This document shows, one piece after another, positions 1 through 64,000 of a DNA stretch of 64,000 nucleotides. The stretch spans positions 2,232,001-2,296,000 of the forward strand of contig NZ_JAPELY010000001.1 of the NCBI RefSeq assembly GCF_026343295.1, written 5' to 3'. The translations under genes and the position numbers were made by a program. Within the stretch, counting starts at the first letter, position 1. Every line of letters starts with the position of its first letter. The notes under the pieces were generated by a model. That model was given only the letters and a program-made list of their open reading frames with translations. It did not search any database and was not told the DNA's origin. Source of the DNA: Streptomyces sp. NBC_00083 (GTDB lineage: Bacteria; Actinomycetota; Actinomycetes; Streptomycetales; Streptomycetaceae).

Positions 1-1
1 G

Positions 2-472
2 CCCGCCCTGCCCTCCCGCCCGTCACCCGCCGCCGCCCTCAACGGAGGCGGCGAGCCGCCACTGCGTGGGATGCCCGAAACCCCGGGCGAGGCGAAACTG
101 GAGCTGAGCGGCCGCTACCACGGCTCCACCACCGCCGGGCAGTGGCTCGACCGCATCGTGGCGCACGGCCTGGGCGTCCGCAGCAAGGCCGAGCTCACCC
201 TGACGGACGCGGGTCTCGACGTCGTACGCCCCGGGGCGAACGACTTCTTCGTCCCGGCCGACCGGCTCCGCGAGGCCCGGCTCGACAAGGGCATCGCGGG
301 CAAGGTCCTCACCGAGGGCGGCCTGCTGGTCGTCACCTGGAGCCACGGCGACCGGCTCATCGACTCCGGTTTCCGCTCCGACCGGGCCGAGGAGCACCAG
401 GCCTGGGTCGAGGCCATCAACTCCATGACTTCTGAACCATCCACCACCACGACGGAAGGCGCCGCACGATGA
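2..472 (+). CDS. PH-like domain membrane-associated protein, 5' end outside window
   Basis: Partial gene. The frame is open from base 2 with no stop, so the protein very likely starts upstream of the window; the internal ATG at 71 has no convincing ribosome binding site. The visible part is a compact beta-rich domain of about 130 residues, of the PH-like type found upstream of carA in Streptomyces, followed by a Ser/Thr-rich tail. The expected N-terminal membrane segment would lie outside the window. Its stop overlaps the carA start by 4 bases (ATGA), so the two are translationally coupled in the pyr operon. Function is unknown; a role in pyrimidine synthesis is inferred from position only. 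Confidence 0.7.
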
Positions 473-1621
473 CGACCTCCACCCGGGGAATCGCCCCATC
501 ACAAAAGGCGACTCCCGCCGTACTCGTCCTGGAGGACGGCCGTGTCTTCCGCGGCCGCGCCTACGGGGCCGTGGGGGAGACCTTCGGCGAGGCAGTGTTC
601 TCCACCGGCATGACCGGCTACCAGGAGACCCTCACCGACCCGTCGTACCACCGCCAGGTCGTCGTGATGACCGCCCCGCACGTCGGCAACACCGGCGTCA
701 ACGACGAGGACCCCGAGTCGCAGCGGATCTGGGTGGCCGGCTACGTCGTGCGCGACCCCGCCCGCATGCCGTCCAACTGGCGCTCGCGCCGCTCCCTCGA
801 CGACGAGCTCGTCCAGCAGGGCGTCGTCGGGATCTCGGGCGTCGACACCCGCGCCCTCACCCGGCACCTGCGCGAGCGCGGCGCCATGCGCGTCGGCATC
901 TTCTCCGGCGAGGCATGGGAGGGCGTCCGCGACGAGGCCCTGCTGGCCCGCGTCAAGGAGGCCCCGCAGATGCAGGGCGCCAACCTCTCCGCGGAGGTCG
1001 CCACCAAGGAGGCGTACGTCGTCCCCGCGATCGGTGAGAAGAAGTTCACCGTCGCCGCCGTGGACCTCGGCATCAAGGGCATGACGCCGCACCGGATGGC
1101 CGAGCGCGGCATCGAGGTCCACGTGCTGCCCGCGACCGCCACCGCCGACGACGTGTACGCCGTCGGCCCCGACGGCGTGTTCTTCTCCAACGGGCCGGGC
1201 GACCCGGCCACCGCCGACGGCCCCGTCGCCGTCATGCAGGCCGTCCTCGCCCGCAGGACGCCGCTGTTCGGCATCTGCTTCGGCAACCAGATCCTCGGCC
1301 GCGCGCTCGGCTTCGGCACCTACAAGCTGAAGTACGGCCACCGCGGCATCAACCAGCCGGTGCAGGACCGCACCACGGGCAAGGTCGAGGTCACCGCGCA
1401 CAACCACGGCTTCGCCGTCGACGCGCCGCTCGACAAGGTCTCCGAGACGCCCTACGGGCGCGCCGAGGTCTCCCACGTCTGTCTGAACGACCAGGTCGTC
1501 GAAGGCCTCCAGCTGCTCGACCAGCCGGCCTTCAGCGTCCAGTACCACCCCGAAGCCGCCGCGGGACCGCACGACGCCGCGTACCTCTTCGACCGCTTCG
1601 TAGAGCTCATGGAGGGCCAGC

Positions 1622-1629
<8 letters not shown>
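469..1629 (+). CDS. carA: Carbamoyl-phosphate synthase small (glutaminase) subunit
   Basis: Releases ammonia from glutamine and feeds it to CarB for carbamoyl phosphate, the shared precursor of pyrimidines and arginine. At 386 residues it has the normal length. The N-terminal CPSase_sm_chain domain is followed by a class I glutamine amidotransferase domain with the nucleophile Cys270 in a GICFGNQ motif and the His360/Glu362 dyad in YHPEA. GN replaces the GH seen after the nucleophile in many homologues, which I take as normal for actinobacteria. It starts inside the stop of the upstream gene and overlaps carB by 8 bases, so the three are one transcription unit. Confidence 0.97.
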
Positions 1630-4930
<3,301 letters not shown>

Positions 4931-4944
4931 CAGACGGGGAAGCA

Positions 4945-4970
4945 GGGGGACACCGGAAACGGTGTCCCCC
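4945..4970 (+). terminator. Hairpin after carB
   Basis: Perfect 10-bp stem GGGGGACACC/GGTGTCCCCC around a GGAAAC loop, followed by TCTT. It lies 14 bases after the carB stop and 41 bases before pyrD. It could terminate or attenuate transcription, or stabilise the upstream mRNA. pyrD and pyrF are co-oriented, so readthrough into them is likely. Confidence 0.7.
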
Positions 4971-5011
4971 TCTTCATGAGCCCTCTCCCCGAGCCCCCGA
5001 GGACACCGACC

Positions 5012-6124
5012 ATGTACAAGCTCTTCTTCCGCCTCGTCTTCAAGCGCATGGACCCCGAGCAGGCCCACCACATGGCCTTCCGCTGGATCCGCCTCGCGGC
5101 CCGCGTCCCCGTCCTGCGCACCTTCGTCGCCGCCGTCCTCGCCCCCCGCCACAAGGAGCTGCGCACCGAGGCCCTCGGCCTGCGCATGCACGGCCCGTTC
5201 GGACTCGCCGCCGGCTTCGACAAGAACGCCGTCGCCATCGACGGCATGTCGATGCTGGGCTTCGACCACATCGAGATCGGCACCGTCACCGGCGAACCCC
5301 AGCCGGGCAACCCGAAGAAGCGTCTGTTCCGCCTCGTGCCGGACCGCGCGCTGATCAACCGCATGGGCTTCAACAACGAGGGCTCCGCCGCCGTGGCCGA
5401 GCGCCTGGCGGCCCGCAAGGCCGTGTTCCGCACGACGGTCGGCGTCAACATCGGCAAGACCAAGGTCGTCCCCGAGGCCGACGCGGCCGCCGACTACGTG
5501 AAGTCGACCGAGCGCCTCGCCCGGCACGCCGACTACCTCGTGGTCAACGTCTCCTCGCCGAACACCCCGGGCCTGCGCAACCTCCAGGCCACCGAGTCGC
5601 TGCGCCCGCTCCTGACCGCCGTGCGCGAGGCCGCCGACCGCAGCGTCCGGGGCCGGCGCGTCCCGCTGCTCGTCAAGATCGCCCCGGACCTCGCCGACGC
5701 GGACATCGACGCGGTCGCCGACCTCGCCGTCGAGCTCGGCCTGGACGGCATCATCGCCACCAACACCACGATCGCCCGCGAGGGCCTCGGCCTGAAGTCC
5801 CCGGCCGCGCTCGTCAAGGAGACCGGCGGCCTGTCCGGCGCCCCGCTCAAGGAGCGCTCCCTCGAAGTCCTCGGCCGGCTGTACGCCCGCGTCGGCGACC
5901 GCCTCGTCCTGATCGGCGTCGGCGGCATCGAGAACGCCGAGGACGCCTGGCAGCGCATCCTCGCCGGCGCCACCCTGGTCCAGGGCTACAGCGCCTTCAT
6001 CTACGAGGGGCCCTTCTGGGGCCGCGCGATCCACAAGGGCCTCGCCGCCCGGCTCGCCACCTCCCCGTACGCAACGCTCGCCGAGGCCGTCGGCGCCGAG
6101 ACCCGGAAGAAGGCCGCAGCATGA
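5012..6124 (+). CDS. pyrD: Dihydroorotate dehydrogenase, quinone-dependent (class 2)
   Basis: Oxidises dihydroorotate to orotate, passing electrons to membrane quinone. I chose the ATG at 5012 (370 residues) because GAGGA precedes it and the class 2 N-terminal membrane-association helices ([22 protein letters not shown]) begin there; an ATG at 4976 would add 12 unconserved residues. FMN-site motifs are visible ([19 protein letters not shown]). The catalytic serine of class 2 enzymes sits in [11 protein letters not shown], and GVGGI is near the C-terminus. Its stop overlaps the pyrF start by 4 bases. Confidence 0.95.
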
Positions 6125-6954
6125 TCCCCTTCGGCACCCGCCTGCGCGAGGCGATGGACACCCGCGGTCCGCTCTGCGTCGGCATCGACCCGCACGCCTC
6201 CCTGCTCGCGGACTGGGGCCTGAGCGACGACATCGCCGGCCTCGAACGCTTCACCCGCACCGCGGTCGAGGCGCTCGCCGACCGGGTGGCCCTGCTCAAG
6301 CCGCAGTCGGCGTTCTTCGAGCGGTTCGGCTCGCGCGGCGTCGCCGTCCTGGAGAAGGCCGTCGAGGAGGCCCGCGCGGCCGGCGCCCTGGTCCTGATGG
6401 ACGCCAAGCGCGGCGACATCGGCTCCACCATGGCGGCGTACGCGGCCACCTACCTGGACCCGGCCTCCCCGCTCTTCTCGGACGCCGTCACCGTCTCGCC
6501 GTACCTCGGCTTCGGCTCGCTGCGCCCGGCGCTGGACCTGGCCGCGAAGTCCGGCTCCGGCGTGTTCGTGCTCGCCCTCACCTCCAACCCGGAGGGCGCC
6601 GAGGTCCAGCGCTCCATCGCCGCCGACGGCCGTCCCCTTGCCCAGCTGATGCTGGACCACATGAAGGCCGAGAACGAGGGCGCCGCACCGCTCGGCTCGG
6701 TCGGCGCCGTGGTCGGCGCCACGCTCGGCGACGCCGGGGTGGACCTCGACATCAACGGCCCGCTGCTCGCCCCCGGCATCGGTGCCCAGGGCGCCACCCC
6801 GGCCGATCTGCCCGGCGTCTTCGGTTCCGCGGTGCGCAACGTGGTCCCGAGCGTCAGCCGCGGCGTCCTGCGCCACGGCCCGGACCTCGCCGCCCTGCGC
6901 GACGCGGCGGCCCGCTACGCCGACGAGGTCCGCGCGGCGGTCTCCGGAGGATGA
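6121..6954 (+). CDS. pyrF: Orotidine 5'-phosphate decarboxylase (type 2)
   Basis: Last step of UMP synthesis: decarboxylates OMP. 277 residues, the longer type 2 form typical of actinobacteria. The catalytic Lys/Asp motif reads [13 protein letters not shown] near residue 100, and CVGIDPH lies near the N-terminus. It starts within the pyrD stop (ATGA) and is the last gene of the visible pyr operon. After it comes a ~370-base intergenic region holding a terminator and the sIHF promoter. Confidence 0.97.
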
Positions 6955-7132
6955 GCCGGCGCGGCACCCCGGTGTGACATGCGTCGCATCGGGGGCCGCA
7001 CGCTCCGGACGTGCCGGAACGCCCGCCGCGGGGCGCCGGGGAACGGCGAAACCGCCCCGCCGGGGACGGCGCGAGGTACGTGCACACGGAACGTTGACAA
7101 ATTCCTTACGCAAAACAAGGGTGTTTTGTCTG

Positions 7133-7168
7133 AAAAGTCCTGATCAGCTGAGGCTGACCAGGACTTTT
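7133..7168. terminator. Bidirectional intrinsic terminator between pyrF and mihF
   Basis: AAAAGTCCTG (7133-7142) pairs perfectly with CAGGACTTTT (7159-7168). Five more pairs continue inside after one A/C mismatch, closing on a TGAG loop. An A-run on one side and a T-run on the other make it a classic two-way terminator, the most AT-flanked one in the window. Confidence 0.85.
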
Positions 7169-7180
7169 CGTCTGTTCTCG

Positions 7181-7209
7181 CTGACTGGAGCGGCCTTGGC
7201 CGCTAGTCT
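7181..7209 (+). promoter_or_regulatory. Candidate housekeeping promoter of mihF
   Basis: CTGACT (7181-7186), 17-base spacer, TAGTCT (7204-7209), just after the terminator. This resembles the principal-sigma pattern TTGAC-17-TAGnnT. No start-site evidence is available. Confidence 0.4.
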
Positions 7210-7326
7210 CCGACGAGAGCAGACGAGCACGTGCGCGAGCACGGAGGACGCTGCTCACCTGGTGTGGAGCGATCAGGTTCCGCACCGGTCCGTATCCGAC
7301 AGTTCGACATCCGAGGTGACGTAGGC

Positions 7327-7650
7327 GTGGCTCTTCCGCCCCTTACCCCTGAACAGCGCGCAGCCGCGCTCGAAAAGGCCGCCGCGGCTCGCCGGGAGCG
7401 GGCCGAGGTCAAGAATCGACTCAAGCACTCCGGCGCCTCCCTCCATGAGGTCATCAAGTCGGGCCAGGAGAACGACGTCATCGGGAAGATGAAGGTCTCC
7501 GCCCTGCTCGAGTCCCTGCCCGGCGTGGGCAAGGTCCGTGCCAAGCAGATCATGGAGCGGCTCGGGATCTCCGAGAGCCGCCGCGTGCGGGGGCTCGGCT
7601 CCAACCAGATCGCTTCCCTTGAGCGCGAGTTCGGCGGCTCAGGGGCCTGA
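7327..7650 (+). CDS. mihF: Integration host factor, actinobacterial type (sIHF/mIHF)
   Basis: Small nucleoid-associated DNA-binding protein unrelated in fold to E. coli IHF; it helps compact the chromosome and affects development and secondary metabolism in Streptomyces. I use the GTG at 7327, giving 107 residues that begin [11 protein letters not shown], the family's usual start; the open frame extends back to 7231 with unconserved sequence. A long basic N-terminal helix ([18 protein letters not shown]) precedes a helix-two-turns-helix with [18 protein letters not shown] at residues ~60-80, the lid that contacts DNA. It is followed directly by gmk, as in other actinobacteria. Confidence 0.95.
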
Positions 7651-7652
7651 CG

Positions 7653-7670
7653 TCTCGGGCATGCCCGAGA
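7653..7670. repeat. 18-bp perfect palindrome between mihF and gmk
   Basis: TCTCGGGCATGCCCGAGA, with no unpaired centre, starts 2 bases after the mihF stop and ends 18 bases before gmk. Lacking a loop and a T-run, it is more operator-like than terminator-like; role unknown. Confidence 0.5.
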
Positions 7671-7688
7671 AGCTGGAATAATCGCCGC

Positions 7689-8282
7689 ATGGCAGCAACA
7701 CCCCGGGGGACCACCCCCGTACCCCCGGACGCACGTCCGCGGCTGACCGTGCTCTCCGGCCCCTCCGGGGTCGGCAAGAGCACGGTCGTCGCTCATATGC
7801 GCAAGGTTCACCCCGAAGTCTGGCTCTCGGTGTCGGCGACGACCCGCAAGCCGCGACCCGGCGAGCGCCACGGCGTGCAGTACTTCTTCGTGGGCGACGA
7901 GGAGTTCGACAAGCTCGTCGCCAACGGCGAACTGCTGGAGTGGGCGGAGTTCGCGGGCAACCGCTACGGCACCCCCCGCGCCGCCGTCCTCGAACGCCTC
8001 GAAGCGGGCGAGCCGGTCCTCCTGGAGATCGACCTCCAGGGCGCCCGGCTCGTGCGCGAGTCGATGCCCGAGGCGCAGCTCGTCTTCCTCGCGCCGCCGA
8101 GCTGGGACGAACTGGTCCGCCGGCTCACCGGCCGGGGCACCGAGGCGCCCGACGTCATCGAGCGCCGGCTCACCGCCGCGAAGGTGGAACTGGCCGCCGA
8201 GGCCGAGTTCGATACGACGCTGGTGAACACCTCGGTCGAGGACGTGGCCCGCGAGCTGCTAGCCTTGATGCGAGTTGTTTGA
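7689..8282 (+). CDS. gmk: Guanylate kinase
   Basis: Phosphorylates GMP to GDP with ATP. 197 residues. The P-loop GPSGVGKST is at residues ~24-32. The GMP-binding segment ([21 protein letters not shown]) and the LID region with [13 protein letters not shown] follow. The start ATG follows the mihF stop by 38 bases, and the gene is followed by rpoZ. This places it in the conserved mihF-gmk-rpoZ-coaBC-metK order. Confidence 0.97.
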
Positions 8283-8383
8283 TCGAGACGTGTGACGTCA
8301 GTCGCTCACCAGCGACGGACCCGGCACGGATCACCAGATCATCGACGCAGCTCACATCTTCGATCCCCATCGGAAGGCAGAGA

Positions 8384-8656
8384 GTGTCCTCTTCCATTAC
8401 CGCGCCCGAGGGCATCATCAACCCTCCGATTGATGAGCTCCTCGAGGCAACCGACTCGAAGTACAGCCTGGTGATCTACGCGGCCAAGCGTGCCCGCCAG
8501 ATCAACGCGTACTACTCGCAGCTCGGTGAGGGTCTCCTGGAGTACGTCGGCCCGCTCGTGGACACGCACGTCCACGAGAAGCCGCTCTCGATCGCACTGC
8601 GCGAGATCAACGCGGGCCTGCTGACGTCCGAGGCCATCGAGGGCCCCGCCCAGTAG
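8384..8656 (+). CDS. rpoZ: DNA-directed RNA polymerase omega subunit
   Basis: Small subunit that helps assemble and stabilise RNA polymerase. The GTG at 8384 gives 90 residues ([20 protein letters not shown]). It is preceded by GGAAGG at 8372-8377 with a 6-base spacer, and the start matches the Streptomyces family. The conserved core [17 protein letters not shown] contains the beta'-contacting helix. A very strong 17-bp terminator follows, so gmk-rpoZ probably form a unit separate from coaBC. Confidence 0.96.
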
Positions 8657-8681
8657 TCAGCCGCGTAGGCGACATTCGTTC

Positions 8682-8720
8682 CACCACAGGCCCGGCAGCG
8701 CGACTGCCGGGCCTGTGGTG
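8682..8720 (+). terminator. Strong terminator after rpoZ
   Basis: A 17-bp perfect stem (8682-8698 with 8704-8720; core CCACAGGCCCGGCAG) closes on a CGCGA loop, 25 bases after the rpoZ stop. No T-run follows, as is common in Streptomyces. Confidence 0.85.
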
Positions 8721-8781
8721 TGTCATGGGTACACACACGCAGTCCGAAGATGACAGCGCGCGGGGAGAGGCGAGTTTTCCG

Positions 8782-10014
8782 ATGGCCAAGCCGAAGGTCG
8801 TTCTGGGGGTCAGCGGCGGCATCGCCGCCTACAAGGCGTGCGAACTGCTGCGCCGGCTGACCGAGTCGGGCCACGACGTCCGGGTGGTGCCGACCCAGTC
8901 GGCGCTCCACTTCGTCGGGGCCGCGACCTGGTCGGCGCTCTCCGGCCACCCCGTCTCGACCGAGGTCTGGTCGGACGTCCACGAGGTGCCGCACGTCCGT
9001 ATCGGGCAGGGGGCCGACCTCGTGATCGTGGCGCCGGCCACCGCCGACATGCTGGCCAAGGCCGCCCACGGCCTCGCCGACGACCTGCTCACCAACACGC
9101 TGCTCACCGCGCGCTGTCCCGTCGTCTTCGCGCCCGCCATGCACACCGAGATGTGGGAGCACCCCGCCACCCAGGAGAACGTGGCGACGCTGCGCCGACG
9201 GGGCGCCGTCGTCGTGGAGCCCGCCGTCGGCCGGCTCACGGGCGTCGACACCGGCAAGGGACGGCTCCCCGACCCGGGCGAGCTGTTCGAGGTGTGCCGC
9301 CGGGTGCTCGCACGGGGGAGCGCCGAGCGGGACCTGGCCGGCCGGCATGTGGTGATCAGCGCCGGCGGCACCCGCGAGCCGCTCGACCCGGTCCGCTACC
9401 TCGGCAACCGTTCCTCCGGCAAGCAGGGGTACGCGCTCGCCCGGACCGCGGTGGCGCGGGGGGCCAGGGTCACCCTGATCGAGGCCAACACCGGGCTTCC
9501 GGACCCGGCGGGCGCGGACGTGATCCGCGTCGGCACCGCCGTACAGCTGCGGGAAGCGGTCCTGAAGGCGGCGCCCGAGGCCGACGCCGTCGTGATGGCG
9601 GCTGCCGTCGCCGACTTCCGGCCGGAGGCGTACGCGGCCGGAAAGATCAAGAAGAAGGACGGCGAGGAGCCGGCCCCGCTCGCCCTCGTCCGCAATCCGG
9701 ACATCCTCGCCGAGATCTCGGCCGACCGGGCCCGCCCGGACCAGCTGATCGTCGGCTTCGCCGCCGAGACCGACGACGTCCTGGCCAACGGCCGTCTCAA
9801 GCTCCGGCGCAAGGGCTGCGACCTGCTCGTCGTCAACGAGGTCGGCGAGCGCAAGACGTTCGGCTCCGAGGAGAACGAGGCCGTCGTCCTCGGCGCCGAC
9901 GGCTCCGAGACCCCGGTGCCGTACGGTCCCAAGGAGGCCCTCGCCGACACGGTGTGGGATCTGGTGGGCCGGCGTTTCGGACAATCCGGGGCCGCCTCGC
10001 GGGACCGCGACTGA
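8782..10014 (+). CDS. coaBC: Bifunctional phosphopantothenoylcysteine decarboxylase/synthase
   Basis: Carries two steps of coenzyme A synthesis: CTP-dependent joining of cysteine to 4'-phosphopantothenate (CoaB) and FMN-dependent decarboxylation (CoaC). I chose the ATG at 8782 (410 residues) with GGAGAGG upstream; 8725 would place the start right at the terminator base. The CoaC half (to ~190) has VGVSGGIAAYK and the PAMHTEMW active-site motif (His where enterobacteria have Asn). The CoaB half has ISAGGTREPLDPVRYLGNRSSGKQGYALA and AAVADFRPE. metK follows about 230 bases later. Confidence 0.96.
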   Translation: MAKPKVVLGVSGGIAAYKACELLRRLTESGHDVRVVPTQSALHFVGAATWSALSGHPVSTEVWSDVHEVPHVRIGQGADLVIVAPATADMLAKAAHGLADDLLTNTLLTARCPVVFAPAMHTEMWEHPATQENVATLRRRGAVVVEPAVGRLTGVDTGKGRLPDPGELFEVCRRVLARGSAERDLAGRHVVISAGGTREPLDPVRYLGNRSSGKQGYALARTAVARGARVTLIEANTGLPDPAGADVIRVGTAVQLREAVLKAAPEADAVVMAAAVADFRPEAYAAGKIKKKDGEEPAPLALVRNPDILAEISADRARPDQLIVGFAAETDDVLANGRLKLRRKGCDLLVVNEVGERKTFGSEENEAVVLGADGSETPVPYGPKEALADTVWDLVGRRFGQSGAASRDRD

Positions 10015-10245
10015 CCCCCTCGGGACCGCGTCCGGGGCCCCCGCGGCCCCGCGGCGGGCGCCGCCCCGACCCTCCGCAACGCCTCGCGACGACCAGATCC
10101 GGAGATCTCCGGACTCCACGGAGCGAGACACGTGGTCCATCGAACAGAACCGACCGATAAACTGGTCCACGGAACGCCGCCGGGCGCAGCTCCCGGCGCG
10201 ACCTACCATGATCAGCCAGCAGCCGCTGCAACCCCAGGGAGCGTT

Positions 10246-11454
10246 GTGTCCCGTCGTCTCTTCACCTCGGAGTCTGTGACCGAAGGTCACCCCGACAAGA
10301 TCGCTGACCAGATCAGCGACACGATCCTCGACGCGCTCCTGCGCGAGGACCCGGCCTCCCGCGTCGCCGTGGAGACCCTCATCACCACGGGCCAGGTGCA
10401 CGTGGCCGGCGAGGTCACCACCAAGGCGTACGCGCCGATCGCCCAGCTGGTCCGCGACAAGATCCTGGAAATCGGCTACGACTCCTCGAAGAAGGGCTTC
10501 GACGGCGCCTCCTGCGGCGTGTCGGTGTCCATCGGCGCCCAGTCCCCGGACATCGCGCAGGGTGTCGACACCGCTTACGAGAAGCGGGTGGAGGGCGACG
10601 AGGACGAGCTCGACAAGCAGGGCGCGGGCGACCAGGGCCTGATGTTCGGCTACGCCTGCGACGAGACGCCCGAGCTGATGCCGCTCCCGATCCACCTCGC
10701 GCACCGGCTCTCGCGCCGCCTCACCGAGGTCCGCAAGAACGGCACCATCCCGTACCTGCGTCCCGACGGCAAGACCCAGGTCACCATCGAGTACGACGGC
10801 GACAAGGCCGTCCGCCTCGACACGGTGGTCGTCTCCACGCAGCACGCCAGCGACATCGACCTGGAGTCGCTGCTCGCGCCGGACATCCGCGAGTTCGTCG
10901 TGGAGCACGTCCTCAAGCAGCTCGTCGAGGACGGCATCAAGCTGGACACCGACGCCTACCGCCTCCTGGTGAACCCGACGGGCCGGTTCGAGATCGGCGG
11001 CCCGATGGGTGACGCGGGTCTGACCGGCCGCAAGATCATCATTGACACGTACGGTGGCATGGCCCGGCACGGTGGTGGCGCGTTCTCGGGCAAGGACCCG
11101 TCGAAGGTGGACCGCTCGGCCGCGTACGCGATGCGCTGGGTGGCCAAGAACGTGGTGGCCGCGGGTCTGGCCGCGCGCTGCGAGGTCCAGGTGGCGTACG
11201 CGATCGGCAAGGCCGAGCCGGTGGGTCTGTTCGTCGAGACGTTCGGCACCAACACGGTCGACAACGAGAAGATCGAGACGGCGATCACCTCGGTCTTCGA
11301 CCTGCGCCCGGCCGCGATCATCCGCGACCTGGACCTGCTCCGCCCGATTTACGCCCAGACCGCCGCGTACGGCCACTTCGGCCGCGAACTCCCCGACTTC
11401 ACCTGGGAGCGCACCGACCGCGTGGACGCGCTGCGCAAGGCCGCGGGCCTGTAG
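10246..11454 (+). CDS. metK: S-adenosylmethionine synthetase
   Basis: Makes SAM from methionine and ATP, supplying methylation throughout the cell including antibiotic pathways. GTG at 10246 (402 residues, [22 protein letters not shown]) is preceded by AGGGAG; the frame opens further upstream but only with unconserved residues. Signature hexapeptides are present: [12 protein letters not shown] near residue 125 and [16 protein letters not shown] near residue 285. The upstream 230 bases show no recognisable SAM riboswitch. A 14-bp terminator follows. Confidence 0.98.
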
Positions 11455-11473
11455 GCACGACACCTCACCTCAT

Positions 11474-11507
11474 GAGGGCCCCGGACCGGGTTCGGTCCGG
11501 GGCCCTC
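11474..11507 (+). terminator. Terminator after metK
   Basis: A 14-bp perfect stem GAGGGCCCCGGACC/GGTCCGGGGCCCTC closes on GGGTTC, 19 bases after the metK stop. Confidence 0.85.
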
Positions 11508-11568
11508 GTGCGCGCTCCGGGCCGTCCGTCGGCCGGCGTTGTCAGTCCGGTCTGGTAGGAATTTGGCT

Positions 11569-13716
11569 GTGAGCAGCGAGGACGAACGGCAGGGCGGGGA
11601 CGCCGAGGGTGCGGGGCCGGAGCAGCTTGCGCTCATTCGGGAGACGGTGCGCAAGGCCAAGGTGCCCAAGGCCAAGCCGCGGACCTGGCGGGGGGCCGCG
11701 CTCGCCAAGGAGCTGCCGGTCGCCCGGGTCGTGGTGAACAAGGGGGTGCTGCACCTCGATCAGTTCTTCGACTACGCCGTGCCCGAGGAGCTCGACGCCG
11801 ACGCGCAGCCCGGCGTGCGGGTCCGGGTGCGCTTCGGGGCCGGGTCGCGCAACGTGCGGGGCGGGCGGCGCGAGGGCGGCGGGCTGATCGACGGGTTCCT
11901 CGTCGAGCGGCGTGCCGATTCGGACTACACGGGTCCGCTCGCCGCGCTGGCCAGTGTCGTATCGCCGGAGCGGGTGCTCAGCGCGGACACCCTGGCGCTC
12001 GCCAGGGCGGTCGCCGACCGGTACGCGGGCAGCCTCGCGGACGTGCTCCAGCTCGCGGTCCCGCCGAGGAACGCCCGCGCCGAGGCCAAGCCGTCGCCCG
12101 AACCGTCCCCGCCGCCCGCCCGGCCTGAGCCCGGGACCTGGGAGAGGTATGCCCAGGGGCCCGCGTTCATCGGGGCGTTGGGGAGCGGGGCGGCGCCCCG
12201 GGCGGTATGGACCGCGCTGCCCGGCCCCCACTGGGCGCACGAGATCGCGCGCGCCGTCGCAGCGACCCTCGCCTCGGGCCGGGGCGCCCTCGTCGTCGTG
12301 CCGGACGGGCGCAGTGCCGGCCGGGTCGACGCGGCGCTGACCGAGCTGCTCGGCGAGGGCCGGCACGCGCTGCTCACCGCCGACTCCGGCCCCGAGCGGC
12401 GCTACCGGCAGTGGCTCGCGGTGCGCCGCGGCGCGGTGCGGGCCGTGGTCGGCACCCGCGCCGCGATGTTCGCCCCCGTCGACAACCTGGGGCTCGTCGT
12501 GGTGTGGGAGGACGGCGACTCCAGCCACAGCGACGACAACGCCCCGTTCCCGCACGTGCGCGAGGTGCTCGAACTGCGCGCCACGCACGACAAGTGCGCC
12601 TTCCTGCTGGGCAGCACGAGCTGCACCGTCGAGGCCGCCCAGCTGGTGCAGAGCGGATGGGCCGCGCCGCTCGTCGCCGACCGTACGGTGGCCCGCGCGG
12701 CGGCGCCCCTGGTGCGCACCGTCGGCGACGGCGAACTCGCGCGCGACGAGGCGGCCCGCGCGGCCCGCCTGCCGAGCCTCGCCTGGCAGGCCGTCCGGGA
12801 GGGCCTGAAGCACGGCCCGGTTCTCGTCCAGGTGCCCCGGCGGGGATACGCGCCGCGGCTCGCCTGCGCGCGCTGCCGGGCACCCGCCCGGTGCGGCCGG
12901 TGCGCGGGCCCCCTGGAAGCGCCGGACGAGCACGCCCTGCGCTGCGCCTGGTGCGGCACGACCGAGGCCGACTGGCACTGCACCGAGTGCGGCGCCCACC
13001 GGCTGCGGGCCCAGATCGTCGGCGCCCGGCGCACCGCGGAGGAGCTCGGCCGCGCCTTCCCCGCGGTGCCGGTCCGCACCTCGGGGCGCGATCACGTCCT
13101 GGACAGCGTGCCCGCCCAGCCCGCCCTCGTGGTCTCGACGCCGGGCGCCGAGCCCGTCGCCGAGGGCGGTTACGCGGCGGCGCTGCTGCTCGACGGCTGG
13201 GCGATGCTCGGCCGGCCCGACCTGAGGGCGGGCGAGGAGGCGCTGCGGCGCTGGATCACGGCGGCCTCCCTGGTGCGGGGGCAGGACGAGGGCGGCACCG
13301 TGGTCGTGGTCGCCGAGCCCACCCTGCGCCCGGTGCAGGCGCTGGTCCGCTGGGACCCGGTCGGCCACGCCCTGCGCGAGCTGGCCGAGCGCGCCGAGCT
13401 CGGCTTCCCGCCGGTCTCGCGGATGGCCGAGGCCATCGGGCGCCCCGAAGCCGTGGAGGCCTTCCTGAAGGCGGCCCGACTCCCGCCCGAAGCACAGGTG
13501 TTGGGGCCCGTCCCGCTGCCGGTCAGCGATCCCGGCCGACCGCGCAGGCCCGGCGACGCGCCGGTGGGGGAGCAGTGGGAGCGGGCCCTGGTGCGGGTGC
13601 CGCCCGGCAGCGGCGCCGCGCTGGCCGCCGCCCTCAAGGCGGCCCAGGCCGCGCGCCTGGCCCGCGGCGGCGGAGACCCGGTGCGCCTCAGGATCGACCC
13701 GCCGGACATCGGCTGA
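11569..13716 (+). CDS. priA: PriA-like primosomal protein N', helicase motifs degenerate
   Basis: Replication-restart protein family. GTG at 11569 (715 residues) follows GGTAGGA by 8 bases. The N-terminal 3'-DNA-binding domain is intact (VVVNKGVLHLDQFFDYAVPEE), and all eight zinc cysteines are kept as four CxxC pairs near residues 420-475. The ATPase core is degraded: where E. coli PriA has GVTGSGKT there is PGPHWAHE (~217-223), and the DEEH box reads WEDGD (~313-317). It should bind forked DNA and partners but is unlikely to hydrolyse ATP or unwind. This is known for actinobacterial PriA. It is convergent with the next gene. Confidence 0.93.
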   Translation: MSSEDERQGGDAEGAGPEQLALIRETVRKAKVPKAKPRTWRGAALAKELPVARVVVNKGVLHLDQFFDYAVPEELDADAQPGVRVRVRFGAGSRNVRGGRREGGGLIDGFLVERRADSDYTGPLAALASVVSPERVLSADTLALARAVADRYAGSLADVLQLAVPPRNARAEAKPSPEPSPPPARPEPGTWERYAQGPAFIGALGSGAAPRAVWTALPGPHWAHEIARAVAATLASGRGALVVVPDGRSAGRVDAALTELLGEGRHALLTADSGPERRYRQWLAVRRGAVRAVVGTRAAMFAPVDNLGLVVVWEDGDSSHSDDNAPFPHVREVLELRATHDKCAFLLGSTSCTVEAAQLVQSGWAAPLVADRTVARAAAPLVRTVGDGELARDEAARAARLPSLAWQAVREGLKHGPVLVQVPRRGYAPRLACARCRAPARCGRCAGPLEAPDEHALRCAWCGTTEADWHCTECGAHRLRAQIVGARRTAEELGRAFPAVPVRTSGRDHVLDSVPAQPALVVSTPGAEPVAEGGYAAALLLDGWAMLGRPDLRAGEEALRRWITAASLVRGQDEGGTVVVVAEPTLRPVQALVRWDPVGHALRELAERAELGFPPVSRMAEAIGRPEAVEAFLKAARLPPEAQVLGPVPLPVSDPGRPRRPGDAPVGEQWERALVRVPPGSGAALAAALKAAQAARLARGGGDPVRLRIDPPDIG

Positions 13717-13804
13717 GCGGCCAGGCCCAGGCCCGGTCGGGTTCGGTCAGGCAGGGCCCGGTCGGGCCGAGGGGCCGTGCCTCGGCGGGCCGCCGCACAC
13801 GGCT

Positions 13805-13836
13805 GTGCCCTCGCGGATGTACGGACGCGAGGGCAC
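13805..13836. terminator. Terminator between priA and the convergent HTH gene
   Basis: An 11-bp perfect stem GTGCCCTCGCG/CGCGAGGGCAC with a 10-base loop, placed between two facing stop codons so it can serve both strands. Confidence 0.75.
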
Positions 13837-13854
13837 GAAGGGGCGGGAGGCGGG

Positions 13855-14787
<933 letters not shown>

Positions 14788-15732
14788 GTGAAGCTCGTCT
14801 TCGCAGGCACCCCCGAGGTCGCCGTTCCCGCCCTTGACGCCCTGATCGCCTCCGGTCGGCACGAGGTCGCCGCGGTCGTCACCCGGCCCGACGCACCCGC
14901 CGGACGCGGCCGGCGCCTCGTGGCGAGCCCCGTCGCCGAGCGCGCGGAGGAGGCCGGCATCGAGGTGCTCAAGCCCGCGAAGCCACGGGACGAGCAGTTC
15001 CTGGCCCGGCTGCGCGAGATCGCCCCGGACTGCTGCCCGGTCGTCGCCTACGGGGCGCTGCTGCCCAAGGCGGCCCTCGACATCCCGGCGCGCGGCTGGG
15101 TCAACCTGCACTTCTCGCTGCTGCCCGCCTGGCGGGGGGCAGCGCCCGTGCAGCACGCCGTGATGGCGGGCGACGAGATCACCGGCGCCGCCACCTTCCT
15201 CATCGAGGAGGGGCTCGACTCGGGCCCGGTGTACGGCACGGTCACCGAGGAGGTCCGGCCCACGGACACCAGCGGCGACCTGCTCACGCGTCTCGCGTTC
15301 GCCGGGGCGGGGCTGCTCGCCGCCACCATGGACGGCATCGAGGACGGCACGCTGAAGGCGGTCCCGCAGCCCGCCGACGGGATCTCGCTCGCCCCGAAGA
15401 TCACCGTCGAGATGGCGGGCATCGACTGGTCGGCGCCCGCGCTGCGCGTCGACCGCGTGGTGCGCGGCTGCACCCCCGCGCCCGGCGCGTGGACCGTGTT
15501 CCGCGGCGAGCGCCTCAAGCTCATCCAGGCGGCCCTGGTCACCGACCGCACCGACCTCGCGCCGGGCGAGCTCTCCGTCGCCAAGAACAACGTGTACGTG
15601 GGCACCGGCTCGCACGCCGTGGAGCTCCTCTGGGTCCAGCCGCAGGGCAAGAAGCCGATGCGCGGCGCCGACTGGGCCCGCGGGGTGCGCATCGCCCCGG
15701 GTGAGCGCGTGGGGGCGGCGGACGTACGCTGA
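14788..15732 (+). CDS. fmt: Methionyl-tRNA formyltransferase
   Basis: Formylates initiator Met-tRNA using 10-formyl-tetrahydrofolate. 314 residues, GTG start with GAGGTAA upstream. The N-terminal Rossmann-like domain carries [10 protein letters not shown] and the active-site region [19 protein letters not shown] near residues 108-125. The C-terminal tRNA-binding OB-like domain follows. rsmB starts 38 bases downstream, the common fmt-rsmB pair. Confidence 0.97.
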
Positions 15733-15770
15733 GAGGGTTCGCCCCATCTGATCAGCGGAGCACCTTTCAC

Positions 15771-17228
15771 GTGAACGATTCGCCACGTCGCAGCCCGAAC
15801 CCCAACGGGGGCAAGACCGGCAAGCCGTACCGCCGTCCCAAGAAGGACCCGGTCCGCATCCTCGCCTTCGAGGCGCTGCGGGCCGTCGACGAGCGCGACG
15901 CCTACGCCAACCTCGTGCTGCCCCCGCTGCTCCGCAAGGCGCGCGAGGGCGGCACCTTCGACACCCGGGACGCGGCGCTCGCCACCGAGCTGGTCTACGG
16001 CACGCTGCGCCGCCAGGGCACGTACGACGCGGTCATCGCGGCCTGCATCGACCGGCCGCTGCGCGAGGTCGACCCGCCGGTGCTCGATGTGCTCGCGCTC
16101 GGCGCGCACCAGCTGCTCGGCACCCGCATCCCCACGCACGCCGCGGTCTCGGCGAGCGTGGAGCTGGCGCGTGTGGTGCTCGGCGACGGGCGGGCCAAGT
16201 TCGTCAACGCCGTGCTGCGCAAGATCTCCGCGAACGACCTCGACGGCTGGCTGGAGAAGGTCGCGCCCTCCTACGAGGACGACGCGGAGGACCATCTGGC
16301 GGTCGTCCACTCCCACCCGCGCTGGATCGTCTCCGCGCTGTGGGACGCCCTCGGCGGCGGCCGGGCCGGCATCGAGGACCTCCTGGAGGCCGACAACGAG
16401 CGCCCCGAGGTGACCCTGGTCGCCCGTCCGGGACGATCCACCACCGAGGAACTCCTCGACGCGGTCGGCGAGGACGCCGCGCTGCCCGGCCGCTGGTCGC
16501 CGTATGCCGTGCGGATGGCCGAGGGCGGCGAGCCCGGCGCGCTGGACGCCGTGCGCGAGGGCCGGGCCGGTGTCCAGGACGAGGGCAGCCAGCTGGTGGC
16601 GGCCGCCCTCGCCAACGCCCCCGTCGAGGGCCGCGACGAGCTGTGGCTCGACGGCTGCGCCGGCCCCGGCGGCAAGGCCGCCCTGCTCGCGGCGCTCGCC
16701 GCGGGGCGCGGCGCGGCCCTGCTCGCCTCCGAGAAGCAGCCGCACCGGGCCCGCCTGGTCGAGCGCGCGCTCGCCGGCAACCCGGGCCCCTACCAGGTCG
16801 TGGCCGCCGACGGCACCCGCCCGCCGTGGCTGCCGGGCTCCTTCGACCGCGTCCTGATGGACGTGCCCTGCTCCGGGCTCGGCGCCCTGCGCCGTCGCCC
16901 CGAGGCCCGCTGGCGCCGTCGCCCCGAGGACCTGGAGGGCTTCGCGCCGCTCCAGCGCGGGCTGCTGCGCGAGGCGCTCTCCGCGGTCCGCGTCGGCGGC
17001 GTCGTCGGCTACGCCACCTGCTCGCCGCACCTCGCCGAGACCCGGATCGTCGTCGACGACGTCCTCAAGGGCCGCGGCGGCGCCGAGCCCATCGAGGCCG
17101 AGTGGATCGACGTACGCCCCCTGATGCCCGGCGTCGCCGGCCTCGGCGACGGCCCCGACGTGCAGCTGTGGCCGCATCTGCACGGCACCGACGCGATGTA
17201 TCTGGCGCTCCTGAGGCGCAGCGCCTGA
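15771..17228 (+). CDS. rsmB: 16S rRNA m5C967 methyltransferase (RsmB/Sun family)
   Basis: SAM-dependent rRNA methyltransferase. 485 residues with a GTG start. An N-terminal NusB-like RNA-binding domain (VRILAFEALRAVDERDAYANLVLPPLLRK) precedes the Rossmann methyltransferase. The SAM motif is LDGCAGPGGKAALLA near residue 300. DVPCSGLGALRRRPEARW carries the motif IV cysteine and GYATCSPH the catalytic motif VI cysteine. A Lys/Arg/Pro-rich N-terminal extension of about 25 residues is typical of high-GC actinobacteria. Confidence 0.94.
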   Translation: MNDSPRRSPNPNGGKTGKPYRRPKKDPVRILAFEALRAVDERDAYANLVLPPLLRKAREGGTFDTRDAALATELVYGTLRRQGTYDAVIAACIDRPLREVDPPVLDVLALGAHQLLGTRIPTHAAVSASVELARVVLGDGRAKFVNAVLRKISANDLDGWLEKVAPSYEDDAEDHLAVVHSHPRWIVSALWDALGGGRAGIEDLLEADNERPEVTLVARPGRSTTEELLDAVGEDAALPGRWSPYAVRMAEGGEPGALDAVREGRAGVQDEGSQLVAAALANAPVEGRDELWLDGCAGPGGKAALLAALAAGRGAALLASEKQPHRARLVERALAGNPGPYQVVAADGTRPPWLPGSFDRVLMDVPCSGLGALRRRPEARWRRRPEDLEGFAPLQRGLLREALSAVRVGGVVGYATCSPHLAETRIVVDDVLKGRGGAEPIEAEWIDVRPLMPGVAGLGDGPDVQLWPHLHGTDAMYLALLRRSA

Positions 17229-17532
17229 CGCGGGCGCCGGCGCCCCGGTGACCCGGGGCGCCACCGCCCGCCGAACGCTGCGCGTCGCCTCCCGTGCACA
17301 CACGGCGACGGAGGCGAACTGCCCGTCCCCGTACGGCAGTTGAGCGCATCACGGTTTGGCCGCCGCCGGGCCGGGGCCGCGCCGCAGGGGCTGCGGTGGC
17401 CGGCCGCGCGGGCGGAGGATCATGCGCCGGGGCGCGGCGGGAACGGCAGGATCGCCTGCCCGGCGCGGATCCGTACCGCCTTCGTCCGGCACCGTGGCAG
17501 GCAAGTCGCCCGGGGCATGGCAGGCTTGGGGC
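17229..17532. other. rsmB-rpe intergenic region
   Basis: Apart from the terminator at its left end I see nothing definite. The rpe reading frame stays open back to 17356, but its Arg/Gly/Pro-rich translation is unlike the enzyme, so I leave this stretch non-coding. Confidence 0.5.
17239..17262 (+). terminator. Terminator after rsmB
   Basis: A 10-bp stem GGCGCCCCGG/CCGGGGCGCC with a TGAC tetraloop, 10 bases after the rsmB stop. Confidence 0.75.
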
Positions 17533-18216
17533 ATGGCTCAGATCAACCCCAGCATCCTCTCCGCGGACTTCGCCCGGCTGGCCGACGAGGCCCAGGCCGT
17601 CAGGGGCGCCGACTGGCTCCATGTCGATGTGATGGACAACCACTTCGTGCCCAACCTCACGCTCGGCGTGCCGATCGTGGAATCCCTGAGCAAGGCGACG
17701 GACACGCCGCTCGACTGCCATCTGATGATCGAGGACCCGGACCGCTGGGCCCCGCAGTACGTGGAGGCCGGGGCCGGCTCGGTCACCTTCCACGCGGAGG
17801 CCGCCGCCGCTCCCGTGCGCCTCGCCCGCGAGATCCGCGCCAAGGGCGCCCGCGCCTCGATGGCGCTGAAGCCGGCCACCCCGATCGAGCCGTACGAGGA
17901 CCTGCTCCCCGAGCTCGACATGCTGTTGATCATGACGGTCGAGCCCGGCTTCGGCGGCCAGTCCTTCCTCGACATCATGCTGCCGAAGATCCGCCGGACC
18001 CGTGAGCTGATCGCCAAACACGGACTTGAACTCTGGCTCCAGGTCGACGGAGGCGTTTCGGCCGCCACGATCGAGCGCTGCGCCGAGGCCGGAGCCGATG
18101 TCTTCGTCGCCGGATCCGCCGTCTACGGAGCCGACGATCCGGCCGAAGCCGTGCGGGGCCTGCGTTCCCTGGCTGAACGGGCGACGGCGGGCGCACCCTG
18201 GGCATGCGCACACTGA
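17533..18216 (+). CDS. rpe: Ribulose-phosphate 3-epimerase
   Basis: Interconverts ribulose-5-P and xylulose-5-P in the pentose phosphate pathway. The ATG at 17533 gives 227 residues, starting [15 protein letters not shown] as the family does. TIM-barrel signatures are present: [17 protein letters not shown] (metal ligands) and [14 protein letters not shown]. The phosphate-binding VDGGV and the end-of-barrel FVAGSAVYG segments follow. No strong ribosome binding site is visible. A sugar-responsive regulator gene follows. Confidence 0.96.
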
Positions 18217-18333
18217 GCCGCCACTGAATGAACGGAACCCTTCGGGGCTGATCAAGGACCGCTGTATCTGACAGGATGAACAGCGAGTCCGGTGCGTGAA
18301 CAGCAGTTTGTGAACAGCAGTGAGGAGATCGCG

Positions 18334-19359
18334 GTGTCTGCAATGTCGGCGGGTCGGTCAGCCCTGCGGATGGGACCCGCGGAGCTGGTGCAGGCGGCGG
18401 CCATGGCCCGCCGCTTCTACCTGGAGGGGAAGTCCAAGATCCAGATCGCCGAGGAGTTCGGCGTGAGCCGCTTCAAGGTGGCCCGGGTCCTGGAGACCGC
18501 CCTGGAACGTGATCTCGTGCGGATCGAGATCCGTGTCCCCGCCGAGCTGGACGCGGAGCGCTCCGACGCCCTGCGCGCCCGCTACGGGCTGCGGCACGCG
18601 GTCGTCGTGGAGTCCCCCGCGGAGGGCGAGGAGACCTCGCCCGACCCGGAGAACCTCGGCGAGGTCGCCGCCGACCTGCTGGGCGAGCTGGTCAGCGAGG
18701 GCGATGTGCTGGGCCTCGCCTGGGGCCGCTCCACCATCCACATGGCCGCCGCCCTCGACAGACTCCCGCCCTGCACGGTGGTCCAGCTGACCGGGGTCTA
18801 CGACGCGGGCACCGCCGAGCGCGGCTCCGTCGAGGCGGTGCGCCGCGCCGCCCAGGTCTCCGGCGGCGAGGCCCACCCCATCTACGCCCCGATGCTGCTT
18901 CCCGACCCGGCCACCGCGGCCGCGCTGCGCAACCAGACCGGGATCGCCCGCGCCTTCGAGTACTTCGACAAGGTCACCGTCGCCGCGGTGTCCATCGGCT
19001 CCTGGGAGCCCGGCATCTCCACCGTGCACGACATGCTCAGCGACGAGGAGCGGGCCCACTACGCCTCGCTCGGCGTCGCCGCGGAGATGTCCGCGCACCT
19101 CTTCGACGCCGAGGGCCGCCGCGTCGGCCGCGACCTGGGCGAGCGCTGCATCACCGTCGAGGCGGACCGGCTGCGCCGCATCCCGGAGGTCGTCGCGATC
19201 GCCGGGGGCCAGCGCAAGGCCGCCGCCATCGACGCGGTGCTCCGCTCCGGCCTGGTCACCAGCCTCGTCACCGACACCGCCGCGGCCGACTTCCTCCTCA
19301 ACGAGACCGGCCCCAAGCCCCGGCCCGCCCTGAACCGCGCGGACCCGGACGGCGTCTGA
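18334..19359 (+). CDS. SorC/DeoR-like sugar-binding transcriptional regulator
   Basis: 341 residues from the GTG at 18334, chosen because GAGGAG lies 6 bases upstream; the frame opens to 18292. The N-terminal HTH is at residues ~25-60 (ARRFYLEGKSKIQIAEEFGVSRFKVARVLETA). The large C-terminal domain is a SorC-type effector domain related to sugar isomerases, with LGLAWGRSTIHMA typical of the phospho-sugar site. The effector is likely a phosphorylated sugar. A weak possible promoter (TGATCA-17-CAGGAT) ends at 18277. It faces the amidohydrolase gene across a terminator. Confidence 0.9.
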   Translation: MSAMSAGRSALRMGPAELVQAAAMARRFYLEGKSKIQIAEEFGVSRFKVARVLETALERDLVRIEIRVPAELDAERSDALRARYGLRHAVVVESPAEGEETSPDPENLGEVAADLLGELVSEGDVLGLAWGRSTIHMAAALDRLPPCTVVQLTGVYDAGTAERGSVEAVRRAAQVSGGEAHPIYAPMLLPDPATAAALRNQTGIARAFEYFDKVTVAAVSIGSWEPGISTVHDMLSDEERAHYASLGVAAEMSAHLFDAEGRRVGRDLGERCITVEADRLRRIPEVVAIAGGQRKAAAIDAVLRSGLVTSLVTDTAAADFLLNETGPKPRPALNRADPDGV

Positions 19360-19361
19360 GC

Positions 19362-19386
19362 CACCGGGGGCGCCGCGCCCCCGGTG
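19362..19386. terminator. Bidirectional terminator
   Basis: An 11-bp perfect stem CACCGGGGGCG/CGCCCCCGGTG with a CCG loop between the facing stops of the SorC-type regulator and the amidohydrolase. Confidence 0.8.
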
Positions 19387-19396
19387 TGCTCCCGCC

Positions 19397-20485
19397 TCAG
19401 CCGCCGTAGACCCGCTCGGCGTTGCCCGCCGACACCAGGGCCGCCACCCGGTCCGCGTCCGCCGCCGACCACGCCCCGGACCTCGTCCAGCCGTTCAGGA
19501 GCTGGTCGAGCGCCTCCCGGTAGAGCCGGGCCCCCACCACGTACAGCTCCGCGAGGCCGTACGCGTCCGTCGAGAACAGCAGCTTGCCGAACGGGGCCAG
19601 TTCGAGGAACTCGGCGAGCACCGCGGTCGCCCGCGCCCCCGTGTGCCCCAGCGAGAGCCCCACGTCGGCGTACACATGCGGGTAGACGTGCGCCAGATAG
19701 CCGGCGGCCCGGTGGTAGGGGTAGCCGTGCAGCAGGACCAGCCGGCAGCCCGTGGGGCGCACCGCCCGGATGAAATCGGTGAGCAGCAGCGGATCGCACC
19801 GGTGCAGTCTCAGGTCCGGGTCGCCGAAACCGGTGTGGATCTGGAGCGGCAGGCCGGTGTCGGCCGCCGACCACAGCAGGTGCCGCAGCAGCACCGGATC
19901 GGTGATCCGGCCCGCGCCCGCTTCCAGCCATCCCGCGGTCGCCGCGCGCAGCTCCGCCGCGCCCGGTGGCGCCGGGTCGAAGTCGAGGCCGTGACGGTAC
20001 CCGACCACCGACTTGAAGCCCGCCGCCGTGCCCGCGGCGGCGCCGATCGCGTCCCCGAGCGCCGTCAGGAACTTGTCCGGATCTCGTACCCCCATTGCGG
20101 TGCGCTCCGCGAGATGTTCCAGCCGTACGATCTCGCGCGCCGCGGCACCGCCCAGGCGGGCCAGCTCCTCCGGGCCGGTCAGGTCGCCCGGCAGTCCGGT
20201 GTCCACCAGGTAGCTGCCGATGCCGGTGGCGCCGAGGAGGAGCCGGTTGGCCTCCTCGGCGCCCAGCTCGCCGCGGCGGGCCAGATAGCGCTCGGGCGGG
20301 CAGTGCGGATCGAGCCCCAGGAGCGGCGGGCACCAGCGGCGCACGGCGAAGCCCAGCTGGGTGTCGAAGAACGTCGTGCCGGGTGCGGCCGGCGCGTCGG
20401 ACTCGGTCAGGAACGCCTCGAACGCGGCCGCGTCGGGGTCGGAGCGCAGCACACCGTGACAGTGGTGGTCGACGAGCGGCAGCAC
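19397..20485 (-). CDS. Metal-dependent amidohydrolase, FluG N-domain-like
   Basis: 362 residues, amidohydrolase-2/TIM-barrel type. Metal-ligand motifs are visible: VDHHCH at residues 5-10, LQIHTGF in the middle, LLHGYPYHRAAGYLA and FSTDAYG near the C-terminus. The GTG start immediately follows the TGA of the glutamine-synthetase-like gene with no gap, so translation is coupled. Proteins of this type are found fused to a glutamine synthetase domain in fungal FluG. The substrate is unknown; hydrolysis of a gamma-glutamyl or amide compound made or used by its partner is my inference. Confidence 0.88.
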   Translation of the reverse strand: MLPLVDHHCHGVLRSDPDAAAFEAFLTESDAPAAPGTTFFDTQLGFAVRRWCPPLLGLDPHCPPERYLARRGELGAEEANRLLLGATGIGSYLVDTGLPGDLTGPEELARLGGAAAREIVRLEHLAERTAMGVRDPDKFLTALGDAIGAAAGTAAGFKSVVGYRHGLDFDPAPPGAAELRAATAGWLEAGAGRITDPVLLRHLLWSAADTGLPLQIHTGFGDPDLRLHRCDPLLLTDFIRAVRPTGCRLVLLHGYPYHRAAGYLAHVYPHVYADVGLSLGHTGARATAVLAEFLELAPFGKLLFSTDAYGLAELYVVGARLYREALDQLLNGWTRSGAWSAADADRVAALVSAGNAERVYGG

Positions 20486-21835
20486 TCAGTACCTCCCACG
20501 GGTGGCCTCGGCGATCTCCCGCGGCGTCCGGCCGTCGAAGAGCTTCGTCTCGGCCTGGCGCACCGAGACGATCGCTTCGAAGAGCGCGTCGCCGAGCGCC
20601 TCGCGCAGGACCGCCGACTCCGTGAAGTGAGCGAGCGCCTCGGGCAGGGAGGCCGGCAGCCGGCGGGCGCCGGCCGAGGCGACCGGGTCGCCCGCCACCG
20701 GCTCGGGCAGCCGCAGACCCGCGTCGAGGCCCGCGAGCCCGGCCGCGATGACCGCGCCCGTCACGAGGTACGGATTGGCGGCCGGGTCGAACGACTTCAC
20801 CTCGGCGTTCGCGGCGCCCTCCGCGCCGGGCGGCCCCGGTACGAAGCGCAGCGCCGCCTCCCGGTTCTCCGGCCCCCAGCACTGGAAGGCGCCGGCCCAG
20901 CGCGACGGCGCGAGCCGCAGATAGCTCGCGGGGCTCGGCGCCCCGATCGCGAGCAGCGCGGGCAGCGCGTCGAGGATTCCGGCGAGGAAGGCCTCGCTGG
21001 TCGCGGTCATGGCGGACGGGCCGTCGCCGCCCCGGCACAGGTTGCGCCCGTCCCGCCACAGGCTCAGGTGGAGGTGGCCGCCGTTGCCGACGCCCTCGGG
21101 GTCGACGACGGGACCGAACCACGGCGTGAGCCCGTGCCGGAGCGACACCGCGCGGATCGTCTCGCGCACCAGCACCGCGAGATCCGCCGCGCCCACCGGG
21201 TCCGCCGGGACCACCGACACCTCGAACTGGCCGGGGGTGTACTCCGGATGGATCTGGAGCACCTCCACCCCCTGCGCCTCAAGGGCCTCAAGGACGTCGC
21301 CCACGTACTGCGAGCGCTCGACGACCCGCGCCATCCCGTACGCCGGTCCCGCGAGCGGCGGGTCGACCACCCACTCCGTCTCGAAGCCCATCCGCAGCTC
21401 GATGCCGCGCTCGGCGGCCCGCTCGGTCATCCGGCGCGCGAACAGCCGCTGGCAGGCCTCGTACGGCTCGCCCGACTGCTCGAACCGGTCGGCCGGTGCC
21501 CACGCCCAGCCCGGCTGCGCGGCGAGCACGGTGAGCCGGTCCAGGTCGGGGATGAGCCGCAGGTCGCCGTCGGGGCCGCCGATGTGGGCGCTGGTGGTGA
21601 CCGAGTCGTCCACCAGATACACGTCGAACACCGGCGACATGCCCACGCCGTGCGCCGCGACCTGGGCCAGCCGGGTGGTCGGCACCACCTTGACGCGGGT
21701 GAGGCCCGCCACGTCCACCCAGGTCAGCGCGATCGCCCGGACCCCCTCCGCGGTGAGCCTCGCGGCCGCCAACCCGGCCTCCTGGGCCCGCCGTTGTGCC
21801 TGTTCGAGTCGCCCCGTGCCGTCACCGTGCTCCAC
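20486..21835 (-). CDS. Glutamine synthetase family protein (gamma-glutamyl ligase-like)
   Basis: 449 residues with a GTG start 4 bases after the stop of the ligase gene. Glutamine synthetase I signatures are present but diverged: an N-terminal beta-grasp (LTWVDVAGLTRVKVVP), the GGHLHLSLW ammonium/metal loop, RLAPSRWAGAFQCWGPENREAALR, and NPYLVTGAVIAAGLAG. The divergence suggests ligation of glutamate to an amine, as in GlnA3/GlnA4-type or PuuA enzymes, rather than housekeeping GlnA activity. It is coupled to the downstream amidohydrolase. The exact substrate cannot be read from the sequence. Confidence 0.88.
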   Translation of the reverse strand: MEHGDGTGRLEQAQRRAQEAGLAAARLTAEGVRAIALTWVDVAGLTRVKVVPTTRLAQVAAHGVGMSPVFDVYLVDDSVTTSAHIGGPDGDLRLIPDLDRLTVLAAQPGWAWAPADRFEQSGEPYEACQRLFARRMTERAAERGIELRMGFETEWVVDPPLAGPAYGMARVVERSQYVGDVLEALEAQGVEVLQIHPEYTPGQFEVSVVPADPVGAADLAVLVRETIRAVSLRHGLTPWFGPVVDPEGVGNGGHLHLSLWRDGRNLCRGGDGPSAMTATSEAFLAGILDALPALLAIGAPSPASYLRLAPSRWAGAFQCWGPENREAALRFVPGPPGAEGAANAEVKSFDPAANPYLVTGAVIAAGLAGLDAGLRLPEPVAGDPVASAGARRLPASLPEALAHFTESAVLREALGDALFEAIVSVRQAETKLFDGRTPREIAEATRGRY

Positions 21836-21839
21836 CGGT

Positions 21840-23423
21840 TCATTCCCTTCCGTCGCGAGGGGGGCCCTCCCTGTCCGAGCGAAGCCGGGAACGTGGGGGA
21901 CCGAGGACCGTCGCGACCGTGTCCGCTTCCGAGGCCCTCTTGTCCTCGCGATAGCGCACTACCCGTGCGAACCGCAGTGTCACCCCTTCCGGGTACCGCG
22001 ATGATCTCTGTACGCCGTCGAAGGCCACCTCGACGACGAGTTCCGGCCGCACCCGCACCCCCCAGGGCTCCTCCGCCACGGTCAACTCCCGCAGCCGCTC
22101 GGTCTGCCAGGCCAGCAACGCGTCGGTGAGGCCCTTGAACGTCTTGCCGAGCATCGCGAACGAGCCGTCCTCGCGGCGCGCCCCGAGATGCAGGTTGGAG
22201 AGCGAACCGGTGCGCCGGCCGTGGCCCCACTCCGCCGCGAGGACCACCAGGTCCAGGGTGTGCACGGGCTTGACCTTCAGCCACGAGGCGCCGCGCCGGC
22301 CCGCCGCGTACAGCGAGTCGAGCCCCTTGAGGACCACGCCCTCGTGGCCGAGCTCCAGCGTCCCGGCGGCGAACTCCTCGGCCGCGCGCCGCTGTTCGGG
22401 GTCGGCCGGGTCCTCCACCACGTACCGCCGCACGCGCCGGGGTCCGGGCGCGATGCGGGCCAGCTCCGTGTGCCGCTCGCGCACCGGCAGATCGAGCAGG
22501 TCCCGTCCGTCCACCGACAACAGGTCGAAGAAGACGGGGGAGAGCGGCAGCCGTTCCCGGGCGCCCGCGACATCGAGCCGGGAGCCGACGCGCCCGGCGA
22601 TGTCCTGGAACGACCGCGGCCGCCCGTCCGGGCCGAGCGCGATCACCTCCCCGTCCAGCACGGCGCGCTCCGCCGCCAACTCCCGCGCCGCCGCGACCAC
22701 TTCGGGCAGCCGCTCGGTGATGTCGTCGAGGGTGCGGGTGAAGACCCGTACCGTATCGCCGTCCTTGTGGACCTGCGCGCGGATGCCGTCGAGCTTCTCC
22801 TCGACGGCGCACGGACCCAGCCGGTCGAGCGCCTCGCCGACGTCCTTCGCGCTGTGCGCCAGCATGGGGAACACCGGCCGGCCCACGTCGAGCCGGAACG
22901 CGGCGAGCGCGGCCGGGCCCTCCGCGAGCAGCACCCGGGCGACCGTGCCGAGCGAGCCGGCCAGCATCACGGCGCGCCGCACCTCGGCGGCGCTCGCCCC
23001 GGCCGCCGCCGCGAGCCCCTCGACGGCCGCCGCGTCGAGGGCGCCCTGGCGCACCTCGCCGACGATCAGCGCGACCAGGAAGTCCTGCTCCTCGGCGGTG
23101 GCCGCGGCCATCAGCTCACCGGCCAGCCGCCTGCGTTCGCCCTGCGCGCCCTTCCCGGCCACCGCCGAGACGCGGTCCAGGCGCTCGTCGACGTCCCGGA
23201 CGGTCAGCGAGGGCGCCGCGGCGGGCGGCGGACGGTCCTTGAGGGCGCTCCAGCCGAGCCCGGTGCGCCGCTGCGGCAGCCGCCCCGCCAGATACGTCAC
23301 CACCAGCGGCGCCTCGTCGGGTTCGGTGGCCGAGAAGAGCCGGGCCAGCAGCGCGGACTTCTCCGAGCGCGATGAGGTGGCGGCGATCTCGGCCGAGGTT
23401 CTGGCCACGTCGGCAAGGAGCAT
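21840..23423 (-). CDS. ATP-dependent DNA ligase (LigB-like)
   Basis: Seals DNA nicks using ATP, an accessory to the NAD-dependent housekeeping ligase. 527 residues from the ATG at 23423, the start expected for LigB-like proteins (LLADVARTSAEIAATSSR); ATG 23459 would add 12 residues and neither has a clear ribosome binding site. The N-terminal DNA-binding domain spans ~1-190, then the nucleotidyltransferase with Lys210 in EEKLDGIR (motif I) and VLDGEVIAL, then an OB fold (motif V EGVVLKGLDSLY). It is the first gene of the ligase, GS-like, amidohydrolase operon, an unexpected partnership. Confidence 0.92.
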   Translation of the reverse strand: MLLADVARTSAEIAATSSRSEKSALLARLFSATEPDEAPLVVTYLAGRLPQRRTGLGWSALKDRPPPAAAPSLTVRDVDERLDRVSAVAGKGAQGERRRLAGELMAAATAEEQDFLVALIVGEVRQGALDAAAVEGLAAAAGASAAEVRRAVMLAGSLGTVARVLLAEGPAALAAFRLDVGRPVFPMLAHSAKDVGEALDRLGPCAVEEKLDGIRAQVHKDGDTVRVFTRTLDDITERLPEVVAAARELAAERAVLDGEVIALGPDGRPRSFQDIAGRVGSRLDVAGARERLPLSPVFFDLLSVDGRDLLDLPVRERHTELARIAPGPRRVRRYVVEDPADPEQRRAAEEFAAGTLELGHEGVVLKGLDSLYAAGRRGASWLKVKPVHTLDLVVLAAEWGHGRRTGSLSNLHLGARREDGSFAMLGKTFKGLTDALLAWQTERLRELTVAEEPWGVRVRPELVVEVAFDGVQRSSRYPEGVTLRFARVVRYREDKRASEADTVATVLGPPRSRLRSDREGPPRDGRE

Positions 23424-23494
23424 GACTCCATCGTGACCCGGAAACATCACTCCACGCATTCGCTCGCGGCGTCCCCGGATGGGAGCATCGGCAC

Positions 23495-26911
<3,417 letters not shown>

Positions 26912-26971
26912 GGGGCGCGACCCTGCAACAGGGCTGACGAGGTGTCAAGGCGGCGCCGTGACCAGGACCAC

Positions 26972-27003
26972 TGCTCAGGGCCGTGAACCCGGCCCTGAGC
27001 AGG
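26972..27003. other. Perfect hairpin in a divergent promoter region
   Basis: CTGCTCAGGGCCG pairs with CGGCCCTGAGCAG around a TGAACC loop. It resembles a terminator yet no gene ends here, so it may be an operator, a leader structure, or the end of a small transcript. Confidence 0.6.
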
Positions 27004-27024
27004 GCGTACGCACGGATCGAACGT

Positions 27025-27086
27025 TGATGTGCAACAAACACCCATGCGTCGCACTTGAGCGCAATGATCAGCCATCGATGCGCAAG
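27025..27086. promoter_or_regulatory. Candidate Lrp-type operator array upstream of the permease
   Basis: Three related boxes: TTGATGTGCAA (27025-27035), TTGAGCGCAATGATC (27056-27070) and TCGATGCGCAA (27076-27086). Their CAA centres are 30 and 21 bases apart, close to 3 and 2 helical turns. GCGCAATGAwTC recurs upstream of the davA-like gene. Assignment to the adjacent Lrp protein is inference. Confidence 0.4.
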
Positions 27087-27272
27087 GTTGCTGCATTACG
27101 ACCGGGAACCAGAACCCCATAGGGTTCTCGCCGTACGTGGAGTGGCGGGGACCGCCTGCTCGGCGGAACCGGCCACGGAAGGCTTCATGCTGCCCGGAAT
27201 GTCCCCTATGGGGGAAGGCTGGACCGTCGCGGTCACCCGCCGTCCGATTGGCAGCGATAAGGAGCCACCTCA

Positions 27273-28742
27273 GTGTTGGATCACGGCGCAGCGCCACCCT
27301 CGACCGATGCACCCGATGCCGGGGGCCCGCGCCCCGGTCGCGGTCTGATGCGGCGCAAGCCGGTGGAGACGCTGGTCGCGGAGGGTGGCCAGGGCGAGGG
27401 CGGCTCGTTGAAGCGCTCGCTCGGCATGTGGCAGCTGACCATGATCAGCATCGGTGCGACGCTCGGCACCGGCATCTTCGTGGTGCTCGGGGAGGCCGTC
27501 CCCAAGGCCGGACCCGCCGTCACGATCTCGTTCGTGCTCGCCGGCGTCACCGCGCTCTTCTCGGCCCTGTCCTACGCCGAGCTCGCGGGCTCCATCCCCG
27601 TCGCGGGCTCCTCGTACTCGTACGCATACGCAACGCTCGGCGAACTCATCGCCTGGATCTGCGGCTGGTGCCTGATCCTGGAGTACGGCGTCTCGGTGGC
27701 GGCGGTCGCCGTCGGCTGGGGGCAGTACCTGAACGAGTTCCTCGACGGCACGATCGGTGTCACCATCCCCGACGCGCTGTCCGCGCCGCCCGGCGACGGC
27801 GGGATATTCAACCTGCCCGCCCTGATCGTCGTGGTCCTCGCCATGGGCCTGCTCCTGGGCGGCGCCCGCGAGTCCGCCCGGATCAACACGATCATGGTCG
27901 GTGTGAAGATCGCCGCGCTCGTGCTGTTCTGCGTGATCGGCTTCATGGGCTTCAAGTCGGGCAACTACCACGACTTCATGCCGCTCGGCACGGCCGGCGT
28001 CAGCGGCGCCGCCTCGACGCTCTTCTTCTCGTACATCGGCTTCGACGCGGCCTCCACGGCCGGCGAGGAGGCGAAGAACCCCAAGAAGGACCTGCCGCGC
28101 GCGATCATGCTGTCGCTCGTCATCGTCACCGCGCTGTACGTGCTCGTCGCGTTCGTTGCCGTCGGCGCGCGCCCCTGGAAGCAGTTCGAGGGCTCCGAGG
28201 CGGCGCTCGCCGGGATCATGAAGGACGTCACCGGCCACTCCTTCTGGGCCACGCTGCTCGCGGCCTGCGCGGTGATCGCCATCGCGAGCGTCGTCCTGAC
28301 CGTGCTGTACGGCCAGACCCGCATCCTGTTCGCGATGTCCCGCGACGGCCTCGTCCCCAAGGTCTTCGCCAAGGTCAGCCCGCGCAGCGGGACCCCGGTC
28401 GCCAACACCGTCGCCGTGTCGCTGTTCTGCGGTGTGCTCGCCGCCGCGGTGCCGCTCGGCAACCTCGCGGACGCCACCAGCATCGGCACGCTCTTCGCCT
28501 TCGCGCTGGTCAATGTCGCCGTCGTCATCCTGCGCAAGACGCGCCCGGACATGCCGCGCACCTTCCGGGTGCCGCTCGGTTGGGTCGTGCCCATCCTCGG
28601 CTTCCTCAGCTGCGGCTACCTCATGTGGAACCTGTCCGGAATCACATGGGAGTACTTCGGATACTGGATGGCCGCCGGTCTCGTGATCTACTTCGCTTAC
28701 GGCTACCGCCGTTCCAGGCTGGCCACCGCCTCACAGAAGTGA
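27273..28742 (+). CDS. APC-family amino acid permease
   Basis: 489 residues with about 12 membrane segments, cationic amino-acid transporter-like. The GTG at 27273 follows AAGGAG by 8 bases. The family hallmarks are visible: MISIGATLGTGIFVVLG in helix 1, SYAELAGSIPVAGSSYSYAYATLGE, and FFSYIGFDAASTAGEEAKNPKKDLPRAI before helix 7. It probably imports an amino acid by proton symport. Its neighbours (Lrp regulator 10 bases downstream and a lysine monooxygenase-like pair beyond a repeat array) suggest lysine or another basic amino acid as substrate; that is inference. Confidence 0.92.
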   Translation: MLDHGAAPPSTDAPDAGGPRPGRGLMRRKPVETLVAEGGQGEGGSLKRSLGMWQLTMISIGATLGTGIFVVLGEAVPKAGPAVTISFVLAGVTALFSALSYAELAGSIPVAGSSYSYAYATLGELIAWICGWCLILEYGVSVAAVAVGWGQYLNEFLDGTIGVTIPDALSAPPGDGGIFNLPALIVVVLAMGLLLGGARESARINTIMVGVKIAALVLFCVIGFMGFKSGNYHDFMPLGTAGVSGAASTLFFSYIGFDAASTAGEEAKNPKKDLPRAIMLSLVIVTALYVLVAFVAVGARPWKQFEGSEAALAGIMKDVTGHSFWATLLAACAVIAIASVVLTVLYGQTRILFAMSRDGLVPKVFAKVSPRSGTPVANTVAVSLFCGVLAAAVPLGNLADATSIGTLFAFALVNVAVVILRKTRPDMPRTFRVPLGWVVPILGFLSCGYLMWNLSGITWEYFGYWMAAGLVIYFAYGYRRSRLATASQK

Positions 28743-28752
28743 TCCACCCGCA

Positions 28753-29208
28753 GTGCGACTCAATGACCTCGATGAACGCATCGTCCACGCGCTCGCCGAA
28801 GACGCCCGGCGCTCCTACGCCGACATCGGCTCCCTGATCGGTCTGTCCGCGCCCGCCGTCAAGCGGCGCGTCGACCGGCTGCGGGCCGAGGGTGCCATCA
28901 CCGGGTTCACGGTCCGGGTGGACCCGGCGGCGCTCGGCTGGGAGACCGAGGGGTTCATCGAGATCTACTGCCGCCGCAACACCTCGCCCGATGCGATCAG
29001 GCGGGGGCTCGAGCGGTATCCCGAGGTCGCGTCGGCCTCCACCGTGACGGGGGAGGCGGACGCGATCGTGCAGGTCTTCGCCTCCGATATGCGGCACTTC
29101 GAGCGGGTGCTCGAGCGGATCGCGGGGGAGCCGTACGTGGAACGGACGAAGTCCGTGCTGGTCCTGTCCCCGCTGCTCCGCCGCTACACCTCAGGCAGCC
29201 CAGCCTGA
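28753..29208 (+). CDS. Lrp/AsnC-family transcriptional regulator
   Basis: 151 residues from a GTG. N-terminal winged HTH (LDERIVHALAEDARRSYADIGSLIGLSAPAVKRRVDRLR, residues ~5-45), then the RAM ligand-binding/oligomerisation domain. These proteins bind amino acids and wrap DNA at helically phased sites. It sits 10 bases behind the permease and so is almost certainly cotranscribed with it. The phased GCGCAA motifs upstream of the permease and of the davA-like gene are its candidate targets. Confidence 0.92.
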   Translation: MRLNDLDERIVHALAEDARRSYADIGSLIGLSAPAVKRRVDRLRAEGAITGFTVRVDPAALGWETEGFIEIYCRRNTSPDAIRRGLERYPEVASASTVTGEADAIVQVFASDMRHFERVLERIAGEPYVERTKSVLVLSPLLRRYTSGSPA

Positions 29209-29211
29209 CCC

Positions 29212-29930
29212 CCGGGCTCCGCCCCGGACCCCGTGTCGCGCCTTGAGGGCACTCGTCCTCAATCGCCGGACGGGCTGGGGACGTGCATGCTGCCCGGCGC
29301 CAGTGCCGCCAGGGGCGCGGGGAACTGCGCGGGACGCGGGCACGGTCCGCAGCTGGAGGGCGGGGTTGCCTGGGGCTCTGCCCCAGACCCCGTATCGCGC
29401 CTGAACGGCGCTCGTCCTCAATCGCCGGACGGGCTGGGGATGCCGAGACTGGGCACCCTGCCAAGGCCGACCCACCCACGGGCGCGGGGAACTGCGCGAG
29501 ACGCGGGCACGGTCGCAGCTGGAGGGCGGGGTTGCCTGGGGCTCTGCCCCAGACCCCGGTTCGCGCCTGAACGGCGCTCGTCCTCAAACGCCGGACGGGC
29601 TGGGGTGGCCTGTACTGGGCACGCTGCCAAGGCCCACCCACCTGGGGGCGCGGGGAACTGCGCGAGACGCGGGCACGGTCCGCACCCGAGGGCGGGGTTG
29701 CCTGGGGCTCCGCCCCAGACCCCGGTTCGCGCCTGAACGGCGCTCGTCCTCAATCGCCGGACGGGCTGGGGTGGCCTGCATGGGCCGGGGTCGAGCAGCC
29801 GGACACCTGGATTGAGCATGCCGCCAAGGCCCACCCACCCAGGGGCGCGGGGAACTGCGCGGGACGCGGGCACGGTCCGCACCCGAAGGTGGGGTTTCAG
29901 GGGCGCGGGGAACTGCGCGGGTGCGGGTCG
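29212..29930 (+). repeat. Array of ~166-bp imperfect tandem repeats, locus 1
   Basis: The core GCGCGGGGAACTGCGCG occurs at 29315, 29482, 29648, 29845 and 29903, with spacings 167, 166, 197 and 58. Full units begin with a short hairpin (TGGGGCTCTGCCCCA at 29371 and 29537, variants near 29212 and 29703). They continue through a CTCGTCCTCAAwCGCCGGACG block, then the core and a GACGCGGGCACGGTCCGCA block, and end GCGGGGTTGCC. The last unit carries an extra ~30 bases, and a short partial unit follows. The same family occurs inverted at 60560-60960. Confidence 0.9.
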
Positions 29931-29975
29931 GCGCAATGAATCGCTGCTCTGGGGCGATCATGCGCAACGAATCGC
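29931..29975 (+). promoter_or_regulatory. Direct repeat GCGCAAyGAATCGC upstream of the davA-like gene
   Basis: Two 14-base copies differing at one position (29931-29944 and 29962-29975), 31 bases apart, about three helical turns. GCGCAATGATC upstream of the permease (27060-27070) is closely related. Likely operator shared by the two transcription units; the cognate regulator is inferred to be the Lrp protein. Confidence 0.45.
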
Positions 29976-30068
29976 GCGCCGACACGCAACGCTCCCGCCT
30001 TGTCCCCCGCGATCAGCGGAACGTACCGTCTAATGACCCCACCCCGCACCCCCCGCCGAGGACCGCCC

Positions 30069-30866
30069 ATGCCCGCGTTGCGCACCGCCCTGCTCCAGAG
30101 CTCCGGCAGTCTCTCGGACGTCGCCGCGAACCTGACGGTCCTGGACGACGCGGCCGGGCGGGCCGCCGCGACCGGCGCCGGGCTGATCGTCTGCCCCGAG
30201 CTGTTCCTCACCGGGTACGCCATCGGCGACGACATCGCGAAGCTCGCCGAGCCCGCCGACGGACCCTCCGCCGAGGCGATCGCCGCGATCGCCGTACGGC
30301 ACGGCCTGGCCGTCGTCTACGGCTACCCCGAGCGCGACGGCGACACCGTCTACAACGCCGCCCAGCTCATCGGCCCCGACGGCACCCGCCTCGCGAACTA
30401 CCGCAAGACCCACCTCTTCGGCGACTTCGAGCAGGCGGCCTTCACCCCGGGCGAGCGATGCGTCGTCCAGGCCGAGCTGAACGGCCTCCGCATCGGCATG
30501 ATGATCTGCTACGACGTGGAGTTCCCCGAGAACGTACGGGCCCACGCGCTGGCCGGCACCGACCTCCTCCTCGTGCCCACGGCCCAGATGCACCCCTTCC
30601 AGTTCGTCGCCGAGTCCCTCGTGCCGGTCCGCGCCTTCGAGAACCAGCTGTACGTCGCGTACGTCAACCGCACCGGCCCCGAGGGCGCCTTCGAATTCGT
30701 CGGCCTGAGCTGCCTGGCCGGCCCCGACGGCGCCGCCCGCGCCCGCGCCGGGCGCGGTACCGAGCTGGTCGTCGGCGACGTCGACCCCGCGTTCCTGGCC
30801 GCCTCGCGCGCGAACAACCCGTATCTGCGCGACCGCCGCCCCGGCCTCTACGCCTCCCTGGTCTGA
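30069..30866 (+). CDS. davA: Nitrilase-superfamily amidase, DavA-like (5-aminovaleramidase)
   Basis: 265 residues from the ATG at 30069, with GAGGA upstream. Carbon-nitrogen hydrolase with the triad Glu44 (VCPELFLTGY), Lys113 (NYRKTHLFG) and Cys147 (MMICYDVEFPEN). Length and these segments match my recollection of Pseudomonas DavA closely, including LAEPADGPSA and YGYPERDGDTVYN. Predicted reaction: 5-aminovaleramide to 5-aminovalerate and ammonia, completing what the monooxygenase downstream begins. No alignment was run. If the partner acts on Trp or Phe, the substrate would be the corresponding aryl-acetamide. Confidence 0.75.
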   Translation: MPALRTALLQSSGSLSDVAANLTVLDDAAGRAAATGAGLIVCPELFLTGYAIGDDIAKLAEPADGPSAEAIAAIAVRHGLAVVYGYPERDGDTVYNAAQLIGPDGTRLANYRKTHLFGDFEQAAFTPGERCVVQAELNGLRIGMMICYDVEFPENVRAHALAGTDLLLVPTAQMHPFQFVAESLVPVRAFENQLYVAYVNRTGPEGAFEFVGLSCLAGPDGAARARAGRGTELVVGDVDPAFLAASRANNPYLRDRRPGLYASLV

Positions 30867-30935
30867 GCCCCGGGCCGCCCGGCCCCGCCGCCCCCACCCC
30901 CTCAACTTCCGTACTGTGCAAGGAGTCCGTACCCC

Positions 30936-32627
30936 ATGACGTCCACGGTGCCCACCGCCGTCCAGCACATCGACGAGCAGCCGCCCGTCACGATGTTCGG
31001 GCCGGACTTCCCCTACGCGTACGACGACTTCCTCGCGCACCCGGCCGGGCTCGGCCAGATACCCGCGACCGAGCACGGCGCGGAGGTCGCGGTCATCGGC
31101 GGCGGCCTCTCCGGCATCGTCGCCGCGTACGAGCTGATGAAGATGGGCCTCAAGCCCGTCGTGTACGAGGCCGACCAGATCGGCGGCCGGCTGCGCACCG
31201 TCGGCTTCCCCGGCTGCGACCCCGAGCTCAGCGCCGAGATGGGCGCCATGCGGTTCCCCCCGTGCTCCACCGCGCTCCAGCACTACATCGACCTGGTGGG
31301 CCTGGAGACCAAGCCGTTCCCCAACCCGCTCGCCCCGGACACCCCCTCCACGGTGGTCGACCTCAAGGGCGAGTCCCACTACGCGACCTCCGTCGACGAG
31401 CTGCCGGCCGTGTACCGCGAGGTCATGGACGCGTGGAACGCCTGCCTCGAAGAGGGCGCCGACTTCTCCGACATGAACCAGGCCATCCGGGAGCGCGACA
31501 CCCCGCGCATCCGTGAGATCTGGGCCAAGCTCGTCGAGAAGTTCGACAACCAGACCTTCTACGGCTTCCTCTGCGACTCGGAGGCCTTCAAGTCCTTCCG
31601 GCACCGCGAGATCTTCGGCCAGGTCGGCTTCGGCACCGGCGGCTGGGACACCGACTTCCCCAACTCCATCCTGGAGATCCTGCGCGTCGTCTACACCGAG
31701 GCCGACGACCACCACCGCGGCATCGTCGGCGGCTCCCAGCAGCTGCCCGTGCGGCTGTGGGAGCGGGAGCCCGCGAAGCTCGTGCACTGGGCGCCCGGGA
31801 CCTCGCTCGCCTCGCTCCACGAGGGCGCGCCGAAGCCGGCCGTGACCCGGCTGCACCGCACCGCGGGCAACCGGATCACCGTGACGGACGCCGACGGCGA
31901 CATCCGCACCTTCCGCGCGGCGATCTTCACCGCGCAGTCCTGGATGCTGCTCTCCAAGATCGCCTGTGACGACTCGCTCTTCCCGATCGACCACTGGACG
32001 GCGATCGAGCGCACCCACTACATGGAGTCCTCGAAGCTGTTCGTCCCCGTCGACCGGCCGTTCTGGCTGGACAAGGATGAGGAGACCGGCCGTGACGTCA
32101 TGTCGATGACGCTCACCGACCGCATGACGCGCGGCACCTACCTGCTCGACAACGGCCCGGACAAGCCCGCCGTCATCTGCCTCTCCTACACCTGGTGCGA
32201 CGACAGCCTCAAGTGGCTGCCGCTGTCGGCGAGCGAGCGCATGGAGGTCATGCTCAAGTCGCTCGGCGAGATCTACCCGAAGGTCGACATCCGCCGGCAC
32301 ATCATCGGCAACCCGGTCACGGTGTCCTGGGAGAACGAGCCGTACTTCATGGGCGCGTTCAAGGCGAACCTGCCCGGCCACTACCGCTACCAGCGCCGCC
32401 TGTTCACGCATTTCATGCAGGACGCCCTGCCGGAGGACAAGCGGGGCATCTTCCTCGCGGGCGACGACATCTCCTGGACGGCCGGATGGGCCGAGGGCGC
32501 CGTGCAGACCGCGCTCAACGCGGTGTGGGGCGTCATGCACCACTTCGGCGGGACGACCGACGCGGCCAACCCCGGTCCGGGCGACCTGTACGACTCGATC
32601 GCTCCGGTGGAGCTCCCCGAGGACTGA
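30936..32627 (+). CDS. davB: Flavin amino-acid monooxygenase, L-lysine 2-monooxygenase (DavB)-like
   Basis: 563 residues from the ATG at 30936 (AAGGAG upstream), 69 bases after the amidase. FAD-binding GGGLSG is at residues 55-60, then AYELMKMGLKPVVYEA and the RMGG-type loop AEMGAMRFPP. RGTYLLDNGPDKPAVICLSYTWCDD and AGWAEGAVQTALNAVWG are hallmarks of the Trp/Lys/Phe 2-monooxygenase group. The N-terminus (TMFGPDFPYAYDDFLAHP) and C-terminus agree best with DavB as I remember it. Predicted reaction: L-lysine + O2 to 5-aminovaleramide + CO2 + H2O. Substrate preference is inferred. Confidence 0.78.
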   Translation: MTSTVPTAVQHIDEQPPVTMFGPDFPYAYDDFLAHPAGLGQIPATEHGAEVAVIGGGLSGIVAAYELMKMGLKPVVYEADQIGGRLRTVGFPGCDPELSAEMGAMRFPPCSTALQHYIDLVGLETKPFPNPLAPDTPSTVVDLKGESHYATSVDELPAVYREVMDAWNACLEEGADFSDMNQAIRERDTPRIREIWAKLVEKFDNQTFYGFLCDSEAFKSFRHREIFGQVGFGTGGWDTDFPNSILEILRVVYTEADDHHRGIVGGSQQLPVRLWEREPAKLVHWAPGTSLASLHEGAPKPAVTRLHRTAGNRITVTDADGDIRTFRAAIFTAQSWMLLSKIACDDSLFPIDHWTAIERTHYMESSKLFVPVDRPFWLDKDEETGRDVMSMTLTDRMTRGTYLLDNGPDKPAVICLSYTWCDDSLKWLPLSASERMEVMLKSLGEIYPKVDIRRHIIGNPVTVSWENEPYFMGAFKANLPGHYRYQRRLFTHFMQDALPEDKRGIFLAGDDISWTAGWAEGAVQTALNAVWGVMHHFGGTTDAANPGPGDLYDSIAPVELPED

Positions 32628-32633
32628 GGACGG

Positions 32634-33359
32634 TCAGCGCGCGGCGGGCAGCGGGGTCAGCAGGCACCGGGTCACCAGGCCCACCCCCGCGTCGAGCCGC
32701 TCCGTGAACTCCTCGGCCAGGGAGGGGAGTTCACGCAGCTGCCACAGGACCTTCGCCGCCGACCACGAGGCGTCCCGTGCCCGGTCGAGGCTCCAGGACG
32801 CCAGCAGATGCGTCATGGGGTCGGCCACCTGGAACAGGTCGGGACCGGGCATGAGCTCCTCCCGGATCCGCTCTTCGAGGAGCGTCAGGGCGTCGCCCAC
32901 GCGGTCGAAGTCCCGCTCCAGGGAGGCGGGTTCGCAGTCGAGCGCCCGGCAGCTGTCGACCAGGGCCAGCGTCAGGTCGTGCCCGATGTGCGCGTTGATC
33001 CCGGCGAGCGCGAACTGGAGCGGACGTACGCCGGGATGGCGGCGGTACTGAAAGAGGGGCCGCCAGCAGTCCGGCGGGCGCCGGCCGGCGCCCGCCGCCT
33101 CCACGGCCGCGAGATAGCGCCCGGCGAACAGGGCGTCCAGGGTGGCCGCCGCGTGCGGATCGGTGAAGCCGCCGTGCGCGATGAGCCGGGAGATCTCCTC
33201 CGTCACCGTCAGATAGACGCGGTTGAAGACCGCGATGCCGTCCCGGGCCGGCAGGTCCGCCCGCAGCGCCCGCATCCGCCGCACCACGGGATCGAGCGGC
33301 CCCCCGAACCGGCGGGCGTGCTCCACGGGTGCGGCGGGCGTCCATTCGGTCTGCGTCAT
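32634..33359 (-). CDS. DUF5995-family protein
   Basis: 241 residues from the ATG at 33359 (residues TQTEWTPAAP follow); 12 further upstream codons are open but unconserved. Mostly helical and soluble, without signal peptide. Features include AVFNRVYLTVTEEISRLI, FADPHAAATLDALFAGRYL-like and FALAGINAHIGHDLTLAL, where the NxHIxHDL segment could bind metal or act catalytically. I recognise this as the DUF5995 group of uncharacterised actinobacterial proteins. Its stop lies 6 bases from the convergent davB-like stop. Confidence 0.8.
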   Translation of the reverse strand: MTQTEWTPAAPVEHARRFGGPLDPVVRRMRALRADLPARDGIAVFNRVYLTVTEEISRLIAHGGFTDPHAAATLDALFAGRYLAAVEAAGAGRRPPDCWRPLFQYRRHPGVRPLQFALAGINAHIGHDLTLALVDSCRALDCEPASLERDFDRVGDALTLLEERIREELMPGPDLFQVADPMTHLLASWSLDRARDASWSAAKVLWQLRELPSLAEEFTERLDAGVGLVTRCLLTPLPAAR

Positions 33360-33482
33360 GGGGGCAGCGTCCCAGCCCGTCGCCGCGCCGAGCACCGCCG
33401 GAAGGGGGCATGACCGGATCGGATGAACGGACCGGTGTGGAGGGCGCCGCGGCCGCGCCGGGCGGCTATGTGCGCACGCCGC

Positions 33483-34871
33483 CTAGGCCTGCTCCTCCTG
33501 CCCCTTCTCGTAGGAGGAGGTGCCCGAATCCAGCAGCGGCTCCTGCTCCTTGAGGTGGGCCGGGGCCAGCGCGCGCAGCACGTGATAGCCGGTGATGACG
33601 ACGACCGTGCCCAGCGCGATCCCGCTGAGCTGGAAGTTGTCGGTGAACTTCAGCGTGACGTTGCCGATGCCGATGATGATGCCCGCCGCGGCCGGCACGA
33701 GGTTCAGCGGATTGCGCAGATCGACCTTCGCGTTGATCCAGATCTGCGCGCCGAGCAGCCCGATCATGCCGTACAGGATGACGGTGATGCCGCCGAGCAC
33801 GCCGCCCGGGATCGCCGCGACGACCGCGCCGAACTTGGGGCACACGCCGAAGAGCAGCGCGAAGCCGGCGGCCGCCCAGTACGCGGCGGTCGAGTAGACG
33901 CGGGTGGCGGCCATGACGCCGATGTTCTCGGAGTAGGTCGTGTTCGGCGGGCCGCCCACGGCGGTCGACAGCATGGAGCCCGCGCCGTCGGCGGCGATGG
34001 CGGTGCCCAGCTTGTCGTCGAGGTTGGTGCCGGTCATCTCGCCGACGGCCTTCACATGGCCGGCGTTCTCGGCGATCAGGGCGATCACGACGGGCAGCGC
34101 CACGAGGATCGCGGACCATTCGAAGCTCGGGGCGTGGAAGGTGGGAAGCCCGATCCAGTCGGCCTTCCCGACGCCCGACAGGTCGAGGCGCCAGTGGTCG
34201 ACGGCCGCCGCCCCGCCGTGCACGGAGTGGATCTTCCCGAAGATCCGGTCGAACAGCCAGGAGATGCCGTACCCGAAGAGCAGGCCGAGGAAGATCGCGA
34301 TCCGGGACCAGAAACCGCGCAGACACACCACGGCCAGGCCGGTGAAGGCCATCACCAGCAGGGCCGTCCACTGGTCCTGGGGCCAGTAGGTGGAGGCGGT
34401 GACCGGCGCCAGGTTGAAGCCGATCAGCATGACGACGGCGCCCGTGACGATGGGCGGCATCGCGGCGTGGATGATCCGCGCGCCGAACCGCTGCACCGCG
34501 AGGCCCACGAAGAAGAGCACCACGCCCACCACGAAGACCGCGCCGGTGACGGTGGCGCTGGTCCCTCCGGTGGCGCGGATCGCGGCGGCGACCCCGACGA
34601 ACGAGAGCGAGCAGCCGAGGTAGCTGGGCACCCGGCCCTTGGTGGCGAGCAGGAAGATGACCGTCGCGATGCCGGACATCATGATCGCGAGGTTGGGGTC
34701 GAGGCCCATGAGGATCGGTGAGACGAAGGACGCGCCGAACATCGCCACCACGTGCTGGGCGCCGAGGCCGATCGTGCGGGGCCAGGAGAGCCGTTCGTCG
34801 GGGCGTACGACGGCTCCCGGAGCGGGGGTCCGCCCGTCGCCGTGCAAGGTCCAGCGCACGCCGAGGCGCAT
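33483..34871 (-). CDS. Uracil/xanthine permease (NCS2 family)
   Basis: 462 residues, about 14 membrane segments. NCS2 hallmarks: GAQHVVAMFGASFVSPIL (the QH motif of helix 1), the helix 8 substrate region ALIAENAGHVKAVGEMTG, and GGPPNTTYSENIGVMAATRVYS with the signature asparagines. The ENxGxxxATRVYS pattern is that of uracil (UraA/PyrP-type) rather than purine carriers. It would salvage uracil by proton symport. It is monocistronic on the reverse strand as far as I can see. Confidence 0.92.
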   Translation of the reverse strand: MRLGVRWTLHGDGRTPAPGAVVRPDERLSWPRTIGLGAQHVVAMFGASFVSPILMGLDPNLAIMMSGIATVIFLLATKGRVPSYLGCSLSFVGVAAAIRATGGTSATVTGAVFVVGVVLFFVGLAVQRFGARIIHAAMPPIVTGAVVMLIGFNLAPVTASTYWPQDQWTALLVMAFTGLAVVCLRGFWSRIAIFLGLLFGYGISWLFDRIFGKIHSVHGGAAAVDHWRLDLSGVGKADWIGLPTFHAPSFEWSAILVALPVVIALIAENAGHVKAVGEMTGTNLDDKLGTAIAADGAGSMLSTAVGGPPNTTYSENIGVMAATRVYSTAAYWAAAGFALLFGVCPKFGAVVAAIPGGVLGGITVILYGMIGLLGAQIWINAKVDLRNPLNLVPAAAGIIIGIGNVTLKFTDNFQLSGIALGTVVVITGYHVLRALAPAHLKEQEPLLDSGTSSYEKGQEEQA

Positions 34872-35093
34872 GGTCGCTCCAGTTCATCCGTGGGGTCGGT
34901 GATGCGAGAAGCATCGAAAAGATCAGGCCAGATATTAGTGCCGGATCACCGGGGTCACGTAACGGAGCGGCCGGACCGGAGGCCCCTGCGCGCCTCGGGC
35001 CCGCGCCTCGGGCGCGCACGGCGGGCGCGCACGTCGACCTGCGCATCGGCCCGCGCGGCGGGCGCCGCGGGCGCGGATCCGGTGGCGGGCCGG

Positions 35094-36296
35094 TCAGGCC
35101 GGGTGCACCGGCTCCGCACGCACCGCCTCGGGCGTACGCGCGCCCGCCCGCAGCACCCGCGCTCCGGCCACCAGGCCGAGCGAGAGCACCGTCACCAGAG
35201 CGAACGAGACCACGAGGGAGGTCAGATCGGCGATGCCGCCGATCGCGGACGGCGCCACCAGGCCCGAGGTGTACGTGATGGTCGCGACGCCCGCTATGGC
35301 CTGGCTGGGGTTGGGCCCGCTGCGGCCGGCGGCGGCGAACGCGAGCGGCACCACGACCGCCACGCCCAGGCCGATCAGGCCGAACCCCGCGATCGCCACC
35401 GCCGGGCCCGGCGCGGTCACCACGAGCACCCCGCCCAGGGTGGCGAGGACGCCGCCGCCGCGCACCGTGCGCACCGCCCCGAAGCGGTCCACGCCCTTGT
35501 CGCCCGCGAGCCGGGCCACGGTCATGGTCAGCGTGAACGCGGTGGTGCAGGCGGCCGCGGTGCCGGCCGAGGTGTCCAGCACGTCGCGCAGGTAGACCGC
35601 CGACCAGTCGAGGCTCGCCCCCTCGGCGAACACCGCGCAGAACCCGACCAGGCCGATGATCAGCGCCGACCTGGGCGGCCGGGCGAACCGGGGCGGCGCC
35701 ACGTCGCCCGGCGCGCTGCGCAGGTCGAGGACGCCCTGGCAGGCGGCGAGGCCGAGCAGGGTGAGGACGAGCGCCGCGACCGCGTGGTGCAGCCGCGCGT
35801 CGGCTCCCAGGTGCGCAGCGAAGGTGCCGGCCGCCGAACCGACCAGGGCGCCCGCGCTCCACATGCCGTGCAGGGAGGACATGATCGACCGGCCGAGCCG
35901 GTTCTCCGTCTCCACGCCGAGCGCGTTCATCGCCACGTCCGACATGCCGGCGCTCGCCCCGTACACGAACAGGACGCCGCACAGGGTGTAGACGTTCGGC
36001 GCGAGCGCGGGCAGCGCCAGCGCCAGCGTCCACAGGGCGAGCAGCCCGCGCAGCGCGTTGCGCGCCCCGAACCGGTGGGTGATCGCGCCGGACAGCGGCA
36101 TCAGCAGGGACGAGCCGATCGCCGGGAAGGCGAGGGCGAGCCCGAGCTGGCCGGCGGAGACCCCCGCGTGCTCCTGGATCCAGGGGACCCGGGTGGCGAA
36201 GTTGCCGGTGACCGCGCCGTGCACACAGAACACCGCGGCGACCGCGATCCTCGCCCGCCTCAACTGCCGCTGATCCAGAGCCGGTTCGGTAGGCAT
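35094..36296 (-). CDS. MFS transporter
   Basis: 400 residues with about 12 membrane segments, ATG at 36296 preceded by GGGGAAGGGGAA. The loop 2-3 motif (GAITHRFGARNALRGLLAL) is visible. GLVGFCAVFAEGASLDWSAVYLRDVL matches the YbjJ/FucP-like MFS branch, often linked to sugars or export of small metabolites. It is divergently transcribed from a ROK regulator, with a palindromic operator-like site between them, so it is probably controlled by that regulator. Substrate unknown. Confidence 0.88.
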   Translation of the reverse strand: MPTEPALDQRQLRRARIAVAAVFCVHGAVTGNFATRVPWIQEHAGVSAGQLGLALAFPAIGSSLLMPLSGAITHRFGARNALRGLLALWTLALALPALAPNVYTLCGVLFVYGASAGMSDVAMNALGVETENRLGRSIMSSLHGMWSAGALVGSAAGTFAAHLGADARLHHAVAALVLTLLGLAACQGVLDLRSAPGDVAPPRFARPPRSALIIGLVGFCAVFAEGASLDWSAVYLRDVLDTSAGTAAACTTAFTLTMTVARLAGDKGVDRFGAVRTVRGGGVLATLGGVLVVTAPGPAVAIAGFGLIGLGVAVVVPLAFAAAGRSGPNPSQAIAGVATITYTSGLVAPSAIGGIADLTSLVVSFALVTVLSLGLVAGARVLRAGARTPEAVRAEPVHPA

Positions 36297-36350
36297 CGAC
36301 CGGGTTCCCCTTCCCCATCCGCGGCGGGTCTCCGTCCGCCGGGCGTAAGC

Positions 36351-36371
36351 TATCAGGAACCCTGCCTGATA
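36351..36371. promoter_or_regulatory. Palindromic operator between MFS and ROK genes
   Basis: A perfect 7-bp inverted repeat TATCAGG...CCTGATA with a 7-base spacer, centred in the 124-base divergent gap. Likely binding site of the adjacent ROK regulator, controlling both genes. Confidence 0.6.
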
Positions 36372-36420
36372 AATAGGGCGGGTGGCGATCCGTCTCCGGC
36401 GATCTGGAAGGATTCCCGGC

Positions 36421-37560
36421 ATGCCCGCATCCCCGAGCACCGCCAGGGCCATCAACGACCGGCTCGCCCTGCGTCTGCTGCAGGACGAGGGACCGTTGAC
36501 GGCAGGCCAGCTGAAGAACCTCACCGGACTCTCCCGGCCCACCGTCGCCGACCTCGTCGAACGCCTCCAGGGCTCGGGGCTCGTGCACGTCGTCGGGGAG
36601 TCGGGCGCCGAGCGGCGCGGCCCCAACGCGCGGCTGTACGCGATCGTCGCCGACCGGGCCCATCTGGCGGCCCTGGACGTCCGCACCGACGGCGTCGCGC
36701 TCGTCGTCGCCGATCTGCTGGGCGCCACGCTCGCCGAGGCGACGCTGCCGGTCGAGCCGGGCATCAGGACCGAGCCCGCCGTCGAGCAGGTGGTGGCCCT
36801 CCTGGAGCGCACCGCGAAGGAGGCCGGCGCGGAGCGGCTGCACAGCGTCGCGGTCGGCGCCCCCGGACTCATCGACCCGGTCGGCGGCGAGCTGCGCGAC
36901 ACCACCGGGCTGCCCGCCTGGCACCGCGAACTCGTCCGGGTGCTCGCCGAGCGGCTCCCCGCCGCCGTGCTCGTCGAGAACGAGACCAATCTGGCGGCCG
37001 TGGCCGAGCAGCGGCTCGGTGCGGCGCGCGGACAGGACACCTTCGCCCTGCTCTGGCTCGGCCAGGGGATCGGCGCATCCCTGGTCCTGGACGGGAAACT
37101 GCGCAGGGGCGCGTCCGGCGGCGCCGGCGAGATCGGATTCCTGCCCGTGCCGGGCACCAGCGGGCTGCCGTCCGCGACGAGCTGCGACGGCGGCTTCCAC
37201 GAGCTGGTGCACACGGGCGCCGTGGCGCGGCTCGCCGCGCAGCACGGCAGGACCCTCGGCGCGGAGGAGGCCCTGCGCTCCGCCGACGGGCCCTTCCTCG
37301 ACGCGCTGGCCGAGCGGATCGCGATCGGGGCGGCGAGCGTGGTCGCGGTCCTCGACCCCGGCCTCATCGTGCTCGGCGGCGAACTCGGCCATGCGGGCGG
37401 TCAGTTGCTCGCCGCCCGCGTCCAGCGCCGGCTCGCGGCCCTGACCCCGCTGGTCACGGAGGTCAGACCGAGCGAGCTGGGCGACGGCGCGGTCCTCGGC
37501 GGGGCCCTGCTGACCGCGAGGGACGCCGCCCAGGACGAGCTCTTCGCCCCGAAGCCCTGA
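36421..37560 (+). CDS. ROK-family transcriptional regulator
   Basis: 379 residues from the ATG at 36421, with GGAAGG 9 bases upstream. N-terminal winged HTH (LLQDEGPLTAGQLKNLTGLSRPTVADLVERLQGSGL, ~20-55), then a ROK domain with VGAPGLIDP, ENETNLAAVAEQ and GQGIGASLVLDGKLRRGASGGAGEIGF. The usual ROK zinc motif CxCGxxGCxE is not present: the corresponding region reads SATSCDGGFHELV, so zinc binding may be lost. A sugar kinase role is unlikely because of the HTH. It probably represses the divergent MFS gene. Confidence 0.9.
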   Translation: MPASPSTARAINDRLALRLLQDEGPLTAGQLKNLTGLSRPTVADLVERLQGSGLVHVVGESGAERRGPNARLYAIVADRAHLAALDVRTDGVALVVADLLGATLAEATLPVEPGIRTEPAVEQVVALLERTAKEAGAERLHSVAVGAPGLIDPVGGELRDTTGLPAWHRELVRVLAERLPAAVLVENETNLAAVAEQRLGAARGQDTFALLWLGQGIGASLVLDGKLRRGASGGAGEIGFLPVPGTSGLPSATSCDGGFHELVHTGAVARLAAQHGRTLGAEEALRSADGPFLDALAERIAIGAASVVAVLDPGLIVLGGELGHAGGQLLAARVQRRLAALTPLVTEVRPSELGDGAVLGGALLTARDAAQDELFAPKP

Positions 37561-37596
37561 TGGCGAACGTCGGTTGACGGGCCGTCAGGAGAAAAA

Positions 37597-37635
37597 GCCC
37601 GGCGACGGCCAAGGGCCGGGAGACCGCCGCCGGGC
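37597..37635 (-). terminator. Terminator of the large chitinase gene
   Basis: GCCCGGCG (37597-37604) pairs with CGCCGGGC (37628-37635). Read on the minus strand the stem is followed directly by TTTTTC, a proper T-run, 19 bases after the chitinase stop. It may also serve the facing ROK gene. Confidence 0.7.
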
Positions 37636-37653
37636 GTCTGGGTGGGGGTCGGA

Positions 37654-40011
37654 TCAGCAGGCGCCGAGATCCTGCCAGACCCCCCAGTCACCGGTAGTAC
37701 CCGGTTCTTCGCCCTTCGTCCACCACTTGGACTTCCAGGTGTGCGACTTGTACGAAACGGTCGTGCCGCCCCCGTAGGACGCTCCCGCCGACCAGGGCGC
37801 GGCCGAGCAGGTGCCGCCCGACGGCGTGGGCGACGGCGAGGGGCTTCCCGAGCCCGAAGGTGTCGGCGTGGGCGTGGGCGTCGAGGCGCCCGGGTCGGTC
37901 ACGGTCGTACCCCGGGTGTGGTCGCCGGCCAGCGCGTAGGTCTTGCCACCGAAGGTCACCGTCCAGTTCGAGGGGGTGGAAACCGGCAGGTAGTAGACGA
38001 AGTCGAGGGTGACCGAGGCGCCCGGAGCCAGTGACTGCCAGGCCGGCAGCTTCAGCGAGACACGGTTGTAGTCGCCCTTGAGCCCGCCGATGTTGTTGGC
38101 CGCGGTGTGGTCGCTGCGCACGATCGTCGTGCCGAAGCCGGACTGGTCCTTGGCGTTGGCCGGGGCCGAGGTGCCGTAGTCGAACTGGAACTCCGTGCCG
38201 CCGGGCAGGGCCGCGGTGGTGTTGTTGGTGATCGTCACCTTGGGGCTGATGGGGTAGTTGGAGTCGCCGAGCGGGAACTGCCCGAAGTCCACGCCGATGT
38301 TGAGCGCCTGGCTCGGCAGGTCGATCGTGGAGCGCTTGTTGCCGTACGGGGTGGCCGACTTGAACTTGTCGTACATCTCGCTCGTCAGGGTCGAGCCCTG
38401 CTCGTACTGGCCCTTGGCCGCGTTCCACCCGTAGTCGCCGGCCAGCTCCCAGACCATGGTGCCGCCGATGCCCTTGTCCACGACGTAGTCGGCCTTGGCT
38501 CCCACCGACTGCTCGTCCTCGGTGGACAGGAAGACCTTCTTCTGGTCGTTCCACAGCCAGGGCGCCACCAGCGTGGAGTCGTAGTTGCGCACGTAGGTGC
38601 CGGTCAGCTTGGTGGTGGCGGGGAGGCCGTACTTGCCGACGTAGTCGCCGACGATGCCCTTCTCCAGGTTCTTGGCGTGCCACATCGGGTTGGAGCCGGC
38701 CGGGGCCTCCTTGCCGTTGGCATCCAGGTCGTGCCAGAGGTTGTCGATGCCGACCGCGCCGTCACCACAGGTGGTGAGGCCCGCACCGGCCGGGCAGGTG
38801 GTCGAGGGCGCCTTGCCCCACAGGCCGTTGGTGCCGCCCTGCACGTTCTCGAAGCCGCGGGTGTAGTACGGCAGGCCCATGTTGATGCGCCCGGCCGGCA
38901 TGGAGCCGCGGAAGTAGTGGTAGGCCCAGTCGGCGTTGAGATATCCGATGCCGCCGTACTGCGAAGTGGAGTAGACCCCGGCGGCCGCGAGTTCCGCGTC
39001 CTTGCCGTCGTCGAAGAGGGAGGCGTTGGGACCGACGTACTGGTTCCAGGCGCCGTGCAGGTCGTACGACATGATGTTGACGTAGTCCAGGTACTGCTGG
39101 ACCTGGAAGGTCTCCATGCCGCGCAGCAGATACCCGGAGGACGGCGCGGCCACGGACAGCAGATAGTGCTTGCCGTCGGCCGCCCCCGCGCGGTCGAGCT
39201 TCTCGCGCAACGACTTCATCAGGGCCGCGTAGCCCTTGACGAGACCGGCCCTGCGGGCGTTGGAGATGGTCAGGTCGAGCGGGTTGCCGGCGTCCTTCAT
39301 CGTCGTCGGGTACTCGTAGTCGATGTCGACGCCGTTGAAGCCGTACTTCTTGATGAAGGCGACCGCCGAGTCGGCGAAGGTGTCGACGCCGGCCTGGTTG
39401 ACCGAGCCGTCGGCGTTGGTGGCCATGGCGTAGAAGCCGCCGGAGTCCACGCGCTTGCCGTCGTCACCGAAGTAGCCGCCGGTCTCGGCCCAACCGCCCA
39501 CGGAGATCAGGGTCTTGACGTTCGGGTGCTGCTTCTTGAACTTGTTGAGCAGGTTGAAGTGGCCCTTGTAGGGGAGCGAGGGGTCCATCTCGGCACCGGC
39601 GACGCCCGGCCAGGTCATGCCGGTCGCGGCGTTCTTGTCGCTGTCGCTCCCGATGGAGATCTTGTTGTCCGAACCGACGTGCGCGAAGGCGTAGTTGATG
39701 TGGGTTACCTTGTCCCACGGAATGTCGGACGCGAGGTAGGCGGGGGTCCCGTCCTGGCCGGTGCGCCAGCCGGTGAAGTAGCCGATGACGCGGCGCTGAT
39801 GGTCGGCGCCCATCTTCTCGCGGCCGTCGGTGTCGTACACGGAGCAGTACGGGACGTCGACGCCCGGCGTCTTGTAGAGCCCGTCGGGGCGACAGGCCTC
39901 GTTGTCGACGGCGGCCTGCGAGACGCCGGTGGACAGCGAGCCGAACAGCAGCCCCGCGACCACGGTGGCGGTCGTGAGCAGCGCGGCCCGTCTGCGGGTG
40001 GGGGAGAACAC
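37654..40011 (-). CDS. Secreted GH18 chitinase with C-terminal chitin-binding domain
   Basis: 785 residues from the GTG at 40011, with AGGAGG 9 bases upstream. Signal peptide ([20 protein letters not shown]... ending SQA). The large GH18 barrel carries the catalytic DxDxE motif with Asp229, Asp231 and Glu233 ([10 protein letters not shown]) and a long insertion. A beta-sandwich module ([21 protein letters not shown]) follows. After a Pro/Thr/Ser linker comes a CBM5/12-type chitin-binding domain ([22 protein letters not shown]) ending in Cys. It degrades chitin outside the cell. The promoter carries a DasR-like site and paired direct repeats. Confidence 0.95.
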
Positions 40012-40118
40012 GAGGGGGTTCCTCCTGGGAGGTGGGCGGAACACTACGAACAGGGCGGTGGTCGTGCGTGGCCCTGGCGTGCGCACACCGGCGGGCCCTC
40101 TCCTCGGAGGTGACGCAG

Positions 40119-40161
40119 AGATTAAAAGGACTAGACCAGTGCGTCAATAGGTATGGACCAA
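40119..40161 (-). promoter_or_regulatory. Chitinase promoter with DasR-like element and 12-bp direct repeats
   Basis: On the minus strand: TTGACG (40147-40142), 17-base spacer, TAATCT (40124-40119). The spacer contains CTGGTCTAGTCC, which is part of a 13/16 match (40125-40140) to the dre consensus ACTGGTCTAGACCAGT. A second repeat TTGGTCCATACC lies 22 bases upstream (40161-40150). This is the known architecture of Streptomyces chitinase promoters, repressed by DasR until GlcN-6-P/chitobiose signals. Confidence 0.75.
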
Positions 40162-40300
40162 AGGCACATGCCATCGCTCGTGTCGCGCCGGACTCCCGGC
40201 CGGGCGCCACTCGAATCCGGCCATTCTGTGAGCCAGGCCACATCCACTCACTCGCATGGCCTCCGATCGGGCGTGGCACACTGGCCCTGTACCAGCAGCA

Positions 40301-40427
40301 GCGCACTCCGGGGTCGGTGTAATTCCGAACCGGCGGTTATAGTCCGCGACCCGTCCGCATCCAGCGGCCGGTTGACCAGGTGAAATTCCTGGACCGACGG
40401 TGAAAGTCCGGATGGGAGGCAGTGCGC
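40301..40427 (+). promoter_or_regulatory. FMN riboswitch (RFN element)
   Basis: P1 closes by GCGCACT (40301-40307) with AGTGCGC (40421-40427). Conserved RFN blocks occur in order: GTAATTCCGAACCGGCGGTTATAGTCC, GCGAC, CCGGTTGA, GGTGAAATTCC, ACCGACGGTGAAAGTCCGGATGGGAGG (each matches the consensus apart from small changes). It lies upstream of ribD in the same direction. Expected behaviour: FMN binding lowers expression of the rib operon, by blocking either transcription or ribD translation. Confidence 0.95.
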
Positions 40428-40593
40428 GGCGGGCGGACCGTTCCTCGGTCACGTCGGCCGTCTGTTACCGGTCGTCCACCAGGGCACCGGTCTCTTTCGG
40501 CCGTGGCGTGAGCTGTGTCGACGGTTCCTTGTCCCGCTCTCTGTCGTCATCGACAGGCCCCGGAGTCCGTGCCCGAAGAGGCAGGAGGACCCG

Positions 40594-41682
40594 GTGGCAC
40601 CCACAGCCGACGCAGACGCCATGCGCCGAGCCGTCGAGCTCGCGGCGCGCGGACTCGGCTCCACCAGCCCCAACCCGGTCGTCGGATGCGTCATCACCGA
40701 CGCCTCGGGCACGGTCGTGGGCGAGGGACACCACCAGCGGGCCGGCGGCCCGCACGCCGAGGTCCACGCCCTCGCCGCAGCGGGCGACAAGGCCCGCGGC
40801 GGCACCGCCTACGTCACCCTGGAACCCTGCAACCACACCGGCCGCACCGGCCCCTGCGCACAGGCGCTCGTCGCGGCCGGCGTCGCCCGCGTCCTGTACG
40901 CGGTCGCCGACCCGAACCCGCAGGCCACCGGCGGCGCCGACACCCTGCGCGCGGCCGGGATCCAGGTGGAGGGCGGCCTGCTCGGCGACGAGGCCGAAGC
41001 CGGCAACACCGCCTGGCTCACCTCCGTGCGCCTCGGCCGGCCGCACGTCACCTGGAAGTACGCCGCCACGCTCGACGGGCGCACCGCCGCCGCGGACGGC
41101 ACCAGCCGCTGGATCACCTCGGCCGAGGCCCGCGCCGACGTCCACCGGCTGCGCGCCGAGTGCGACGCCGTGATCGTCGGCTCCGGCACCGCCCGCACCG
41201 ACGACCCGCACCTCGCCGTGCGCGGCGTCGAGGGAGCGACGCAGCCGCTGCGCCTGGCCGTCGACACCCACGCCACCGCCGTCAAGCCCGGCGCCCGCAT
41301 CCTCGACGACGCCGCGCCCACCCTGATCGCGGTCGCCGACGACGCCGACGCGGCCCACCTGCCCGACGCCGCGGTCCTGCGCCTCCCGCGCGCCGCCACC
41401 GGCCTCGACATCCCCGCTCTGCTCGCCGCCCTGCACACCCGGGGCGTGCGCTCCGTACTCCTCGAAGGCGGGCCCACCCTGGCCGGCGCCTTCGTCGCCG
41501 CGGGCGCCGTCGACAAGGTCGTCGGCTACCTCGCACCCGCCCTGCTCGGCGCCGGTCCCACCGCGCTCGCCGACGCGGGAATCCCCACCATCACCGAGGC
41601 GTTGCGGCTCACCATCACCGAGGCCGTGCGCCTCGGTCCCGATCTGCGCATCACCGCCACCCCACTCGCCAAGGAGCGCTGA
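40594..41682 (+). CDS. ribD: Bifunctional diaminohydroxyphosphoribosylaminopyrimidine deaminase / reductase
   Basis: Second and third steps of riboflavin synthesis. 362 residues from the GTG at 40594, with GGAGGA 7 bases upstream. The deaminase domain has the zinc motif HAEVHAL and PCNHTGRTGPC (Cys pair spaced for Zn). The reductase domain follows, with KYAATLDGRTAAADGTSRWITS, and GPTLAGAFVAAG at the NADPH site. It is the first gene of ribD-ribE-pnuC-like-ribBA-ribH, under the FMN riboswitch; ribE starts 2 bases after its stop. Confidence 0.96.
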   Translation: MAPTADADAMRRAVELAARGLGSTSPNPVVGCVITDASGTVVGEGHHQRAGGPHAEVHALAAAGDKARGGTAYVTLEPCNHTGRTGPCAQALVAAGVARVLYAVADPNPQATGGADTLRAAGIQVEGGLLGDEAEAGNTAWLTSVRLGRPHVTWKYAATLDGRTAAADGTSRWITSAEARADVHRLRAECDAVIVGSGTARTDDPHLAVRGVEGATQPLRLAVDTHATAVKPGARILDDAAPTLIAVADDADAAHLPDAAVLRLPRAATGLDIPALLAALHTRGVRSVLLEGGPTLAGAFVAAGAVDKVVGYLAPALLGAGPTALADAGIPTITEALRLTITEAVRLGPDLRITATPLAKER

Positions 41683-41684
41683 AC

Positions 41685-42293
41685 GTGTTCACCGGAATCG
41701 TCGAAGAGCTGGGCGAGGTCGCCGCCATCGAGACCCTCGGTGACGCCTCCCGCTTCCGTCTGCGCGGCCCCCTCGTCACCGAAGGCGCCGGACACGGCGA
41801 CTCCATCGCCGTCAACGGGGTGTGTCTGACGGTCGTGGAGTTCGGCGACGGCGAGTTCACCGCCGACGTGATGGACGAGACGCTGAAGCGTTCCAGCCTC
41901 GGCGCCCTCCAGGTCGGCTCCCGGGTCAACCTGGAGCGGCCCATGGCCGTCGGGGGCCGCCTCGGCGGACACATCGTGCAGGGCCACGTCGACGGCACCG
42001 GCACGGTCCTCGCCCGCACCCCCTCGGAGAACTGGGAGATCGTCAAGATCGCCCTGCCCGGCGGACTCTCCAAGTACGTCGTGGAGAAGGGCTCCATCAC
42101 CGTGGACGGCGTCAGCCTCACCGTCGTGGAGGCCGCCGCCGACTACTTCACCATCAGCCTCATCCCGACCACCCTCGCGCTGACCACGCTCGGCATCAAG
42201 CAGCCCGGCGACCCGGTCAACCTGGAGGTCGACGTCATCGCCAAGTACGTCGAGCGGCTGCTCGGCGCGAGCCACGGGGGGACCGACAAGTGA
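41685..42293 (+). CDS. ribE: Riboflavin synthase alpha chain
   Basis: Dismutates two 6,7-dimethyl-8-ribityllumazine to riboflavin. 202 residues from the GTG at 41685 ([12 protein letters not shown], the invariant start). Two tandem lumazine-binding barrels: ~1-95 ([30 protein letters not shown]) and ~98-190 ([31 protein letters not shown]), with [13 protein letters not shown] between. The stop overlaps the start of the transporter gene by 4 bases (GTGA). Confidence 0.97.
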
Positions 42294-42943
42294 GCGCAGT
42301 GAACTGGCTGAACGGCGAGGCCTTCACCCTCTTCGGGCAGCACATCAAGTGGTCGGACATGAGCGGCAACACCATCGGCCTGATCGCCCTCGCGCTCGGC
42401 TGGCGCCGCTCCATATGGACCTGGCCGGCCCAGTTCGTGTCGGGCCTCATCCTGTTCGTGGCGTTCGCCGCCGGACACCTCTCCGGCAGCGCCGGCAAGC
42501 AGGTCGTGGTGATGGTCGTCGCGGCCGGCGGCTGGCTCGCCTGGACCCGCGGCAAGCAGCAGGCGCAGGACGGCTCCATCGCCGTACGGTTCGCGACCTG
42601 GCGCGAGCGGGCCTTCCTGCTCGGCGGCGCCGCCGTCGGCACGGTCGCCGTGGCCGGCCTGTTCACCGCCTACCCCGCCCTGTCGTGGGACCCGTGGCCC
42701 GACGCCTACGTCTTCGTCGGCACCATCGTCGCCATGTACGCCCAGGCCCGCGGCATGGTCGAGTTCTGGTTCGCCTGGCTCCTCGTCGACCTGGTCGGCG
42801 TCCCCCTCAACTTCGCCAACGGCTACGCCTTCTCCGGCTTCGTCTACGTCATTTACGGCGCGCTCGTCCTGTGGGGCATGCGCGACTGGTGGCTGCGCTC
42901 GCGCACGAGCGTCAAGCCCGTCCTGGAAGGAGCGACGGCATGA
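42290..42943 (+). CDS. PnuC-family transporter, probably riboflavin uptake (RibM-like)
   Basis: 217 residues, about 6-7 membrane segments, GTG start overlapping the ribE stop. The PnuC fold is suggested by the conserved aromatic helices ([45 protein letters not shown]). PnuC proteins usually move nicotinamide riboside, but copies inside rib operons behind an FMN riboswitch, as in Corynebacterium and Streptomyces, are riboflavin facilitators (RibM/PnuX). Position decides the assignment here. It overlaps ribBA by 4 bases. Confidence 0.85.
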
Positions 42944-44238
42944 CCACGCACGCACCCACCTGGTACTCCACCGACAACCGCGAGGACCTCTCCCTCGACC
43001 CCGTCGAGCAGGCCGTCCGCGACATCGCGGCGGGCCGGCCCGTGGTCGTCGTCGACGACGAGGACCGCGAGAACGAGGGCGACCTCGTCATCGCCGCCGA
43101 GAAGGCCACCCCCGAGATCGTCGCGTTCATGATGAGCGAGTGCCGCGGTCTGATCTGCGCGCCCATGGAGGGCGAGGACCTCGACCGGCTCGAACTGCCC
43201 CAGATGGTCGAGCACAACACCGAGTCGATGAAGACCGCCTTCACCGTCTCCGTCGACGCGACCGCCGCCCACGGCGTCAGCACCGGCATCTCCGCCGCCG
43301 ACCGCGCCACCACGCTGCGCCTGCTCGCCGACGGCCGCTCCGCCACCGGCGACTTCGTCCGCCCCGGCCACATCTTCCCGCTGCGCGCCAAGCCCGGCGG
43401 CGTCCTGGTGCGCAACGGCCACACCGAGGCCGCCGTCGACCTCGCCCGGCTCGCGGGGCTCGCCCCGGCCGGCGCCATCGTCGAGATCGCGGGCGAGGAC
43501 GGCGTCATGCTGCGCCTGCCCGAACTCGTGCCGTTCGCCCGCAAGCACGGCCTGACGATCATCTCCATCGAGGACCTGATCGCCTACCGCCGCTCCGCCG
43601 AGCCCACCGTGCGCCGCGAGGCCGAGGTCCATCTGCCCACCGCCACGGGCGAGTTCACCGCGTACGGCTACCGCTCCACCGTCGACGGCGTCGAGCACGT
43701 GGCCCTGGTCCACGGCGACATCGGCGACGGCGAGGACGTCCTGGTGCGCGTCCACTCCGAATGCCTGACCGGCGACATCTTCCACTCGCTGCGCTGCGAC
43801 TGCGGCCCGCAGCTGCAGGCCTCCATGGAACGCATCACCGAGGCCGGCCGCGGCATCGTGGTCTACCTGCGCGGCCACGAGGGCCGCGGCATCGGCCTGC
43901 TGTCCAAGCTCCGGGCCTACGAACTCCAGGAGCGCGGCCGCGACACCCTCGACGCCAACCTGGAGCTCGGCCTGCCCGCCGACGCCCGCGACTACGCCGC
44001 CGGCGCCCAGATCCTCGCCGACCTCGGCGTGCACAGCCTGCGGCTCATGACCAACAACCCCGACAAGATCACCGCCCTGGTGCGGCACGGCCTGACCGTG
44101 TCGGGCCGGGAGCCGATGCCCGTCCAGGCGGGCGAGCACAACCTGCGGTACCTGAAGACCAAGCGGGACCGCATGGGGCACGACCTGCCGTGGCTGGACG
44201 GCGCCCCGGCGCCGATGTCGGCCTGCGGCAACCAGTGA
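42940..44238 (+). CDS. ribBA: Bifunctional DHBP synthase / GTP cyclohydrolase II
   Basis: Makes both riboflavin precursors: 3,4-dihydroxy-2-butanone 4-phosphate from ribulose-5-P (RibB half, ~1-210, [15 protein letters not shown] and [13 protein letters not shown]-type motifs), and the pyrimidine from GTP (RibA half). RibA zinc ligands are clear: [15 protein letters not shown] (C-x10-C-x-C), with the catalytic loop [19 protein letters not shown]. 432 residues, ATG at 42940 overlapping the transporter stop. ribH follows after 49 bases. Confidence 0.97.
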
Positions 44239-44287
44239 CCCCGTAACCACGTCAGTCAGCACACCGGAAAGACCTGAAGGAGAGCAC

Positions 44288-44773
44288 GTGAGTGGCAAGG
44301 GCGCACCCGAACTGTCCGTACGCAACTGCGGAGACCTCCGTGTCGCCGTCGTCGCGGCACAGTGGCACGAGAAGGTGATGGACGGACTCGTCGACGGCGC
44401 CCTGCGCGCCCTGCACGAGCTCGGCATCGACGAGCCGACACTGCTGCGCGTGCCCGGCAGCTTCGAACTGCCGGTCGTGGCGAAGGTCCTCGCGGGCCGC
44501 GGCTACGATGCCGTCGTCGCGCTCGGTGTCGTCATCAGGGGCGGCACCCCGCACTTCGAGTACGTGTGCCAGGGTGTCACCAACGGCCTCACCCAGGTCA
44601 CCGTGGACACCGGCGTACCCGTCGGGTTCGGCGTACTGACCTGCGACACCGAGGAGCAGGCCCTGGACCGGGCCGGCCTCGAAGGGTCGAACGAGGACAA
44701 GGGGCACGAAGCGGTCACCGCCGCCGTCGCCACCGCGGCCACGCTGCGCACGGTCAGCGAACCCTGGCGCTGA
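44288..44773 (+). CDS. ribH: 6,7-dimethyl-8-ribityllumazine synthase
   Basis: Penultimate step of riboflavin synthesis, forming the icosahedral or pentameric lumazine synthase. 161 residues from a GTG with GAAGGAGA upstream. Motifs: [49 protein letters not shown] (active-site His), and [16 protein letters not shown]. It ends the rib operon; hisE begins 35 bases later in the same direction, so readthrough into the his genes is likely. Confidence 0.97.
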
Positions 44774-44808
44774 GCGACCGGAAACCACCCCTTACCCTAA
44801 GAAGCATC

Positions 44809-45090
44809 ATGGCGAACAAACCCTCCAAGAGCTTCGAAGAGCTCTTCACCGAGCTCCAGCTCAAGGCCGCCAACGGCGACCCCTCCACCTCCCGCACCGC
44901 CGAGCTGGTGGGCAAGGGCGTGCATGCCATCGGCAAGAAGGTCGTCGAGGAGGCCGCCGAAGTCTGGATGGCCGCCGAGTACGAGGGCAAGGAAGCCGCC
45001 GCCGAGGAGATCTCGCAGCTGCTGTACCACGTCCAGGTGATGATGGTCGCGCGCGGGATCTCCCTCGACGACGTCTACGCCCACCTCTGA
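44809..45090 (+). CDS. hisE: Phosphoribosyl-ATP pyrophosphatase
   Basis: Second step of histidine synthesis, a stand-alone HisE of 93 residues (all-alpha NTP pyrophosphatase). The metal-binding EExxE/D motifs are visible: [35 protein letters not shown] at 44809, short gap to ribH, and 70 bases before hisG. The ribH-hisE-hisG arrangement joins two pathways that both draw on nucleotides and pentose phosphate. Confidence 0.96.
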
Positions 45091-45160
45091 GCACACCCTG
45101 CGCCCGGCCCACCGCCGCGCACCCACCGGCACCACTTCGTCCACAAAGGAAGCTGACCTC

Positions 45161-46018
45161 ATGCTGCGCATCGCCGTCCCCAACAAGGGTTCACTCTCCG
45201 GGCCTGCGTCGGCGATGCTCCATGAGGCCGGCTACCGGATGCGCAAGGAGTCGAAGGAACTCGTCACCGTCGACCCCGTCAACGAGGTCGAGTTCTTCTA
45301 CCTGCGGCCCAAGGACATCGCGATCTACGTGTCCGCGGGCAAGCTGGACATCGGCATCACCGGCGAGGACCTGCTGATCGACTCCGGCGCCGACGCCGAG
45401 GTCATCCTGCCGCTCGGCTTCGCCCGCTCCACCTTCCGCTTCGCCGCGAAGCCCGGCACCGTCACCTCCGTCCAGGACCTGGCGGGCAAGACGATCGCCA
45501 CCTCCTACGAGGGCATCGTCGGCAAGCACCTCGCCGAGGCCGGCGTGAAGGCCTCCGTGGTGCACCTGGACGGCGCCGTGGAGACCGCGATCGAGCTCGG
45601 CGTCGCCGAGGCCATCGCGGACGTCGTGGAGACCGGGACCTCGCTGCGCAACGCGGGCCTCGAAGTCTTCGGCGAGCCGATCATGAAGTCCGAAGCGGCC
45701 GTCATCCGCGGCACCGTCACGGCGACCGACGGCGCCGCGCAGCTGAAGGTCGAGCAGTTCCTGCGCCGCCTCCAGGGCGTCCTGGTCGCCCGCAGCTACG
45801 TGATGATGGACTACGACTGCCGCGCCGAGCACCTGGAGCGGGCCGTCGCGCTCACCCCCGGTCTCGAATCGCCGACGATCTCCCCGCTGCACAACGAGGG
45901 CTGGGTCGCCGTCCGCTCGATGGTCCCCGCCAATGACTCCCAGCGGGTCATGGACGACCTGTACGAGCTGGGCGCCCGCGCCATCCTCACCACGGCCATC
46001 CACGCCTGCCGCCTCTGA
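45161..46018 (+). CDS. hisG: ATP phosphoribosyltransferase (long form)
   Basis: First and feedback-controlled step of histidine synthesis: ATP + PRPP to phosphoribosyl-ATP. 285 residues, the hexameric long form. Catalytic domain motifs: LRIAVPNKGSLSGPA, DIGITGEDLLIDSGADAEVILPLGF, and the PRPP-binding ETGTSLRNAGLEVF. The C-terminal ~75 residues (MMDYDCRAEHLERAVALTPGLESPTISPLHNEGWVAVRSMV) are the histidine-binding regulatory domain. Confidence 0.97.
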   Translation: MLRIAVPNKGSLSGPASAMLHEAGYRMRKESKELVTVDPVNEVEFFYLRPKDIAIYVSAGKLDIGITGEDLLIDSGADAEVILPLGFARSTFRFAAKPGTVTSVQDLAGKTIATSYEGIVGKHLAEAGVKASVVHLDGAVETAIELGVAEAIADVVETGTSLRNAGLEVFGEPIMKSEAAVIRGTVTATDGAAQLKVEQFLRRLQGVLVARSYVMMDYDCRAEHLERAVALTPGLESPTISPLHNEGWVAVRSMVPANDSQRVMDDLYELGARAILTTAIHACRL

Positions 46019-46077
46019 CCCCGCCGGCGACGACGACAGCCCCGACAGCCCCGACAGCAACGAAAGCGAACGACACC

Positions 46078-46557
46078 GTGTCCGCCCCCGCACCCCGACC
46101 GCCCGGCCTGCCGGTCACGTTCAGGCCGACCGCCACCCGTGCGGTCCTCCTGATCAGCGCGGCCGCCATGTTCGTCGCCATGACGGTGATGTCGCTGCTC
46201 CTGGAGACCCTCAGCGGGGGCGAGCGGGGCAGCTTCATCCTGATGGCCGCCCTGTTCGCCGCGGTGCTCGTCCTGCTCAGCCGCCCCAAGGTCGTCGCCG
46301 ACGACCACGGGGTCACCGTGGTCAACCTCACCGGCAGGCGCCGCCTCGCCTGGGCGGAGATCCTGCGGGTCAACCTCCGCCAGGGCGACCCCTGGGTCTT
46401 CCTCGACCTCTCCGACGGCACCAGCCTGCCCGCCCTCGGCATCCAGCCGGCCAGCGGCAGAGCGCGGGCCATCCGCGACGCCAAGGCACTGCGCTCCCTC
46501 GCGGAAATCCACGGCACGCGGACCGATTCACCCGGCACGGCTCACGACAACGGCTGA
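46078..46557 (+). CDS. PH-domain-containing membrane protein
   Basis: 159 residues from a GTG 59 bases after hisG. Two adjacent hydrophobic segments (AVLLISAAAMFVAMTVMSLLLETL and FILMAALFAAVLVLL, ~20-70) precede a bacterial PH domain of the bPH6 kind (ADDHGVTVVNLTGRRRLAWAEILRVNLRQGDPWVFLDLSDGTSLPALGIQ). This family commonly follows hisG in Streptomyces. The leader contains a short GACAGCCCC repeat. Function unknown; an envelope or lipid-linked role is only inferred. Confidence 0.85.
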   Translation: MSAPAPRPPGLPVTFRPTATRAVLLISAAAMFVAMTVMSLLLETLSGGERGSFILMAALFAAVLVLLSRPKVVADDHGVTVVNLTGRRRLAWAEILRVNLRQGDPWVFLDLSDGTSLPALGIQPASGRARAIRDAKALRSLAEIHGTRTDSPGTAHDNG

Positions 46558-46741
46558 GCCCCCTGCCCCACCCGGCACCATCTTGATTACCCTGATGTCG
46601 GCGGCGCCGAGCGCGCCCCGCCCCGCACACGCGCCTGCACCACCGGCCGCGGGGCCACCTGCGACCCGAGGAGTGACTCCCTCCAGCAATGGACGGATCG
46701 TCCGGTAGTACCTGCGCCGCCCCCTCCCAGGAGGCGGCGGC

Positions 46742-48079
46742 ATGACCATCTCACTCGTGCTGCTCTGCGCGGCATTCCTTCTCATCCTCGCCAACGGCTT
46801 CTTCGTGGCCGCCGAATTCGGCCTGGTCACCGTCGACCGGCCGGACGCCGAGCGCGCCGCGGCCGAGGGCGACCGCCGGGCCCGCACCGTGGTGCGCGCC
46901 CTGCGCGAGCTGTCCTTCCAGCTGTCGGGGACCCAGCTCGGCATCACCATCACCTCGCTCGTCGTCGGCATGCTCGCCGAGCCCGCGCTCGCCGACCTGC
47001 TCGACGGGCCGATCGCCGCCACCGGCCTGCCGCACGGCGCCGCGTCCGGCATCAGCGTCGTGCTCGGCATGCTGCTCGCCGCCGCCGTGCAAATGGTGAT
47101 CGGCGAACTCGTACCGAAGAACTGGGCGGTCTCCAAGCCGCTCCAGGTGGCCCGCTTCGTGGCCGGCCCCCAGGACCGCTTCTCGCGGCTGTTCCGGCCG
47201 GTCATCGCGCTGCTCAACACCGTCGCCAACCGCTTGGTGCGGGCGCTCGGTGTGGAGCCCGCCGACGAGCTGGCCTCCGCCCGCACCCCCGGCGAACTGG
47301 TCTCCCTGGTGAAGCACTCCGCCCAGGCCGGCGCCCTGGAACAGGACACCGCGGACCTCTTCGTACGGACCCTCTCGCTCGGCCACCTCACCGCGGAGAA
47401 CGTGATGACCCCCCGCGTCAAGGTCAGCGCCCTGCAGACCACGGCGACCGCCGCCGACGTGCTCAACCTGACCCGCGCCACCGGCCTCTCCCGCTTCCCC
47501 GTCTACCGGGAGCGGATCGACGAGGTCGTCGGCATGGTCCACCTCAAGGACGCCCTCGCGGTACGCCCCGAGGAGCGGCTGCGCACCGCGGTGGGCCTGA
47601 TCGCCGTGCCGCCGCTGCTCGTCCCCCAGACGCTGCCCGTGCAGCACCTCCTGGGGCGGCTGCGCAGCGAGCAGCCGATCGCCGTCGTCGTCGACGAGTA
47701 CGGGGGCACGGCCGGCGTCGTGACCCTGGAGGACATCGTCGAGGAGCTGGTCGGCGAGGTGCGCGACGAGCACGACGGCGTGGACGCCGGCCGGCCCGAG
47801 CTCGCCGCGGTGGCGCCCGAGGACGGCAGGCCCGCCTGGGAGGCCGACGGCAGCTGCCGGGTCCTGCACCTGGGCCGGATAGGTCTCGAAGCCCCCGAGG
47901 GGCCCTACGAGACCGTCGCCGGGCTCGTCGCCGACCTGCTCGGCCGCATCCCGGTCCCCGGCGACCGGGTGGAGCTGCCCGGCTGGCGGATCCAGGTCCG
48001 TCAGGTCGAGCGGTACCGCGCGGAGCGGGTCCGCTTCGTGCGTGCCGCCGACGCACCCCTGGCGGAGGCCACCCGATGA
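46742..48079 (+). CDS. CNNM/HlyC-CorC-family membrane protein
   Basis: 445 residues. DUF21 transmembrane domain with 3-4 helices (LLCAAFLLILANGFFVAAEFGLVTVDR, LSGTQLGITITSLVVGMLAEP, VIGELVPKNWAVSKP) at ~1-190. A tandem CBS pair follows (NVMTPRVKVSALQ, VVDEYGGTAGVVTLEDIVEELVGEVRDE), then a CorC_HlyC domain. Such proteins are linked to Mg2+/Co2+ efflux or homeostasis; the old hemolysin label is misleading. ATG at 46742 with AGGAGG upstream; the stop overlaps the next, paralogous gene by 4 bases. They may form a heteromer. Confidence 0.92.
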   Translation: MTISLVLLCAAFLLILANGFFVAAEFGLVTVDRPDAERAAAEGDRRARTVVRALRELSFQLSGTQLGITITSLVVGMLAEPALADLLDGPIAATGLPHGAASGISVVLGMLLAAAVQMVIGELVPKNWAVSKPLQVARFVAGPQDRFSRLFRPVIALLNTVANRLVRALGVEPADELASARTPGELVSLVKHSAQAGALEQDTADLFVRTLSLGHLTAENVMTPRVKVSALQTTATAADVLNLTRATGLSRFPVYRERIDEVVGMVHLKDALAVRPEERLRTAVGLIAVPPLLVPQTLPVQHLLGRLRSEQPIAVVVDEYGGTAGVVTLEDIVEELVGEVRDEHDGVDAGRPELAAVAPEDGRPAWEADGSCRVLHLGRIGLEAPEGPYETVAGLVADLLGRIPVPGDRVELPGWRIQVRQVERYRAERVRFVRAADAPLAEATR

Positions 48080-49170
48080 GCGTGCTCCAACTCCTGTTCG
48101 CGCTGCTGCTCGTGCTCGCCAACGGGTTCTTCGTCGGCGCCGAGTTCGCACTGGTCTCCGTGCGCCGCAGCCAGATCGAACCGCTGGCCGCCTCCTCCGC
48201 GCGCGCCCGCCAGGTGCTGCACGGCCTGGAGAACCTGCCGCAGATGATGGCCGCCGCCCAATTCGGCATCACCATCTGCTCGTTGACGCTCGGCGCGGTC
48301 GCCGAGCCGACCGTGGCCCGGCTCCTGGAACCCCTCTTCCACGCGGCCGGGCTCCCCGAGGGCCTCGTCCACCCGCTCGGCTACGTCATCGCGCTGGCGC
48401 TGGTGGTCTCGCTGCACCTCGTCATCGGTGAGATGGTCCCGAAGAACCTGGCCATGGCGGCGCCGGAGCGGACCGCGCTGTGGTTCAGCCCGGGGCTGGT
48501 CGCCTTCGCACGGGTCTGCAAGCCGGTGACGATCGCGCTCGGCGCCTGTGCGCGCCTGATCCTCAAGCTCTTCCGGGTCGAGCCCAAGGACGAGGTGGAG
48601 GCCGTCTTCACCAGCGTCCAGCTCGGCCGTCTCGTCGAGGACTCCGGCCAGGCCGGGCTCCTGGAGCCCGAGGCGCAGGAGCGCCTGGAGGACGCCCTGG
48701 AGCTCGGCAGCCGCCCGGTGACCGAGGTCCTGCTCGACCGGGCGTCCCTGGTCACGGTGGGCTGCGCGGTCACCCCGCGGGAGCTGGAGGAGCTCACGGT
48801 GCGCACCGGGTTCTCCCGCTTCCCGGTGTGCGCCGAGGGAGGCGCCTTCATGGGCTTCCTGCACGTCAAGGACGTACTCGACGTGGAGGAACGGGAGCGC
48901 GCCGTGCCGCAGCAGCTGTGGCGCCCGCTCGCCACCCTGCGGGCCGAACTGCCCCTGGACGACGCGCTCACCGTGATGCGCCGCGCCGCCACCCACCTCG
49001 CCCAGGTCACCGACGGATCCGGCCGGGTGCTCGGCCTCGTCGCCCTGGAGGACATGCTGGAGATGCTGGTGGGCGAGGTCCGCGACCCCGCGCACCGCGA
49101 GGAGCCCACCCCGCTGACGCGGCTCGCCGAGCCCCGCGGCGAACAGGCACAGCAGGCCCTGGCCGGCTAG
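48076..49170 (+). CDS. CNNM-family membrane protein, paralogue of the preceding gene
   Basis: 364 residues. DUF21 (LLFALLLVLANGFFVGAEFALVSVRRSQ, AQFGITICSLTLGAVAEP, HLVIGEMVPKNLAMA) plus CBS pair, but the second CBS and the C-terminal CorC_HlyC domain are shortened or absent compared with its neighbour. ATG lies inside the stop of the first copy. Its TAG abuts the stop of the convergent AAA+ gene with no base between. The truncated architecture suggests it works as a partner of the full-length paralogue. Confidence 0.92.
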   Translation: MSVLQLLFALLLVLANGFFVGAEFALVSVRRSQIEPLAASSARARQVLHGLENLPQMMAAAQFGITICSLTLGAVAEPTVARLLEPLFHAAGLPEGLVHPLGYVIALALVVSLHLVIGEMVPKNLAMAAPERTALWFSPGLVAFARVCKPVTIALGACARLILKLFRVEPKDEVEAVFTSVQLGRLVEDSGQAGLLEPEAQERLEDALELGSRPVTEVLLDRASLVTVGCAVTPRELEELTVRTGFSRFPVCAEGGAFMGFLHVKDVLDVEERERAVPQQLWRPLATLRAELPLDDALTVMRRAATHLAQVTDGSGRVLGLVALEDMLEMLVGEVRDPAHREEPTPLTRLAEPRGEQAQQALAG

Positions 49171-51066
49171 CTAGAGCGGTTCCTGAGGGTCGCGGCGGGC
49201 GGGGCCGCGACCCGACAGGACCTCGCCGTAGGCCTGCATCAGATCGGGCAGCCGCAGCGTGGAGAGGTCGTCCCGGGTCGGCGTCGTCGGATACAGCGAC
49301 AGCCTCAGGTCCCGGTAGGCGCAGCTCTTCTCGTACAGGGTGCGCAGGAAGCGGCCGTTGCCCAGCTCGTCGATCCAGCCCTGGTCGACGACGTGGCCGC
49401 TGATCGAGCGCAGCTCGTCGAGGGCCTCCTCGTCCCACGCGTCGCCGTTCTCGGCGGCGAGCACCTCGCCGATCGAGGTCAGCTCCAGGGGGCGGTAGGA
49501 GGGGAAGTCGACGCGGGTGGTGAAGCGGGAGGACAGGCCCGGGTTGGTGGCGAGCAGCCGGTCCATGCCCTCGGGGTATCCGGCGAGGATCACCACCAGG
49601 TGATCGCGGTTGTCCTCGGCCCGTTTGAGGAGCACCTGGAGCGCCTCGTCGCCGTACGCGTCGCCCTTGCTGTAGCCGGAGTTGGAGAGCGAGTACGCCT
49701 CGTCGACGAAGAGCACGCCGCCCAGCGCCGAGTCGATCAGCTCGTTGGCCTTGACGGCGGTCTGGCCGAGGAACTCGCCGACCAGGTCGGCTCGTTGGGC
49801 CTCCACCAGATGGTCGCCGCCGAGCAGCCCGAGCGCGTAGAAGACCCGGCCCAGGATGCGGGCCACGGTGGTCTTGCCGGTGCCCGAGGGGCCCGAGAAG
49901 ACAAAGTGACGTTTCGGCGGCTGGACGGGTAATCCCTGACTGGCTCTGAGCCGAGCCATGTTGAGCTGTGCGGAGAGCGCCTTGACCTGACGCTTGACCG
50001 GTTCGAGGCCGACCATCCGCTCCAGCTCGGCCAGCGCCTCGGCGAGCAGCACCGAGTCGGTGGGCCCCGCCGGGAACCGTGGGGCGCCGGGCTGAGCCGG
50101 CCCGCCCGGCTTGTCCCGTACGCCGTCGCGCCCCGGGCCGGCTGGACCGGCGAGCGGTGCCGGGGGCTCCCCGATGAGCCTCAGCTCGCGGCCGTCGGGC
50201 TGCTCGAACCCGGGGACGGTCTCGGCCTCCGCCTCCACGGTGTCCCCGAAGCCGGACAGGGCGACCGCGGCCAGATCGGGGGGATCGTCGGAGCCGTCGA
50301 ACCCGTCGTTCTCGGTGATGGCGGTGAGACGGGCCGCGGTGTCCATGAACGCGGGATCGACGCGGTGCACCGCCCGGTACAGCGGCAGGGCGGCGGCCGA
50401 GCGCCCGGTGCCCTCGTGGGCGCGGGCCAGCCAGTAGCGCAGCTCCTTGCGCTGGGGCTGTTCGCTGCGGCAGCGCATCAGGGCGGCCGAGAGCAGAGGC
50501 TCCGCCTGGCCGAACATGTCGAGGCGGACCCGCGCCATCCCGCCGAACAGGCCGGCCTCGATGCCGAGCAGCGGATCGTCCACCAACGGCTCGGTGTGGC
50601 GCACCAGTTGCTCCCAGTCCTTGACCAGGTAGGCGCGGCAGGCGTGCAGGAAACGGACCTGAGGATCGGCGTCGACGGGCGGCAGACCCGCCAACGCCCG
50701 GTCCAGCTCGGGCACATGGCGTCCGTCGAGCCAGTGCGAGGCGTGCGCGAGCAGCAGATCGCGCGGACTCTCCAGGACCGGCTGCACCCACCAGCCGAGC
50801 CAGTACCAGGAGTTGAGGGTCCTGCGATGACTCGCCCGCTGCTCGCCGAAACGTTCGCGGTGGCGATACATGCGCAGCAGCGCGGTGGTGGTGTCCACCC
50901 GCAGCGCGTGCAGCCCGAGCCAGCCGTCCGCCATCGAGGGGTCGAGCCGCACGGCCGTGCGGAACTCCTCCTCGGCCTGCGGATACGCGCCCATCGTGTA
51001 CGCGTCCACCCCGCGCAGCCAGGCGAGATCGGCCGGGGCGTGCGCGCCCGTAGTGCCGAAGTCCAT
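49171..51066 (-). CDS. TPR-AAA+ ATPase (EccA/CbbX-like)
   Basis: 631 residues from the ATG at 51066, with GGGGGA upstream (GTG 51078 is possible). The N-terminal ~250 residues are helical TPR-like repeats (AWLRGVDAYTMGAYPQAEEEFRTAVRLDPSMADGW). A Gly/Pro-rich linker precedes a CbbX/EccA-type AAA+ domain: Walker A GPSGTGKT at 392-399, Walker B VLFVDE at 451-456, sensor 1 and Arg finger region (GYPEGMDRLL, SRFTTRVDFP). It resembles the cytosolic ATPase of type VII secretion, but no other ESX gene is nearby. Confidence 0.9.
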   Translation of the reverse strand: MDFGTTGAHAPADLAWLRGVDAYTMGAYPQAEEEFRTAVRLDPSMADGWLGLHALRVDTTTALLRMYRHRERFGEQRASHRRTLNSWYWLGWWVQPVLESPRDLLLAHASHWLDGRHVPELDRALAGLPPVDADPQVRFLHACRAYLVKDWEQLVRHTEPLVDDPLLGIEAGLFGGMARVRLDMFGQAEPLLSAALMRCRSEQPQRKELRYWLARAHEGTGRSAAALPLYRAVHRVDPAFMDTAARLTAITENDGFDGSDDPPDLAAVALSGFGDTVEAEAETVPGFEQPDGRELRLIGEPPAPLAGPAGPGRDGVRDKPGGPAQPGAPRFPAGPTDSVLLAEALAELERMVGLEPVKRQVKALSAQLNMARLRASQGLPVQPPKRHFVFSGPSGTGKTTVARILGRVFYALGLLGGDHLVEAQRADLVGEFLGQTAVKANELIDSALGGVLFVDEAYSLSNSGYSKGDAYGDEALQVLLKRAEDNRDHLVVILAGYPEGMDRLLATNPGLSSRFTTRVDFPSYRPLELTSIGEVLAAENGDAWDEEALDELRSISGHVVDQGWIDELGNGRFLRTLYEKSCAYRDLRLSLYPTTPTRDDLSTLRLPDLMQAYGEVLSGRGPARRDPQEPL

Positions 51067-51398
51067 CACGTCCCCCACACCGTGCCCCGTGCTGAACCGC
51101 CAATTCGCCCAAGGGAATTGACGGGAGTTGACCGCACCGAGGGCATCGTACCTGCGAGGGGGCCTCCTGCCGTAGGGGGCGCGGAGGGGGCATTGGTGGT
51201 GACCGAGGGTGAGCGAAAAGCCCTGGGTGACGGCCCGAAGCGGGCGGAAAGGACAGAACGAAGCCCCCGATCACGGGGGAACAACCGGGGGCTTCGTGTC
51301 CGCGGCGACTTCGGAAAGCCGCACATTGAGAACGTAAGACCTGTATGGCCCCTGGGTCAAGCGGAGTTGAGGCACTGTGTGGGCCGATTTGCGACTCT
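51067..51398. other. Intergenic region between AAA+ gene and uridine-kinase-like gene
   Basis: Holds the terminator at 51258-51297 and must hold the promoter of the AAA+ gene. No small gene or tRNA recognised. Confidence 0.6.
51258..51297 (-). terminator. Terminator downstream of the uridine-kinase-like gene
   Basis: A 12-bp perfect stem ACGAAGCCCCCG/CGGGGGCTTCGT with a 16-base loop that itself contains a CCCCG/CGGGG competitor. It is 100 bases beyond the kinase-like stop. Confidence 0.7.
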
Positions 51399-52049
51399 TC
51401 AGCAAGGCGGGGTGAGGCCGTCACGCTGGGTGAGCGAATGAGGAGCGTCGAGTGTCGACTCGGGCCCCGGGCGCCACGTGTACCCCTCGGGCACCTGGCG
51501 CACCACCGCGTCCGCGAAGGGGCGCGAGGGGTCGTCGTCGAAATGACGCACCTCCGCCCGTGTCCACGCGTCCCAGAAGGCGGAGAGCTCCGGTCCGTCG
51601 CGGTGTCGGCCGCGTGCCCAGGACGACTCCGCGCCGAGCTCCATCCAGACGAGCAGGGCCAGCGCGGGGCGCAGCGCGCGGCGGCCGGCCCCGACCCCCT
51701 CGACGATCACCACCGGCGCGGGCTCCAGGGCGCGGGCCGGCCCGCAGCACCGCAGCTGCCAGTCGTACGGCTCGTACCGGGCGGCCTCGCCGCGCGCGAA
51801 CGGGTCGAGCACCTGCCGGCGCAGCCGGTGCGTCCAGCCGAAGAACTCCTCGTGCGTGGCGAGATCGTCCAGATGCAGCACCGGCGCCCCACCGAGCGCC
51901 TGGGCGAGGCGGCCGGCCAGCGTGGACTTGCCCGAGCCCGCGTGCCCGTCCACCGCGACCAGCCGCACCGGCCCGCACGAGGGCCTCGACTCCCTTACGC
52001 GGGCGGCCAGTTCGGGCAGGGCGTTGCCGGGGGGAGGCGAGCTGTTCAT
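51399..52049 (-). CDS. Uridine kinase-like P-loop protein
   Basis: 216 residues from the ATG at 52049, with AGGA 5 bases upstream. P-loop GHAGSGKS at residues 35-42 is followed by LHLDDLATHEEFFGWTHRL, the pattern of uridine kinase/AAA_17-like enzymes in Streptomyces. VVIVEGVGAGRRALRPALALLVWMEL is the Walker B strand region. It is shorter than Udk of E. coli-type organisms and lacks obvious nucleoside-specific motifs that I can confirm, so the substrate is uncertain. Monocistronic. Confidence 0.8.
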   Translation of the reverse strand: MNSSPPPGNALPELAARVRESRPSCGPVRLVAVDGHAGSGKSTLAGRLAQALGGAPVLHLDDLATHEEFFGWTHRLRRQVLDPFARGEAARYEPYDWQLRCCGPARALEPAPVVIVEGVGAGRRALRPALALLVWMELGAESSWARGRHRDGPELSAFWDAWTRAEVRHFDDDPSRPFADAVVRQVPEGYTWRPGPESTLDAPHSLTQRDGLTPPC

Positions 52050-52253
52050 GCGTCCTGCCTGGGTATGGTCGAAGGTCCGGGGTCCGACCGTACCCGGTGG
52101 CGGTACGCCCACCCAGGTCATGCCAGTGGTCGAGACCAATATTGACGGCGGGACGCGTGCCGAATCACTGGCAGGACGGACCCCCTTCCCGGGATAGTTG
52201 GCCCGCTGTCGTGCACGCACCGCCCCATCCGTAACCGACTGGGGGTCCCCACC

Positions 52254-53624
52254 ATGACCGGCTCCACCCCACGCAGAACCTTCCTCGCCGCGGCCGTCGC
52301 CGTCGCGGCCGGTGCCGCCGTGACCTCGTCCGGCGGACCGGCGGCAGCCGCCGCGTCCGGCGCCGCGTCCCGAACCAGACAGGGCCAACAGCTCGTGGAC
52401 AACCAGGCCTGGACCACCCACGCCCAGTGGCGCTCGGGCGCCGCGCACGGCGTGCGCGCCGAGGACGGCCGCCGTCCGGGCATCGTGATCGACCGCCCCG
52501 CCGGGACCACCGTCTACACCGACCCGCACACCGGGGCGAGCGCCACCTGGGAGTACGCGAGCTGGACCTCGCCCCTTCACCGCTCCACCGTCCCCGCCAC
52601 CGAGGCCGTCGCCCACTGGAACGCGCACACCCCCGCCGGGACCTGGCTCCAGGTCGAACTGCTCGGCACGTACACCGACGGCACCGCGACCCCCGCGTAC
52701 GTCATGGGCCGCTGGACGGCCGGCGACGGCGACACCGACATCCGGCGCACCTCCGTCGACGGCCAGGGCGACGGCAAGAGCTCCATCTCGACGGACACCT
52801 TCGCCATCGGCGCCCCCGCCACCGGGCTGCGCCTGGCCGCCTACCGGCTGCGGATCACGCTGTACCGCCGGCCGGGCAGCCGGCTCACGCCGACCGTGTG
52901 GCGGGTCGGCGCGATGGCCTCCGACGTTCCCGACCGGTTCACGGTGGACGCCTCGACCCCGGGTTTCGCGGGCGAGCTGGAGGTGCCGAGCTACTCGCAG
53001 GAGATCCACAAGGGCCAGTACCCCCAGTACGACAACGGCGGCGAGGCCTGGTGCAGCCCCACCTCCTCGCAAATGATCATCGAGTACTGGGGGCGGAAGC
53101 CCAGCCCCGCCGACCTCGCCTGGGTCGACCCCGCCTACGCCGACCCCCAGGTCTGCCAGGCGGCCCGCGGCACCTACGACTACCAGTACGCCGGGTGCGG
53201 CAACTGGCCTTTCAACGCGGCGTACGCCGCCACCTACCGGGACATGAGCGCCGTCGTGACCCGGCTGCGCTCCCTGAACGACGTGGAGGGCCTGATTCGC
53301 GCGGGCATCCCGGCCATAACGTCCCAGTCCTTCCTGGCGACGGAGCTGACCGGCGCCGGCTACGGCACCTCCGGCCATCTGATGACGGTGACCGGCTTCA
53401 CCGGCACCGGGGACGTGATCGCACACGATCCCGCCTCGCCCGACGACAGCGCGGTCCGCCGCGTCTACAAGAGGCGCGAGTTCGAGAACATCTGGCTGCG
53501 CACCAAGCGCCACAACGCGAGCGGCAACGTGGTGTCCGGCACAGGCGGCGTCTGCTACCTGTACTGGCCCGCGGACCCGACGCCCGTGCAGCGCACGGCC
53601 CTCGCGGCCGTCGGCATCCGCTGA
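52254..53624 (+). CDS. Tat-exported C39-like cysteine peptidase
   Basis: 456 residues. The N-terminus TPRRTFLAAAVAVAAGAAV is a likely Tat signal. A ~190-residue beta-rich N-terminal domain is followed by a papain-like peptidase C39-type domain with Cys267 (GGEAWCSPTSSQM), His375 (GTSGHLMTVTGF) and Asp392 (VIAHDPAS), which fit a Cys-His-Asp triad. Exported cysteine peptidases of this kind are common in Streptomyces; the substrate is unknown. The upstream 200 bases hold no gene. Confidence 0.9.
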   Translation: MTGSTPRRTFLAAAVAVAAGAAVTSSGGPAAAAASGAASRTRQGQQLVDNQAWTTHAQWRSGAAHGVRAEDGRRPGIVIDRPAGTTVYTDPHTGASATWEYASWTSPLHRSTVPATEAVAHWNAHTPAGTWLQVELLGTYTDGTATPAYVMGRWTAGDGDTDIRRTSVDGQGDGKSSISTDTFAIGAPATGLRLAAYRLRITLYRRPGSRLTPTVWRVGAMASDVPDRFTVDASTPGFAGELEVPSYSQEIHKGQYPQYDNGGEAWCSPTSSQMIIEYWGRKPSPADLAWVDPAYADPQVCQAARGTYDYQYAGCGNWPFNAAYAATYRDMSAVVTRLRSLNDVEGLIRAGIPAITSQSFLATELTGAGYGTSGHLMTVTGFTGTGDVIAHDPASPDDSAVRRVYKRREFENIWLRTKRHNASGNVVSGTGGVCYLYWPADPTPVQRTALAAVGIR

Positions 53625-53740
53625 GGGGCCGACCGGCACCCCGGGGCAGTGATGTTCGTCTCTACCCCGGGGGCCCGGTCCGCTGGCACTGTGGAACGGT
53701 CACCGGGGGGACCGTGCACCACACGACCGAGTGAGTTCCC

Positions 53741-53905
53741 ATGACCCTGCCTGCCACCACGCTCGACGACCCCCGCGCCCTGGCCGAGCTGCGCGCCCGC
53801 ACCGGCGGCCCCAAGGACACCGGCCCCAAGATCCTCGAACACGTCCTGGGCTGGACCCTCGTGGTGGTCATCGCCATGCTGGTCACTCAGGCCGGGCTGC
53901 TGTAG
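53741..53905 (+). CDS. Small membrane protein, SCO1431-like family
   Basis: 54 residues, read directly from the ATG at 53741 to the TAG at 53903-53905. The N-terminal half is charged (ALAELRARTGGPKDTGPKILEH) and the C-terminal half is one membrane helix (LGWTLVVVIAMLVTQAGLL). This matches, in my recollection, a small actinobacterial family named after SCO1431. Its last 23 bases overlap the 3' end of the opposite-strand membrane protein gene. Function unknown; single-helix topology suggests a regulatory or scaffold subunit. Confidence 0.8.
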   Translation: MTLPATTLDDPRALAELRARTGGPKDTGPKILEHVLGWTLVVVIAMLVTQAGLL

Positions 53906-54785
53906 CCGGCCCCCGGTCGAACTCCGCACCGGCCCTCCAGTGCCGGTGCGGAACCCCCACGAGGCCGTACAGGAAGCGCACCGGAGAGCGCCGGGCCAGG
54001 AGCGCCGCTCCCGCCAGGACCGCGAAGAGCGCGAGGCCCAGCGGCCACCCCGTCAGGCGCACCAGGGCGCTCGCGGCGAGGGCGCCGACGCAGGGCAGCC
54101 CGTAGACACCGGCCGCCGCGACGGCCACCGCGACGATCCGTGGCACCTTCCGGTCCTCGTCCGCGCCCGGCAGCTCCCAGCCCTCCATGAGCCAGCCGAT
54201 CTCCATGACGAGCAGGGTGCCGATCACCGCCGCGCCGAGCACGAGGAGCGCGAGGAACGTCCCCGACGTCACGAAGTGCAGCACGTGGTTGACCACGCTG
54301 TCCCGCGGCCACGCGCGCAGCTCCCGCGGGGCGGTGGTGAGCAGCCGGCGGTAGCCCGTGCCGTCCCAGCCGTGGACGAGCACCGCGCACAGCAGGAAGT
54401 GCCCGCCGACGCTCTGCAGGTAGGCCCAGTATCCGGCGCCCACGAGCACCAGCGCCTGTGCGACGAGGAAGCCGAGCACCGCGGCGACCACCGTGCCCCC
54501 CGCGTCGAGGAACACGAACCCGGCCCAGACGCCGTGCGCGTCGTGAGCCACCTGCATCGTCGCCCACGACGGGTTCTGCCACAGCATGAAGAGCCCCGTG
54601 GGCACCTGAAGCACCGCGGCGAAGAGCACGGTCAGGGTGAGGTACGGATTCGCGGCGCGGCTGCGCGTGCGCACCCCCTCCTCGTGCACCGAGCGCTGCC
54701 ACCACTGGAGCTGGCGGGCGGCCGAGACGGCGAGGGTGGCGCCCGTCGCGTACGCCCAGAACAGCGCGGCCTGGATCGGGATCAC
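53883..54785 (-). CDS. Multi-pass integral membrane protein
   Basis: 300 residues with about 7-8 hydrophobic segments. The GTG start sits in the stop of the DUF6114 gene (4-base overlap). Several histidines lie at helix ends (VAHDAHGVWAGFVFLDAGG, GGHFLLCAVLVHGWDG, NHVLHFVTSG), reminiscent of a heme- or quinone-linked membrane protein, but I cannot place it in a named family. It is the last gene of the DUF6230-DUF6114 operon and faces the 54-residue membrane protein. Confidence 0.75.
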   Translation of the reverse strand: MIPIQAALFWAYATGATLAVSAARQLQWWQRSVHEEGVRTRSRAANPYLTLTVLFAAVLQVPTGLFMLWQNPSWATMQVAHDAHGVWAGFVFLDAGGTVVAAVLGFLVAQALVLVGAGYWAYLQSVGGHFLLCAVLVHGWDGTGYRRLLTTAPRELRAWPRDSVVNHVLHFVTSGTFLALLVLGAAVIGTLLVMEIGWLMEGWELPGADEDRKVPRIVAVAVAAAGVYGLPCVGALAASALVRLTGWPLGLALFAVLAGAALLARRSPVRFLYGLVGVPHRHWRAGAEFDRGPATAARPE

Positions 54786-55966
54786 GAGGCCCCCAGGGTC
54801 AGGCCGTTCGCGACGATCGAGTCCGAGGTGACCAGGGCCTGTTCGGCCGTCACCCGGGTCATGAACACGAACGGCGGGACGACCGGCGGCACCGGCAGGG
54901 TGGTGGGGTCGAAGGTGAGGCAGAGCAGCCCTTCGAGACAGCCGCTGAACTTGCTGAGATAGAGCGTCACGTTCCCGCTGAGGTCCAACGAGTCTGCTCC
55001 CAGGGCGAGTTCGTCATGGCCGTCGCGGGTCTTGAGGCGGTAGTCGGTGAGCGAGGCCGAGGTCATCCGGAGCACCATCACCTTGAGGGGGCCCTGCGCC
55101 GTGGGCACGGTCGTCACCCCGGCGAGCAGGAAGCCGTGGGGGGCGAAGCGCGTGGTGGTCACCGCGGGCGGCACCAGGGGCGCGGTGACGGCGCCCGCCC
55201 TCGGCGGAGCCGGAGACGGTGGGGCCTGCGTCTGCGCCTGCGCCGGTGGGCGCGGGTCCAGGGCGATCAGCAGGGCCACGGGCAGGGCGGCGGCGAGCGT
55301 GCGCTGCGTGCGTACGGAGGTCGCGCGCCCGGTGGCCTGCTCCTTCGGCGTCCAGCCGAACCCCATGGCGCTGCCCGCGATCCCGAGCGCCATCCCGACG
55401 AGGAACCCGCCGAGGTTGGTGGCCGCGAAGGAGAGCACCGACAGGATCAGGGCGTTGAGGGACACGTAGTGCCGGGTGTGCGGCAGGACCCACAGGAAGA
55501 GTCCGGCGACGACGAGGGCAAGGCCGATGCCGATCGCGGCGATTCCGCCGAGGCCCAGGCTGACCAGGATGGTGAGCGGAGACAGCGGCACCACGAGCAG
55601 CTCCGTGCCGCCGAGCACGAGCAGGAGCCCGGCCCAGAACGGCCGGGTCCGCCGCCATCCCCGCAGCGCGCGCCGGGCCTCGGGCAGCGGGAGCCGCTCG
55701 TCGAGCCAGGGGTACCGGACGCCGGACGTGCCGGTCGGGCCGGACCGGGCGGAGGTGCCACCGGGCCGGTCCGGCCGGGGCCGGTCGGGCCGGGGCGCCC
55801 AGGCCCAGGGTGCAGCGGTCGGCGGTGAGCCGTCCCGCGCCCGCGCCCCCGGCCGCGTCCGGGGTGCAGGGCCCTCGGGGGCGCCACCCGGGGTGCCGCT
55901 CTCGTCCGGGGTGGCGGCCCCGCCGGCGCGGGGTGGCCGGAGCAGGGCCAGCCGCCTCAGAAGCAC
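54782..55966 (-). CDS. DUF6114-domain membrane protein
   Basis: 394 residues from a GTG at 55966 that overlaps the DUF6230 stop by 10 bases. A Pro/Arg-rich cytoplasmic N-terminus (~95 residues) is followed by a four-helix membrane domain (RRTRPFWAGLLLVLGGTELLVVPLS to GFLVGMALGIAGSAMGFGWTP) of DUF6114 type. A Pro/Ala/Gln linker and an exported C-terminal domain of ~120 residues (TRFAPHGFLLAGVTTVP to DSIVANGLTLG) complete it. The start could lie further downstream, since the N-terminal part is low-complexity. No biochemical role is known to me. Confidence 0.8.
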   Translation of the reverse strand: MLLRRLALLRPPRAGGAATPDESGTPGGAPEGPAPRTRPGARARDGSPPTAAPWAWAPRPDRPRPDRPGGTSARSGPTGTSGVRYPWLDERLPLPEARRALRGWRRTRPFWAGLLLVLGGTELLVVPLSPLTILVSLGLGGIAAIGIGLALVVAGLFLWVLPHTRHYVSLNALILSVLSFAATNLGGFLVGMALGIAGSAMGFGWTPKEQATGRATSVRTQRTLAAALPVALLIALDPRPPAQAQTQAPPSPAPPRAGAVTAPLVPPAVTTTRFAPHGFLLAGVTTVPTAQGPLKVMVLRMTSASLTDYRLKTRDGHDELALGADSLDLSGNVTLYLSKFSGCLEGLLCLTFDPTTLPVPPVVPPFVFMTRVTAEQALVTSDSIVANGLTLGAS

Positions 55967-56571
55967 TTCTTGCCGCCGATGCTCACATCGACCTTCATCC
56001 CCTTCAGGCGGAAGTCGCCACCGGTCGCCGACCAGGCGTGCGACTTCACGCCGTCGACCTCGATGGAGCCGGCCTGGAGGCCGAACTTGCCCGGCTGGCC
56101 CTGAACTCCCTTGACAGCATCCAGAGTTGAGGCGTCCCGGCCTATCTGGGCGGTGCCGAACCGCGCGTCGCCGACCAAGTCCTCGCCGTCGATGACCAGA
56201 TTGCTGGCGGTGACCTCGCCCGCGTCGCCGCCCGCCGTCAGCTTGAAGACCACCGTGCCGACGGGGGTGCTCACCTCGGCGGACTGGCAGATGTCGCTGA
56301 GCCTCGCGTCGCCGATGCCGAGCAGCGCCACGGGGTGGCCCTTGCCGTCGACGGACCGGTCGGTCTGGACGTACGAGGAGAGCCCCGAGCTGGTCAGCTT
56401 GCCCGACGCGACCTGGAAACTGGTGCCGGAGACCGCGAACGACGCGGCCAGCGCGCCCTCGGCCATCACATTGGCCATGATCCCGACCGCGACGACCGCC
56501 GGAAGGGCGACGACCGCGGTCTTCCTCCATGCTGTTCTGCCCTCGGCCAACGGCCTTCTGGCTGCGCTCAC
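55957..56571 (-). CDS. DUF6230-family secreted or anchored protein
   Basis: 204 residues from the GTG at 56571, with GGGAGGA upstream; the frame extends to 56682 without conservation. One N-terminal hydrophobic segment (AWRKTAVVALPAVVAVGIMANVMAEGALA) could be a signal peptide or anchor. The rest is a beta-rich domain with the pattern typical of DUF6230 (VSGTSFQVASGKLTSSGLSSYVQTDRSVDGKGHPVALLGIGDARLSDICQS) and a cysteine near each end. It is the first gene of the operon and is divergent from the TetR gene. Confidence 0.85.
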   Translation of the reverse strand: MSAARRPLAEGRTAWRKTAVVALPAVVAVGIMANVMAEGALAASFAVSGTSFQVASGKLTSSGLSSYVQTDRSVDGKGHPVALLGIGDARLSDICQSAEVSTPVGTVVFKLTAGGDAGEVTASNLVIDGEDLVGDARFGTAQIGRDASTLDAVKGVQGQPGKFGLQAGSIEVDGVKSHAWSATGGDFRLKGMKVDVSIGGKKCF

Positions 56572-56683
56572 TTGATCCTCCCGTACGATCCGGCGAACCC
56601 TCGGAAAGGCGGTGCAGGGGGAGTGCGAAGGCAGGTCTGCCATACTGCGGGCATCCTGCGGCAGTTGGAGACTAGGGCTCAAT

Positions 56684-57343
56684 TTGAATAATAGTCAACA
56701 GGGCGGAACGACCGAGAGATCCCAGGCGCGTCGCTCCGAACTCATCGCGACAGGGCGGAAGTTGTTCGCCGACACCTCCTACGACGCGCTGTCGATGGAT
56801 GACATCGCCAAACACGCGGGGGTGGCCAAGGGCCTGATCTACTACTACTTCAAGTCCAAACGGGGCTACTACCTCGCCATCGTCGAGGACTCCGTCGCCG
56901 ATCTCGTCTCGCGCGCCGCGAGCGACACCGAGCTGCCCCGCGCCGAGCGCGTGCACCGCACCATCGACGGCTATCTGCGCTACGCCGAGCACCACCAGGC
57001 GGCGTACCGGACGATCGTCACCGGCGGGGTCGGCTTCGACACCCAGGTGCAGGCGATCCGGGACGCGGTGCGCGAGGAGCTGATCGCCACCATCGCCGTC
57101 GGCGCCTACGGCACCCGGGACGTCCCGGTGCTCGCCCGGCTCGCCCTGCTCGGCTGGCTCGGCAGCGTGGAGAGCGTCACCCTCGACTGGCTCGGCTCCC
57201 TCGAACCGCCCCGCGACACCGTGCGCGAGCTGCTCGTGCGGATGCTTCGGCGCACCCTGGACACCATCGAGGAGTTCGAGCCGTCCTGCCCCGCCCCGGA
57301 CCCGTCCCGGGCGCCGGAGGCCTGGAGCGCGTCGGAGCACTGA
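56684..57343 (+). CDS. TetR/AcrR-family transcriptional regulator
   Basis: 219 residues if the TTG at 56684 is used (AGGG upstream); the GTG at 56612 would add 24 poorly conserved residues. N-terminal HTH: RRSELIATGRKLFADTSYDALSMDDIAKHAGVAKGLIYYYFKSKRGYYLAIV. The C-terminal ligand domain is typical of Streptomyces TetR proteins. It is divergent from the DUF6230 operon and probably represses it. The partly palindromic TTGAATAATAGTCAA at the putative start could be its operator. Confidence 0.85.
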   Translation: MNNSQQGGTTERSQARRSELIATGRKLFADTSYDALSMDDIAKHAGVAKGLIYYYFKSKRGYYLAIVEDSVADLVSRAASDTELPRAERVHRTIDGYLRYAEHHQAAYRTIVTGGVGFDTQVQAIRDAVREELIATIAVGAYGTRDVPVLARLALLGWLGSVESVTLDWLGSLEPPRDTVRELLVRMLRRTLDTIEEFEPSCPAPDPSRAPEAWSASEH

Positions 57344-57350
57344 GCGCGCG

Positions 57351-57384
57351 GAAGGGGCGGGCGGCCGAAGCCACCCGCCCCTTC
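57351..57384. terminator. Bidirectional terminator, TetR gene / second chitinase
   Basis: An 11-bp stem GAAGGGGCGGG/CCCGCCCCTTC with a 12-base loop, between the two facing stops. Confidence 0.8.
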
Positions 57385-57400
57385 TGAGTCAACTCCCGTA

Positions 57401-58690
<1,290 letters not shown>

Positions 58691-58777
58691 CGTGATCTCC
58701 TCGTGGGGAGGGGAGAGCGGGGGCAGGACGCGACGGCTCGAAGCGATTGACATGAACGCACTAAGTCGCTGAAGGGA

Positions 58778-58820
58778 ACGCTAGAAGGACTAGACCAGTG
58801 CGGTCAATGGTGCGGACCAA
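58778..58820 (-). promoter_or_regulatory. Second chitinase promoter with DasR-like element
   Basis: On the minus strand: TTGACC (58807-58802), 18-base spacer, TAGCGT (58783-58778). The spacer holds CTGGTCTAGTCC (12/16 match to dre over 58784-58799), with TTGGTCCGCACC 22 bases upstream (58820-58809). It is the same layout as at 40119-40161. Confidence 0.7.
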
Positions 58821-58899
58821 CTCCGGAGTGCTCAGTTCCGGGAATGCCCGGAACTCGCCGCCCCGCGTGCGGCCGGCGGAAATCGTGATCTTGGAGCCA

Positions 58900-58928
58900 G
58901 TGACGGGACGCGTCCGATCGGGCATACT
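58900..58928 (+). promoter_or_regulatory. Candidate promoter of the acyl-CoA dehydrogenase gene
   Basis: GTGACG (58900-58905), 17-base spacer, CATACT (58923-58928). It resembles a principal-sigma promoter and would give a leader of about 130 bases. Confidence 0.35.
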
Positions 58929-59065
58929 CACAGCGCCACGGCCACCCGCCTGCTACTTCTGTGACCCGGAAGGGAAGGTATCGGCCGTAGAGCAGAGTCA
59001 CCGGCGGCGCCGCCACACCCTGCGCGTGCGTCCGCCGCAGCGCCCGACAGGGAGGAGAGCGCGCC

Positions 59066-60238
59066 ATGCCCGACCGTGCCCCACAGCCGGTGGAACGACA
59101 GCTGCCCACCGAAGAGGCCCGGGACCTCGTCGCGCTGGTGCGCGACATCGTCCAGCGGGAGATCGCGCCCCGGGCCGCCGAGCAGGAGGATGCCGGCGAG
59201 TTTCCGCGCGAGATCTTCACCCTGCTCTCCGAGTCCGGACTGCTCGGCCTTCCGTACGACTCCGAGTTCGGCGGGGGCGACCAGCCCTACGAGGTCTACC
59301 TCCAGGTCCTTGAGGAGCTCGCCTCGGCGCGGCTCACGGTCGGTCTCGGCGTGAGCGTCCACTCGCTCGCCTGTCACGCGCTCGCGGGGTACGGCACCAA
59401 GGAGCAGCAGTCCGAGCACCTGCCGTCGATGCTCGCCGGTGGCCTGCTCGGCGCGTACTGCCTCTCCGAGCCCGCCTCGGGCTCTGACGCGGCCTCGCTG
59501 CGCACCAAGGCGGTGCGGGACGGTGACGCATGGGTCATCACCGGCACCAAGGCCTGGATCACCCACGGCGGGATCGCCGACTTCTACACCGTGCTCGCCC
59601 GCACCGGCGGCGAGGGGGCGCGCGGCATCACGGCCTTCCTGGTGCCCGGCGACGCGGAGGGGCTCTCGCCCGCCGTTCCCGAGAAGAAGATGGGCATGAA
59701 GGGCTCGCCCACCGCCCAGCTCCACTTCGACGGCGTACGTGTCCCCGACTCCCGGCGCATCGGCGAGGAGGGCCAGGGGTTCGCGATCGCGCTCTCCGCG
59801 CTCGACTCCGGCCGGCTCGGCATCGCGGCCTGCGCGATCGGTGTCGCCCAGGCCGCCCTCGACGAGGCGCTCGCCTACGCGACCGGGCGGCAGCAGTTCG
59901 GCCGGCCCATCGCCGACTTCCAGGGCCTGCGCTTCATGCTGGCGGACATGGCGACCCAGATCGAGGCGGGCCGCGCCCTGTACCTCGCGGCGGCCAGGCT
60001 CCGTGACGCGGGGCGCCCCTTCTCCCGCCAGGCCGCGATGGCCAAGCTGTTCTGCACGGACGCGGCGATGAAGGTCACCACGGACGCGGTGCAGGTCCTT
60101 GGCGGCTACGGCTACACGGCCGACTTCCCGGTCGAGCGGTTCATGCGGGAGGCGAAGGTGCTGCAGATCGTGGAGGGCACGAACCAGATCCAGCGGATGG
60201 TCATCGCCCGGCACCTGGCGGGTCCGGAAACCCGCTGA
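59066..60238 (+). CDS. Acyl-CoA dehydrogenase
   Basis: 390 residues from the ATG at 59066, with GGAGAG upstream. Oxidises acyl-CoA to trans-2-enoyl-CoA, passing electrons to ETF. FAD motifs: LSEPASGSDAASLRTKAVRDGD, WITHGGIADFYTVLART; C-terminal QVLGGYGYTADFPVERFMREAK and the catalytic Glu370 in IVEGTNQIQR. The base position is that of short-chain/butyryl-type enzymes. It stands alone on the + strand, followed by the second repeat array. Confidence 0.95.
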   Translation: MPDRAPQPVERQLPTEEARDLVALVRDIVQREIAPRAAEQEDAGEFPREIFTLLSESGLLGLPYDSEFGGGDQPYEVYLQVLEELASARLTVGLGVSVHSLACHALAGYGTKEQQSEHLPSMLAGGLLGAYCLSEPASGSDAASLRTKAVRDGDAWVITGTKAWITHGGIADFYTVLARTGGEGARGITAFLVPGDAEGLSPAVPEKKMGMKGSPTAQLHFDGVRVPDSRRIGEEGQGFAIALSALDSGRLGIAACAIGVAQAALDEALAYATGRQQFGRPIADFQGLRFMLADMATQIEAGRALYLAAARLRDAGRPFSRQAAMAKLFCTDAAMKVTTDAVQVLGGYGYTADFPVERFMREAKVLQIVEGTNQIQRMVIARHLAGPETR

Positions 60239-61089
60239 GCCCGTCCCGCGGGGGTACGTGGCTCGGCCACACCGGGGCCGCCACGATCCGGACCCACTCC
60301 TGGTCGCGGCGCCCCGGCAGGGTCCGGCCCCGGCTCGCCCAATGGCGCAGCAGGGATTGGTAGATGGGCGGATCGGCGTACTGCCGAACCGATTCGGCGG
60401 CCGCGGGCTGTGGCACGGGACCGGGTTCGAACGGGGCCACCCGGCGGCGCCGGCCGCGGCCGGGGGCGCTCGAATAAAGCAAGCTCATGCTGGGGCAACG
60501 CGGGGTGCGGCGGGGCGGTCACCGGCGAAGGCATTCGGGCGTCTGTACGCAGCCCCCCACCCGCGCAGTTCCCCGCGCCCCTGGGCGGGCTGGTCTTGGC
60601 GGGGTGCCCAGCGCCGGCATCCCCGGCCATCCGCTTCGTCTGCGGACCGTGCCCGCGTCTCGCGCAGTTCCCCGCGCCCCTGGGTGGGTTGCCCTGGGCG
60701 GGGTGCCCAGCATTGGCGTCTTCAGCCTGTCCGGCGTTTGAGGACGAGCGCCCTCAAGGCGCGAACGGGGTCTGGGGCGGAGCCCCAGCAACCCCGCCTC
60801 CGTCTGCGGGCCGTGCCCGCGTCTCGCGCAGTTCCCCGCGCCCCTGGGTGGGCTGGTCTTGGCGGGGTGCCCAGCGTCGGCGTCCCAGGCAACCCGGTTT
60901 TCGTCTGCGGACCGTGCCCGCGTCCCGCGCAGCTGGGTGGGTTGCCCTGGGCGGGGTGTCTCATGTTGGCCACCTCGGGTCGTCCGGCGGTGCGGCCCTG
61001 GCGGGGTTGGTGGCGGCCGGTGTCGAGGGGTGGCTACGGGCGCGTAGCTGACGTACCGTCAGGTCTCCGTGTCGGAACGGAGGTTGACC
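60239..61089. other. Intergenic region with repeat array, locus 2
   Basis: 851 bases. 60239-60550 shows nothing I can name. Repeats occupy about 60560-60960. The rest is the leader of the next gene (GGAGG at 61079-61083). Open frames here derive from the repeats. Confidence 0.7.
60560..60960 (-). repeat. Array of the same repeat family in inverted orientation, locus 2
   Basis: The complement of the locus 1 core occurs at 60562, 60661 and 60825, and a copy at 60926 has lost about 12 bases. Spacings are 99, 164 and 101, so full (~164) and short (~100) units alternate. The full unit carries the CGTTTGAGGACGAGCG block and the TGGGGCGGAGCCCCA hairpin. A ~39-base stretch including core and flank is identical to locus 1 on the opposite strand. 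Confidence 0.9.
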
Positions 61090-62211
61090 ATGTCCAGCGA
61101 CCGCCCCATCCCCCTCGACGAATACCCCGTCCACCAGGCCCCCCTCTCCATGGCCCACGTGGTGACGGGTGACCGCAACGCCTACGACCGCTGCATCTTC
61201 CACGTCTTCGACCACCAGGGCCGCGCCCTGCTCATCGCGGGGCTCGGGGTCTACCCCAACGCCGGGGTGATCGACGCCTACGCCACCCTCCGCGTCGGCG
61301 ACACCCTGCACGCCGTCCGCGCGTCCGACGCCCTCGGCGACGACCGCATGAACCTGAGCGTCGGCCCGCTGACGATCACCGTCGACGCCCCGTTGCGCCG
61401 CCTCGCGCTGCACTGCGCTCCCGATCCGGACGACCCGCACGGACTCTCGTACGGCGTCGTCTGGAACGCCGACTTCCCCGCCCTGTGGGAGCCCCACCAC
61501 GTGCAGCGCAAGGGGGACAGGCTCACCCTCGAAGGGCGGCGGTTCGTGCAGGCCGGGCACTGCACCGGCGTCATCCGCGCGGGCGGCGAGGAGATACCCG
61601 TCACGGCGGGGGAGTGGACCGGGACGCGCGACCGCAGCTGGGGGGTGCGGCCGATCCCCGGCGAGGAGGCCGGGCGCGGCGACGAGTACCGCCCCGAGGG
61701 CTTCCACTGGCTCTGGGTCCCGGCCCGCTTCGACGACCGGTTCGTCATGGTCATCGCCCAGGAGGACGCCGACGGCTACCGCACCCTCAACGAGGCGGCC
61801 CTGGTGCGCGAGGGCCACCCGGACGCCCAACTCGGCTGGCCCCAGGCCGACATCACCTACCGCCCCGGCACCCGCCACCCCGAGCGCGCGGTCATCCACC
61901 TCACCGACCGGTCCCGCAAGCCCCTCGAACTCGGCGTCGAGATCCTCGCCTCCTCACCCCTCGCCGTCGGCGCCGGCTATCCGCCCGCCGACGGCTGGCA
62001 GCACGGCACCTGGCAGGGCCGGGGCTGGACCGACCGCCAGGTCTACGACCTCTCCGACCCGGCCGCCCACCCGATGGCCGCGTACGGCGTGACCGACCAC
62101 GCCGCCCGCTTCACCCTCGACGGACAGACCGGTTACGGGATCTTCGAGCACGGCAGCTTCGGCCGCCACGACCCGAGCGGCTTCGCCGACCACACCTCCG
62201 TCGCCCCCTGA
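61090..62211 (+). CDS. Unrecognised beta-rich protein, possibly CrtC/AttH-like
   Basis: 373 residues from the ATG at 61090, with GGAGG 6 bases upstream (GTG 61069 is possible). No signal peptide or membrane segment. The sequence is rich in alternating beta strands and Trp/His/Tyr (WEPHHVQRKGDRLTLEGRRFVQ, WTGTRDRSWGVRPIPG, FHWLWVPARFDDRFVMVI). The RDRSWGVR segment recalls the AttH/hydroxyneurosporene-synthase double-lipocalin fold. That assignment is tentative. It lies 37 bases before the APH-like phosphotransferase, so a shared pathway is likely. Confidence 0.75.
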   Translation: MSSDRPIPLDEYPVHQAPLSMAHVVTGDRNAYDRCIFHVFDHQGRALLIAGLGVYPNAGVIDAYATLRVGDTLHAVRASDALGDDRMNLSVGPLTITVDAPLRRLALHCAPDPDDPHGLSYGVVWNADFPALWEPHHVQRKGDRLTLEGRRFVQAGHCTGVIRAGGEEIPVTAGEWTGTRDRSWGVRPIPGEEAGRGDEYRPEGFHWLWVPARFDDRFVMVIAQEDADGYRTLNEAALVREGHPDAQLGWPQADITYRPGTRHPERAVIHLTDRSRKPLELGVEILASSPLAVGAGYPPADGWQHGTWQGRGWTDRQVYDLSDPAAHPMAAYGVTDHAARFTLDGQTGYGIFEHGSFGRHDPSGFADHTSVAP

Positions 62212-62248
62212 CCCAGCCCCGCCCGTCCGCCGTGAAGGGAGCACCGCC

Positions 62249-63343
62249 TTGGCCACCGCGCCACGCCCCCGCACCTCCACCCGTGACCCCGAGGACGTCG
62301 GCCGCCGCCTGTCCGCCTGGCTCGACGCCCGGCTGCCCGGCGCCCGCGTCACCGGCATCCGGGCGCCGTCCTCCAACGGCATGTCGAGCGAGACCCTCCT
62401 CTTCGACATCGAGCACCCCGACACCCCGGTACGCGCCTGCGCCCTGCGGCTCGCCGCGGACCCGGCCGCATACACCGTCTTCCCCGTGTACGACATGGCC
62501 CGCCAGCACCGCGTGATGCGTCTGGTCGCCGAGCACACCGACGTACCCGTGCCACGGGTGCGCTGGCTCGAAGAGGACCCCGGGCCGCTCGGGGCGCCGT
62601 TCTTCGTGATGGACCGGGCGGAGGGGCGCGTACCACCGGACGTCATGCCCTATACGTACGAGGGGAATTGGCTGCACGCGGCCGACGACGCCGAGCGTGC
62701 CCGCCTCCAGGACGCCACCATCGGCGTCATCGCACGGCTGCACGGCCAATTCCCGGTGCAGGAGGCGGAGTTCCTGCTGCCGGACGGCAAGGGGTCCCCG
62801 CTGCGCCGTCATGTCGCGGCCCAACGGGAGTACTACGCCTGGGTGGTTGACGGGCTGCCGCGCTCACCGCTCATCGAGGCGGCCTTCGGCTGGCTCGACG
62901 CGCACTGGCCCGACGACGAGGGCCCCTCGGTCCTCACCTGGGGCGACGCCCGCATCGGGAACATCATCTACGACGGATTCGAGCCCGCCGCCGTCCTCGA
63001 CTGGGAGATGGCCGCCTGCGGCCCCCGGGAACTCGACCTCGGCTGGACCGTCTATCTGCACCGCTTCTTCCAGGACCTCACGGTGAGTTTCGGCCAGCCG
63101 GGCCTGCCGGGCTTCCTGCGGCGCGACGACATCGAGCGTCGCTACGCCGAACTCACCGGCCACACCCCGCGTTCCATGGAATTCCACACCCTCTACGCGG
63201 CGCTGCGGCACGCGGTGGTCATGCTGCGGATCGCCTACCGGCAGGTGCACTTCGGCGAGGTCGAGCCGCCCGCGGACCCGGACGCGCTGATCCTGCACCG
63301 GGCCAGCCTCGACGCCATGGTGCGCGGTACGTACTGGAGTTGA
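62249..63343 (+). CDS. APH-like phosphotransferase (ACAD10/11-kinase type)
   Basis: 364 residues from a TTG, with AAGGGAG upstream. Aminoglycoside-phosphotransferase fold: N-lobe with MSSETLLFDIE and ALRLAADP, C-lobe with the catalytic Brenner-type motif WGDARIGNIIYD and metal-binding LDWEMAACGP. FFVMDRAEGRVPPDVMPY and the overall layout match the acyl-CoA-metabolism-associated kinases rather than antibiotic resistance enzymes. It is cotranscribed with the preceding gene. A hydroxyacyl-CoA or related metabolite is a plausible phosphate acceptor; this is inference. Confidence 0.88.
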   Translation: MATAPRPRTSTRDPEDVGRRLSAWLDARLPGARVTGIRAPSSNGMSSETLLFDIEHPDTPVRACALRLAADPAAYTVFPVYDMARQHRVMRLVAEHTDVPVPRVRWLEEDPGPLGAPFFVMDRAEGRVPPDVMPYTYEGNWLHAADDAERARLQDATIGVIARLHGQFPVQEAEFLLPDGKGSPLRRHVAAQREYYAWVVDGLPRSPLIEAAFGWLDAHWPDDEGPSVLTWGDARIGNIIYDGFEPAAVLDWEMAACGPRELDLGWTVYLHRFFQDLTVSFGQPGLPGFLRRDDIERRYAELTGHTPRSMEFHTLYAALRHAVVMLRIAYRQVHFGEVEPPADPDALILHRASLDAMVRGTYWS

Positions 63344-63353
63344 GCGGTGAACC

Positions 63354-63382
63354 GGCCGGACGCCCCCCGGTGGCGTCCGGCC
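63354..63382. terminator. Terminator after the phosphotransferase gene
   Basis: An 11-bp perfect stem GGCCGGACGCC/GGCGTCCGGCC with a 7-base loop, between the facing stops of the phosphotransferase and the hypothetical protein gene. Confidence 0.8.
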
Positions 63383-63400
63383 CGCACGGCGGGGGCGCGC

Positions 63401-63826
63401 TCAGGCGGCGCGGCGCATCTGCGGCAGCACCCGCACGGGTCGCGAGCCCGGCCCGCCGACGTGCGAGAAGGGCTGGGTGCGCCAGTCGAGCTCCCGCGGA
63501 AGGGTGAGCAGCAGCGCGGTGTCCTGCTCCTGCACGGCGAGCGTCTCGTCCGCCGCCTCGGCCTCCGAGGCGAAGCGCCCGGTCCCGGCGCACACCGTCA
63601 GCACGAACGGGTTCCACGGGCTCGGGCACAGCGCGTGCTCCGGCAGGACGTCCTCGTCGGCGAGGAGCGCGATGGGCTGGGCGCAGTCCGGGCAGAGCAC
63701 CCGGTACATCTCGAAGGTGTCGTACGCGTCGAGCGAGTCGTCCTCGTCGATGAGTTCGGCGATATCGACGGGCTCCGGTTCGCCACGTCCGCGTTCCGTA
63801 CGTCCGGTTCGCTTGGGATTCTGCAT
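63401..63826 (-). CDS. Conserved hypothetical protein
   Basis: 141 residues from the ATG at 63826, with GGGAG upstream; 10 more codons are open upstream. A basic N-terminus (QNPKRTGRTERGR) is followed by an acidic stretch (ELIDEDDSLDAYDTFEMY). A core with a CPDC pair and two further cysteines (CPSPWNPF, CAGTGRF) might bind zinc, although the spacing is irregular. No family recognised. Beyond its start, the last ~170 bases of the window hold only its upstream region. Confidence 0.7.
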   Translation of the reverse strand: MQNPKRTGRTERGRGEPEPVDIAELIDEDDSLDAYDTFEMYRVLCPDCAQPIALLADEDVLPEHALCPSPWNPFVLTVCAGTGRFASEAEAADETLAVQEQDTALLLTLPRELDWRTQPFSHVGGPGSRPVRVLPQMRRAA

Positions 63827-64000
63827 TGGGACACTCCCCCTCGGGTGGGCCGGCATTGCGCCGCGGCCGCGACCAAAACAAGCACTTCCCGCCAGGTCGT
63901 GGCGGTAACCGCGAGACCTTCACGGACCCGCCCCCAAACCTGTGGCGTTCGTCACATGATGCCCGCAGATGCGCCCCGGTGCGCCGCCCGACTGTGCCGG

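Follow-up and report, generated by a model that had tools for sequence, protein, structure and literature searches.

Which amino acid is broken down by the flavoprotein and amidase encoded side by side in the stretch of Streptomyces sp. NBC_00083 DNA analysed here (64,000 nucleotides; hereafter the window), and how unusual is their pathway for the genus? An initial annotation had likened the pair to DavA and DavB of Pseudomonas, which turn lysine into 5-aminovalerate, and had pointed to a linked permease and an Lrp regulator. From protein family membership, the residues of the pocket, gene order and co-occurrence, and the conservation of the genes, we retain the enzyme classes and revise the substrate: the genes probably constitute a core Streptomyces module that degrades a basic amino acid oxidatively, for which L-arginine is the best candidate.

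The open reading frames for the permease, the Lrp/AsnC protein, the CN hydrolase and the flavoprotein all lie on the plus strand (Table 1), with a third-position GC content of 0.91-0.98 in each, a coding-type signal. The permease frame is open from a GTG at 27273 (27273-28742), although its start is probably the one at 27348, because the conserved sequence begins there. The Lrp/AsnC gene starts 10 bp past the permease stop, and the amidase and oxygenase genes are 69 bp apart. A tandem repeat lies in the gap that separates the Lrp and amidase genes, so that transcription as a single unit is uncertain; repeats are present in some close relatives (L054) and absent in others (L051, L053). Order and strand of the four genes are kept in most of the named Streptomyces loci examined. 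The gene for the DUF5995 protein likewise stays 3' of the oxygenase gene in most Streptomyces loci, possibly linked by synteny only.

Table 1. Features of the putative basic amino acid degradation module and its surroundings (window coordinates).
Feature	Coordinates	Strand	Remarks
APC/CAT-type amino-acid permease	27348..28742	+	464 aa; TIGR00909, AA_permease_C
Lrp/AsnC-family regulator	28753..29208	+	151 aa; PF13404 + PF01037
166-bp tandem repeat, 3.5 copies	29214..29785	.	TRF score 794; between Lrp gene and amidase gene
CN-hydrolase amidase, DavA-like, predicted	30069..30866	+	265 aa; PF00795, Glu44-Lys113-Cys147
FAD-dependent basic L-amino acid 2-monooxygenase, predicted	30936..32627	+	563 aa; PF01593, 3WE0 match
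DUF5995 protein	32634-33395	-	directly downstream of oxygenase

The flavoprotein matches PF01593 (175 bits), and its residues 13-560 align with 3WE0, the L-amino acid oxidase/monooxygenase of Pseudomonas sp. AIU 813 (PDB 3WE0/5YB6-8), at 798 bits (E = 5.5e-239) and 60% full-length identity, with the FAD domain and the aromatic cage common to both. In the Pseudomonas enzyme, lysine, ornithine and arginine are anchored by their side-chain cation to Asp238, and much of the remaining pocket consists of Arg102, Tyr416, Trp418, Phe473 and Trp516 (PMC5832979). In 3WE0 numbering, used for all oxygenase positions in this text, the window protein keeps Arg102, Trp235, Asp238, Tyr416, Trp418, Lys424, Phe473 and Trp516. 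Judged by this family match and the preserved pocket, it is a predicted basic-L-amino-acid 2-monooxygenase, and the DavA/DavB-like pairing of a flavin 2-monooxygenase with a CN-hydrolase amidase, in the order first noticed, is upheld. The main alternative put forward initially had been a tryptophan or phenylalanine 2-monooxygenase acting with an arylacetamide (auxin-like) amidase, with arginine named only among substrates to assay. Such enzymes belong to the same MAO superfamily, and one exchange of the window protein, Ala515 to Gly, is also seen in tryptophan and phenylalanine enzymes. However, they are not its closest relatives: the next family, that of tryptophan 2-monooxygenase (TMO), scores 207 bits and has Val and Phe in place of Asp238 and Trp235, neither a non-acidic residue 238 nor Phe235 was found in the window oxygenase, and relatives of the module are linked to a guanidinobutyrase gene. 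On the scores and pocket residues, we therefore set tryptophan and phenylalanine aside as very improbable.

The choice among basic amino acids rests on finer differences. If the two proteins were a true DavB and DavA, that is, an L-lysine 2-monooxygenase and a 5-aminovaleramidase, they would lead from lysine through 5-aminovaleramide and 5-aminovalerate to glutarate. In favour of this route, the one close relative with a known structure is counted among the lysine 2-monooxygenases; it accepts lysine, ornithine and arginine with kcat/Km values within about eightfold and performs better on the first two than on arginine (PMC5832979), and its Asp238 and Trp235 recur in the window protein, as does its Trp516, which is Phe in the arginine monooxygenases of polyketide clusters. 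Against it stand six variable substrate-site positions at which the window protein departs from the proteobacterial enzymes (Cys254 to Ala, Gln258 to His, Pro514 to Ala, Ala515 to Gly, Glu140 to Lys and Gln349 to Ile), the last two falling at the second lysine-binding site and the first at the position that sets the monooxygenase/oxidase balance in the Pseudomonas enzyme. The latter and three alphaproteobacterial relatives have Gln258, Pro514 and Ala515 in common, and their residue 254 is bulkier (Cys, Leu or Phe); of the lysine-clade residues Gln258, Pro514, Ala515, Glu140 and Gln349, none was found in the window oxygenase, which at all six positions matches arginine-linked actinobacterial enzymes instead. 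This signature is common to nearly all Streptomyces orthologues, and over 16 substrate-site residues the window protein is identical to an oxygenase of Tsukamurella. We read the signature as an association with arginine, no single residue being proven to separate arginine from lysine enzymes. In a tree of the oxygenases, the Streptomyces sequences adjoin those from f15, a different family of actinobacteria. Members linked to a guanidinobutyrase fall outside these, and the lysine enzymes of proteobacteria occupy a branch of their own beside Arthrobacter and G224; as the root of the tree is unsure and the outgroup branch very long, we claim no rooted origin of the lysine clade.

The association with arginine is reinforced by a guanidinobutyrase, an enzyme that has no role in lysine breakdown. 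A plasmid of Tsukamurella tyrosinosolvens (NZ_LR134452.1) carries an operon of the order speB-permease-CN hydrolase-oxidoreductase, whose genes are homologous one by one to those of the genome studied here (64, 63, 57 and 66% identity, respectively); its guanidinobutyrase/agmatinase gene thus sits together with the module, whereas in Streptomyces it is unlinked. No Lrp homologue was found beside the Tsukamurella operon; in a different family of actinobacteria, the module has one next to it with 61-63% identity. In three further genomes (G158, G224 and G143), a guanidinobutyrase homologue is located beside the oxygenase gene or close to it, the chance of this being about 6e-5. Among the 223 non-Streptomyces genomes of the class, a guanidinobutyrase homologue occurs in 13 of the 15 with the oxygenase compared with 36 of the 208 without it (p = 5e-8; raw counts, uncorrected for kinship); counted by genus, Streptomyces included, the figures are 7/9 and 24/86 (p = 0.005, likewise uncorrected). 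The possibility that this reflects merely a rich catabolic repertoire was rejected, since the histidine ammonia-lyase gene hutH, taken as a control in the same non-Streptomyces genomes, gave a much weaker association (13/15 versus 127/208, p = 0.055, again from raw counts). Within Streptomyces, where the counts are likewise uncorrected for kinship, every oxygenase-bearing genome tested (31 of 31) also encodes the guanidinobutyrase, and three complete genomes that lack the oxygenase (G037, G120 and G327) lack the guanidinobutyrase and the permease as well; one of them, G327, nevertheless keeps hutH, which again counts against the rich-repertoire reading. The association holds for the actinobacterial family at large and, in Streptomyces, by co-occurrence, not by linkage in the window. 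The joint loss of oxygenase and guanidinobutyrase suggests a single dominant guanidino substrate, which speaks against a broad monooxygenase serving general nitrogen salvage with arginine, lysine and ornithine alike. Breadth of this kind would suit the narrow spread of catalytic efficiencies in the Pseudomonas relative, and the Ala515 to Gly exchange could widen the pocket (PMC5832979).

Taking these lines of evidence together, we predict that the oxygenase is an arginine 2-monooxygenase, for which lysine and ornithine are possible further substrates, and we infer the products and regulation of the pathway. The permease would import arginine. The flavoprotein, its Asp238 contacting the positively charged side chain, would then catalyse an O2-dependent oxidative decarboxylation to 4-guanidinobutyramide, CO2 and water; the CN hydrolase would release ammonia to give 4-guanidinobutyrate, from which an unlinked, predicted guanidinobutyrase (GbuA; C3:768629-769594) would produce GABA and urea. 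The next step would fall to a GABA aminotransferase. The Lrp protein probably senses the amino acid. The permease scores 576 bits with TIGR00909, over the cut-off, 430 bits with the amino acid transporter 5OQT/6F34 and 220-235 bits with eukaryotic cationic amino-acid transporters, and is predicted to bring the substrate into the cell; its Pfam domains are PF13520 and PF13906, and those of the regulator PF13404 and PF01037. The linkage of permease and Lrp protein noted at the outset is confirmed. The amidase (PF00795, 178 bits; 150 bits with bacterial amidase structures) has the Glu-Lys-Cys triad at exactly the residues first named (E44, K113, C147) and is a predicted 4-guanidinobutyramide (or 5-aminovaleramide) amidohydrolase.

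The sole ureohydrolase of the genome is best matched by the P. aeruginosa guanidinobutyrase (287 bits, compared with 229 for agmatinase). NCBIfam names it agmatinase, and decarboxylase families able to make agmatine are present in the same genome, so it may still be an agmatinase. Its gene is followed by one for a TPP enzyme akin to 5-guanidino-2-oxopentanoate decarboxylase, with a PmfR/CdaR-like regulator on the opposite strand, and this region (C3:768629-769594 and downstream; L177 9630-12271) is possibly a second arginine-catabolic locus. A GABA aminotransferase is encoded in the genome, above its cut-off, and it could also take 5-aminovalerate, which would suit a lysine route, as would the pairing of amidase and oxygenase known from Dav operons. 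In contrast to the Pseudomonas DavBA pathway, however, davT and davD do not lie alongside the window genes, and the association is with a guanidinobutyrase instead.

The oxygenase is present in 116 of 118 good Streptomyces genomes at 78-93% identity and also in many named Streptomyces; among the best 80 loci the close relatives are all from this genus, as its name would lead one to expect. Because of this near-universal presence, the module is a core Streptomyces trait and not a rare acquisition. Seven Streptomyces genomes (L044-L050) hold a second oxygenase copy with 62-65% identity. Several of them are located within or next to what look like polyketide clusters primed by arginine, which comprise a CoA ligase, a VinK-like acyltransferase, a thioesterase and polyketide synthase modules, joined in L050 by a ureohydrolase. 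Clusters of this kind, marked by a CoA ligase, are where arginine monooxygenase is known to supply arginoketide synthesis with 4-guanidinobutyramide (PMC5082578, PMC4737276, PMC10322714). The second copies have Ala254 and Gly515, like the window protein, which favours arginine, and the arginoketide enzymes (azalomycin/desertomycin type; EC 1.13.12.1) also have Asp238 in common with it. They differ in Phe516 and in standing beside a CoA ligase and polyketide synthase genes, whereas the window copy belongs to the permease-Lrp-amidase module and coexists with them. The genome studied here also encodes a distant paralogue (39% identity; C5:765611-767329; L002, L008 9567-11351) next to a TPP-dependent enzyme and a Xaa-Pro dipeptidase-like amidohydrolase. 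Because its residues 238 and 473 are Phe and Ser, it is unlikely to be the actual arginine enzyme; the D238F mutant suggests, by analogy, that its substrates may be non-basic amino acids.

Both the core and the second copy occur in each of the seven polyketide-linked genomes, and the core copy may therefore do another job. In S. lividans equipped with the azalomycin cluster, azalomycin was formed only upon feeding of 4-guanidinobutyramide, and according to the authors this host is without an arginine monooxygenase (PMC5082578), a result that speaks for lysine and against arginine. If S. lividans has the core gene, as most of the genus does, the enzyme there is silent, does not make enough arginine product, loses that product to the amidase and guanidinobutyrase, or acts on something other than arginine. 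In view of this feeding result and the seven two-copy genomes, we keep lysine, as main or additional substrate in a promiscuous family, as an unlikely alternative and hold broad specificity to be rather improbable. The lysine assignment is nonetheless probably wrong, and arginine remains the substrate that we favour.

EC 1.13.12.1 has the arginine 2-monooxygenase of S. griseus as its type enzyme. The oxidative route from arginine to GABA was first described in this species, and its first enzyme was called biochemically uncharacterised in a 2007 paper (PMC2242806); together with the near-universal presence of the gene, this history speaks against the initial view that such a route would be unusual for Streptomyces. 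In the literature that we covered, which is incomplete, we found no assignment of the core Streptomyces oxygenase gene, and nothing useful on the presumed S. coelicolor locus tags. It is tempting to propose, though only tentatively, that the near-universal oxygenase-amidase pair could be the gene set of the S. griseus arginine-to-GABA route, and that the arginoketide-priming monooxygenases represent a specialised offshoot of this catabolic family of actinobacteria. If true, this would provide the genes for an arginine-breakdown pathway across most of a heavily used genus and correct a likely mis-annotation as lysine monooxygenase. Moreover, strain builders would gain a handle on 4-guanidinobutyrate, which serves antifungal arginoketides as starter unit.

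What the first reader, a model, noticed from the sequence alone, without database searches (positions are those of the whole stretch)
53883..57343. DUF6230-DUF6114-membrane protein operon with divergent TetR regulator
Three genes overlap by 10 and 4 bases, encoding an anchored or secreted beta protein, a membrane protein with an exported C-terminal domain, and a His-rich multi-pass membrane protein. Tight coupling implies a stoichiometric envelope complex of unknown function, controlled by the TetR-type protein. This is the best candidate here for an undescribed system.
Basis: inference. Interest (0 to 1): 0.5.

Follow-up and report, generated by a model that had tools for sequence, protein, structure and literature searches.

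The report
TetR-controlled envelope lipid operon (proposed)
A soil bacterium carries a tightly packed three-gene operon for cell-envelope proteins with its own local genetic switch; related genes and switches elsewhere hint that it handles fatty-acid-type lipids, but its exact function is not known.

Summary
On the minus strand A (DUF6230), B (DUF6114 plus an exported beta-domain) and C (a 7-TM protein) overlap by 10 and 4 bases, with a divergent TetR gene R. All four genes recur together in 19 of 19 distinct close loci. R and A share an interval with a palindrome over the -35 box, conserved in 14 of 14 rows and unique in the 7.8-Mb genome, so R looks like a dedicated local regulator.

The parts have separate histories. 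DUF6230 is in 295 of 297 Streptomycetaceae genomes, beside DUF6114 in 30 of 30 loci examined. In the housekeeping copy (SCO5420 by gene order; reported almost 37-fold up on Tween) a separate third gene encodes the domain fused to B here. C belongs to a family absent from Pfam and NCBIfam, found from Streptomyces to a Helarchaeota MAG, usually without A/B, often beside a FadR-like TetR with a GAATGACNNGTCATTC palindrome. R's nearest named relative is FasR, a fatty-acyl-CoA sensor.

Best reading: an acyl-lipid-responsive envelope module that joins a TetR-C unit to the DUF6230/DUF6114 set. Lipid handling and a physical complex remain inference.

The parts
56684..57343 (+). R: TetR-type regulator, divergent from A; probable TTG start
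   Evidence: TetR_N 58 bits; best NCBIfam model FasR 64 bits, below its cut-off of 330; present in 20 of 20 relative loci
56681..56698 (-). Conserved block TTGACTATTATTCAAATT: imperfect palindrome TTGA-N7-TCAA, proposed R operator over the -35 hexamer
   Evidence: Identical in 13 of 14 aligned rows, one substitution in L071; one site in 7.8 Mb at up to 3 mismatches, reversed-pattern control none; 0 expected in shuffles of the window
56669..56698 (-). Proposed promoter of A-B-C: TTGACT, 18 bases, TAGTCT
   Evidence: Read from the sequence; not tested
55957..56571 (-). A: DUF6230 protein, 204 aa, basic N-terminus plus hydrophobic stretch (anchored or exported), two Cys (95 and 203)
   Evidence: PF19741 153 bits; starts shared with relatives; Cys conserved
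55957..55966 (-). 10-base overlap of A and B
   Evidence: kept in 17 of 20 relative loci
54782..55966 (-). B: 394 aa, variable Pro/Arg-rich N-terminus, DUF6114 membrane domain, exported beta-domain
   Evidence: PF19609 105 bits over residues 102-206; weak model, pLDDT 61
54785..55207 (-). C-terminal beta-domain of B, homologous to the third protein of the housekeeping locus
   Evidence: Profile comparison probability 95.2, E 2.6e-8
54782..54785 (-). 4-base overlap of B and C
   Evidence: available in 17 of 20 relative loci
53883..54785 (-). C: 7-TM protein of a family without a Pfam or NCBIfam entry; conserved W74, M77 and HGWDG-x-GY-x-R (138-147) in loops predicted outside
   Evidence: 0 families; 25-row alignment; model pLDDT 79.7, pTM 0.82; positive-inside count 25 of 25 rows

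Best explanation
The locus is a self-contained, acyl-lipid-responsive envelope module. R binds the palindrome over the -35 box of the A-B-C promoter and represses it (inferred). A fatty-acyl ligand, probably an acyl-CoA or similar lipid, releases R (inferred from the nearest relatives of R and of the TetRs beside other C genes). The overlapping genes are then translated together (overlaps shown, coupling inferred): an exported or anchored DUF6230 protein, a DUF6114 membrane protein with an exported beta-domain, and the 7-TM protein C with its conserved motif facing outwards. Together they bind, move or process an acyl lipid at the outer face of the membrane (inferred). The module arose by joining C and a TetR to a duplicated DUF6230/DUF6114/beta-domain set (order of events inferred).
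For: Four genes together in 20 of 20 close loci, 19 distinct. Unique, conserved palindrome at the shared promoter. B is a fusion of two proteins that are neighbours in the housekeeping locus, which supports joint work of A, B and the beta-domain. SCO5420, DUF6230 by gene order, rose almost 37-fold on Tween against glucose (passage in PMC7494193; order). R's best NCBIfam model and second PDB match are FasR, a sensor of long fatty acyl-CoA (PMC7382501). TetRs beside distant C genes have Bacillus FadR as best model in 9 of 10 tested; five other TetRs scored at most 50 bits with FadR and never best; best PDB match of one is 3whb, 'Fatty acid metabolism regulator protein'. Conserved motif of C predicted outside.
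Against: No ligand, binding or contact was tested. R and the FadR-like TetRs fall far below the cut-offs of those models, and R's best PDB match is 2qib, a TetR of unnamed function. FasR is an activator (abstract line), so R need not repress. Induction on Tween concerns the paralogue, and its identity rests on gene order. Proteins with the same 'cholesterol esterase' label also respond to nitrogen and to sugars. The palindrome of R differs from that of the FadR-like TetRs. DUF6230 is near-universal whereas C is rare (15 of 297), so A and B cannot depend on C.
Confidence: 0.42

Rival explanations
1. Efflux or detoxification unit: C exports or inactivates a toxic hydrophobic compound that R senses, and A/B are accessory envelope proteins.
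For: A local TetR beside one membrane protein is the classic layout of efflux genes (recalled). In three Streptomyces genomes the only GAATGACNNGTCATTC sites are the two at the TetR-C unit, as expected of a one-target regulator.
Against: C matches no transporter family in Pfam or NCBIfam and no convincing fold in the PDB; its most conserved residues lie in outer loops. Two TetR types beside C both have acyl-CoA sensors as nearest named relatives.
Confidence: 0.2
2. Extracellular esterase system: A is a sterol- or Tween-ester hydrolase ('cholesterol esterase') and B and C anchor it or take up the products.
For: SCO5420 carries that label and rises almost 37-fold on Tween. A family of actinomycete cholesterol esterases was reported (Xiang et al. 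2007, seen only as a reference-list entry in PMC4098958; that it is DUF6230 is recalled, not seen).
Against: In 46 DUF6230 rows no His column is conserved (best 28 of 46); the invariant polar residues are few, so no Ser-His-Asp triad is visible.
Confidence: 0.16
3. A structural or developmental envelope complex without a lipid substrate, which R ties to growth phase.
For: DUF6230 is in 295 of 297 Streptomycetaceae genomes, which fits a general envelope role; the TetR match scores are modest.
Against: Does not explain why C, found in several phyla, sits beside TetRs closest to fatty-acid regulators, nor the response of the paralogue to Tween.
Confidence: 0.17

Closest known systems
Housekeeping DUF6230-DUF6114-third-gene locus between thioredoxin and pyruvate kinase (SCO5419-SCO5423 by gene order)
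   Same: DUF6230 and DUF6114 side by side, followed by the beta-domain of B; a copy is in the window's genome.
   Different: Beta-domain on a separate protein, no C, no TetR seen between thioredoxin and pyruvate kinase in the loci examined; A is 34% identical to the paralogue.
FasR, TetR-type regulator of fatty-acid synthesis in M. tuberculosis
   Same: Best curated model for R (64 bits) and its second and third PDB matches.
   Different: Far below the FasR cut-off of 330 bits; R sits beside envelope genes, not fatty-acid synthase genes.
FadR, TetR-type repressor of fatty-acid degradation in Bacillus
   Same: Best curated model for 9 of 10 TetRs tested beside distant C genes; their palindrome resembles the B. 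subtilis FadR box TGAATGAnTAnTCATTCA (recalled; and the failed one search did not confirm it).
   Different: Scores 54.7-74 bits against a cut-off of 200; in the Streptomyces genomes tested the sites lie only at the TetR-C unit. R of the window is not of this group (20-36 bits against them).

Membership tests
DUF6230 (PF19741) | Score above Pfam's gathering cut-off | tested here: met
   A: 153.1 bits against 27.5, profile 1-145 of 145
DUF6114 (PF19609) | Score above Pfam's gathering cut-off | tested here: met
   B: 105 bits against 27.9, profile 2-106 of 106
TetR family | TetR_N HTH domain above cut-off | tested here: met
   R: 58.2 bits against 24; TetR_C_46 42 against 27
FasR (NF053731) | NCBIfam equivalog cut-off | tested here: not met
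   R: 64.2 bits against 330
Bacillus FadR (NF053878) | NCBIfam equivalog cut-off, TetRs beside distant C genes | tested here: not met
   54.7-74 bits against 200 in 10 of 10 tested
Actinomycete cholesterol esterase | Conserved Ser-His-Asp catalytic set | tested here: not met
   No conserved His column in 46 DUF6230 rows, best 28 of 46; the window counts twice among the 46
Actinomycete cholesterol esterase | Hydrolysis of cholesteryl esters | not testable with these tools
   Needs purified protein
Known transporter or membrane-enzyme folds (for C) | Fold shared with a solved structure | tested here: inconclusive
   No Foldseek match at E 0.001 or better; VIA-align best Z 5.4, within the range of common arrangements
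Anti-phage defence proteins (PADLOC) | PADLOC model match for A, B or C | tested here: not met
   0 families for A, B, C and one distant C; R has one short 18-bit match, mad1

The most novel reading that the evidence does not exclude
C founds an unrecognised, cross-phylum family of outward-facing 7-TM acyl-lipid enzymes, transporters or receptors that is commonly kept under its own FadR- or FasR-like acyl sensor with a dedicated palindrome; Streptomycetaceae wired such a sensor-effector pair onto the exported DUF6230/DUF6114 apparatus to build a lipid-processing machine of the Gram-positive envelope.
Probability: 0.3. Interest if true: 0.65.

Novelty: new variant of a known kind. Interest (0 to 1): 0.42.

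Why it matters
DUF6230/DUF6114 proteins are in nearly every Streptomycetaceae genome sampled and I found no firm function for them; 'cholesterol esterase' is a label without a visible catalytic triad. The window holds a fused, compact and separately regulated copy with a single predicted operator, so ligand screening with R, a reporter and one clean deletion could assign a role. C defines a protein family without a Pfam or NCBIfam entry that reaches several bacterial phyla and an archaeal MAG; its recurring local TetR partners make its inducer directly testable.

Tried and rejected
Structure of C: fair model, no PDB match by sequence or fold. Structure of B: weak model (pLDDT 61, pTM 0.37), no usable match. 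A was not folded because only two jobs were allowed. PDB sequence searches: none for A; two CFA/I fimbrial entries for the B domain over 33 columns, with no stretch passing on its own, taken as spurious. A versus the B-type domain: not supported. C on plasmids: no match. DUF6230 in viral contigs: 47 pattern matches, none confirmed. R as FasR, or as a member of the FadR-like group: rejected by cut-off and scores. Paper searches: DUF6230 one paper, a promoter list; DUF6114 none; operator letters none; all in open-licence PubMed Central papers only. A guessed locus tag had no hit. My first gene caller mis-framed some loci; one search replaced it, and part of its output was cut. In one search ten neighbours of distant C genes were scanned, picked because they looked recurrent; enoyl-CoA hydratases and alpha/beta-hydrolases came up, mainly in one related group of genomes, so I did not count them as evidence. 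The search for GAATGACNNGTCATTC in whole genomes at up to one mismatch also gave one hit of the reversed control pattern in each of three Streptomyces genomes.

Dropped rows: L063 (remnant of C) and L077 (holds L050) were left out of the alignment; L062 gave no C hit at E 0.1 although one search lists it at 3.7e-9; L068 was left out of the B alignment. Of 21 other genomes with C, 18 were fetched (not G406, G529, G539). For the alignment I left out L092, L096, L094 and L098 and trimmed L090 and L093.
Full report
OBSERVATION. The finding is in the sequence as described. On the minus strand A (55957-56571), B (54782-55966) and C (53883-54785) overlap by 10 bases (GTGCTTCTGA) and 4 bases (GTGA). 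R runs the other way from about 56684 to 57343. Pfam places A in DUF6230, B in DUF6114 and R in TetR; C has no Pfam or NCBIfam match. The longer ORFs in frame with A and B are cut back to 204 and 394 aa by starts shared with relatives and by a Shine-Dalgarno sequence before A.

CONSERVATION OF THE UNIT. Among 297 Streptomycetaceae genomes sampled, 15 have a match to C: 8, the window's own included, at 59% identity or more, and 7 weaker or fragmentary. A scan of named genomes gave 13 Streptomyces loci of at least 63% identity and 11 distant loci of 30-37%. In 20 of 20 close loci fetched (L050-L056, L065-L077) R, A, B and C are all present; L050 lies inside L077, so 19 are distinct. A GTG start 10 bases inside A is kept in 17 of 20; in L068 B starts one base after A's stop, in L055 and L056 there is a gap. 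A start giving the 4-base B/C overlap is available in 17 of 20, not in L052, L053 and L056.

PROMOTER AND OPERATOR. The R-A interval of the window and 13 named loci aligns around TTGACTATTATTCAAATT, identical in 13 rows and with one substitution in L071. On the minus strand TTGACT and TAGTCT, 18 bases apart, read as a promoter for A. The block is an imperfect palindrome over the -35 hexamer. The 18-mer occurs once in the 7.8-Mb genome at up to 3 mismatches, the reversed control not at all, and the 15-mer is not expected in shuffles of the window. R therefore looks like a dedicated regulator of this operon; binding, and repression rather than activation, are inferred.

ORIGIN OF A AND B. DUF6230 is in 295 of 297 Streptomycetaceae genomes. 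The window's genome has a second DUF6230 and a second DUF6114 next to each other. In 30 of 30 DUF6230 loci examined, the best-scoring 30, a DUF6114 gene lies alongside. In ten genomes that I picked, the window's own included, the order is thioredoxin - DUF6230 - DUF6114 - a gene with the beta-domain; a pyruvate-kinase signature follows in nine of ten, not in L090, and in the window's genome only after about 4.8 kb. The third protein of the window genome's copy has no Pfam match, and its C-terminal domain is homologous to the end of B (probability 95.2, E 2.6e-8). B is thus a fusion of two proteins that are neighbours elsewhere.

LINK TO LITERATURE. S. coelicolor SCO5419 is a thioredoxin (passages in PMC5693915 and PMC7244524) and SCO5423 is pyk2 (passages in PMC7494193), so the three genes between them fit DUF6230, DUF6114 and the third protein; this is inference from gene order. 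SCO5420, there called cholesterol esterase, rose almost 37-fold with Tween as carbon source against glucose (passage). Proteins with the same label respond to nitrogen supply in S. venezuelae and to xylose and xylobiose in strain SirexAA-E (passages in PMC3087709 and PMC12772271); I did not show that these are DUF6230. In 46 DUF6230 rows no His column is conserved (best 28 of 46); two Cys, C95 and C203, are invariant in 13 full-length rows. This argues for an exported disulfide protein and against a classical Ser-His-Asp esterase.

THE C FAMILY. Twenty-five aligned C proteins, from Streptomyces to Deltaproteobacteria, Sandaracinaceae, Atopomonas, a Planctomycetota MAG and a Helarchaeota MAG, share Q5, P62, W74, M77, HGWDG-x-GY-x-R (138-147) and W159. 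MAG contigs can be misassigned, so the archaeal case is the least sure. AlphaFold2 gives seven membrane helices (mean pLDDT 79.7, pTM 0.82). Lys and Arg lie more on one side in 25 of 25 rows, which puts the N-terminus and the conserved loops outside. Foldseek and VIA-align give no convincing relative, nor do PDB sequences, PADLOC or PHROGs.

REGULATORS BESIDE C ELSEWHERE. In a sample of 396 Actinomycetota genomes 22 have C, the window's own included. Of the other 21, I fetched 18 loci: a TetR gene lies directly beside C in 16 (not L129 and L141), and A or B in none. Of 16 distant loci with a C hit (L057-L061, L078-L088), 7 have a TetR of the same type (L057-L060, L080, L087, L088), L081 has another TetR and 8 have none detected; in two of those, L078 and L082, C lies at the contig edge. 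The TetRs of this type are about 38-52% identical to each other across phyla. Their best NCBIfam model is Bacillus FadR in 9 of 10 tested (54.7-74 bits, cut-off 200; in L131 FasR leads by one bit); five other TetRs from the same loci, L081's among them, scored at most 49.6 bits with FadR and had other best models or none. The best PDB match of one is 3whb, 'Fatty acid metabolism regulator protein'. A palindrome GAATGACNNGTCATTC lies close upstream of TetR and/or C in 20 of 34 loci examined (18 perfect; L078 and L088 with one mismatch) and in none of 7 other loci; shuffled palindromes gave 0.016 hits per locus. In three Streptomyces genomes the only sites are the two at the TetR-C unit, where the reversed control also gave one hit each; G023 has one site; six genomes of one distant family have one to three sites, some elsewhere; the window's genome has none.

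HOW THE WINDOW'S REGULATOR FITS. R is not a close relative of that group (20-36 bits). Its best model is FasR (64 bits, cut-off 330); its PDB matches are 2qib, a TetR of unnamed function, then FasR. FasR senses long fatty acyl-CoA and is an activator (title, start of abstract and passages of PMC7382501). Two different TetR types beside C thus both have a fatty-acid regulator as nearest named relative. This is suggestive, not proof.

MECHANISM AND STATUS. Shown: gene content, overlaps, conservation, fusion, family of C, unique conserved palindrome. Inferred: control by R, release by an acyl ligand, joint work of A, B and C on a lipid at the outer membrane face, and assembly of the operon from two pre-existing units. 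Not shown: a stoichiometric complex.

NOVELTY. A and B are new copies of known DUF families; local TetR control of envelope genes is a known kind of circuit. The C family, its recurring TetR partner, the B fusion and the four-gene combination were not found described in the open-licence papers searched, a search that could only use names and letters. I rate it a new variant of a known kind.

Noticed in passing
L057-L060, L078, L080, L087, L088, L133-L138, L140, L142-L146: Palindrome GAATGACNNGTCATTC close upstream of a FadR-like TetR and/or a C-family gene, from Actinomycetota to a Planctomycetota and a Deltaproteobacteria MAG: an apparently undescribed regulatory unit.
   Followed up: partly
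L129, L133, L136, L137, L144, L145: Enoyl-CoA hydratase (L133, L136, L145) or alpha/beta-hydrolase (L129, L133, L137, L144) genes within a few kb of the TetR-C unit; these genomes are largely from one related group.
   Followed up: partly
56600-56668: Conservation between R and A goes on past the promoter (CAACTG-CC.CAGGATGCCCG..AGTATGGC in most rows); a second site or an mRNA element is possible.
   Followed up: no
53741-53905: Small ORF of 54 aa with a hydrophobic C-terminal half, on the plus strand, overlapping the end of C by 23 bases tail to tail.
   Followed up: no
L063 (G013): Remnant of C: two short matches of 58-67% identity in a reading frame that loses the family sequence, with no A or B nearby.
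   Followed up: no
L045: DUF6230 copy that is nearer to A (42%) than to the housekeeping copy (38%), with DUF6114 close behind it: possibly a third type of the pair.
   Followed up: no
52254-53624 (+) and 57401-58753 (-): Flanking genes of the operon: a Peptidase_C39_2 protein and a GH18 family protein.
   Followed up: no
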